Positions 1 to 34,502 of a stretch of 34,502 bases of DNA are shown piece by piece. The DNA is from a virus. The position numbers and the translations under genes are program-made. The notes below the pieces were generated by a model, which saw nothing but the letters and a program-made list of their open reading frames with translations, searched no databases and had not been told where the DNA came from. Every line of letters starts with the position of its first letter. The first letter of the stretch is position 1. The stretch covers positions 1 through 34,502 of the IMG/VR virus record IMGVR_UViG_3300027777_000078; one strand, 5' to 3'.

Positions 1-789
1 ACTCAAACCACTATTGTTACTAAAAATAAGATTACTAGCACCTTGCCCATCTCCCTTGATAAAGATGTTGTTTGCTGTTGGAAGATTGAGCGATGCCGTA
101 ATCTTGTATTTTCCATAGGGAATATAGACACAACAATTATCAATCGCAGTTGCCCTAGTAAGAGCCGATTGAATTGCCGCAGTGTCATCAGTAACGCCAT
201 CACCTACAGCACCAAAATCCTTGACGTTGATGATGTCTGCAAAACGATCTGGTAGGGTGCGAGCTGTCGTGCTACCAGTTGCAGCGATAGGCGCAATCTT
301 GGTGGCAGTAATAGCCCCGTCAGCAATAGCAGAAGCAGATTGCGGAACCCACGCAGGAGTTGCGCCAGTGGAACCAATGCCTAAAACAAATGGGGCCGAT
401 CCCGTTGTTACGGAAGGGTCAGGAGGTGCAAGGCGAGCAAGCTGCTGCGCCTCCATTGTGAGCTTGTCTAAAGCCTTCTCAAGACTAGCAGCAGGCAGAC
501 GATCACCCGTGGTGAGTGAGGTCAGTTGCGTGTAGGGGACAGAACGGGAGATGATGACCTTTGAGGTCGCGGGAATTGCCGCTGTGGTTACGATAGATCC
601 CGTTGAACCATTGCCACCAGTGACGGTGTAATTGGTTGAGAGGGTAAGGAGGGTCGAGGTTCCGGCAGAGTCTACCGAATAAACCTTTAGATCAGAGGCA
701 TCGAAAAAGGGAAAGGAGACCACATATGGCGTCACCGTGGACGCATTGCCCGTGTAGGATACGGAGGATGTGGAGGAAGATAGTGACAT
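1..789 (-). CDS. Tailspike / tail fibre protein, N-terminal part (cut by window edge)
   Basis: The ATG is at 789 and the frame stays open to the window edge, giving 263 codons with no stop. Residues 1-110 are a Ser/Thr-rich beta domain beginning MSLSSSTSSV and containing TGDRLPAASLEKALDKLTM, the pattern of the T7 tail-fibre N-terminal domain that anchors fibres to the podoviral tail. From about residue 190 the text reads INVKDFGAVGDGVTDDTAAI, the hallmark start of the pectate-lyase-3 right-handed beta-helix found in tailspike depolymerases. The visible part therefore joins a virion anchor to the start of a polysaccharide-binding or cleaving helix; the catalytic region is off the window. No Shine-Dalgarno precedes the ATG. 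A dyad half-site (794-807) lies directly upstream. The family call is firm; enzymatic activity is inference. Confidence 0.9.
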   Translation of the reverse strand, partial: MSLSSSTSSVSYTGNASTVTPYVVSFPFFDASDLKVYSVDSAGTSTLLTLSTNYTVTGGNGSTGSIVTTAAIPATSKVIISRSVPYTQLTSLTTGDRLPAASLEKALDKLTMEAQQLARLAPPDPSVTTGSAPFVLGIGSTGATPAWVPQSASAIADGAITATKIAPIAATGSTTARTLPDRFADIINVKDFGAVGDGVTDDTAAIQSALTRATAIDNCCVYIPYGKYKITASLNLPTANNIFIKGDGQGASNLIFSNNSGLS

Positions 790-793
790 CGTG

Positions 794-807
794 GGAATAT
801 ATACACC
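794..807 (-). promoter_or_regulatory. Dyad-family site A (GGTGTnnnnACACC-like)
   Basis: Plus strand reads GGAATATATACACC: the ACACC half is exact and the other half matches 3 of 5. It lies 5 bp upstream of the tailspike ATG. It also overlaps a small CCTC-AAAA-GAGG hairpin (808-820). Confidence 0.5.
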
Positions 808-833
808 CCTCAAAAGAGGAGTGCAACCTGTAA

Positions 834-847
834 GAACTGGACATCTC
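834..847 (-). repeat. 14-bp repeat shared with the capsid leader, copy 1
   Basis: GAACTGGACATCTC on the plus strand occurs here, between the giant ejection-protein gene and the tailspike, and again at 15350-15363 upstream of the major capsid gene. In both places a dyad-family half-site follows 26-33 bp downstream in the direction of transcription. It may be part of a late promoter, which is inference. Confidence 0.55.
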
Positions 848-853
848 TCATTT

Positions 854-3800
854 TTATTCGGAGGTTGCCTCTTCTGAGTCGGCGGGCACACGGTTCATGC
901 TGTGGAACCGATGGAGGATCTCCTTTCTACGCTCGACCGCGGCTTTATACCGTTGCTGGTCATCCTCATCGAGAGATTTGTAGAACTCCTTATCGTGCTT
1001 CGTGCTGCCCGTGAATGGGTGATCAATGCTCGACTTGAATCCCGTAGCGACATCGTGCTTCTTCATGCCTCCGGCAATCAGTTTATCAACCTCCTTATGG
1101 GCTTTCTCCGTGTCGTTGTCTTCCAGTGCGTAGCGGAGTTGCTGGTACTTGGAGACGGGGTAACTGCCCTTTTGTACGTCTTCGGGGTAGTTAGCTTTCA
1201 CCCAATCATGCGCCATTGGATAGACTGTGGTGATAGGGGAGTAACGGTGGATCTGAACACCACCGGACGCGAGAATCTGCTCCCACCATGAAAGGTCATG
1301 TGCCCGTCCAGTTGATGTCCACTCACTGACGAGAGGTTGAAGGGCCATCGGCACGACTCCCGCCATGATGTCACCTATGGCATCTCCCACGCTCGTGCGT
1401 TCACCACGGTAGTTGACCCCAAAGACTCCTTCCTGCACGAACTTGCCGAAGAGTGGTGAAATACGTCCTCCGATGAATCCCGTAGTATTGGAGACAAGTT
1501 TGTACATGTCCTCCGGCACGGATCGGAGTCCGTAATACTTGTTATCCACTCGGATCTCAAATGGGTGCTTCCACTCGTAGTCATCATTGGTCAGCTTGTT
1601 GAAGATGCGGGCACCGATGAACTGAGTCATGGCGAGGAAGGCGAGTGCTTGAAGCTGCTCCGTTCCTACTTTACCTCCCACAAGCCCCTTTGCTGCTTGC
1701 CCTACGAAGCGGGCGCGGGCCTCTAAGAAATCGGGTGCCAGTAGGATGATCTGTGCGGCATGCCGGATCGTTGGGTTGTGACCCATGTCCGTGTAGTTGA
1801 GGTGACCGTAGGCAGCATTAGACTGCCGCGCAGAGAGGTTCTTGATCTGCCACTCATCCACCTTACCCGCGGCAAGATCGGCCTTATACCTGTCCATATT
1901 CCTCTCAAGAATATGGGTGTAGGTGTTGAACTTGAGGGCAGGGATGTACTGCGAGAAGAGGTAGTGCTGGTAGGCATCAAGCGTGTCCGCGGCTTTTGTG
2001 CTAACACCCCACCCGATCTTACGGAGGCCCATCGTCAAAAGGTTGGAGTTGTTGTCTCCGACACCCTCCATGAAGAGGGACTGACTCAAGCGGTCGTGCG
2101 CCAGCATGAGACCGTGCTCGGAGGCATCGCGTTGAGCGGGATCTCGTAGGTCGATCTTTGGGAGACCGTTAAACGGACTGACCCGATGACCGATTGCGTG
2201 AATACCTTCCTGCACTTGATGGAAGGGTGAGAGAGAAAGCATCGTCCCTTTGACGTAACTCTGAGCTTTTAGCAGGACGTTTGCCGTTCCCTTGACCGCG
2301 TTATGGAAGGGGTTCTCAGTCTTTGTTCCGAGGTAGCGTGTGATTGCGGAGGAGGAGAGAGCGTTGTTTAGATGTTGGGCAATTTCGGGATGAACTGCTA
2401 GATCACCCTTAGTGAGCACGTTGTTGCCGGAGGAGTCTTGCCCCGCAAACTTCCAATCGTGAAGGGCGGGTTGGTCGAGCTTCTTGTAGTCTTCCGTGCC
2501 TTCATCTGCCGCGTCTGGATAGACCAAATGCGTGGTGCCATTAGCTGTTGTGGTCTCCTTACCGGAACCGCGGGCAGAGACGAGAGGGCGACCGTCAGCA
2601 CCCTTCAATCCGCGGAGTTCCTCAACGAACCTACGCGAGTTGATCGCGTTGTTCATGTCGTTCATGTAGAGACCGAGTAGTTTGGCAATGTCTTTGGTCT
2701 CCGGCTCATACCCGTGCTGCTCTCCCTCGTGGTAGCTATCAAAGGTGCGTTCTTGGGAAAACTTGAAGAACTCATCGAGACGCTTTGGTGTGGAACCGGA
2801 TGGGGGTTGCGGTTCGGTCTTGTAGACATGGGGAACGTAGTTCTCCCTGTACCCCATCTCGATCCCGTATGCCTCTGCCCTCTTCTTGAGAACGTCAAAG
2901 GTCTGCTGGATCTTGCCTGCTAGTTTCTCCTGCTCCGGCGTGAATGCCAGTGCTGCATCGTATCCCGCTTTGAGCTTTGGATCCGTTGTGCCGTTAGCCC
3001 GCAGGCGAAGGAGTGACTTGTCGCCACCCGCCTCAATCCAGTTGGTGATCCCTTCACGGGTCGCCTGCTGCGGGGCAACCGTTTCGATGTCGTGCTGCGC
3101 CCTCTCAATGTCGTTGGTGGATCGCTGAGAACGTGCCGACCACTTGAGGAGTGCCTTCTTAAATGGGGAAGCCGCGGGAAGATCGCGCATCGTGCTCTTG
3201 AGTCTGGTGAGGGATTCCTCAGTCTTCTCGCGGAGGGTTGGGGGAGGGGGAGTGACACCCCTAATGATTGGGGTAATGTTGATTGATCCGGCCTCTGATG
3301 AAAACCGTGATCCCTTGTAAGCATCGTTGTAAGCATCGTACAGTTGCTTCAGCACTCCGGCAACGTGGTTGCCGAGATCCGAGATCATCTGTTTGGCAAA
3401 GTCTACATACTCAACACCCTTCTTATAGATGCCCTCACCGTATCGGTAGATGTCCTCAAGAATTGTTGGGTCAATGAACCCTCCCTGCGACTTGAGGCGG
3501 GAACGGATGTTGGCCGCTTGCTGCTCCTTTGAGGGAGGCCCATTAGATGGCGCACTCTCCGACCCTGTTGAGGTTTCTACGGTTGGATCTGAGAATCTAG
3601 AGAGTCGTTCTTCGCGGGTTCCGGTGAGGGAGTCGGGGGCATGTTGTTCGATGGCATCGTTGACGATTTCTGCGTACCTCCCACGAAAATTAAGGATGTC
3701 CCGTACTTTGCTATTGCCTCCTCCGTCGATAAGTCGTTGACGGTAATTCTCCCCTTCTTGTTGGGTGTTCCAGTTGTTTTCATTGGCATCTATTGTTGTT

Positions 3801-6800
3801 TGTGTTCTGTCTACGATTAAATCTACACCCTCTCGTTCAGCCCATGCACTGATTTTTTGTGTCATGTCATCCCGTTGCTTTTCCGTGAGTCCCTTTGGTG
3901 TAAGGGTTCCTTTCTTGGTTCCAACCAGCATGACCCGCTCTCCATCTCTGTAGGGCTGGACAGTCATGCCGGAAATCCCCGCTTCCTTTGCTAAGGATTC
4001 CAGTTGTTCTGGAGTTAACTTTCCTCCGTCTTCGGGATGGAAGAAAATCGCGGAACTGTTCTTGCCCCCCTTTTCAAAGATTGCAGTCATGCTTCCACCC
4101 TGCTCGGAAACAAGTGCTAAAGCGTTTCCAAGCAATGCAGCAGACTCTGAACTGGCAAGAACTTCGATTGCGGTGCTTGGAGATGACTCACCTCCCCACC
4201 TTCCATTGGTCGCCGAAACGGAGCGGACACGCATTGACCCGCCAATAATCTGCGCCAGTTCCGGCACAGCAGTTGAGATGACTTGATGCGTGATTGCCGT
4301 CTGAGCCTCCATTGGAAGCGTCGATAAATCTGGGAATGCTGCGGGCAATCGATTGCCCTTGGAGTAGTTCACCTCTGCGTAGATGTGGGTAGTGTTGTGG
4401 GCGAGTGCCGTTGCAACCGTTGGTTCCGGCAATCCGTACTGTCGCAGGATCCTCATCCAACCAACTGCTTGAACCTCTGCGGGATTCCACCCACCACCTT
4501 CCCACTCTTGCTTGTTGAGGTGATCGGTGAGGTTGTTGCCCCACTCACTGATTCCCTCATAGTTACCATCACTTGGGGATCCGCGTTGATCGACAAACAT
4601 ATCGAATGGTTTCTTGCCTTTGATTTTTACGCTTATGCGTTCCGGCTGAACTGTCTCTTTAGTGGATCCATCCTCCATCTTTTTGGTCACCGTCTTAGAT
4701 TCCAGCACATCAATGGATACTGATTTATCTCCCACGAATAAATTGCCTTCATCTGCCATCTCTTTGAGGCGGGTAAGCGTTTGCTGATCAACATGTCCAC
4801 TGTCTCGTCCGGTATGAACGTCTGCCACAAAGGGCATTCCACCCGCGAGATGTTCACCCATATAGGTGCGTGTGGGGCGTTGGAATCCAGCATCCACAAA
4901 ATCGGTTAGCTTTTGCCCGAATCCTTTTTCCGGTATCGTATTGGTCAGAATCCCCTCAATCTTTTCATCTGCGAGACCACCCTTCTTGCCCGTGCCAATT
5001 CCAGCAAGACGGTCTTCTACTTTGAAGACATTCCCAAGAGCACCGGAGGGAGAAACGTTCTGTTGAGCGGCAAGCCATGCCATCATCATTGTGGGTGCAT
5101 CCTCACCAAAGATATGGGTGAAATTCCCCTTCAGTTCAGTGTACCACTTTCTAAAGTCTGCAATCTCCGCGGGTTTTAACCACTGATCATTTTCCTTCAC
5201 CCAATCCTCAAAGGGTTTTCCTCCCTGCTTTGGATCTGCTCCCACAACAATCGTGCGCCCATCAGAATCGTGAAAGCGGGTAAGCTGATTCTTGGCAACG
5301 CCAGTTCCCTCTCGTCTGCTCTGTTTTTTCTCTAGATTGGTTTTTGCGTCACCAACTGCCTCCCGCAAGAACGCAAGACCCGACTCATCAATGCCTGCCT
5401 GCTGCATGATTTCTGCTTTGGTCTCGGTCTTAGCTTTCTCAACTCTTGCAGCAAAATCATCTGCCTTCCCGCCGATGGATCCGGCATTGCCGAGTGACTT
5501 GTATCCGTTCCAAATTTTACCGAGGACACTTTTCACTTTTTCGCCAAACTCCGAGATCATCCGCTTTGACCAATCCGCAAAAGTTTGCCCCTTCTCGTAG
5601 ATCGACTTCCCGTACTCAGAGAGTTTGTCGTAGATCGGTGTGATGTCTAAAAACCCGCTCTCTCCGCTTGCGCGGTTGGAGAGGAAGTCTTGGAGTTGCT
5701 GCTTCACCTCCTCATTGGTGGTGGGAACTGGATCTTTTCCCATTGGGAGTTCATCCAACGTATCGTCGGGGAGTGGATCCTGCGCGACCTCCGGTTGCCG
5801 TCCCTCATCCAGTACAGTCTTAGCATCCTCCGCGGTGGATCCTGTCCAATCATTGCCATCCTTCTCCTCTTTTGCCTGCTTCTCGATCAAGTGATCCTGC
5901 ATCGCCATTGTGAAGGCAGTCTCTGCTGCTTCCTGATCCGTAAAGGTCGAGGCATGCTCCTTACCTTCCGCGTCAACGGTGGTCACCCTAAAGGTGCCGT
6001 CGAAGTTGTTGACCAGTTTGGGGGCATCCGGCGCATTGATGGTGTCAACGATCTGCTGGTAGTTGTCTTTGATGAGTTGGGTTCCCGCGGCGATGTCCTC
6101 TTTAGTGCGCTTATCCCACCCTTCACCAATGGCTTGAAGTCGTTGATCCTCCGGCAGATCGGAGATGCGGGTCGCCTCATCGTGTGAGAATCCCTGCTCC
6201 TTTAGTGCCATCGGGTCTGCCGCGTTCTTTGCGGCTTGCGTTGCCACTTCTGGATCTACCTTTCCCCCACGGGAGGCAATGTGTGCCGCGGCTCCGAAGA
6301 TGCCCAACTCCACAAATAGATACGGGACATTCTTGAGGGTTTCCAAATACTCTGCGGCAAACTGCTGCCCCGCGTTGATGTCTTTGTTCCACGCATGTTC
6401 CAGTTGGGCATAGAGGGTTTTGACTCCCTCTGCGGTAGAGAGGAGCACCGTCGATCCGGCGAAGTGCTTGATGACACCCACTACGGAGGGGGCAACCTTT
6501 CCGAGTAGCTTGATCGCTTTGGTGCCGATCACCGTCGAGAGGGCCGCGGGCACAATGGAACGCTCAAACGACTCCCGTGCCGTCATGTTGGGGTTCTCCT
6601 GCATGTGCTTGAGGGTCAGATTGCTCACCTCATTGAGTCCAAATGCTACTTCTCCGACATATGGCACCATAAACGGGAGAACTTGTGGGATCATCCCAAC
6701 GACACCACTAGCGACTTTGCTGACGGATCCCTTCCACCCGTAGTGTGCAGGTGGGGCATTCAACTCTGCGGTTGCAAACTGGCGAACCTTTTGAGCTAGA

Positions 6801-7858
6801 AGAATGTCGTTGTACTGCTGTTGGAATTTATCCTTTTCCGCGGGATCTGTTGCCGCGTCCCTCTGCTCCTCTAACTTGATGAGGGTATGAACATCTGTTA
6901 TCCGACCATAACTTTCCGCACTTGCAGAAAAGGAATCGGCAAGACCGTTGAGTTCGGCAAGTACACCGGAATCGGCACCCTGCTTCTTGAGGTATTGCCG
7001 CGCAAGCGTAAGGACTTTCGTCTGATCATCCGCGTTAAGCCCGCGGAGGTACTGCTTTGGGTCAGTAAATGTTGGGAACTCTTTGCTGTAGTCGGATGCC
7101 TTCGCTTCTTTTGTGTTTCCAGTGAGAGCGTCAACAAACCTCTTTGCTAGTGCCCCTTCCGGTGTGTTGAGTGCCTGCTGAATCGGTTTGTACACCGAAT
7201 TGAAGGCATTGAACCTCTCGCTCTCAGAAAGTCCTTTAAGGGCATCCTCGTGCGATGACTGCCAGTTACTGAAACGGGTCAATGCTGGAACTGACATTCC
7301 CTTGTCGGCATCCTCAAAGGCATCGTTGATTGCCTGCGACTTGAGACCGTCAAGGGCAGAGACCCGTTTGTCGTGCTGCTGGAACACTCCGGCAATGTTG
7401 TTGCGGAACGTGCCGACATTGTCGGTAGGGTCAAAGTTGTACTGCTTCTCAAGTGCGGACTGATAAAAGCCAAAGTTATCGACAACGTCTTGGATGGGTG
7501 AACCCGTGAGGTGAGCCACTGCCGCGTAGGAGGCGACTTGATCACGATACCCCTGCGAATCGGTGGTCTTTTGGGAGTTGAGGATCGCTTGCTCTGCCTG
7601 CCCTCCGAGATTGATCGGATCGTAGAGCATTGCCTTCACGCGGGACTCCTGCTGCTGGTAGGGTTCCGTTTGAGTGAGGTCGGTGCCAAATGGTCGGAGG
7701 TTAGCCCCGTTGTCATCCTTCATTGCCTGCGCCATCTCCGGCGAGGTGGTGAAGGAATCAAACTTGTTGGTAAGCTCCTGCTTTTGCAGTCCCTCCTCAG
7801 TAAGTGGTGCCGTGGTGGGAACCTCAGAACTCTGAGGTGCGTAGGTAATTTCAGCCAT
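854..7858 (-). CDS. Giant internal virion / DNA-ejection protein (T7 gp16 position, large polyvalent type)
   Basis: This 2334-aa protein is the last of three ejection-protein genes before the tailspike, the position of T7 gp16. No lytic transglycosylase motif is visible. Hydrophobic stretches at about 383-408, 436-476 and 511-528 could insert in a membrane. Two related segments, about 735-790 (GFLDITPIYDKLSEYG) and 1459-1512 (GFIDPTILEDIYRYGEG), form an internal duplication; both share 'YG..IY.KG' and 'MIS..G..V..VL'. This repeat type occurs in 'large polyvalent proteins' of mobile elements. Between the copies, about 860-1420, lies a separate domain containing HIFGEDAPTMMMAWLAAQQN. The last 700 residues resemble the C-terminal region of other long phage polyvalent proteins, with alternating helical and hydrophobic segments. 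The start follows a weak AAGG 10 nt upstream. The ejection role is inferred from position and size. Confidence 0.8.
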   Translation of the reverse strand: MAEITYAPQSSEVPTTAPLTEEGLQKQELTNKFDSFTTSPEMAQAMKDDNGANLRPFGTDLTQTEPYQQQESRVKAMLYDPINLGGQAEQAILNSQKTTDSQGYRDQVASYAAVAHLTGSPIQDVVDNFGFYQSALEKQYNFDPTDNVGTFRNNIAGVFQQHDKRVSALDGLKSQAINDAFEDADKGMSVPALTRFSNWQSSHEDALKGLSESERFNAFNSVYKPIQQALNTPEGALAKRFVDALTGNTKEAKASDYSKEFPTFTDPKQYLRGLNADDQTKVLTLARQYLKKQGADSGVLAELNGLADSFSASAESYGRITDVHTLIKLEEQRDAATDPAEKDKFQQQYNDILLAQKVRQFATAELNAPPAHYGWKGSVSKVASGVVGMIPQVLPFMVPYVGEVAFGLNEVSNLTLKHMQENPNMTARESFERSIVPAALSTVIGTKAIKLLGKVAPSVVGVIKHFAGSTVLLSTAEGVKTLYAQLEHAWNKDINAGQQFAAEYLETLKNVPYLFVELGIFGAAAHIASRGGKVDPEVATQAAKNAADPMALKEQGFSHDEATRISDLPEDQRLQAIGEGWDKRTKEDIAAGTQLIKDNYQQIVDTINAPDAPKLVNNFDGTFRVTTVDAEGKEHASTFTDQEAAETAFTMAMQDHLIEKQAKEEKDGNDWTGSTAEDAKTVLDEGRQPEVAQDPLPDDTLDELPMGKDPVPTTNEEVKQQLQDFLSNRASGESGFLDITPIYDKLSEYGKSIYEKGQTFADWSKRMISEFGEKVKSVLGKIWNGYKSLGNAGSIGGKADDFAARVEKAKTETKAEIMQQAGIDESGLAFLREAVGDAKTNLEKKQSRREGTGVAKNQLTRFHDSDGRTIVVGADPKQGGKPFEDWVKENDQWLKPAEIADFRKWYTELKGNFTHIFGEDAPTMMMAWLAAQQNVSPSGALGNVFKVEDRLAGIGTGKKGGLADEKIEGILTNTIPEKGFGQKLTDFVDAGFQRPTRTYMGEHLAGGMPFVADVHTGRDSGHVDQQTLTRLKEMADEGNLFVGDKSVSIDVLESKTVTKKMEDGSTKETVQPERISVKIKGKKPFDMFVDQRGSPSDGNYEGISEWGNNLTDHLNKQEWEGGGWNPAEVQAVGWMRILRQYGLPEPTVATALAHNTTHIYAEVNYSKGNRLPAAFPDLSTLPMEAQTAITHQVISTAVPELAQIIGGSMRVRSVSATNGRWGGESSPSTAIEVLASSESAALLGNALALVSEQGGSMTAIFEKGGKNSSAIFFHPEDGGKLTPEQLESLAKEAGISGMTVQPYRDGERVMLVGTKKGTLTPKGLTEKQRDDMTQKISAWAEREGVDLIVDRTQTTIDANENNWNTQQEGENYRQRLIDGGGNSKVRDILNFRGRYAEIVNDAIEQHAPDSLTGTREERLSRFSDPTVETSTGSESAPSNGPPSKEQQAANIRSRLKSQGGFIDPTILEDIYRYGEGIYKKGVEYVDFAKQMISDLGNHVAGVLKQLYDAYNDAYKGSRFSSEAGSINITPIIRGVTPPPPTLREKTEESLTRLKSTMRDLPAASPFKKALLKWSARSQRSTNDIERAQHDIETVAPQQATREGITNWIEAGGDKSLLRLRANGTTDPKLKAGYDAALAFTPEQEKLAGKIQQTFDVLKKRAEAYGIEMGYRENYVPHVYKTEPQPPSGSTPKRLDEFFKFSQERTFDSYHEGEQHGYEPETKDIAKLLGLYMNDMNNAINSRRFVEELRGLKGADGRPLVSARGSGKETTTANGTTHLVYPDAADEGTEDYKKLDQPALHDWKFAGQDSSGNNVLTKGDLAVHPEIAQHLNNALSSSAITRYLGTKTENPFHNAVKGTANVLLKAQSYVKGTMLSLSPFHQVQEGIHAIGHRVSPFNGLPKIDLRDPAQRDASEHGLMLAHDRLSQSLFMEGVGDNNSNLLTMGLRKIGWGVSTKAADTLDAYQHYLFSQYIPALKFNTYTHILERNMDRYKADLAAGKVDEWQIKNLSARQSNAAYGHLNYTDMGHNPTIRHAAQIILLAPDFLEARARFVGQAAKGLVGGKVGTEQLQALAFLAMTQFIGARIFNKLTNDDYEWKHPFEIRVDNKYYGLRSVPEDMYKLVSNTTGFIGGRISPLFGKFVQEGVFGVNYRGERTSVGDAIGDIMAGVVPMALQPLVSEWTSTGRAHDLSWWEQILASGGVQIHRYSPITTVYPMAHDWVKANYPEDVQKGSYPVSKYQQLRYALEDNDTEKAHKEVDKLIAGGMKKHDVATGFKSSIDHPFTGSTKHDKEFYKSLDEDDQQRYKAAVERRKEILHRFHSMNRVPADSEEATSE

Positions 7859-7864
7859 GAATGG

Positions 7865-9817
7865 TTAGCCTTTTTGCACACCGACTATTTTTCGGTCTTG
7901 GTAGGGGTTAGCTTTCTCTCCGCGGGTGTTATAGAAGTCTGCACGTTTTGTGAGTCCCTCCTCAGTTGTATCGTCGTTGGTTGCCGCAACCATCGTGCCG
8001 TCATCGAGGTGCAAGATGATCGGGTCACCCTTCTTGATGCCTTCTGCCTTAATCTTCCGCTTGATCTCGCGTGAGAATCCAACACTCCCACCGTTATCAG
8101 TCTGATCCACGAGTTTATTCTCATGGTCTCCTTTACCCATCTTTGTGTTGGAATCCATGTAGGGATCGGATTTATATCCGTAGGTTGTTCCTACGGCATC
8201 AATAGGGATTACGGGATTATTGTTCGCCTGCCCGTGGAACCAGTTATAGATAGGCCCGTGCTTTGGTGCTGGCTTATTAAAGAGAGAGGAGGCATCGGCA
8301 CCCTGCTGGTACTTCTTCATCGCGGAATCAAGTCGGTCTGCTGCCTCCTTTGGGGTAGATGGAGGGCCGGAAGGGTAGGTGTCATGTCCGATTTTACCTC
8401 CCGACAGAACCTGCACTTGAATCCCCTCCGCTTTGGTTGCGGCTTTATTGGAATCAGTCGCCTCTTGCGTATCGGTAGGGGTTGCCGCGTAAGGCCCAAA
8501 GGTGCCTCCGACCAAGTGAGCCTTCACACCACGAGCAACATCGGTGACGATCTGAGTTTCCGGCTTGAGGTTGCCCCCATTTTCGGACATCTCTAACCTT
8601 TTCTTTTCAAGCGTCTTGAGTTGGTCATCTAAGAATGGAGCCGGAACCGTAGACATCAGTTGGATCTGAGTTGCGTAGTATGCCTTGCCGACATCACTCC
8701 CATCGGTAGGCGGGAAACTGTCCACCTTACTCTGACCGTTTTTGCGGTTGATCTCTCCCTGCGGAGTTCCGAGATATGGTTGCGCCACATATTTGTAGAC
8801 GGCATTCCGCACATCGGATGGCATATTTTGGAATATCGTGTCTTTCTCAAGTTGGTTAACGCTAGTGAGAGTTCCCGACTTGAACTGATCCATGTAATGA
8901 CCCGCCATCGTCCATACGGTGTCGTTAGCCATTGCCGTTCCCGACTTTGCTAGTTTTTTGACATGTTCCGCGTCGAGATTGCCAATCCCGACCTCTTTGT
9001 CTGCTGCATCTTGTAACCTCTTGAGGGTTGGGCCTTGAACATCTTTTGATTGCCCCGTCATGAATTGGTCGTTTTCAGCTTGAAGTCCCTGCACCCATCC
9101 CAGTGTTTCACCGCGGGTTTGTATTGCTGTTTGGAACGAGATTACCTGCGACTTAGAGAAGTTGCCTTTACTCTGATAGGCATCCAGCAATGGCTTGAGA
9201 CCTTCCACCTCTTTGGGTGTTTTTGCGGTTGTAAGTTTATTACTGAAATCTTGCGTTGCGATTGCAGCATCCTCTTGTTGCTGGTTGACAAAGGCTTGAG
9301 TGCTCGCCTGCTGCATGCCCGTGTGGAAAACACGCATGGCATGTGGGATCATTACCTTCATTTCTCGGTTATCTAGTCCGTTCTGACCATTATGACCATT
9401 AAGCAACTTTTCTCCATCTGAACCAAATGCCTGCACATATGCAGCGGGCCATTGAGCTACCGGAAGGTTGGCGCGGAGTTCGTTGTATCTGTTAGTTGCT
9501 GCCGTCTCGTTTTGCGTCAGCTTGATAAGACCGGAATCGTAAGCGAGCTTCTGCCCTTTCTGCTTGTCATAGGAATCCATCTGCATGGCAGTTCCGGCAA
9601 TCTCAGAAGTTGTCCGTGCCGTTGCGTTTCCGATTGCTGCTTGTGCATCGTACTTGAGTCCGGCATTGCGTGGGTCTTGCATGACCCCTTGGAACCCGCG
9701 AGCGATCTCTCCTTTCGCTTGATCTCCGACTTGATCGGTTGGGAATCGGTAGTCTGCAATAGGGGTAAACACACCCTGCGGGGCATTGGGCACTTCTTTT
9801 AACGGGATGACTGCCAT
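7865..9817 (-). CDS. Internal virion protein (T7 gp15 position)
   Basis: The 650-aa protein lies between the gp14-like and giant gp16-like genes, matching the gp14-gp15-gp16 order of T7 ejection proteins. It is mostly helical, Gln/Ala-rich in the first half, with no signal peptide, transmembrane segment or recognisable catalytic motif. The last 100 residues hold a compact beta-type segment (DPIILHLDDGTMVAATND), perhaps a carbohydrate- or protein-binding module. The stop codon is 6 bp from the next ATG, so the genes are cotranscribed. The leader (AGCAAAGAAATCAC before ATG) has no clear Shine-Dalgarno. The role is inferred from order and size. Confidence 0.7.
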   Translation of the reverse strand: MAVIPLKEVPNAPQGVFTPIADYRFPTDQVGDQAKGEIARGFQGVMQDPRNAGLKYDAQAAIGNATARTTSEIAGTAMQMDSYDKQKGQKLAYDSGLIKLTQNETAATNRYNELRANLPVAQWPAAYVQAFGSDGEKLLNGHNGQNGLDNREMKVMIPHAMRVFHTGMQQASTQAFVNQQQEDAAIATQDFSNKLTTAKTPKEVEGLKPLLDAYQSKGNFSKSQVISFQTAIQTRGETLGWVQGLQAENDQFMTGQSKDVQGPTLKRLQDAADKEVGIGNLDAEHVKKLAKSGTAMANDTVWTMAGHYMDQFKSGTLTSVNQLEKDTIFQNMPSDVRNAVYKYVAQPYLGTPQGEINRKNGQSKVDSFPPTDGSDVGKAYYATQIQLMSTVPAPFLDDQLKTLEKKRLEMSENGGNLKPETQIVTDVARGVKAHLVGGTFGPYAATPTDTQEATDSNKAATKAEGIQVQVLSGGKIGHDTYPSGPPSTPKEAADRLDSAMKKYQQGADASSLFNKPAPKHGPIYNWFHGQANNNPVIPIDAVGTTYGYKSDPYMDSNTKMGKGDHENKLVDQTDNGGSVGFSREIKRKIKAEGIKKGDPIILHLDDGTMVAATNDDTTEEGLTKRADFYNTRGEKANPYQDRKIVGVQKG

Positions 9818-9836
9818 GTGATTTCTTTGCTAGGGG

Positions 9837-10643
9837 TTAGTGAGACCCCAACTTGGTAAAGTAGGGAGTTGACGTATATTGAACTCCACCTGCATTTGAG
9901 TAAGTCTTTGGAGCATTCATAAGAGATCCGGTGTCGTTGCGAGCGTAGTACGCGGCAGATCCAAAAGAGGATGCTGCTTGCCCTATGCTGGAGATTGCGG
10001 AGGAGATGCCTCCCATTGCTGTGGCATCTGCTGCATTGTTAGCGGCCTGCTGCTGGACGTTGGCACCCATAATGCCCATTTTCTGTGACCAATCTGCCAT
10101 TGCGCCCGCGTACTGAAACTGCTTCGCGGTCTCGCGGGTGAGTGTTGCTTGATAGGAGGACATGGCACCCTTCCAATCGGTGTCCATTGCCTGCAAGTTG
10201 GTGTTGTAGGCTTGATCCATGCGGGCAAGTTGCTGCTGCCCTGCATTATATGCTGCTACGACCACGGGGGCACCGGAATCAACAGTCACGCCACTGGCAC
10301 CATAGGATGCCTTTGCAGCAGAGTTGACCACTTCATCCTGCTGAATCATCCGACTTCCCTGCTCAAAACCCACGCTCTCGGTTGTTCGTGCAGACTGATG
10401 GTATGCCTTAGCATTTGCATCAGAGACATCTGCCTGCGCCATCGCGGACTTGTAGTTAAGGTCGGCTTGAAACTTAGAGACTGCTGCCTGTGCGTTGACC
10501 TGCTGCTTTTGCAAAGCTGCGTTGGATGCCGCGGCACCCCTCTGTGCTCCGGCAGACTGCTGTGAAGAGTAGATGGAGTAAGCTCCACCACCGACAGCGG
10601 CAGCAGCAGTGACTCCCAATGCAATGGTGCTTACGGGGAACAT
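9837..10643 (-). CDS. Internal virion protein (T7 gp14-like)
   Basis: This is a 268-aa Ala/Gln-rich protein. An N-terminal hydrophobic stretch (IALGVTAAAAVGGGAYSIYS, about residues 7-26) is followed by a long helical or coiled-coil region of small residues and a Gly/Ser-rich C-terminus. This layout is typical of gp14-family core proteins, which form the outer-membrane pore at DNA ejection. It has one of the few good Shine-Dalgarno sequences here (GGGAGG, 7 nt before ATG). Its start overlaps the cupin-like gene by 13 bp. Confidence 0.75.
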   Translation of the reverse strand: MFPVSTIALGVTAAAAVGGGAYSIYSSQQSAGAQRGAAASNAALQKQQVNAQAAVSKFQADLNYKSAMAQADVSDANAKAYHQSARTTESVGFEQGSRMIQQDEVVNSAAKASYGASGVTVDSGAPVVVAAYNAGQQQLARMDQAYNTNLQAMDTDWKGAMSSYQATLTRETAKQFQYAGAMADWSQKMGIMGANVQQQAANNAADATAMGGISSAISSIGQAASSFGSAAYYARNDTGSLMNAPKTYSNAGGVQYTSTPYFTKLGSH

Positions 10644-11113
10644 GGCAGTGCCTCCCGTGTTAGGTACGACTGCCGGAACCCCTGCGGCAATAGATCGTTA
10701 TCAAAGTAGGTGATTTCCTCCGCAATGACATCGGGGTCAGTCTCGTTGGTGGGATTGGCATGGATAGTCATGAGGATCGAGTCCTCGTGGAAAATGATGA
10801 CCCTGCAACGATCCGGCACGGTGATCTCCATGTGGGGGGCATCAAGCATCACATGGTCACCTTTTTCGTTCACCACCTCGATCTTGCCCTTGAGAAGCAG
10901 GAACGGGTGCTGAGTCTTGTGGGTGCGGGTGCACCACAACTGACCAGCAGGAACATTTCCCTGTCGTACATAGAGACCCTCCGTGAAGTGGTGGATCATC
11001 TCAAAGTCTGCCTGCGGGAGTTTCGCGCATTCTCCTGCTAGAATGTCCATCTTCCTCTTGTGAGTGATAGGAGTGGTAGCGAGATCCATGAGTCGTTCTT
11101 GTAGCATAACCAT
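10631..11113 (-). CDS. Cupin-like phage structural-region protein
   Basis: The 160-aa protein's central part (about 45-125) reads as a double-stranded beta-helix: VPAGQLWCTRTHKTQHPFLL, then LKGKIEVVNEKGD and a later strand RVIIFHEDSILMTIHA. Similar small cupin-like proteins occur among structural genes of many podoviruses; their role is unknown. The start at 11113 lies immediately after GAGGTGTATAT, so the GAGGTG may serve as ribosome-binding site while the same bases form dyad-family site B. A second in-frame ATG two codons later is equally possible. Confidence 0.65.
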   Translation of the reverse strand: MVMLQERLMDLATTPITHKRKMDILAGECAKLPQADFEMIHHFTEGLYVRQGNVPAGQLWCTRTHKTQHPFLLLKGKIEVVNEKGDHVMLDAPHMEITVPDRCRVIIFHEDSILMTIHANPTNETDPDVIAEEITYFDNDLLPQGFRQSYLTREALPCSP

Positions 11114-11122
11114 ATATACACC
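11109..11122 (-). promoter_or_regulatory. Dyad-family site B
   Basis: Plus strand ACCATATATACACC: exact ACACC half and TATA spacer, with the opposite half degenerate. It overlaps the start codon of the cupin-like gene and lies in the 17-bp gap after the nozzle gene. On the mRNA strand GAGGTG could also act as a ribosome-binding site. Confidence 0.4.
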
Positions 11123-11130
11123 TCAAGCCA

Positions 11131-13557
11131 CTACTGACCCGCCTCCGAGGAATCCCAACTTGCCGCAATAGCCACCACGGTGAGGGGCATCGGGAGGGTC
11201 TGCCGGATACTGATATCCACACCATCCTTCCAGTTGGAAGAGACCGAGACACGTTGGTATCCGAGGATGACCGGAGGGAGTTCATCCATGTCGTCGGAGA
11301 GGTGCCTGCTCACTAGCGGGAACCATGTCACCCCATCGGACGAGTACTCGCCCGCGAGAGAATTATAGACCTTCACATTCATCTTGTTGATCCGCATCCG
11401 GCGACCTGCGGAAGTGCCGTCTTGCAAATCCTTCTGCAACATCATCGGCGTAAGCGTCGAGGTGTAGGGTAGTCCAATCAGCACGGAGGAGGCAGGAGAC
11501 TGCAAGGTGATGCTTCCGGACACTACGGTCGGTTGCGTCACAATAAGCGATCCTACGGCATTGTCGCTCCATACAGACACGGTCTGACCCTCTAAGTGAG
11601 AGAGTCCTGTGATAGTGGATGTGGGAGATCCGAACGTCTTCAGCACTGCGGCATCGAGATACCACCAGTTGGAGGTGTCGGCATTGTCGAGAGCATCGCG
11701 CATTCCAACTCGGAAACGCTCGATATAGCGGACGGTAGCCCCATTAATGACTCGTTTCACGGACACATAGACTTCGTCTTCACCATTCACTCCGTTGATG
11801 GTGGCAACCGATTCAAAGGATCCACCACTCGTGGTGTGCCTGCTAAATCCGACCACCTGCTGCTCGCGTTCGTAGGTCATGCTGACCAGTTGCCCGTCCG
11901 TGCGGACAATCCAAAGGAGGGCATCCGGCACACGTTGGTAGGCTTGCTCCACGATCCCTCCGCGGGTCGTGTGTTCCGCGAGTGCGGTGATGTCGTTACT
12001 GACCCATGTCTCCGAGTTCCATGTGTAGACGAACTCGCGCAACTTCCGGCCCATCTTTTGGAGGTAGATGACGGTGTCGTTGATGATGAGGGCAGGTAGT
12101 CCGGCAGACCCGTACTTGCTCTGCCGCTTTGCCAGCACGTTGGTCGGGGTGAGGGGTCTAGTCCCATCGGAAGAGGAGAGAGACCACTCGTCTTGGGTGG
12201 TGCCGACCAGCAGGCCCGTCTTACTGGTTAGCCACTGGATGCGCCCACCGGAGTTACTGGCAAGCGTGAAGGAGTAGGAATCGGAGTCGTAGGCACCCTG
12301 CCGGAAGTTTTCAAAGTCGTTGGTGTACGATCCCCAAATGGTGGAAGGGGCCGCGGAGGTGCCCGCGTAGATGATCCGAGACTCGTGGATGGAGCAGGAG
12401 GATGGGTATCCGTTTGCAGCGGAGAATGCTCCTTCCTTCCAAATCGTCGTGGTTGTTGCCGATCCGAGAGTTTTCACAACCTGTGCGGTGACAACCGTTG
12501 GGGAGGTGTAACCCGTCACCCTCACGAATCCTTTCAATGTCGCATCGATGGGATTGAAAACGACACGCGGTGCTGTTGACGCACCCGTGATGGATGATCC
12601 CGCCACCACAAGACGCATGAGGCAGGTGGCGACCACCTCGCCGGAGGAGATCGCGTTGTAGTCGTTCTTACTGGAATAGGTGCGAATCGTTCTCCAGTTG
12701 GTTCCGTTATCGTCAGACTGCTGGAGGGAAATGGTTGCCGTCCACGTTCCGAAAGTTTGAAGAGACCATTTGCCGAGCACCGTGATGGCAGTCGTGCCCG
12801 CGGTGTTGACTAGAAGAGATTGGTCGATGAGTTGGGTCGGGTTCGGGTGTGCGAGTTCCCAATAGGATCCCACATGGTTGGCGTTGAAGGTGGCAGTGGA
12901 TGCCGTGAGTGAGATGGTTCCCGTCAATGCGGAGGGGAGGAGTGTCGTGCTGGTCGCATTGATGTCACCCATCGGTGCCCATGCCCACGGGATTTCACCC
13001 ACTGTGAAGGGAGGGTTGTTAGAGTTGGTTGCCCAATAGGAAAGACGCATCGGAGGGTAGGAGGGGTGCGTGATGTAGGTCACGTTGTTCACCTGCACGA
13101 TGGCAACAGACCGGAGATCGCTTTCGGTGTAGGGCACCGGAGTGCCTACTGAGCCGGAGGATGCAGCATAGACGGGCGCGGTGGCAGTGGAGGCGTAGGT
13201 GATCCCGATTGCCTCAAGCACGGATGTGGTCGTGTAGGCGACACCGTTCCATGTTGCGGAAACGGGGTGCGTCATGAGGGCACCATCCTTCCAAAACCTC
13301 ATGTATCCCACTCCCAACTCCAGCACGATGCGGTTGGCATCGGAAAGGTTCAAACCAATCAAACGGCACCGAGTTGCCGATGTTTTTGCCGATCCTAAAT
13401 ACTCTGTGCCGGATCTCCTATTAGCAGGCCCGTAGGGGGTGATGAGATAGTTCTCTAAGGTAGAGCAACCGGAGCGATATTTGTCGAGGTTGGTACGCGA
13501 GGAGAGGTAGGGACTTAACTCTCCCGCGTTAAAGGAGGAAATGAGGTCGTGGATCAC
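11131..13557 (-). CDS. Tail nozzle / tail tubular protein B-like (T7 gp12-type)
   Basis: The 808-aa protein opens with SFNAGELSPYLSSRTNLDKY, followed by Y.SG...LEN.L..P.G...RR.GTE. This is the strongly conserved start of the podoviral tail tubular B / nozzle family, which forms the distal tube and connects to fibres. The rest is beta-rich, as expected of the propeller domains. Length agrees with gp12 (794 aa in T7). Its ATG overlaps the adaptor stop by the ATGA tetranucleotide, so the two are translationally coupled. Confidence 0.88.
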   Translation of the reverse strand: MIHDLISSFNAGELSPYLSSRTNLDKYRSGCSTLENYLITPYGPANRRSGTEYLGSAKTSATRCRLIGLNLSDANRIVLELGVGYMRFWKDGALMTHPVSATWNGVAYTTTSVLEAIGITYASTATAPVYAASSGSVGTPVPYTESDLRSVAIVQVNNVTYITHPSYPPMRLSYWATNSNNPPFTVGEIPWAWAPMGDINATSTTLLPSALTGTISLTASTATFNANHVGSYWELAHPNPTQLIDQSLLVNTAGTTAITVLGKWSLQTFGTWTATISLQQSDDNGTNWRTIRTYSSKNDYNAISSGEVVATCLMRLVVAGSSITGASTAPRVVFNPIDATLKGFVRVTGYTSPTVVTAQVVKTLGSATTTTIWKEGAFSAANGYPSSCSIHESRIIYAGTSAAPSTIWGSYTNDFENFRQGAYDSDSYSFTLASNSGGRIQWLTSKTGLLVGTTQDEWSLSSSDGTRPLTPTNVLAKRQSKYGSAGLPALIINDTVIYLQKMGRKLREFVYTWNSETWVSNDITALAEHTTRGGIVEQAYQRVPDALLWIVRTDGQLVSMTYEREQQVVGFSRHTTSGGSFESVATINGVNGEDEVYVSVKRVINGATVRYIERFRVGMRDALDNADTSNWWYLDAAVLKTFGSPTSTITGLSHLEGQTVSVWSDNAVGSLIVTQPTVVSGSITLQSPASSVLIGLPYTSTLTPMMLQKDLQDGTSAGRRMRINKMNVKVYNSLAGEYSSDGVTWFPLVSRHLSDDMDELPPVILGYQRVSVSSNWKDGVDISIRQTLPMPLTVVAIAASWDSSEAGQ

Positions 13558-14147
13558 GCGAGCATTCCTCCGAACCTGCTACGCACAAGTGGTGAGTTGA
13601 GCCACGGTTCAATCTTGCGAGGGCGGGTGGAGTTGGCATCGATGCGTCCTGCCTCGGCGATCGCCACCTTAAACTCCCCTAAAAGTTGGTTCTTGAGGTC
13701 GAGAGATCCGGCAAGCGGTTTGGCAAGCTCGGCAGCTAGACGCAGGGCAAACACTTCCACAAAAGATGGTGTGAATGTAGACGCATTGGGGGCGTTGGAG
13801 ATGTACGCGATGGATGCAGCTTCCTCATCGGTGAGTAGGGTGGATCCGTTGATCTCGTAATTGGCAATGGCATCGGTCGAAGAGAAGCTATTGAACTTCA
13901 CGATGCGGGCAAAGTCAGCAGGGAGTTGATAGGAATAGTTCCAATCGAAAATAGGTGCCACAGAGTTCCGCGACAAGTTGGCGAGCACGGTGGCAAAGTT
14001 CCATGTGTTCTGCATCAGCACTTGAGCGAGAACAACCGGATAGAAGAGTTTGCAGAAACGGGATTCCAACGTGTTGTCATCAAGGCTAGTGATCGACTGA
14101 TCTCCGATTTTGGAGAGTGCGAGATTGCAGATGGTCGTTGAATCCAT
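13554..14147 (-). CDS. Tail adaptor / tail tubular protein A-like (T7 gp11-type)
   Basis: The 197-aa protein's N-terminus carries ICNLALSKIGDQSITSLDDN followed by R.C...YP.V...L....WNFA, the conserved opening of the gp11-type adaptor ring that joins portal to nozzle. The size fits the family (about 190-200 aa). It is the first gene after the capsid terminator (14165-14204), so it needs read-through or its own promoter. The leader is A/C-rich (TTTTAACCCAACATTTTCTCT) with no Shine-Dalgarno. Confidence 0.87.
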   Translation of the reverse strand: MDSTTICNLALSKIGDQSITSLDDNTLESRFCKLFYPVVLAQVLMQNTWNFATVLANLSRNSVAPIFDWNYSYQLPADFARIVKFNSFSSTDAIANYEINGSTLLTDEEAASIAYISNAPNASTFTPSFVEVFALRLAAELAKPLAGSLDLKNQLLGEFKVAIAEAGRIDANSTRPRKIEPWLNSPLVRSRFGGMLA

Positions 14148-14164
14148 AGAGAAAATGTTGGGTT

Positions 14165-14204
14165 AAAAGAAAGGGGTGGAGTCCCGTGATGAGACCCCAC
14201 CCCC
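14165..14204 (-). terminator. Rho-independent terminator after major capsid gene
   Basis: On the minus strand an 11-bp stem (GGGGTGGGGTC paired with GACTCCACCCC, one G-U) closes an 8-9 nt loop and is followed directly by TTTCTTTT. It begins 14 bp after the capsid stop. It is the only textbook intrinsic terminator I see in the window. Confidence 0.85.
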
Positions 14205-14217
14205 GACTTGGGAGGAA

Positions 14218-15150
14218 CTACTGCTTGGTCGTGTCCGTGAGGATCGTCACCACACCGTTGTCAAGCAGACGGGTGGCACCGATGACCGCGGTGGAACGAA
14301 TTGCCAGACCGTGGCTCAAGTCAGCGCGAATATCCATGTAGGTCTTGCGTCCACCGTCCACGAGAACGAGAGCGTTCTTGTGATAGGCGAAGCAGGTACG
14401 GAGCTTCGGAGTGCCTGCCGTGGTGAGACCCTCATAGCGGATCACCTTGAAACCGAGGAAGGAATCAACCTGTCCATCCACAAGAGCGCGAACGCTATTA
14501 TAGAGTTGGTTGGTAACCTCTGTCGTGCTCAAGAGATCGGCGATCTCAGCGGCACTGATAACGAGCACTCGATCCTCAAGAGGAACCTCTGCGGAATCCA
14601 ACTTGAACTTGGCATAACGCACCTTGTCGATGGTCAAGCCACTGTTGACTGCGGTGCCACCAAAGGGAACGCGATTGACTGCGATCTGCTGGTTGGTCGT
14701 GTCGTAGGCAACAGACGATGTCGTCTGGATACCGGAGGAGCTGGAGGCAGTTTGAGTAGCGGAACCTGTGGCAGCAGTGTTGATGATGCTGTCCACGGTA
14801 CGGTTATACGCGGCGACTTGACTCTGCATGATCTCACTGGTTGGGTTGGAAACCGAACCGAGGAAGATTTCGTCGAATTCGTCAACAATGTTGGCGACAT
14901 CGTAAGGAGTCGGGTAGGCCCAACGGGTTGGCATCGTGATGTCGATGGTAGGAGTCGCCACGTTCTTTGCGGTGACTGCTGCCATGCTGATCTTGTCCAA
15001 CTGGTTGAAGCGGACTGCGGCACCGGATGCGGTGACGAGTTTGACACGCTCTTTCAAGCGGGAATCAAGCTGCTGGAGGAGGAGCTGCCAGCTATTCTCG
15101 TAAGCGATTACGAAATGCTGATCAATCTGAGTGAGGTTTGTCTGAGGCAT
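14218..15150 (-). CDS. Major capsid protein
   Basis: The 310-aa protein lies between scaffold and tail adaptor, the usual podoviral place for the capsid gene. It starts MPQTNLTQIDQHFVIAYENS and contains DKISMAAVTAKNVATP, TRWAYPTPYDVANIVDE and a late RVLVISAAEIADLL segment. The overall pattern (N-arm, long helix region, P-domain-like beta segments) fits HK97-fold capsid proteins of T7-like and related phages. It is transcriptionally isolated: 740 bp of non-coding DNA upstream and an intrinsic terminator downstream, as expected for a highly expressed monocistron. The leader is A/C-rich with no Shine-Dalgarno. Confidence 0.85.
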   Translation of the reverse strand: MPQTNLTQIDQHFVIAYENSWQLLLQQLDSRLKERVKLVTASGAAVRFNQLDKISMAAVTAKNVATPTIDITMPTRWAYPTPYDVANIVDEFDEIFLGSVSNPTSEIMQSQVAAYNRTVDSIINTAATGSATQTASSSSGIQTTSSVAYDTTNQQIAVNRVPFGGTAVNSGLTIDKVRYAKFKLDSAEVPLEDRVLVISAAEIADLLSTTEVTNQLYNSVRALVDGQVDSFLGFKVIRYEGLTTAGTPKLRTCFAYHKNALVLVDGGRKTYMDIRADLSHGLAIRSTAVIGATRLLDNGVVTILTDTTKQ

Positions 15151-15302
15151 GATAGTAGGTGGGTGTGTCTCCGCGGGTTGGTTAGCGGAAACGAGTTTGG
15201 ATTGATGTCCGGTCTGCTCTGATTGTCCCTAATGGGGTCAGTCTCAATCGGGTCACTCCACCTACATGGGCCGAAGATTTGGTTATCCTTCGATGGCGTT
15301 GA

Positions 15303-15316
15303 AATGTCTATACACC
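15303..15316 (-). promoter_or_regulatory. Dyad-family site C
   Basis: Plus strand AATGTCTATACACC: ACACC exact, other half 3 of 5 (TGT). It lies in the capsid leader, 153 bp before the capsid ATG, enclosed by the inverted repeat GCGTTG/CAACGC. Confidence 0.5.
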
Positions 15317-15349
15317 TATCGGCATGCCAACGCAAGCCGGACTAGTTAC

Positions 15350-15363
15350 GAACTGGACATCTC
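15350..15363 (-). repeat. 14-bp repeat shared with tailspike leader, copy 2
   Basis: GAACTGGACATCTC, identical to 834-847. Here it is about 200 bp upstream of the capsid start, with dyad site C 33 bp downstream in the transcription direction. Confidence 0.55.
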
Positions 15364-15366
15364 ATT

Positions 15367-15395
15367 GCACTTTACACTCGGTTTGTGTAGAGTGC
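15367..15395. other. 11-bp hairpin in capsid leader region
   Basis: GCACTTTACAC pairs with GTGTAGAGTGC around the 7-nt loop TCGGTTT, with one G-U pair on the plus strand. There is no T-tract on either strand, so it is not an intrinsic terminator. The better pairing on plus-strand RNA hints at a plus-strand transcript or a protein-binding dyad. Confidence 0.5.
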
Positions 15396-15551
15396 CCCCA
15401 CACCTCCTACTTTCAATTAAAGCGGACTGATCATCCGTAGGTCTGGGAATACTCGGACGTTGAGGGAAAGAGGGGTTGCTGGCGACCATCACCAGATGAC
15501 TTCCTACTAAGCTGGATAACGCGGGTTACCGAAACGCTTAGACAGTTCAAT

Positions 15552-15619
15552 CACCGATTCATCCAGTGGTAGGATCCCGTGCTTATCGGGAAACGAGTGT
15601 TCGATTCACTCATCGGTTG
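15552..15619 (+). other. tRNA-like fold (probably degenerate)
   Basis: In order: acceptor CACCGAT pairing with ATCGGTT (6 of 7); D-arm ATCC-AGTGGTA-GGAT with a canonical loop; anticodon-like arm CCCG-TGCTTAT-CGGG; a 4-nt variable loop; T-arm GAGTG-TTCGATT-CACTC with the canonical TTCRA loop. About 68 nt in total. It lacks base 26 between the D and anticodon stems and has G rather than U at position 33, so normal decoding is doubtful. It is the only RNA-gene-like element on the plus strand. It may be a decayed tRNA, an aminoacylatable mimic or chance. Confidence 0.4.
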
Positions 15620-15757
15620 ATTAAACTATTATAAGTAATTTATTGCCAATAAGTAATGCGGAGTTAAGAGGATTTCATGGAGCGAATCCAATAAGATTGT
15701 TTATCCTGTGCACTTGAAATCCCCTCATAGGGTCATTTGGGCGCACGGATCTAATCT

Positions 15758-15792
15758 GTTCTCCCAAAACCCAAACGCAAAAATGGGAGAAC
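15758..15792. other. Perfect 9-bp inverted repeat
   Basis: GTTCTCCCA and TGGGAGAAC are exact inverted copies separated by a 17-nt A/C-rich loop. No T-run follows on either strand. It could be a protein-binding dyad or RNA hairpin in the scaffold-capsid gap. Confidence 0.5.
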
Positions 15793-15810
15793 ATTTTCAG
15801 ACACAAGAAA

Positions 15811-15867
15811 CCCCCACCTCCTCTCGCACGGAGCATGTAGCCCGCGGTGGCGATATCGAGATGGGGG
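15811..15867 (-). terminator. Possible terminator-like hairpin after scaffold gene
   Basis: On the minus strand CCCCCA then TCTCG pair with CGAGA and TGGGGG (5-nt bulge on one side, loop about 30 nt), followed by TTTCTTGTG. It begins 22 bp after the scaffold stop. The long loop and broken T-tract make it a weak candidate. Confidence 0.35.
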
Positions 15868-15888
15868 CCGTCTTGAACGAGCGAGCAA

Positions 15889-16839
15889 CTACCCGTTCTT
15901 GAGCAAATCTAGCACGAGCTTATTGATCTCCTTATCACCATTGACGTACCTCTGATGGTACTGGTTCTGAGGGTTCATCTGAATATCCCGCGCCTTTGCC
16001 GCACCTGCCATGAAGGTGGCAGTGCTGTCCGAGTTGACGATCTTGTCATCGCTCACCATGCGGGCAAACCTCTCCAGTGCTACCACCACCGCGGGGTCAC
16101 TGAGACCCTTTGAGTTGGGGTCGAGTCCGGTCACTTGGCAGGCCCGTTTCACCACTGCCATGTTGGTGTCGAACTTGTCACCCCATGCCTCTCCGAGTGC
16201 CTTCTTGCCCGCCTCAAACTCGACCTGCGCCTGCTTTGCCTGCGCTTCCGCGGCTTGAGAGGATCGTGCAAGGTCGAATGCCATGATCTGCTCGGCCTGC
16301 GCGGGAGTGACTCCGAGCTTATGGGCGAGGGTGTTGAACTCTTTGGCCTGCGACTCATTCCACTCTGCTCCGGCAGGTAAATCCTTTGGCTTGACCGAGT
16401 AGGCATCGGGACTCTCCGGCACCCCACGCTTTGCGTTGAATGCTGCCCACTCTTCCGGTGTGGACTTCTCATTGGGCATGATGATGGCATCTGCCTTCTT
16501 TCCGAGAAGTCTCTGCTGGTTGATGAGGGTCTTGGCTAATGCTTCGGGGTTCTTGAACTGACCGAGGATCTGCTTGTCGTTCTTGAACTCGTCCGGCAGA
16601 CGGTCGAGCCAACCTTCTCCGAACTCACCCTTCTCGTTGAGTGCCCACGGGGAGGAGCTATCCGTCTGAGTCGAGGTCGGTGTAGTCGAGGAACTCCCTC
16701 CAGTTTGCTGGTCGATGAGGCTTCCCGTCCCTGTTGGGGTCGTTGTCGTAGGGGTCGGGATGTTGCTGCCCTCGCTTGACGCGAGGAGTGCGTTTCCGTC
16801 CACGGGAGTCACCGAGACTCCCTCGCTTGAGATGTTCAT
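15889..16839 (-). CDS. Scaffolding / capsid assembly protein
   Basis: The 316-aa protein lies directly before the capsid region and after the portal group, the canonical scaffold position. It has a low-complexity Thr/Ser/Pro/Gly N-terminus (about 25-65), a conserved WLDRLPDEFKNDKQILGQFK segment (about 78-97) and a helical Ala/Gln/Glu-rich centre. The C-terminus is basic and helical, the part that usually binds capsid subunits. Sequences of this style ('LP.E.....l..f.~~~~lak~~i~~~~~~g~k') are common in podoviral scaffolds. The ATG overlaps the preceding stop (ATGA). Confidence 0.82.
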   Translation of the reverse strand: MNISSEGVSVTPVDGNALLASSEGSNIPTPTTTTPTGTGSLIDQQTGGSSSTTPTSTQTDSSSPWALNEKGEFGEGWLDRLPDEFKNDKQILGQFKNPEALAKTLINQQRLLGKKADAIIMPNEKSTPEEWAAFNAKRGVPESPDAYSVKPKDLPAGAEWNESQAKEFNTLAHKLGVTPAQAEQIMAFDLARSSQAAEAQAKQAQVEFEAGKKALGEAWGDKFDTNMAVVKRACQVTGLDPNSKGLSDPAVVVALERFARMVSDDKIVNSDSTATFMAGAAKARDIQMNPQNQYHQRYVNGDKEINKLVLDLLKNG

Positions 16840-17027
16840 TCTGTTTCATTGGGTTGAGGTGTGCTGTCCATTAGGGGTGGCAATACACCTCCCGCTAAAA
16901 ATTCGGAGTGTTCTTTCTCCGTGAAATTCTCCTTGTGCCACTTGATGAACATCAGATTCTCCCGTAGGGATTCCGGCTTGAGTTCAGTCTCAGTCTTTGA
17001 GTGCTGTTTTTGTTTTGGGTGCTTCAT
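16836..17027 (-). CDS. Small hydrophilic protein of the head module
   Basis: This is a 63-aa highly charged protein, unrecognised. Its stop shares ATGA with the scaffold start and its N-terminus overlaps the Bbp19-like gene by 38 bp, which supports real translation despite the composition. Dyad-family site D falls inside its coding sequence near the C-terminus, encoding GGVLPP. Confidence 0.5.
   Translation of the reverse strand: MKHPKQKQHSKTETELKPESLRENLMFIKWHKENFTEKEHSEFLAGGVLPPLMDSTPQPNETE
16876..16889 (-). promoter_or_regulatory. Dyad-family site D
   Basis: Plus strand GGTGGCAATACACC: 9 of 10 dyad bases. It lies 37 bp upstream of the scaffold ATG, inside the small upstream gene. Confidence 0.55.
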
Positions 17028-17241
17028 GAGTTGCTCTGTAAATGCATGCTTCGATGTGGAGGATGACCTGCCTCTGACCGTCCCTTAGTGCCGCTTTGAG
17101 GGGGTCGTAGTTGCCCTCCTTGTTGGCAATGAAGGCGGGTGCATCGGTGCCGAAGACCTTCTTCAAATTGTTCACCACTTCTTCGCCTGCCTCCGTGGTG
17201 AGAACCGAGTAGGAGAGGATCTCCTTGGGGATTCCACTCAT
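16990..17241 (-). CDS. Bbp19-like small structural protein
   Basis: This is an 83-aa protein. The pattern VVNNLKKVFGTDAPAFI followed by AALRDGQRQVILHIEACI resembles the Bbp19-type family: a short helical protein encoded right after the portal in Bordetella phage BPP-1 and many other podoviruses, presumed to be a minor head component. Here too it follows the portal with an ATGA overlap. Confidence 0.6.
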   Translation of the reverse strand: MSGIPKEILSYSVLTTEAGEEVVNNLKKVFGTDAPAFIANKEGNYDPLKAALRDGQRQVILHIEACIYRATHEAPKTKTALKD

Positions 17242-18986
17242 TGCTGCATGCCCCGTTGGAGTTGTGCCCCTGCCGCGGTATCCGGCTTGACGCTACCGAG
17301 CTTCTGAGCGATGTCGGCTTGATGGGCCTGCTGTTGCATCTGAGCCTGCTGCGCGGCCTGCTGTGCCCTCTGCTGACGCATCTGAGCGACCTGCTGCACG
17401 TCCCGTAAGAAGTCGGGGTCACCACCATTGGCGAGGGTCTTCTCACGCACGATCTTGTCGAAGTCGAAGTTGTCGAGAGGAGACATGTCTCCTGTTGCTG
17501 ATGCCAGTTGGACGGCAGATCCGACCACATCGTCGATCACCTGCACGGAACGGGTGCCGACTGCGATGGACATCCGGTTGTTGAAGATCACCTGCGGTTC
17601 GGGGATGAATGCCTCACCCATCGGGTTGAGTTGGATGAGTTCCTGCGGGGGAGGGGGCAGGAGTCCCCGGCGGGCGAGGATCCCGTAGACACGCTTGACA
17701 AGTGGGATGAGTAGCTCGGTGGTGAGGCGGGAGTAGGTAGGAGAGATGAGCACCAGTTTTTCCGATTCCATTGCACGGACTTGAGTTGCCGTAATGGGAG
17801 TGCCACTGCGTTGGGCCTCCTCTTGAGCAAACATCTGAAAGAGGGGAACATTGAAGGCTTCCTCAATGTGCCTTTGCTTCATGATGACACGGTCTTGACC
17901 GATGTCGTAACGTCCACCCGTTGCCCACTCACGGGGAATCGCATTGGGATCGGTAGCGGAGAAGTAGGTGATCCCTCCGGCTCGGAGATCGACATCTCCG
18001 TTCATATCTTCCGGCACGAGTAGGCGGGGGAAGGCACTCAATTCGGCTAGACTGTCTAACTGGGCTTGCAGAAAATTCAGTTGCTTTGCGTCCGGCAGTG
18101 CCACCCATGAAGGTGACCACCCGTAGACCGACTGCTGCCACTTCAGAAAGCGACTGACCACAAAGGGTTGCTCATCAAATCCGCTATTGCGAAGGATGTG
18201 GCGGGCATTGACTTCCACATGCACGGAGGCAAAGGCTTTATTCTCACCATCGATCTTACCCTTCACGCGATCCTTTTCGGGACGGGGAGCGATCATGTGG
18301 AGCATCTCCACTTTGTGCTCGTAGTTTTTGCCGTCACCCGACTCATACTGCTTGCGGGTTGGTTCTGAGACGTTCTCGATGCCATATTCTTCCACCAGTT
18401 GCCGGATGGTCATCTCCTTACGCACAAGAATGACATCGACCATTCCCTCGTTGTTTTCACTGGCGCAAAAGGTGCCTACGTCAAAGGTCTTGAAAAGGAG
18501 TGGGACGGTCTCTCCACTATCAACGAACATGGCGCATGTGCCAAAGGCACCACGCTCAAGGTGGGCCTCATGGATAATGCTATAGAAGTTACTGCGACCG
18601 AGTTCCTCTAAGATAATCTCGGTGCACTCGGCGAAGTATTCACAGACACCTTCCGCGTCTTCCATGCTTTCCGGTGCTGAGAGTTGCACCCAGTTTGAGT
18701 GGGGATCATTGACGTAACTCATGATGCCTGCTGCCATGATCTGATTGGCGCGGACTGCGGTCGTGTCGAAGAGTTGAGTCTCGCGGTCTACGTTGGGGCC
18801 GATTTGCTTGTTGAGGATGTAACTCTTCCGCGGCATGACATAGGTGGCGAGTGTCTGCCACATGCTCATCCAGTAGTTGCGATCTGCCTCTAGTGCCGAC
18901 CAACGTGCCAGCACGGATGCGGCGAGTGCTGTCTTGCTTTTATCGGGTTTAGGTGTCTTTACACCTGCGGGCAAAACTTCATCCAT
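17238..18986 (-). CDS. Portal / head-tail connector protein
   Basis: The 582-aa protein is of the podoviral head-to-tail connector type. It contains LARWSALEADRNYWMSMWQT near the start, LFDTTAVRANQIMAAGIMSY (about 72-91), FGTCAMFVDSG, and QEEAQRSGTPITATQV before the crown region. The C-terminus (about 515-555) is a Gln/Ala-rich helical barrel segment. The portal ring is the packaging channel and the docking site for the terminase and tail adaptor. Unusually, the fifth to tenth codons of the start region encode GVKTP from a perfect dyad (18952-18965). Confidence 0.92.
   Translation of the reverse strand: MDEVLPAGVKTPKPDKSKTALAASVLARWSALEADRNYWMSMWQTLATYVMPRKSYILNKQIGPNVDRETQLFDTTAVRANQIMAAGIMSYVNDPHSNWVQLSAPESMEDAEGVCEYFAECTEIILEELGRSNFYSIIHEAHLERGAFGTCAMFVDSGETVPLLFKTFDVGTFCASENNEGMVDVILVRKEMTIRQLVEEYGIENVSEPTRKQYESGDGKNYEHKVEMLHMIAPRPEKDRVKGKIDGENKAFASVHVEVNARHILRNSGFDEQPFVVSRFLKWQQSVYGWSPSWVALPDAKQLNFLQAQLDSLAELSAFPRLLVPEDMNGDVDLRAGGITYFSATDPNAIPREWATGGRYDIGQDRVIMKQRHIEEAFNVPLFQMFAQEEAQRSGTPITATQVRAMESEKLVLISPTYSRLTTELLIPLVKRVYGILARRGLLPPPPQELIQLNPMGEAFIPEPQVIFNNRMSIAVGTRSVQVIDDVVGSAVQLASATGDMSPLDNFDFDKIVREKTLANGGDPDFLRDVQQVAQMRQQRAQQAAQQAQMQQQAHQADIAQKLGSVKPDTAAGAQLQRGMQQ
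18952..18965 (-). promoter_or_regulatory. Dyad-family site E (perfect)
   Basis: GGTGTCTTTACACC, a perfect 5+4+5 dyad. It lies inside the portal gene, 21 bp after its start. On the minus strand it is preceded by TTTTGCCC, as at site J. Confidence 0.65.
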
Positions 18987-18987
18987 A

Positions 18988-19305
18988 CTAGCGTCCTAAG
19001 AGGGATCCGCTTCCGGTCGCGGTATTGACCGAGGGGTCACCGGACTTGAGGAGTGAGGCTTTATATCCAAACCCCTTCTGAGCATTTACTGCTCCCTGTT
19101 GCTGTGCCATCGCAACATCCGCGGAAGATGCTGTAGGTGGTGGTGGGGGAGGGGGAGGAGTTGGTGCCGCTGGAATGTTGATGACCGGAGCGGCAGGAGG
19201 TTGGATCACGGGAGCTGATCCACCTCCACCTCCACCTTTGGCAACGTGTAAGTCCGGCTTGCGAGTTGGTGCTGGAGGCATTGGGATGCCACCTGCCAAT
19301 GCCAT
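18988..19305 (-). CDS. Gly/Pro-rich small protein between terminase and portal
   Basis: The 105-aa protein contains a run of six Gly, a run of eight Pro (about 57-66) and a C-terminal helical part ending GSGSLLGR. Small proteins with proline tracts and a terminal '(T/S)LLG' motif, encoded just before the portal, recur in podoviruses; their role is unknown. The ATG at 19305 is preferred because it begins 9 bp after the upstream stop. Starts at 19362 or 19383 are in frame but would overlap the previous gene by up to 70 bp. Confidence 0.6.
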   Translation of the reverse strand: MALAGGIPMPPAPTRKPDLHVAKGGGGGGSAPVIQPPAAPVINIPAAPTPPPPPPPPTASSADVAMAQQQGAVNAQKGFGYKASLLKSGDPSVNTATGSGSLLGR

Positions 19306-19313
19306 TTCGGGAG

Positions 19314-19718
19314 TTAAGAGGTTACAGATGTCCGATATGAAGGAGAGGAACGCTTCGCGCATGCGGTGTAGATAGCATCCCAACTATACACCCGCAACGA
19401 GTTTTTACGTTCATAGGAAACATAGGGCAACTTATGGGTCGCCTGCTTAAAAGCGGACATCATGTCACCCGCGTAGAGGTAGAGGTGCCAGCAGTCGCCA
19501 TTGGCATACCGGATGTGTGGATTGGTGACCGCTTTGTACGGGTGCCAGTGCAGGACGGGCCGAGCCATGAGGAAGAGCGATGGAGTCGAGATGACGATGC
19601 CATTGGGGTCAAGCAGGTGGGCCTCTAGATCCTCTTTGAAGGATCTCGCGCACGGTTCTTTGTCGTAGACTGCCGCGGCGATCTCGACGGGTCTTATGTG
19701 CCGCTTATGTGCACTCAT
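19314..19718 (-). CDS. Conserved-looking protein between large terminase and portal
   Basis: The 134-aa protein is ATGA-coupled to the large terminase. It has an aromatic-rich centre (HWHPYKAVTNPHIRYANGD then WHLYLYAGDMMSAFKQA) and a basic C-terminus; no enzyme motif is recognised. The compact, Trp/Tyr/His-rich composition suggests a folded domain, possibly a head or packaging accessory. I do not recognise the family. Dyad-family half-site F lies in its last quarter. Confidence 0.6.
   Translation of the reverse strand: MSAHKRHIRPVEIAAAVYDKEPCARSFKEDLEAHLLDPNGIVISTPSLFLMARPVLHWHPYKAVTNPHIRYANGDCWHLYLYAGDMMSAFKQATHKLPYVSYERKNSLRVYSWDAIYTACAKRSSPSYRTSVTS
19379..19392 (-). promoter_or_regulatory. 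Dyad-family half-site F
   Basis: Plus strand CCCAACTATACACC: only the ACACC half and the CTAT spacer are conserved. It lies inside the preceding gene, about 75 bp before the 19305 start. Weak member. Confidence 0.3.
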
Positions 19719-21031
19719 CCCCTAAACCCCATCGTCGCCACTTTCTGACGTTGCGGTTGGTATCCCATTTTGATCTTCTGAGGGATCGCACGACGATCCA
19801 CGACCATGCCTTTGGCAATGGCTTGAAAGGCTAGAGAGAAAGCATCTGCCGCGTGTGATGCGTGGTCATGAATGGGTACGTCTCTTATCGTGATGCCATC
19901 GGTTTCCGAGCGACTTGCGTACTGGTCGAGAGCGTCGATACCCTGCTCACACCCCTGCTCATTGAAGGAGACGCGTGGGAATGCCTCTAGTGCGCTATTG
20001 ATGCCATCCCACACGGAGTTTTGCCGCGGGACTGCCACCACGTTGGAAAGTCCGGCAGTAAGGAGAGCACCTTGGAAGAGTCCACCGTTGGCAGTAGCAG
20101 CATCGTGAGGAACAAAATGGGATGCGTAGTTGTATGCTTTAGCTTGCAGGCGGGTGACCCATTCCGCGGGTGTCCCGCAGTCATGAGACCCAAAGAGAGA
20201 TTCCAGCATGACGATCCGGTCACCGACGATCTGCCACACCCACACCCGTTGGTTGAGGGGGGCACCGATATCCCATGAGGTGAAAGTCGGGAGTTCCTTA
20301 TGATAGAGGATGTCATTGCTGATGCGCCTCTCTCCGCGGGCCTGCTCCAGTAGTCGAGCATAGATGGCACCGAGCTTGCCGACCGAGAAGTCGCACTCCA
20401 TCTCCTGCCGGAAGAGATGTTCCGGTGTGCCTTGCCGGATGCTTTCTAGCTCCGCGGGAGGGATGATGCCGGAGTCGGATGACTTGAGCATGAGGGAAAA
20501 CCATTCGGGATTGCTGAGAGACTCCTGCCACATGCGCCAAAGAAACCCGCGGCCCTTTGGTGTTCCGGAGAACACGCACCACCCGTTGTAATCAATGAGG
20601 GTGGGCCGGACGACTCCGTACCACGCTTGAGGATCGAGATCACTGCACTCGTCGAGAATGCATCCATCGATGTAGGTGCCGCGGAGACGTTCATAGGCAT
20701 CACCACTAAAAAGTCGGATGGTCGCTTGATTCGGGAGGGTGACTTGCAAGTCTGCTTCGTTGTATTTGACCGATGGAATGTCCGCGGTGAACTGCTTCAG
20801 ATACATCCATGCGATCAACTTAATCTGATCGCGGGTAGGGCCGATGAGGGCATACCTGCACGGTGGGCCGGATCTCTTGTAACTCATGGCACGGGCAACC
20901 ATGTCCATGATCGCGTGATAGCTTTTCCCGCTACGACGATGGGCCACAACGCACCCGAATCGATTCTTGCGTAGGATGAACGGGAGGAACTGCTCCCGCG
21001 GGTCTAGATCGATGTTGATCTTGAGGGGCAT
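19715..21031 (-). CDS. terL: Terminase large subunit
   Basis: The 438-aa protein has both enzymatic halves. ATPase: Walker A HRRSGKS at 31-37, Walker B ILDE at 125-128, and a coupling motif SGTPKG at about 155-160. RNase H-like nuclease: TSWDIG with D254, and a late acidic/His motif HDHASHAADA at about 391-400. It translocates DNA into the prohead through the portal and cuts concatemers. It follows a 31-aa zinc-ribbon gene with a 4-bp gap and precedes the next gene with an ATGA overlap. Confidence 0.93.
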   Translation of the reverse strand: MPLKINIDLDPREQFLPFILRKNRFGCVVAHRRSGKSYHAIMDMVARAMSYKRSGPPCRYALIGPTRDQIKLIAWMYLKQFTADIPSVKYNEADLQVTLPNQATIRLFSGDAYERLRGTYIDGCILDECSDLDPQAWYGVVRPTLIDYNGWCVFSGTPKGRGFLWRMWQESLSNPEWFSLMLKSSDSGIIPPAELESIRQGTPEHLFRQEMECDFSVGKLGAIYARLLEQARGERRISNDILYHKELPTFTSWDIGAPLNQRVWVWQIVGDRIVMLESLFGSHDCGTPAEWVTRLQAKAYNYASHFVPHDAATANGGLFQGALLTAGLSNVVAVPRQNSVWDGINSALEAFPRVSFNEQGCEQGIDALDQYASRSETDGITIRDVPIHDHASHAADAFSLAFQAIAKGMVVDRRAIPQKIKMGYQPQRQKVATMGFRG

Positions 21032-21035
21032 GAGA

Positions 21036-21131
21036 TCATTTCTCGCACTTGATGCACTTGCCGGACTTCACTGACACCGGAGCCTTACTGCCGCACTTCT
21101 TGCAGGTGGGGATGGTGGCTTTAGATTTCAT
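21036..21131 (-). CDS. Tiny zinc-ribbon protein (31 aa)
   Basis: The ATG at 21131 overlaps the previous stop (ATGA). The protein has two CxxC pairs, C10-C13 and C26-C29, in a basic context (TCKKCGSKAP, GKCIKCEK), a minimal zinc ribbon. Its place between small and large terminase suggests a packaging or late-transcription accessory; this is inference. Confidence 0.65.
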   Translation of the reverse strand: MKSKATIPTCKKCGSKAPVSVKSGKCIKCEK

Positions 21132-21550
21132 AGACGAGCATTGATGGCATCACGAGTCATCTGCTGAAGAGCCTCCTCAGTAGCTTGCCATTCACCCTTC
21201 AGCCTCTCGACCTCGGCCTCGGCTTTTTTCCTTGCGTCCTGCTCTCTTTTAGCACGAGTGCCATAGTCCCAAGCAGCAAGCTCCTTTGTCAACCTCTCGA
21301 CCTCGGCCTCTAGCTTCTGTGACTTCTCGCGTTCGTGGCATAGGTCGCTTGGGTAATACCCATAAACCGTTCCGCAACGGTATTCTTTCCATGCAGGGTC
21401 GTCTTGGGGGTGCGCACAGACTTCATCGCCGCAATGAGGGCAGGCATCGGGCCCATATTTTGAGTAGCCGTTAATGGTATCGGGGTTCATTTTGTTGGCG
21501 TCAACAAATTGGTTATCCGTTCGTCGTATGTTGGTTGAGTTATTTGTCAT
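21128..21550 (-). CDS. Cys-rich coiled-coil protein between terminase subunits
   Basis: This is a 140-aa protein. The N-terminal half has C37-x2-C40, C45, C59 and C71, a likely metal-binding fold. The C-terminal half (about 79-135) is a coiled coil with a duplicated heptad block (LEAEVERLTKEL and KAEAEVERLKGE), visible as a repeated CTCGACCTCGGCCTC at about 21204 and 21297. ATGA overlaps join it to genes on both sides. I do not recognise the family. Confidence 0.6.
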   Translation of the reverse strand: MTNNSTNIRRTDNQFVDANKMNPDTINGYSKYGPDACPHCGDEVCAHPQDDPAWKEYRCGTVYGYYPSDLCHEREKSQKLEAEVERLTKELAAWDYGTRAKREQDARKKAEAEVERLKGEWQATEEALQQMTRDAINARL

Positions 21551-21918
21551 TCAACCTGCTTCCCCCCGATACGGATCACGACCTCCATGCTTTGCGTGAT
21601 GTCAAACTTCTCCGGCTCATTGTATCCGCAAGCCTTGGCAAGCATCTCACCATACTTCGGCGCGTCCCTGTTCTCCTCATTGGCAAACCTCGCATGAATG
21701 GTACGGATGAATCCTGCTCGACTGATCTCTAGTACCTGCTCGTTCTTTTCTCTGAGTTCAGCGACTCGTTGGGATACGTTGGGTTTATTAGCTATCTCAC
21801 AAGCAGATGTTTTCTCGCCGGAATAACCTGCTTTCTTTGCTGCTTTAGCAAGAGGTAGTCCGGTGGCTAAAGCCTTTGCAAGTTTCTCCTGCCGAGGAAG
21901 TAATGGCTTTTTCTTCAT
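21547..21918 (-). CDS. terS: Terminase small subunit
   Basis: The 123-aa protein has an N-terminal helix-turn-helix (about 10-45: LAKALATGLPLAKAAKKAGY) followed by PNVSQRVAELREK and a central helical oligomerisation region. This matches Terminase_2-type small subunits, which recognise the packaging site and regulate TerL. It lies two genes upstream of terL. The ATGA overlap with the DUF3310 gene links packaging to the early module on one transcript. Confidence 0.8.
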   Translation of the reverse strand: MKKKPLLPRQEKLAKALATGLPLAKAAKKAGYSGEKTSACEIANKPNVSQRVAELREKNEQVLEISRAGFIRTIHARFANEENRDAPKYGEMLAKACGYNEPEKFDITQSMEVVIRIGGKQVE

Positions 21919-22127
21919 GAAGTCAGCTCAGTGATCTCTCGTTGAATGAACCACAGTGCTTTTTGGAGGTCTTGAAGCTCGGTATCTGCTCCACCCTTCT
22001 TTCCGGCGCGGTAGATGTACTTTATGGCAGCACCGCGGGGGAATGGGAGGTGACCGATCATATCGATCAACTCTATCCCCTTTGGGTTGTCCGTGTAGTG
22101 GGCCGGATGATTGACGGGATCACTCAT
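21915..22127 (-). CDS. DUF3310 family protein
   Basis: The 70-aa protein has the pattern VNHPAHYT, GIELIDMIGHLPF, RGAAIKYIYRAGKKG and ELQDLQKALWFIQ, diagnostic of DUF3310, a small helical phage protein linked to nucleotide metabolism and present in many lytic and temperate phages. Function is not established. The start overlaps the SSB-like stop as TGATG. Confidence 0.88.
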   Translation of the reverse strand: MSDPVNHPAHYTDNPKGIELIDMIGHLPFPRGAAIKYIYRAGKKGGADTELQDLQKALWFIQREITELTS

Positions 22128-22432
22128 CAGAACGGCAGATCGTCGTCTGCTTCGATGGAGGCGACCACTGCTTTGATCGGTGCTGGTTCAACTTTAGGTG
22201 CCTGCTTTCCGGTGGGTGTGAGGTTGCCGAGAATGGTGCCCTTCTTTCCGGCGTTCTTCTCCTCAATGGTCACGCTCTCGCAGAAGGTTCCGCACTGTCC
22301 GTACTGGTCGAGTTCGTCGTTGATGAAGATGACGGCATCGTAAAATTTGGCGGGCTTGCCGTTCTTACGGATTGCGTCTTTGACTCTCGATTTGTCGATG
22401 AGAGTGAGGTCGATGGATACGCGGACGATCAT
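22127..22432 (-). CDS. Single-stranded-DNA-binding-like protein (short)
   Basis: The 101-aa protein ends EADDDLPF. An acidic tail finishing in a hydrophobic-Pro-Phe is the bacterial SSB C-terminal tip that docks DNA-repair partners. The preceding region is short and beta-rich (VRVSIDLTLI, YDAVIFINDELD, ESVTIEEKNAG) with a disordered Gly/Pro linker, so it could be a reduced OB fold. Full OB-fold identity is not certain from sequence alone. Replication and recombination genes nearby fit the role. Confidence 0.6.
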   Translation of the reverse strand: MIVRVSIDLTLIDKSRVKDAIRKNGKPAKFYDAVIFINDELDQYGQCGTFCESVTIEEKNAGKKGTILGNLTPTGKQAPKVEPAPIKAVVASIEADDDLPF

Positions 22433-22608
22433 GGTTGGTTTGGATATGTGGTTATGGTTCGGGTGTGCTTTTGCAGGAAGAGTTTCCCTCGGAGGGGTTG
22501 GTCTTTCTTCAAATCGGGATAGTTCTTTTGGAACGTGGAGAATGAGTCTCTTCGGGCATCACCCTTACCTACTCGCTTCTCGGAGTGCTGAGTTTTTAGT
22601 ACGGACAT
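22429..22608 (-). CDS. Small basic protein opening the SSB-terminase operon (59 aa)
   Basis: The ATG at 22608 runs to a stop that shares ATGA with the SSB-like start. It is Lys/Arg-rich with a hydrophilic N-terminus; no motif is recognised. It follows a perfect dyad-family site (22658-22671) by 50 bp and has no Shine-Dalgarno. As first gene after the longest early gap it probably heads the transcript running into the terminase genes. Confidence 0.55.
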   Translation of the reverse strand: MSVLKTQHSEKRVGKGDARRDSFSTFQKNYPDLKKDQPLRGKLFLQKHTRTITTYPNQP

Positions 22609-22657
22609 AAATTAGTCTTTGATCTAATGACCTGCTGATAAAATTAGATTGTACTGG

Positions 22658-22671
22658 GGTGTCAATACACC
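22658..22671 (-). promoter_or_regulatory. Dyad-family site G (perfect)
   Basis: GGTGTCAATACACC, a perfect dyad, between genes at 22608 and 22691. On the minus strand it overlaps TTGACA, with a TTTATC 17 bp further on, so a sigma70-like promoter masked by the dyad is possible. Confidence 0.7.
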
Positions 22672-22690
22672 TGCAAGCCCAAAGAATGGG

Positions 22691-22879
22691 TCACGGGATC
22701 AGACCGGAGATGTACTTCCCGCGGGAGAGATCACCGCGGAGGGTGTCGAGCCTCTCCCACTCCGGCGCGGGCATGGAGACCCCTCGTGTGATTGCCGTCC
22801 TGCCCTTTGCGTTGGGGTTGGTGGATCCCTTCTTACGTCCGGCACCTTTGCGTTTGCCTCCGTGTGGTTTGGGTTTCAT
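22691..22879 (-). CDS. Basic small DNA-binding-like protein (62 aa)
   Basis: The N-terminus HGGKRKGAGRKKGSTN is the basic Gly/Arg/Lys arm typical of many phage and plasmid DNA-binding proteins. It is followed by ITRGVSMPAPEWERLD and GDLSRGKYISGLI, the strand-helix-helix spacing of a ribbon-helix-helix fold. It could be a small repressor or accessory factor. ATGA overlap with the previous gene. Confidence 0.6.
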   Translation of the reverse strand: MKPKPHGGKRKGAGRKKGSTNPNAKGRTAITRGVSMPAPEWERLDTLRGDLSRGKYISGLIP

Positions 22880-23067
22880 GACACTGCCTCCTCTGCTTGT
22901 TTGACCCATTGGTCGATAGTGAGGTGATCGTAGTAGCAAACCATTACGGACTCACCCACCGATGCGCCCGTCTCGATGCTGGTGAAGTAGAAGTACCCGC
23001 TACCCCTTTTGTGCTGGATCTCGACTCCGAGGTGCCGGATTGCTGCATCAATGGTGCGTTTGTTCAT
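22876..23067 (-). CDS. Small unknown protein (63 aa)
   Basis: The start at 23067 lies 2 bp after the upstream stop. It contains RHLGVEIQHKRGSGYFYFTS and DHLTIDQWVKQAEEA, suggesting an alpha/beta domain with a WxxxAE end helix. I do not recognise the family. It is part of a chain of small early genes coupled by overlaps. Confidence 0.5.
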   Translation of the reverse strand: MNKRTIDAAIRHLGVEIQHKRGSGYFYFTSIETGASVGESVMVCYYDHLTIDQWVKQAEEAVS

Positions 23068-23068
23068 C

Positions 23069-23290
23069 TCAGTCGTTCCTCCACCATCCGACTTCACCAC
23101 CTGCGATAATGCGTTGCAAGAGGGATGTCGTGCTGCCGTCCTCCTCCTCACGATCTACCCACCCGCAGGCAAACCCGCCTCCGATCTCGGTGATGACCTT
23201 TTTGGTCAATGCCTTCTTAGCGGCAGACTCACTGGAGAACCTGCCCACCACAGTGGTGTCAACCGATGCGCGATAGATTGCCTTCTTCAT
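23069..23290 (-). CDS. Small unknown protein (73 aa)
   Basis: The ATGA overlap with the gene before it supports translation. It is a mixed alpha/beta sequence with a Gly-rich ITEIGGGFACGW core and two Trp at the end. No motif is recognised. Confidence 0.5.
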   Translation of the reverse strand: MKKAIYRASVDTTVVGRFSSESAAKKALTKKVITEIGGGFACGWVDREEEDGSTTSLLQRIIAGGEVGWWRND

Positions 23291-23463
23291 GCCTCAAGTC
23301 TGCGGTTCTCTGGAAGTGCTGAACGTAAGATGGGGCTGAGTTCATAGATCCCATCAATCGTCTCACCATCATCCATTTGCGCCTTCACCTCTGCTTCGTC
23401 CTCCGAGATGTAAATGTACTCGCCGGAACCGTCCGGCATACTGATCTGATATAGCTTGCTCAT
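23287..23463 (-). CDS. Small acidic protein (58 aa)
   Basis: The ATG at 23463 runs to a stop sharing ATGA with the next gene. It is acidic, with SEDEAEVKAQMDDGETIDG in the centre. The leader is almost pure A and C, including a run of eight C (plus-strand G run at 23478-23485), with no Shine-Dalgarno. Function unknown. Confidence 0.55.
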   Translation of the reverse strand: MSKLYQISMPDGSGEYIYISEDEAEVKAQMDDGETIDGIYELSPILRSALPENRRLEA

Positions 23464-23484
23464 GGTTGTGGTGGGTGGGGGGGG

Positions 23485-23766
23485 TTAGGCGAGAGTCTCT
23501 GCTAGTTCCTTCAACTTGAAAACCCTAGTGCCTGTTCCAACTCCATCGCCCCACCTGTAGTTTTCAAGCGTTTGATCAAGCGTGGAAAAATCTTTCTTCT
23601 GCTTGTCGTAAAGATCCCAACCGTATTGCTCATCGTAGCAACCAAGGAAATCACCGCGCCGGATTAGAAACCTGCCGCATGTTGAAATGTAGTCTGGGCA
23701 ATCGAACCCGTGCTCCTTGTAAAAGCGCATTTGCTTTTTCCATTTAAGTTTCTTTGTGTTGTTCAT
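23485..23766 (-). CDS. Unknown protein (93 aa)
   Basis: The ATG at 23766 is chosen; a TTG seven codons upstream is in frame but unlikely. It is basic at the N-terminus (KKLKWKKQMRFYKEHGF), then has Cys and aromatic residues (CPDYISTCGRFLIRRGDF, YGWDLYDKQKKDF). Perhaps a small nucleic-acid-binding domain. Upstream is a 121-bp gap with a hairpin. Confidence 0.5.
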   Translation of the reverse strand: MNNTKKLKWKKQMRFYKEHGFDCPDYISTCGRFLIRRGDFLGCYDEQYGWDLYDKQKKDFSTLDQTLENYRWGDGVGTGTRVFKLKELAETLA

Positions 23767-23858
23767 AACGAGATCACCATACGCCAATCTTGATTGCTTG
23801 TCTACAATTATTTTTCAAGAGAGTGCAAAAAGTCTGTAGACCCGCATGATTACTGCTT

Positions 23859-23887
23859 CCCCCCGCCAACAATATTTATCACGGGGG
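23859..23887 (-). terminator. Possible weak terminator hairpin
   Basis: Directly after the stop at 23888, CCCCCG pairs with CGGGGG across a 17-nt AT-rich loop. No T-tract follows, so it may pause rather than terminate. The rest of the 23767-23887 gap holds an AT-rich stretch but no gene that I can support. Confidence 0.35.
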
Positions 23888-24361
23888 TCATAAAACACGC
23901 TCTCCAGACACATCGATGTAGGCATTGGTGCGTACAATCTGACCACCATTGACTGTCCGCTGAGTGACCGTCCTCTCAAGCCGGATGCGAGGTAATAACT
24001 CTCCCGACGAATCGGCAATCTTCACTACGAGAATCTGTTTATCGGGAATGAGGTAGAGAAACCCGTAGAATGGGACGCATAGGGTCTTTGCGAGAAATGC
24101 CCCATGCAAAACTTTCTCATAGGTCACAAGCCACTCGTCACCCCAATCAGCGAGTTGCCTCCTACTTATCTTGCGGCACTTCGACTCAAAGCAAGAGGTG
24201 ATCTGATCCCCTTTGATCGTAATCCCATCGACCTTTGCCGGATCCTTTTTGGGGGTGTTGACGAACATTGAATCGGGGAATGTGATCCGTAGGGAGTCGA
24301 GCATCTCCTGCTCCTCCCGTGCGGACTCCTGCCCCAATGGTGTGAGGATGTCGAGGGTCAT
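23888..24361 (-). CDS. PD-(D/E)XK nuclease-like protein
   Basis: The 157-aa protein contains KVDGITIKGD, CFESKCRKIS and a downstream basic patch. D45 and E59-x-K61 fit the PD-(D/E)XK active site: acidic residue, beta-hairpin, E-x-K. It could be a Holliday-junction or repair nuclease serving the replication module. Its ATG overlaps the helicase-loader stop (ATGA). Confidence 0.55.
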   Translation of the reverse strand: MTLDILTPLGQESAREEQEMLDSLRITFPDSMFVNTPKKDPAKVDGITIKGDQITSCFESKCRKISRRQLADWGDEWLVTYEKVLHGAFLAKTLCVPFYGFLYLIPDKQILVVKIADSSGELLPRIRLERTVTQRTVNGGQIVRTNAYIDVSGERVL

Positions 24362-25050
24362 AGCTTCACGATGGTGCTGAACTCACTACCGAGTCTGCGG
24401 ATGATTGCTTCCCCGCGGTCGGCACTGAACATCTCCCGCAACTGCTTCCCGTCCGAGTTGGATGTCCAAATGGTCGGCAGTCTCCGGCTTGTCCGGTACT
24501 CCAGTAAATCGTAGAGTTCGCTCTCGGCTCGGTCGGTCATCCGGTTCTTGCCGAGATCATCCAGTAGCAAGAGATCGGAGAACTTGCACTGATGGAGGAT
24601 CGCTTTGGCGATCTCTTTGGTTGCCGGATTGTCTGCGAACTGGTTTGCAGAGTTGAGGGCTAGATCGGTCGATGAGATGAAGAACGTGTTCTGACCCTCC
24701 TCATGCATCCGCTTAAGTAGCATCACCGCGGCACGGGTCTTTCCTTTGCCGGAGCCTCCAATGAATCCGATCCCTTTGGGGTTCATCGACCACATTTCGG
24801 TCGCCATTACCAGCGGGGCCGGAATCCTCAAAATATCGCTCTCGTGGTAGATCGGAGGGATCATCATCTGAAAACGCTGTATAGACACCTTCTCGGCGCG
24901 GGAAACGGCATCCTGCTTTTGATCGTTCACCGCTTTTTCGACACATGGGTCGCACTTGCGGGGTTCAAAGATGGTTTTGCCACCGAATTGGATCGGTTCG
25001 GATTCAAAGGTTTCGTTGCAGTCTTCGCAGGTATAAATCTTGATGGTCAT
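24358..25050 (-). CDS. DnaC-like helicase loader (AAA+ ATPase)
   Basis: This is a 230-aa protein. An N-terminal zinc finger (C8-x2-C11, C33-x2-C36) precedes Walker A GGSGKGKT at 98-105, Walker B LLLDDL at 161-166, sensor-1 TSNSD at 196-200 and an Arg-rich sensor-2 region (IIRRLGSEF). Layout and length fit DnaC/DnaI-type loaders, which place the host replicative helicase at the origin. Encoded right after the DUF1376 initiator, as in lambda-like O/P pairs. Dyad-family site H lies in its coding sequence between the zinc finger and the ATPase domain. Confidence 0.88.
   Translation of the reverse strand: MTIKIYTCEDCNETFESEPIQFGGKTIFEPRKCDPCVEKAVNDQKQDAVSRAEKVSIQRFQMMIPPIYHESDILRIPAPLVMATEMWSMNPKGIGFIGGSGKGKTRAAVMLLKRMHEEGQNTFFISSTDLALNSANQFADNPATKEIAKAILHQCKFSDLLLLDDLGKNRMTDRAESELYDLLEYRTSRRLPTIWTSNSDGKQLREMFSADRGEAIIRRLGSEFSTIVKL
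24876..24889 (-). promoter_or_regulatory. Dyad-family site H
   Basis: Plus strand GCTGTATAGACACC: 9 of 10 dyad bases. It is intragenic, about 165 bp into the helicase-loader gene. Confidence 0.45.
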
Positions 25051-25051
25051 T

Positions 25052-25693
25052 TTAGAAGTCGTGTTCGGAGGTTGCTAGTGCGAGGGATCCGGCGGAGATG
25101 GGGGCATCGATCCGATTGAGCCAGTTGACCACGAACCTGCGGGTCTTGAGTTTGCCGCGGCGGGTGGATAGCCACGCATCCATCTTGCGGGACTCGGACT
25201 CAACATTGAGGTGGGGGTAATGAGTCTTGAGAGAATCCATCCACTCAACATCCGAGAGCTTTGAAGTCGGGAGTGGTTTCACCACGACTGTCTTCTCTTC
25301 TTTAGTCTTAAGTTCTAAGTCTTGAGTCTTAAGTAGCATATCGATCGCAGTGCGATCGGTGTGCGTTCGCATTGCGATCGCATTGCGTTCGCATGATGAG
25401 TGTCGAGCCAAAGCAGACTCCCGCGCCTTCTGTGATTTAGCATAAGTCTTTTCTAGCTCGGAGGTTACCTTCCGGTGAGTCCATCCGGCATCGGTCGGGT
25501 TGAAAAACTCGACCAGTACCGCCTCGATGACCTCCGAGGTCGCTCGGAGCTTTCGCTCAAGACCCTCACGCTTGAGTGGCAACTCCGTGTCGTATGCCAT
25601 GTCGAGCATTCTACGGTAACATAAATCCTCCTCATTAGTGAGGTGAGTGGTCGCGTGATGATACGCTTTAATATCAAACTGGAAGTAGTGCAT
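25052..25693 (-). CDS. DUF1376 replication-initiator-like protein
   Basis: The 213-aa protein's first 70 residues (YFQFDIKAYHHATTHLTNEE then DLCYRRMLDMAYDTELPL) match DUF1376, the winged-helix N-terminal domain of phage replication proteins equivalent to lambda O. The C-terminal part (about 140-195: SKLSDVEWMDSLKTHYPHLN) is the usual partner-binding region. Between them (about 100-131) the protein sequence is poor and repetitive because the DNA there carries the iterons and AT-rich repeats of the putative origin. The ATG at 25693 overlaps the previous stop as TGATG. Confidence 0.8.
   Translation of the reverse strand: MHYFQFDIKAYHHATTHLTNEEDLCYRRMLDMAYDTELPLKREGLERKLRATSEVIEAVLVEFFNPTDAGWTHRKVTSELEKTYAKSQKARESALARHSSCERNAIAMRTHTDRTAIDMLLKTQDLELKTKEEKTVVVKPLPTSKLSDVEWMDSLKTHYPHLNVESESRKMDAWLSTRRGKLKTRRFVVNWLNRIDAPISAGSLALATSEHDF
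25303..25395. other. Putative phage replication origin inside the initiator gene
   Basis: Five tandem 11-bp units occupy 25341-25395, consensus GCGWTCGCATT; the two leftmost units are degenerate. The unit length equals about one helical turn. Immediately beside them, 25303-25334 carries two copies of AGTCTTAAGT with a related AAGTCTT between, in a stretch of about 32% GC (25291-25340). Iterons next to an AT-rich unwinding element, within the initiator gene and beside the helicase loader, is the lambda ori design. Function is inferred. Confidence 0.75.
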
Positions 25694-26040
25694 CAAAAGG
25701 TCTCCTCAATCCACATACCCTTCTTGCGGGTAAATGCTTTGAACTGGAACTGGGGGAATAAAGATGCTGCCACTTTGATCTTCACTCTAGCGGTAGATTC
25801 CCAAAACCCTTTGACCTCATGGAACTCAAGAAAACCTTCCTTTGTAACCACCATGAAGTCCGGCATGTATGTTGTCCGGTCTGCCAGCACTAGCTTGAGA
25901 GACTCAAATTGGTAGCTTTGGATCTCGTATGCCTGCTCCATCATTTTAAGGGATGCTGCATAGGCTTCCTCTAGCTTGTTCATCTTGCCTGCCTCATGAC
26001 GCGGCCTAACACGAACCTGCTTCTGTATGCGGTTATTCAT
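25693..26040 (-). CDS. DUF1064-like PD-(D/E)XK nuclease
   Basis: This is a 115-aa protein. Motifs: early acidic helix (NKLEEAY, E24-E25), YMPDFMV with D61, and FHEVKG with E75 and K77. This is the catalytic core of DUF1064-type phage nucleases, likely a branched-DNA or resolvase-like enzyme. The ATG at 26040 overlaps the zinc-protein stop by 8 bp. It is encoded just before the replication initiator. Confidence 0.7.
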   Translation of the reverse strand: MNNRIQKQVRVRPRHEAGKMNKLEEAYAASLKMMEQAYEIQSYQFESLKLVLADRTTYMPDFMVVTKEGFLEFHEVKGFWESTARVKIKVAASLFPQFQFKAFTRKKGMWIEETF

Positions 26041-26239
26041 TGGAAAACTCCTTCTCAATGGATTCGACATCGACTTCGTGCCCACACTTCATGCACTCGC
26101 ACGGGTCTGCCTCTGCCGCGGATCCCTGCTCGGCATCTTCATACCTGCCGGACATGTGTCGGTCGGGAGTTGCTGGAGTGAACGCGACCTCAAAGTCGTG
26201 ATCACATTCCTCATTACTGCATGTGTAACTAATCTTCAT
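26033..26239 (-). CDS. Zinc-ribbon-like small protein (68 aa)
   Basis: Cysteines C7, C12, C47, C49 and C52 (with CSNEECDHDF and CECMKCGHE) suggest a zinc ribbon with an acidic insertion between the knuckles. The start overlaps the previous gene by 11 bp. Possibly a FmdB-like or nuclease accessory fold; function unknown. Confidence 0.6.
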   Translation of the reverse strand: MKISYTCSNEECDHDFEVAFTPATPDRHMSGRYEDAEQGSAAEADPCECMKCGHEVDVESIEKEFSNE

Positions 26240-26414
26240 TTTCGGTGTCTGTATTGTTAAATTGGTGGATGCGTTCTTGGAGGGTGAGGTAACGGGAGGG
26301 GGAGGGGATCCCGACGAACAGTCTCCCGTTCATCATTGCCTCTCCTGCCACCCCCCGCGGGGGATGTGGCGTTGGATCGTCCTCGGTTTGACTAAGGTGG
26401 TTAGCCCTCCTCAT
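26229..26414 (-). CDS. Small unknown protein (61 aa)
   Basis: The ATG at 26414 overlaps the previous gene by 14 bp; a later start at the MMNGRLFVG segment is also possible. It ends in an acidic tail (NNTDTENED) whose codons form the start of the next gene. No motif is recognised. Confidence 0.4.
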   Translation of the reverse strand: MRRANHLSQTEDDPTPHPPRGVAGEAMMNGRLFVGIPSPSRYLTLQERIHQFNNTDTENED

Positions 26415-26736
26415 GTCCGGCCTGCTCCATCTCCTGCCCCTGCGCCTCACGGATCTCAAGGATCTGATTCTTGATCATGAGGGTGATCTCTGCCTCTTTC
26501 CCGCTGTGCCGTTTGTGCACCCCATACGCATGGTAGAGGATGCCGATTGATACCTCGTAGGCATGCAGGCGACCGGATGCCTCACCATCCCTCTGACCCT
26601 CCAAATACCCGTGCTCATAGGCATAGGCAGAACGATCCTGCGCGGAGGGAATGAATGCCTCCGGCGCGGTTCCTAAATGCCTAATTCCGAGTGTTTCCCA
26701 AAATCGGATCCATTTAGCGTGTATCTTTGTTTTCAT
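26401..26736 (-). CDS. Unknown early protein (111 aa)
   Basis: The ATG at 26736 is preceded by a leader made of AACCAAAC-type repeats, with dyad-family site I 20 bp further upstream. It contains a helical Tyr/Ala/Gly stretch (SAYAYEHGYLEGQRDGEASG) and a helical C-terminus. I do not recognise the family. It appears to open the transcript for the nuclease-initiator-loader group. Confidence 0.5.
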   Translation of the reverse strand: MKTKIHAKWIRFWETLGIRHLGTAPEAFIPSAQDRSAYAYEHGYLEGQRDGEASGRLHAYEVSIGILYHAYGVHKRHSGKEAEITLMIKNQILEIREAQGQEMEQAGHEEG

Positions 26737-26756
26737 TGGTTTTGTTTGGTTTGGTT

Positions 26757-26770
26757 GTTGTATATACACC
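26757..26770 (-). promoter_or_regulatory. Dyad-family site I
   Basis: Plus strand GTTGTATATACACC: 9 of 10 dyad bases. It lies between the genes at 26736 and 26776, in front of the replication sub-operon. Confidence 0.6.
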
Positions 26771-26775
26771 CACAG

Positions 26776-27165
26776 TCAACGTTTGTAGATTGTGAGGGGA
26801 TGATCCAGCAACTTGAGGTTGCGGAAATCGGCTTTCCGGTACGGGTCGGGCGCGACTTGCGCCTTTTGCAGATCAAGCCTTTGCCGGACTCTGCATGCTG
26901 CAACTCCCACGAAATCGCAAAGGATGTCGCAGGACTTGGTGCCGAAGAACTCAACGAGTTCCATTGCATCGGTCGGGGAGTCAATGTTGATCGGTGTCCT
27001 CGTTGATCCATCTCCTCTTCTCGACCAGTGACTTTTATCAACGGTGAGATCGGGACGGATGGCACCGCACTGCTTGAGGTGGTTGAAATCCTCCACCGCG
27101 CATTGGAGTACCTCACTGGCAAGTGCCTTATATCTGTCGATAATATCGCGTTCATGGTCGGTCAT
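26776..27165 (-). CDS. Unknown protein (129 aa) of recombination module
   Basis: It is ATGA-coupled to the Fe-S nuclease gene. A helical N-terminus is followed by VEFFGTKSCDILCDFVGVAA, then RVRQRLDLQKAQ and a basic C-terminus. No family is recognised; a small helical DNA-binding or nuclease accessory is possible. Confidence 0.5.
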   Translation of the reverse strand: MTDHERDIIDRYKALASEVLQCAVEDFNHLKQCGAIRPDLTVDKSHWSRRGDGSTRTPINIDSPTDAMELVEFFGTKSCDILCDFVGVAACRVRQRLDLQKAQVAPDPYRKADFRNLKLLDHPLTIYKR

Positions 27166-28100
27166 TTAGCCTCCACAAGTGAGACGGCATCCTCTCCGAT
27201 GGAGGAGGGTATCGGTTCGTCGGTGAGTTCAGACCACCTCTGCTTGACTGCCTTCGTGTCGAGACGTTCTGATCCCTTACGCCTTTGGAGCTTCCAACCT
27301 TCCAGCACCTCGCCGGACTCAAGTGCACCCTTGACGATGCCGGAGGGATCGATGTCCTCCACCACCTCCTGCAACCTCTTGTACGCTTTAAGAAAGCGGG
27401 AGGCATTGGAAGGTGATGCCGTGATCCACTCCTTAGTGAATGCCATTGCCCGCATTTCGGAGGGGACGATCTCGGTACTGGAGATCACTTCTAGTGCCGG
27501 AGAGAGTCGGGTCGGGCAGGTGGTTCGCTTTTGGCACCACTTGCAGTACTGGTTGACGACTGCTGGCTCGTCTTGAGCCTGCACACGCTCAATGATCCCG
27601 TAGACGATCTCGCGGGCATTCTCAAGCGTCCACACCTCAACGTGGTCGGTGCCCGTATCGATGCCGACGATCCACGAGAGGCAGGACTCCTCTCCGGTCT
27701 GCTCCATCAGCATGAGGGCATAGACTGCCATCTGCTGCATGTAGCTCCGCGGGTCAGAACGGGTGCCGGACTTGTAGTCCACCAATGTGAGGGTTCCGTC
27801 TTCATTATACCCCCACATGTCGGCAGTGCCGAAGGTGAGTTCCTTCAGATCGGCATCGATGAGTTGGAGGGTCTGCTCGACTCCACGGACATCAGAGATG
27901 TAGCGTTTCGCCCGTGCGTATGCTCCCGCGGCACCCTTATCGGTGATCGGTGTGCCGTGCTGGTGATGACTTTCAATCTGTGAGTGCAGATTGGATCCTC
28001 TGTCTGCCGCTTTGCCGACGACCGGATCGGGCCAATACTGGACGCAAAGGTTCAGCTTTGGGAACGCGGAAGGGGAGAGGGTGGGGTGGTGCCTGCTCAT
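27162..28100 (-). CDS. Cas4/RecB-like PD-(D/E)XK nuclease with Fe-S cysteines (DUF2800-like)
   Basis: This is a 312-aa protein. The nuclease core is H39 (RGSNLHSQIE), D94 (TFGTADMWG), D108-Y-K110 (LVDYKSG) and a QMAVYAL helix. Four cysteines, C19 plus C186, C189 and C195 (QYCKWCQKRTTC), match the split iron-sulphur cluster layout of Cas4, AddB and DUF2800 proteins. Encoded two genes after the ERF annealase, it is a plausible partner 5'-3' resection exonuclease, like lambda exo with Bet. No CRISPR array is present, so a spacer-acquisition role is unlikely. Confidence 0.8.
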   Translation of the reverse strand: MSRHHPTLSPSAFPKLNLCVQYWPDPVVGKAADRGSNLHSQIESHHQHGTPITDKGAAGAYARAKRYISDVRGVEQTLQLIDADLKELTFGTADMWGYNEDGTLTLVDYKSGTRSDPRSYMQQMAVYALMLMEQTGEESCLSWIVGIDTGTDHVEVWTLENAREIVYGIIERVQAQDEPAVVNQYCKWCQKRTTCPTRLSPALEVISSTEIVPSEMRAMAFTKEWITASPSNASRFLKAYKRLQEVVEDIDPSGIVKGALESGEVLEGWKLQRRKGSERLDTKAVKQRWSELTDEPIPSSIGEDAVSLVEAK

Positions 28101-28258
28101 TCTGAGTCCTCCGTTAGCTTTTCCCGTGCGACTTTGAGCAGGAGCAGCTTGAGTTCCTGCACGAGATCCTCACGGGTACGATTGATCTGATCGACACTCC
28201 GTTCGATTGCCAGTAGTTGCCCTTTTACTGTGGCATCCAGTTCGTTGAGGTCGTTCAT
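28097..28258 (-). CDS. Small coiled-coil protein (53 aa)
   Basis: ATGA overlaps occur at both ends. The Leu/Ile heptads (LNELDATVKGQLLAIERSVD to QELKLLLLKVA) predict a coiled coil. Perhaps a dimeric accessory of the recombination pair between which it lies. Confidence 0.55.
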   Translation of the reverse strand: MNDLNELDATVKGQLLAIERSVDQINRTREDLVQELKLLLLKVAREKLTEDSE

Positions 28259-28869
28259 GCTGCCTCCTTCATGTCGGTGAAGCTGAATGCGACAACCTCT
28301 GCCCATTTGGTAACGATGCCCTTAAGGTAATTGACGGGGAGAGTCTTGACGGTGGTCGCATCGACCTTTGCGTCTTTGCTCTTGAGGTAGGCAAATATCT
28401 CCGGCTCAGAAACCTTATCGGTCGTCATGAGTCCGGCGACTTCATGCGCCCAATCACGGGAGGGTGCCGACTTGACCGGAGCAGGCAGGCATGATGCGTT
28501 ACCGTCATCATCCGATGCGGCAAGTGAAAGCACCCCTTGAAGTGAGTATCTCCGTTGGTACGAGACGGCAGATCCGATGCCCTGCATATCGTTCTTGCTA
28601 ACGATAAGTGCGGCAGTGGACTCGATGAACTCGCCACTCTCGTGGAGAAGGACGGTGGTGAGGGTGCCCTCTCCAACCAACTGGAGGACTGAGAGACCTA
28701 CCTCTGCGAGAGGGCCGCGGACAGCACCGAGGATCCCACCGAGATCGGCGAACTGAGCCTTAAAATGGGGGTTCGTCGCGTTCTTGTGAATCGCGGGTGC
28801 GTTGGAGTGGAACTTCGCAAGTGCTTTAGCGAGTGCCGTGATGCTGTCGGATTTGGTCATGTTGCTCAT
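28255..28869 (-). CDS. erf: ERF-family single-strand annealing recombinase
   Basis: The 204-aa protein contains KNATNPHFKAQFADLGGILG (about 30-49) and QGIGSAVSYQRRYSLQGVLS (96-115), followed by SDDDGNA. These are the signature blocks of the ERF superfamily (phage P22 Erf), which anneals single strands for genome circularisation and recombination. The start at 28869 or the ATG three codons later are both possible. The leader is A/C-rich with ACCCAACCCAAC and no Shine-Dalgarno. Confidence 0.9.
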   Translation of the reverse strand: MSNMTKSDSITALAKALAKFHSNAPAIHKNATNPHFKAQFADLGGILGAVRGPLAEVGLSVLQLVGEGTLTTVLLHESGEFIESTAALIVSKNDMQGIGSAVSYQRRYSLQGVLSLAASDDDGNASCLPAPVKSAPSRDWAHEVAGLMTTDKVSEPEIFAYLKSKDAKVDATTVKTLPVNYLKGIVTKWAEVVAFSFTDMKEAA

Positions 28870-28890
28870 GAGTTGGGTTGGGTTGGTGGT

Positions 28891-28971
28891 TTAGAGACGG
28901 GTGCTGGTGCGCCCGATGAGGAAGGTGGTGAGTACGAGACCCGCCACGAGGATTAGTTGATATGTGCTCAT
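28891..28971 (-). CDS. Tiny membrane protein (26 aa)
   Basis: The ATG at 28971 shares ATGA with the previous stop. Sequence: four polar residues, a single hydrophobic segment (QLILVAGLVLTTFLIG), then a short Arg/Thr/Ser tail, so a one-pass inner-membrane peptide. The coupling supports expression. Role unknown; superinfection exclusion or regulation of a membrane process are possibilities. Confidence 0.5.
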   Translation of the reverse strand: MSTYQLILVAGLVLTTFLIGRTSTRL

Positions 28972-29108
28972 TTGGTTGTTGTTTTGGTTACTTGCTTCGG
29001 GTGTGTAGACACCTTTGGGCAAAAGTTTGTGCCGAGTGGAAAAAGGCGGGTAAGGAACTGGTTCCAAATCAGATTGGGACGGTCTCCGAAGTAGTCGCGG
29101 CAGTTCAT
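28968..29108 (-). CDS. Small Cys/aromatic protein (46 aa)
   Basis: It is linked by ATGA to the Xis-like gene before and the 26-aa gene after. It contains RDYFGDRPNLIWNQFLTRLF and ends in a Lys/Thr-rich tail encoded by the A/C-rich leader of the next gene. Its third quarter overlaps dyad J. No family is recognised; evidence is mainly the overlap structure. Confidence 0.45.
   Translation of the reverse strand: MNCRDYFGDRPNLIWNQFLTRLFPLGTNFCPKVSTHPKQVTKTTTK
29000..29013 (-). promoter_or_regulatory. Dyad-family site J (perfect)
   Basis: GGTGTGTAGACACC, perfect. The minus strand is preceded by CTTTTGCCCAAA, nearly the same flank as site E. Confidence 0.65.
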
Positions 29109-29332
29109 GTATTGGCCTCCACGAGTTGGTCGAGGTCTGCCGTCTTGATGAGACGCGCCTTTCCGAGAGTGTGAGACTTAAGGGCACCGGACTTCATCAG
29201 TTTGTAGATAAAGGCAGGTGTCGCGGAAATCCGTGCCGCGGCATCGGCAGGCCGGATATACTTGGGTTCGGGTGTGTTTACACCCTTTGACAAAAGGGGG
29301 GCCGGTTTGGGTGATGTAGTCAGTTGGTTCAT
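29105..29332 (-). CDS. Excisionase-like HTH protein
   Basis: The 75-aa protein's segment YIRPADAAARISATPAFIYK, followed by LMKSGALKSHTLGKARLIKTADLDQLV, is a MerR-like winged helix of the excisionase/HTH_17 type. Close to the integrase, it is the best Xis candidate and could also regulate lysogeny. The unusual 28-residue N-terminal extension includes GVNTP encoded by perfect dyad K. ATGA overlaps at both ends. Confidence 0.8.
   Translation of the reverse strand: MNQLTTSPKPAPLLSKGVNTPEPKYIRPADAAARISATPAFIYKLMKSGALKSHTLGKARLIKTADLDQLVEANT
29271..29284 (-). promoter_or_regulatory. Dyad-family site K (perfect)
   Basis: GGTGTGTTTACACC, perfect, inside the Xis-like gene about 50 bp from its start; minus-strand flank CTTTTGTCAAAG. 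Confidence 0.65.
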
Positions 29333-29496
29333 TTGGTTTTTTTGCTGTCTGCTGCGAGTGATTCGGTGATGGGTCGTTTAAGAAAGTCGGAGATGTTCAT
29401 GCCCGCATGTTTTGCCAGTTTGATGAGTCGCTCCTTTTCAATGGGCAATAGCCACAAGGTCTGTAGCTTTTTCCCTTCCATACGCATGTTTGCCAT
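29329..29496 (-). CDS. Ribbon-helix-helix-like small protein (55 aa)
   Basis: The strand-like LQTLWLLPIE is followed by two helices, KERLIKLAKHAGMNISDFLK and PITESLAADSK. Strand-helix-turn-helix with a polar turn (GMNIS) is the Arc/CopG/MetJ fold. It heads the ATGA-coupled Xis cluster directly behind two dyad sites (29499-29525), so it is a candidate for the protein that binds them. Repressor identity is inference. Confidence 0.6.
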   Translation of the reverse strand: MANMRMEGKKLQTLWLLPIEKERLIKLAKHAGMNISDFLKRPITESLAADSKKTK

Positions 29497-29498
29497 GA

Positions 29499-29512
29499 GG
29501 GTTGTTTACACC
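29499..29512 (-). promoter_or_regulatory. Dyad-family site L1
   Basis: Plus strand GGGTTGTTTACACC: 8 of 10 dyad bases. It lies 3 bp upstream of the RHH-like start and abuts site L2. Confidence 0.5.
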
Positions 29513-29525
29513 CGCTATAGACACC
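29512..29525 (-). promoter_or_regulatory. Dyad-family half-site L2
   Basis: Plus strand CCGCTATAGACACC: exact ACACC half and ATAG spacer, the same as H. The half-site is spaced 13 bp from L1, a tandem arrangement seen nowhere else in the window. Confidence 0.45.
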
Positions 29526-29534
29526 TGTAAAGGA

Positions 29535-29753
29535 TTATTTAGCATTGTTGAAAAATAAAATGGATGATGCTTCTCCGTCATCCGTTCCGTTCTTAGTCGC
29601 AGAACATAATTTCTGCATTTTGTCAAGCTCGGCCCGTGCGATTTTGACAATCTCCATCAATTCCTCATACTCGATATCACTGTCGTCATCCGTTAGCTTA
29701 CAGATCGTTTCAAGTTGTTGTGTTGAGAATTGTTGGGGATAGTCGGATGTCAT
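29535..29753 (-). CDS. Small acidic protein (72 aa) upstream of the Xis cluster
   Basis: The ATG at 29753 is chosen; a GTG six bases upstream is in frame. It is Asp/Glu-rich (LTDDDSDIEYEELMEIVKIA) with helical character. Between integrase and the Xis cluster it may be a regulator or inhibitor, but no motif supports this. Confidence 0.45.
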   Translation of the reverse strand: MTSDYPQQFSTQQLETICKLTDDDSDIEYEELMEIVKIARAELDKMQKLCSATKNGTDDGEASSILFFNNAK

Positions 29754-29782
29754 AGCCACATCTAATACATTTGCTTAGATGG

Positions 29783-29808
29783 GGTGTCTATATATTTCTA
29801 AACACACC
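29783..29808. promoter_or_regulatory. Head-to-head dyad half-sites (site M)
   Basis: GGTGT at 29783-29787 and ACACC at 29804-29808 face each other across a 16-bp AT-rich spacer (CTATATATTTCTAAAC), within the 90-bp gap between the integrase stop and the acidic-protein gene. It is a wide-spaced version of the dyad and the only place with a GGTGT half leading on the plus strand. Confidence 0.5.
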
Positions 29809-29843
29809 AACAAAATAGTCTGTTGATGTAGTGTTGGCGTGGC

Positions 29844-30857
29844 TTAAATCTTCCAGAACGCTTCACATTCCCGACGAGTCACAGCGTTGGCATAGTCCTC
29901 GTAAACAGTGCGAGGGTTTGTATGACCCATCTCAAACGCGGTGGTGACGGCATTCTGAGACTGTTCCAGCAAGTGTGAAGCTCCCGTGTGCCGGAGGATA
30001 TTGGAGGGCCAAACCTTCAATCCGAGCAGTTCAGCAGCAACCTTCCATTGCTGTGCAAATGACCATTCGCCTTTGCCCTCGCAGATCAGACCCTTTCCCT
30101 TGCTAAAGTGACGGGTGAATGCTGGTCGAATGCGGATGCTCCGCGGCCTGCATGCTTTGCCTCCCTTGGCATCTTCCTTGCGAATCGTGATGGACTCGTA
30201 CTCAAAGTCAATTTGCTCGTGCGAGATCCGGCGTGACTCGCAAGGGCGCATACCCGCAAACATGCCGCACACGATCCAATTATGGAACCATGTAGGGAAG
30301 GGATGCTTTAGCAGCATCACGCACTCTTTATTGGTGAGGATGTCGATCCGTGCATCCTTCTCCTTTTTCCGCGGGGCATTGACAAAGGGATTCACGGGGC
30401 AAAGCTCCTGCACGAGATGCCAGTTGTAGAAACTCCGACAGTCGGTGAAGGCATTGTAGACCCCTCGCGTTTCCAGTGGGAGGGATTGGCACCACGAACG
30501 CACCATCGACTTTGTCAGATCACCCGCGGGGAGGTGACCGAACTTTTTGGACAGCAGTTTCGTTGACCATGTCAACCTGCGGAGGGTGGATGCAACCACC
30601 TCACGCTTCTTCTCAGCCAAGAACGTGGTGGCAAGGGTATCGATGTGGGTCTGCTTGTTCTGACTCACTGGCGAGGCACCTTGAGCGATTGAGAGGGCAA
30701 TCTCGCCAGCCCCGCGGAGTGCTTCAGCTTCACTAGCGTAAAAGAATCTTTTCCTCTTACCCTCCGGCGCGAGGGTCGCCGGAACGTCGATCATCCAGCA
30801 GTTGCGCGGTGAATAGGGTTTTGGGATGAGACTGTGGAATGTGGACACTGTTGCCAT
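29844..30857 (-). CDS. int: Tyrosine-family integrase
   Basis: The 337-aa protein's catalytic set is R204 (FAGMRPCE), K region near residue 237, R289 in ILRHTGASHL, H312 in MGHTNP and nucleophile Y322 (YEDY). The first position of HxxR is N286 instead of His, a variation I associate with integrases of Verrucomicrobiota-type bacteria. The N-terminal SAM-like domain (about 70-165) is present. The ATG at 30857 is chosen; an in-frame TTG twelve codons upstream is unlikely. It catalyses recombination between attP and a host tRNA-type attB; the attP candidate lies 106 bp upstream. Confidence 0.92.
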   Translation of the reverse strand: MATVSTFHSLIPKPYSPRNCWMIDVPATLAPEGKRKRFFYASEAEALRGAGEIALSIAQGASPVSQNKQTHIDTLATTFLAEKKREVVASTLRRLTWSTKLLSKKFGHLPAGDLTKSMVRSWCQSLPLETRGVYNAFTDCRSFYNWHLVQELCPVNPFVNAPRKKEKDARIDILTNKECVMLLKHPFPTWFHNWIVCGMFAGMRPCESRRISHEQIDFEYESITIRKEDAKGGKACRPRSIRIRPAFTRHFSKGKGLICEGKGEWSFAQQWKVAAELLGLKVWPSNILRHTGASHLLEQSQNAVTTAFEMGHTNPRTVYEDYANAVTRRECEAFWKI

Positions 30858-30893
30858 GTGTTGACCAATTCCATGTTTTTGCACTATTGTCAA

Positions 30894-30907
30894 TAGTTAT
30901 ACACACC
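30894..30907 (-). promoter_or_regulatory. Dyad-family half-site N
   Basis: Plus strand TAGTTATACACACC: exact ACACC half with an ATAC spacer, 37 bp upstream of the integrase ATG. Weak, but the position suits integrase control. Confidence 0.4.
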
Positions 30908-30962
30908 TGCTAGAACCCCTTAAACACTTATTCTAGCGAGTGTATATCCACTCTGAAAAAAC

Positions 30963-30988
30963 TAGCGGTGGTGGGACTCGAACCCACC
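30963..30988 (-). other. tRNA 3'-end fragment: candidate attP core
   Basis: The minus strand reads a complete T-arm, GTGGG-TTCGAGT-CCCAC, running into CACCGCTA like an acceptor 3' strand. Upstream sequence does not supply the matching 5' acceptor, D-arm or anticodon arm, so it is a fragment, not a gene. A tRNA 3' end beside an integrase is the standard attP of tRNA-integrating phages. CTAGCG occurs both here (30962) and at 30932, a possible core-type or arm repeat. The host tRNA cannot be named from this fragment. Confidence 0.75.
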
Positions 30989-31044
30989 AATTAACAGTGT
31001 AGTTGACTAGCTAAAACCGGAGGTGTTGCCAAATTGGGCACTTT

Positions 31045-31497
31045 TTAACCCACACTGGAGAACTTCCGTTGGAAATAAAACACATCGTCCCCGTAGTATT
31101 TGACCTGCGGCTTGTAGAGCTTGAAACCGCAGGAGATCAACGAGTTGCTGCTGGCGAGGTTCCAATCCATGACATACGTCACGACTGCCGAGAATCCGTA
31201 CCGCTTTGCGAGGGCACAACGGGCCTTGATCATCCGCTTTTGGATGCCCTGCCCTCTCTCAGCTTTGAGGACTCCCGAACGCACCATGTAGGCCATGCCC
31301 GCGTGACACCCCATCACCGCGGTTCGCATGCCGCAGAAGGCAATCGGACTGCCATCCTCATCTCGCACGATCCACCACCATGCCCCCTCCAGTTCAACGC
31401 GAGGGGATCCCTTAAAGATGATCCGGTCAAGTCGTAGAATCACATCCCTAGTCTTATCCGGCAACCGCGAGGGGGTTCCTTCGCACCGAAGGGTCAT
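31045..31497 (-). CDS. GNAT-family N-acetyltransferase
   Basis: The 150-aa protein's acetyl-CoA-binding motif A is ERGQGIQKRMI (R81-G-Q-G, about 80-90), with the preceding strand SGVLKAE. The later NLASSNSLISCGFKLY is the typical motif B region (N..S...L...GF). The substrate is not predictable. Phages carry such genes as cargo; it could modify a host protein or small molecule. ATGA overlap with the winged-helix gene. Confidence 0.8.
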   Translation of the reverse strand: MTLRCEGTPSRLPDKTRDVILRLDRIIFKGSPRVELEGAWWWIVRDEDGSPIAFCGMRTAVMGCHAGMAYMVRSGVLKAERGQGIQKRMIKARCALAKRYGFSAVVTYVMDWNLASSNSLISCGFKLYKPQVKYYGDDVFYFQRKFSSVG

Positions 31498-31745
31498 AGG
31501 GTGCGGTAAAATCTCGTGGGTGTTCCTGCAATCGCCACCTTTTTGGTTTCAAGCTCTCCACCCGTGACTCTCTTCCGTAGGTTCTTGTCCACCACATTAC
31601 GGGACTCTCCCGCCTCATCCGCAATATCTACGACCGTGAACCATCCCGCGTCATTGAGTTCCTCCCGTGTCTCTCTACGCACCGAGTGCACAAGGGAAGC
31701 GAGTGCGGACTTGCGGATGTCATCCGCGGATGGGTTGAGTTTCAT
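31494..31745 (-). CDS. Winged-helix DNA-binding-like protein (83 aa)
   Basis: The ATG at 31745 overlaps the phosphoesterase gene by 26 bp. Central GWFTVVDIADEAGESRNVVD, then LRKRVTGGELETKKV and FYRTL, has the helix-turn-helix plus beta-wing pattern of MarR/IclR-like regulators. It may control late or lysogenic genes; target unknown. Confidence 0.6.
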   Translation of the reverse strand: MKLNPSADDIRKSALASLVHSVRRETREELNDAGWFTVVDIADEAGESRNVVDKNLRKRVTGGELETKKVAIAGTPTRFYRTL

Positions 31746-32538
31746 GTGGGGTATAGGTGAGAGGGATGACTGCGGGGATCTCTCCATCGGGGGTGACAGA
31801 CCAATCTAAGAGAGTCATGCCGCAGGAGCAGATGGAGTCTCCCACTATTTTATGACCGTAGCGGGTGAGTACTTGCCATGCGGGTGTGACAACAAAGAGA
31901 CCGCGACCATCGGAGAAATGACCACCCACATGTCGGTGTCCGCGGGCATAGACCTTTGGTACACGGTGACCGGATCGTGCGTAGTTCTGACGGGCATTGC
32001 CCATCGTGATGGACATGGCACCCGCCTCAAGATAGGCACGACCTGCGGTGGGCATGTGGTGGGCAATGTCGAGAAGTGTTCCGTTGACTTCAATCAGTGC
32101 CTTATCTCCGCACCACTCACCTTTGAGTGCTTTGCAGATGAACTTCTCGTAGTCACCCACATGGCATTCCGTACCTGCCGTGAAGAACCTCCGAGACGCG
32201 GCACGGGCGAGAGGCTCAAGAGCAACCACTGCTGCCGCGGCATGCTCCATATTCTTACTTACCACGATCTCGGTCGTGCCGTGGTGCCGTCCCTCAATGA
32301 GATCCCCATTGCAGATTAGGTAGAATGGTCTGCCGTTGAAGTGGGCAATGGTACGCTTTACGGCATCCTGCCAGCATTGCCATAGCCATTGCTGATGAAG
32401 GTTGTTTCCGATCTGCACAAAGTTTCCAGTATCCGTTTCACATCCATCGGGCCAAAGACCCACCGATGATCCGCAGTGGAGATCGGAGACGATCACCACA
32501 CCTGCCACACGTTTTGGAGTGTTGGGTTTTTTCTTCAT
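31720..32538 (-). CDS. Calcineurin-like metallophosphoesterase
   Basis: This is a 272-aa protein. Metal ligands in order: D19-x-H21 (SDLHCGS), G78-D79 (NGDLIEG), H126 in GTECHVG (replacing the usual GNHE), H160/H161 and G200-H-R-H203 (ARGHRHVGG). The family hydrolyses phosphomonoesters or diesters using two metals; phage members can be nucleic-acid or nucleotide phosphatases. It lies between endolysin and winged-helix genes, ATGA-coupled to the endolysin. Confidence 0.85.
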   Translation of the reverse strand: MKKKPNTPKRVAGVVIVSDLHCGSSVGLWPDGCETDTGNFVQIGNNLHQQWLWQCWQDAVKRTIAHFNGRPFYLICNGDLIEGRHHGTTEIVVSKNMEHAAAAVVALEPLARAASRRFFTAGTECHVGDYEKFICKALKGEWCGDKALIEVNGTLLDIAHHMPTAGRAYLEAGAMSITMGNARQNYARSGHRVPKVYARGHRHVGGHFSDGRGLFVVTPAWQVLTRYGHKIVGDSICSCGMTLLDWSVTPDGEIPAVIPLTYTPHETQPIRG

Positions 32539-33071
32539 GCGAACTTCTCAGCTACGTCTTTGTTGCGGTTGAGCCAACCGGAGAGGAAGCGGGCGCGAGA
32601 TCCATTTGCGATCTCTTCGTAGTGGGCGCGACCAAGTTTGATCAGCTTGAGGCAGAGTGCTGATTGATCGGACTGCCATGCTGTGCGGGTGGTGATCGGG
32701 CCGAGCTTGCCGTCCACCGTCACGTTACCGATTGCGGTTTGCAGGAGTTTGATTGCGGTGCCGCGTCCCATATTGAGACCGTAGTTGGCAGTGATCTGAG
32801 CGACCGATTTTGGGAGTCCCTCAAATGGCACCCAATACTTCCGGTAGTAGGTCTCAGTCACCCATGTGGGGGAGGTGGATCCAACGATAGGAAGAGCATC
32901 GTGCTCGGAGGTGAGTCCCGCTAGTGTCCTTCCGGCACCATCGGCGAGATACTCGTCCTTGATGTTACCAACCTTATCGACGACCACCTCCCAACGTAGC
33001 ATGAGTGCGTACCACTCACGGAATGCCGCGGGCTTGCTTTGAGCGTTTGCGATGAGTTCGGCAACCTTCAC
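32535..33071 (-). CDS. Endolysin, GH108 family with PG_binding_3 domain
   Basis: The 178-aa protein starts with GTG at 33071. The C-terminal half (about 95-178: ANYGLNMGRGTAIKLLQTAI, then VDGKLGP and RARFLSGWLNR) closely follows the PG_binding_3 pattern that accompanies GH108 muramidases. The N-terminal catalytic part is unusual: the typical EGGY is WEVVV with E28 retained, and DGAGRTLAGLT replaces the DPGG.T..GIT segment. So it may have shifted activity. It follows the holin gene and has dyad-family site O in front. Confidence 0.75.
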   Translation of the reverse strand: MKVAELIANAQSKPAAFREWYALMLRWEVVVDKVGNIKDEYLADGAGRTLAGLTSEHDALPIVGSTSPTWVTETYYRKYWVPFEGLPKSVAQITANYGLNMGRGTAIKLLQTAIGNVTVDGKLGPITTRTAWQSDQSALCLKLIKLGRAHYEEIANGSRARFLSGWLNRNKDVAEKFA

Positions 33072-33077
33072 GCGGTG

Positions 33078-33091
33078 GTTCTATATACACC
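33078..33091 (-). promoter_or_regulatory. Dyad-family site O
   Basis: Plus strand GTTCTATATACACC: 8 of 10 dyad bases. It sits 6 bp upstream of the endolysin GTG start, in the 42-bp gap after the holin. Confidence 0.5.
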
Positions 33092-33113
33092 CAAGGGCAG
33101 GCACAATGGGTAT

Positions 33114-33518
33114 TTAGCGGGTGACACCCTTAATTTTTTCCCATGAGCGATACCCGCCGAGTCCGAGCATTCCAATCAAGACCGTCATGAGCGCGTCTGA
33201 TTGAAGTGCCACCACGGGTGCAGGGGAGTGATACCAAAGAGAGTAAGCAAACGAGAAAACGGGCTGCCCTACGAATTGCCATGCAAAGGCAAAGGCGCAT
33301 ACCCAACCCACGGAAGGTCTCCATCCCGACACAAAGAGGTTAGGGTTGCCTGCTTCGATTGCATTTACGTCAGTCTGCGCCTTTGACATGGTGGCTTCCA
33401 TGTCCATGAGCTTGACGGATAACTCTTCTTGGATCTTCGCCTGCTGATCCCTATCGGGAACGAATTTGTTAATGATGCCCGTTACCGAAGTCACCATTTG
33501 TGGGATGTCCCAGAGCAT
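33114..33518 (-). CDS. 3-TM holin-like protein
   Basis: The 134-aa protein has the segment GNPNLFVSGWRPSVGWVCAF and the end MTVLIGMLGLGGYRSWEKIK, which match the 'holin of 3TMs' family (PF11351). An N-terminal amphipathic helix with KIQEELSVKLMDMEATMSKA precedes the hydrophobic segments (about 73-95 and 112-125). It would form the membrane lesion that frees the endolysin encoded next. The ATG overlaps the previous stop as TGATG. Confidence 0.82.
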   Translation of the reverse strand: MLWDIPQMVTSVTGIINKFVPDRDQQAKIQEELSVKLMDMEATMSKAQTDVNAIEAGNPNLFVSGWRPSVGWVCAFAFAWQFVGQPVFSFAYSLWYHSPAPVVALQSDALMTVLIGMLGLGGYRSWEKIKGVTR

Positions 33519-33754
33519 CACTTCACAAGTTCGTGGGCCATGACTTCGGGGTGACGCTCAAGCCATAAGCGAGTGACACGGGGTTTCATTTCGTCCCTGT
33601 CCTTTTCAAGTACCTGTTGCCCGTAGTGATCGGTGACTATTAGGCCGATACCAACGGCAAGTGCGCCGATGAGGGGAACACCAAGCCACCGAATGAAGCC
33701 AAGGATAGCCTTCAGCGTTCCCAGTATCTCGTCGTGGTTGTTTTCGGTGGTCAT
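33518..33754 (-). CDS. Single-TM protein of the lysis cassette (78 aa)
   Basis: The ATG at 33754 is supported by GGAGG 8 nt upstream and an ATGA overlap. It has one transmembrane helix (FIRWLGVPLIGALAVGIGLI, about 22-42) and a charged C-terminal tail. It could be an antiholin, pinholin or i-spanin-like protein; no lipobox is seen. Confidence 0.6.
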   Translation of the reverse strand: MTTENNHDEILGTLKAILGFIRWLGVPLIGALAVGIGLIVTDHYGQQVLEKDRDEMKPRVTRLWLERHPEVMAHELVK

Positions 33755-33978
33755 TTGGAGTGCCTCCAAGCTGCTATAGAGAGAGAAAGGTTGACTACTG
33801 AGCCGTTGATCTTATCTAGCGCGACTCCCTTTTCTCTAACCAATGCGGTTTTCATTTTCTGATACGCAATGGCGAATTTGACGCACCCTGCGTGTTCAAG
33901 GTCATTCAACTCTCTCACGATCTTGCATGAGATCGGGTAGCTCTTAACGAGTAGCCAGAGATCGCGGAGAAGTTGCAT
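33751..33978 (-). CDS. Small unknown protein before lysis genes (75 aa)
   Basis: It starts 3 bp after the previous stop and shares ATGA with the next gene. N-terminal QLLRDLWLLVKSYPI is moderately hydrophobic, but no clear transmembrane span is present. Function unknown. Confidence 0.5.
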   Translation of the reverse strand: MQLLRDLWLLVKSYPISCKIVRELNDLEHAGCVKFAIAYQKMKTALVREKGVALDKINGSVVNLSLSIAAWRHSK

Positions 33979-33981
33979 AAA

Positions 33982-34242
33982 CTAAGCAGAGGCAAGTTGC
34001 TGAACGAGTGCCTTGATCTGCTCCTGTGCATCGGGAGTAAGAGATGCGGCTAGGTCAAAGAAGGAAGCGTTCTCTTCCTTGATTTTCTGAAGTTCGCTTG
34101 CCGTATAGGAGTCCAGAATCTCCTCCACACGTTGCTGAAGGTAGGATTCTGGAGTGATCTGCTCGGCACCCTCGACTGAGTTGAGGCGGGAGACGATGGC
34201 GTTGAGGCCGGAGAGGCGGGATGGGTCAATCGTTAGTTGCAT
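33982..34242 (-). CDS. Small helical protein (86 aa)
   Basis: The start immediately follows the stop of the next upstream gene (TAAATG). It is Gln/Glu/Ala-rich and helical (YLQQRVEEILDSYTASELQK, SLTPDAQEQIKALVQQLASA). Possibly a tail-fibre chaperone or tail accessory given its place between structural and lysis genes; unproven. Confidence 0.5.
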   Translation of the reverse strand: MQLTIDPSRLSGLNAIVSRLNSVEGAEQITPESYLQQRVEEILDSYTASELQKIKEENASFFDLAASLTPDAQEQIKALVQQLASA

Positions 34243-34413
34243 TTATTCGGCGGGTTGAGGTTCGGCTTCTTCCTTGGGGATGAGAGCGGCGATGACTTCC
34301 AGAGCCTTCTGGATGGCAATAAAGCCTTGGCGGGAGATTTGACCTATGTTCTGCGGTTCCAAAGCAGATGAGAGGAGTTGTAGGGCTTGTTCGGGTGTCA
34401 TTTGGTTGTTCAT
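34243..34413 (-). CDS. Small helical protein (56 aa)
   Basis: The ATG at 34413 with stop adjoining the next ATG. Contains TPEQALQLLSSALEPQNIGQ and an acidic Glu/Pro end (EEAEPQPAE). It resembles the neighbour in composition. Function unknown. Confidence 0.5.
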   Translation of the reverse strand: MNNQMTPEQALQLLSSALEPQNIGQISRQGFIAIQKALEVIAALIPKEEAEPQPAE

Positions 34414-34416
34414 AAA

Positions 34417-34502
34417 TTAGACAAGGGTGACGGATTTCATGGTTCCGCCATCGTTGACCCACAACTTTACGAGTCCTGTGGTAGTGTTTTTGAAAACGCC
34501 GC
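34417..34502 (-). CDS. C-terminal end of an upstream gene (cut by window edge)
   Basis: About 27 codons ending at TAA 34417-34419 are visible; the end reads WVNDGGTMKSVTLV. A short beta-like ending of this kind is common in virion or fibre proteins. If the phage genome is circular, this may lie not far downstream of the tailspike begun at the left edge, but this is not demonstrated. Confidence 0.45.
   Translation of the reverse strand, partial: GVFKNTTTGLVKLWVNDGGTMKSVTLV

Follow-up and report, generated by a model that had tools for sequence, protein, structure and literature searches.

The gene for a DUF1376 protein in this phage very probably contains a replication origin, gene-internal and bipartite, within the reading frame of the initiator itself. 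The window that we analysed is the whole 34,502-base phage record, and its strongest self-matches at spacings of 11 and of 7 bp fall side by side in the linker-coding part of this one gene. The repeats are observed; binding, melting and initiation are inferred from them, there being no binding, footprint, depth or plasmid-replication data. The features on which the argument rests are the following.

24358-25050, minus strand: DnaC/IstB-like helicase-loader gene, directly downstream of the DUF1376 gene (IstB_IS21 Pfam E 6.6e-9; DnaC-like PHROG E 8e-25)
25052-25693, minus strand: DUF1376 gene, 213 aa, proposed replication initiator (first ATG 25693-25691, stop ends at 25052)
25299-25334, minus strand: 7-bp AT-rich repeat tract of about five units (TCTTAAG on the plus strand, CTTAAGA on the coding strand; TRF), proposed DNA unwinding element
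25341-25395, minus strand: 11-bp iteron array of five units, coding-strand consensus AATGCGAWCGC

Read on the plus strand, the iteron units are TCGATCGCAGT (25341-25351), GCGATCGGTGT (25352-25362), GCGTTCGCATT (25363-25373), GCGATCGCATT (25374-25384) and GCGTTCGCATG (25385-25395). Their period is exactly 11 bp and the copies are imperfect (TRF: 25342-25393, period 11, 4.7 copies, 80% matches), in agreement with the initial annotation, which had described five tandem units of exactly that period. In a scan of all 34.5 kb, self-match at lag 11 reaches its maximum of 27/33 at about 25351 and self-match at lag 7 its maximum of 23/33 at 25294-25299, the next best value elsewhere being 18/33 in both cases. 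Neither value was reached in 1000 synonymous-codon shuffles of the gene, which preserve its protein and its codon usage (p = 0.001 each). The neighbouring tract, earlier described as AT-rich with paired AGTCTTAAGT repeats, is indeed poor in GC (0.32 at 25291-25340, as against 0.526 for the whole DUF1376 gene), but the supposed pairs belong to a run of about five 7-bp units placed head to tail; the heptamer of the window, ACTTAAG/ACTCAAG, is a variant common to this phage and its nearest relatives. We found no second iteron site in the window except one single-mismatch site at 33715, and none of its three DnaA boxes (1.5 expected) lies near the array. Cumulative GC skew has no clear switch at 25.3 kb, and because the record may be a fragment this measure is uninformative for the window.

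The encoded protein satisfies the requirement for Pfam membership of DUF1376 (PF07120, E 1.6e-15, 57.7 bits against a cut-off of 30.1) and also matches PHROG entries for 'primosomal protein'. Its parts are a winged-helix N-domain, a long basic helix, the repeat-encoded linker and a variable C-domain. In an AlphaFold2 model (66 unchanged sequences; residue 1 of the model is His2) the N-domain has a pLDDT of about 95 and runs into one long helix, 73-112, and the linker (pLDDT of about 60 and below) and the C-terminal part are poorly defined. Structural matches of the N-domain are mostly winged helices, including Z-alpha, ORC2, CodY and FadR, with Z up to 7.2 in VIA-align; since all VIA-align rows have Z below 8, we claim no specific structural relative. 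Foldseek returned no PDB match below E 0.001 for the model, the plasmid initiator chains 5kbj and 4pt7 being weakly among its matches, and a PDB sequence search found no relative of the protein. The modelled winged helix fits a DNA-binding initiator, without proof of any specific kinship, the fold being a very common one. That a helicase loader directly follows the gene, as had been noted from the start, is supported by the IstB_IS21 and DnaC-like matches of the reading frame at 24358-25050, which encodes an ATPase of the DnaC/IstB type. Further along the record, an Erf-like annealing protein (28255-28869) and a phage integrase (29844-30893) suggest that the phage is temperate and has a recombination module of its own.

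To place the window among its relatives we drew on 85 DUF1376 genes that had been gathered by N-domain protein similarity or Pfam only, regardless of repeats: 51 nonredundant viral genes together with genes from named phages and bacterial genomes. Narrower seed alignments, A2 and A4, were used to find related loci, and related DUF1376 genes are not independent observations. Across the 85 genes the mean best self-match was clearly above controls only at lags 7, 11, 14, 21 and 22, and weakly so at 28; it stood at 24.1 for lag 7 and 20.7 for lag 11, with 14.8 in the controls for each. Synonymous shuffling gave p <= 0.01 at lag 7 for 54/85 genes and at lag 11 for 25/85, compared with 0/77 controls at either lag, and the lag-11 signal was individually significant (p <= 0.05) in only 38 of the 85. 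Of the 34 genes in which both signals were significant, 33 have the 11-bp array ahead of the 7-bp tract, mostly 26-84 nt upstream of it. For 66 of 75 loci of about 5 kb it was the DUF1376 gene that contained the best 11+7 pair, although the gene makes up just 16% of the locus. The 7-bp tracts are strongly biased on the coding strand (A 0.51, C 0.31, G 0.07, T 0.12), and 59 of 73 tracts have three CCA or ACA spaced 7 bp apart on that strand, whereas none has them on the template strand. The window meets this layout, with its 11-bp array in the linker-coding part and its AT-rich 7-bp tract downstream, and the original proposal of an origin-like array inside the DUF1376 gene was thus borne out by the comparative tests on the 85 genes and the 75 loci. 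Among 47 genes downstream of DUF1376 we counted nine DnaB-like helicases, nine primase/helicases and four DnaC loaders by PHROGs, and one lambda P by Pfam, counts that overlap, a single gene sometimes matching two or more families. A search of three Bacillota genomes for Phage_rep_org_N found none.

The iteron word also recurs beyond the genes gathered in this way. A 24-nt pattern of two units matched at least 120 stretches of viral contigs, as against one for a reversed-pattern control, and 22 stretches in bacterial and archaeal genomes, most of which are not initiator genes; the initiator or initiator-like genes among these 22 include Bacteroidota and Acidobacteria sequences. Among the viral matches listed, most of the long host ORFs are initiator-like, are read in the direction opposite to that of the consensus and carry the array between their N- and C-domain: an N-domain is followed by a KxxKAxxSAxxRW-like segment, a repeat-encoded stretch (NANAMRTQCEGNA and its frame variants), a low-complexity stretch and a C-terminus, and the C-terminal parts differ widely. 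Some host proteins belong to Lin1244_N (PF14297), which profile comparison relates to DUF1376 (probability 96.6%, E 5e-10). In 46 nonredundant initiator-type loci among the matches listed, the 11-bp word stands in the three codon phases 17, 18 and 11 times, which indicates that the DNA is conserved and not the peptide. Seven matches of another type (L010), each with two units and with a 471-aa ORF that lies on the other strand, look like chance occurrences in one conserved gene and were set aside.

Several loci were observed with repeats of related or different kinds. Two contigs without a recognised initiator gene carry non-coding 11-bp ATGCGATWGCA arrays followed by GTAA-type repeats (L006, 84-130; L057, 5415-5470), and a Paenibacillus genome has about eight head-to-tail copies of ATGCGAAAGCG (L142, 3261-3350), again with no initiator gene recognised there. 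Three Bacteroidota Lin1244_N genes (L160, L162, L140) have 5-bp AT-rich repeats (GAAAG/TAAAG) in place of the 7-bp ones of DUF1376.

Relatives with the same initiator and no iterons in this region, which the initial annotation had named as grounds for refutation, proved to be only a minority, and L050 and L097, which belong to one lineage, have a non-coding array instead. Their DUF1376 gene keeps the SAxxRW motif and is without repeats (lag 11, 17/33; lag 7, 16/33). Beside it (L050, 5301-7351; L097, 2484-4121) lie non-coding 11-bp iterons of the TGCGAACGC type (GCGAAC) and then ACCCAAT heptamers, in the usual order, with self-matches of 29/33 at lag 11 and 23-28/33 at lag 7. Such a placement is a direct argument that the arrays work as DNA and need not lie in the gene.

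These observations bear directly on whether the repeats are a mere by-product of selection for a flexible, polar peptide in a low-complexity linker. The arrays do lie in the poorly defined linker between the domains, and 33 bp would give the peptide a period of 11 residues. However, shuffles that preserve the peptide abolish the periodicity, neither period, 7 or 11, is divisible by 3, one and the same word is found in all three codon phases and arrays occur outside any long ORF as well, so that this explanation is already contradicted and we consider it scarcely credible. The initial annotation had likewise placed selection on the DNA and not on the peptide, a view that the loss of signal on shuffling and the three codon phases uphold.

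Even if the DNA is what matters, it need not be an origin. Initiators often regulate their own genes, as is generally known, and bound iterons inside a gene could block its transcription, so that the array might be an autoregulatory operator to which the DUF1376 protein binds to limit transcription, with replication beginning elsewhere. Such an operator would leave unexplained both the conserved 7-bp tract, which is AT-rich, has an A/C strand bias and keeps a fixed position next to the iterons, and the retention of both parts in the out-of-gene array of L050 and L097, and we regard it as very unlikely. Another possibility is that conserved linker DNA acts as a recombination boundary, permitting swaps of C-terminal domains along with downstream helicase modules. 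What the relatives share is the N-domain and the repeats, in contrast to their highly diverse C-terminal parts and downstream genes, and swaps of N-domain and origin do occur in a plasmid, pPR9 (PMC5703833). Recombination, however, needs neither two fixed periods nor a pairing of word and motif, and it may merely follow from the origin without being its purpose; as the reason for the array we find it extremely improbable.

The pairing of word and motif is itself a property of the subfamilies. The 11-bp word differs between them and tracks a basic motif just before the linker, at the end of the DUF1376 domain: SAxxRW goes with TGCGAACGC (14/24, elsewhere 0/61), GGRPK with AACCCA (27/38, elsewhere 0/47) and GKASAxxR with GTTCAAC (8/11, elsewhere 0/74). 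These class words were found 49 times on the coding strand and once on the template strand. Seed alignment A2 was drawn from repeat-bearing phages, and the share of their iteron class may therefore be inflated. On a tree built from the N-domain with the motif left out, 15 changes are needed for the motif and 6 for the iteron class, and the scored words agree with the motif; independent contrasts of word and motif number only one on well-supported branches and three to five on the best tree. The link could be mostly shared ancestry, and because co-inheritance is not excluded, recognition of the iterons by the basic motif remains a hypothesis.

The mechanism that we propose for the gene-internal origin is a conditional one. 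DUF1376 proteins would bind to the iterons, at one 11-bp unit per helical turn, with their winged-helix domain and the basic segment that leads into the linker. The complex so formed would melt the adjoining A/C-rich 7-bp repeats, the putative unwinding element, and the C-terminal part of the protein may then deliver the loader or helicase encoded by the neighbouring gene to the opened DNA. The linker peptide would simply be whatever the origin DNA happens to encode.

A broader claim, to which we give an even chance, is that one origin grammar serves phage initiators of a large class, DUF1376 together with at least part of Lin1244_N: class-specific 11-bp iterons read by a short basic motif after the winged helix, with the melting site marked by A/C-rich 7-bp repeats that are widely shared, both overprinted on linker coding sequence. 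If that is true, the origins of very many phages could be read from sequence and their specificity predicted from the protein. The narrower proposal of a gene-internal origin by itself gives DUF1376, a family still labelled 'unknown function', a likely function, that of an initiator with the origin in its own gene, and makes origin-finding for many phages a matter of a sequence test. Moreover, the pairs of motif and word that have changed together are ready-made material for studying site choice by initiators, and in the array a function of the DNA has clearly been overprinted on a protein linker.

In the open literature searched, DUF1376 is named in just five papers, once in each, and we found no account of such an origin there under replication, phage or iterons; subscription literature and preprints were outside the search. 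Gene-internal origins as such are already known. The origin of TP901-1 rep is one, and there, as in the window, a phage replication gene lies next to recombination and ssDNA-binding genes. Unlike the window, TP901-1 rep has its strongest lag at 15, with no signal at 11 or 7, and its protein has HTH_36/DnaB_2 domains.

Phage lambda and the Stx phages have their origin within the initiator gene O (PMC7466680), and the initial annotation had called the array lambda-style. This description holds for the layout, which the window meets: midway through the initiator gene come iterons and then an AT-rich tract, and the helicase-loader gene is adjacent (PMC7466680). It does not hold for the spacing or the protein. 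The iterons of lambda are 18 bp long at a spacing of 20-24 bp (annotation and lags), without periodicity at 11 or 7 bp; the window protein is not Phage_rep_O (only DUF1376 was found), whereas lambda O itself matches PF04492; and lambda has lambda P where the window has a DnaC/IstB-like loader.

In SPP1, oriL lies in gene 38, with direct repeats and an AT-rich unwinding element inside the initiator gene, and the loader and helicase are gp39 and gp40 (PMC6316719); the window shares this combination of repeats and AT-rich element within the gene for the initiator. In pSK41, the boxes to which the N-domain of Rep binds lie centrally in rep, the origin codes for the linker, and N-domain and origin are exchanged as a unit (PMC5703833). 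The window would resemble this RepA_N initiator in having an origin-encoded linker inside the initiator gene, and differs from RepA_N initiators in that Pfam shows no RepA_N domain in its protein at E up to 0.001. By analogy, then, the proposed DUF1376 origin resembles gene-internal origins of known kinds and would differ from them in iteron geometry and initiator family; the lack of any 11/7 signal in lambda O (20-24 bp) and TP901-1 rep (15 bp) marks the DUF1376 type as a separate variant with spacing rules of its own.
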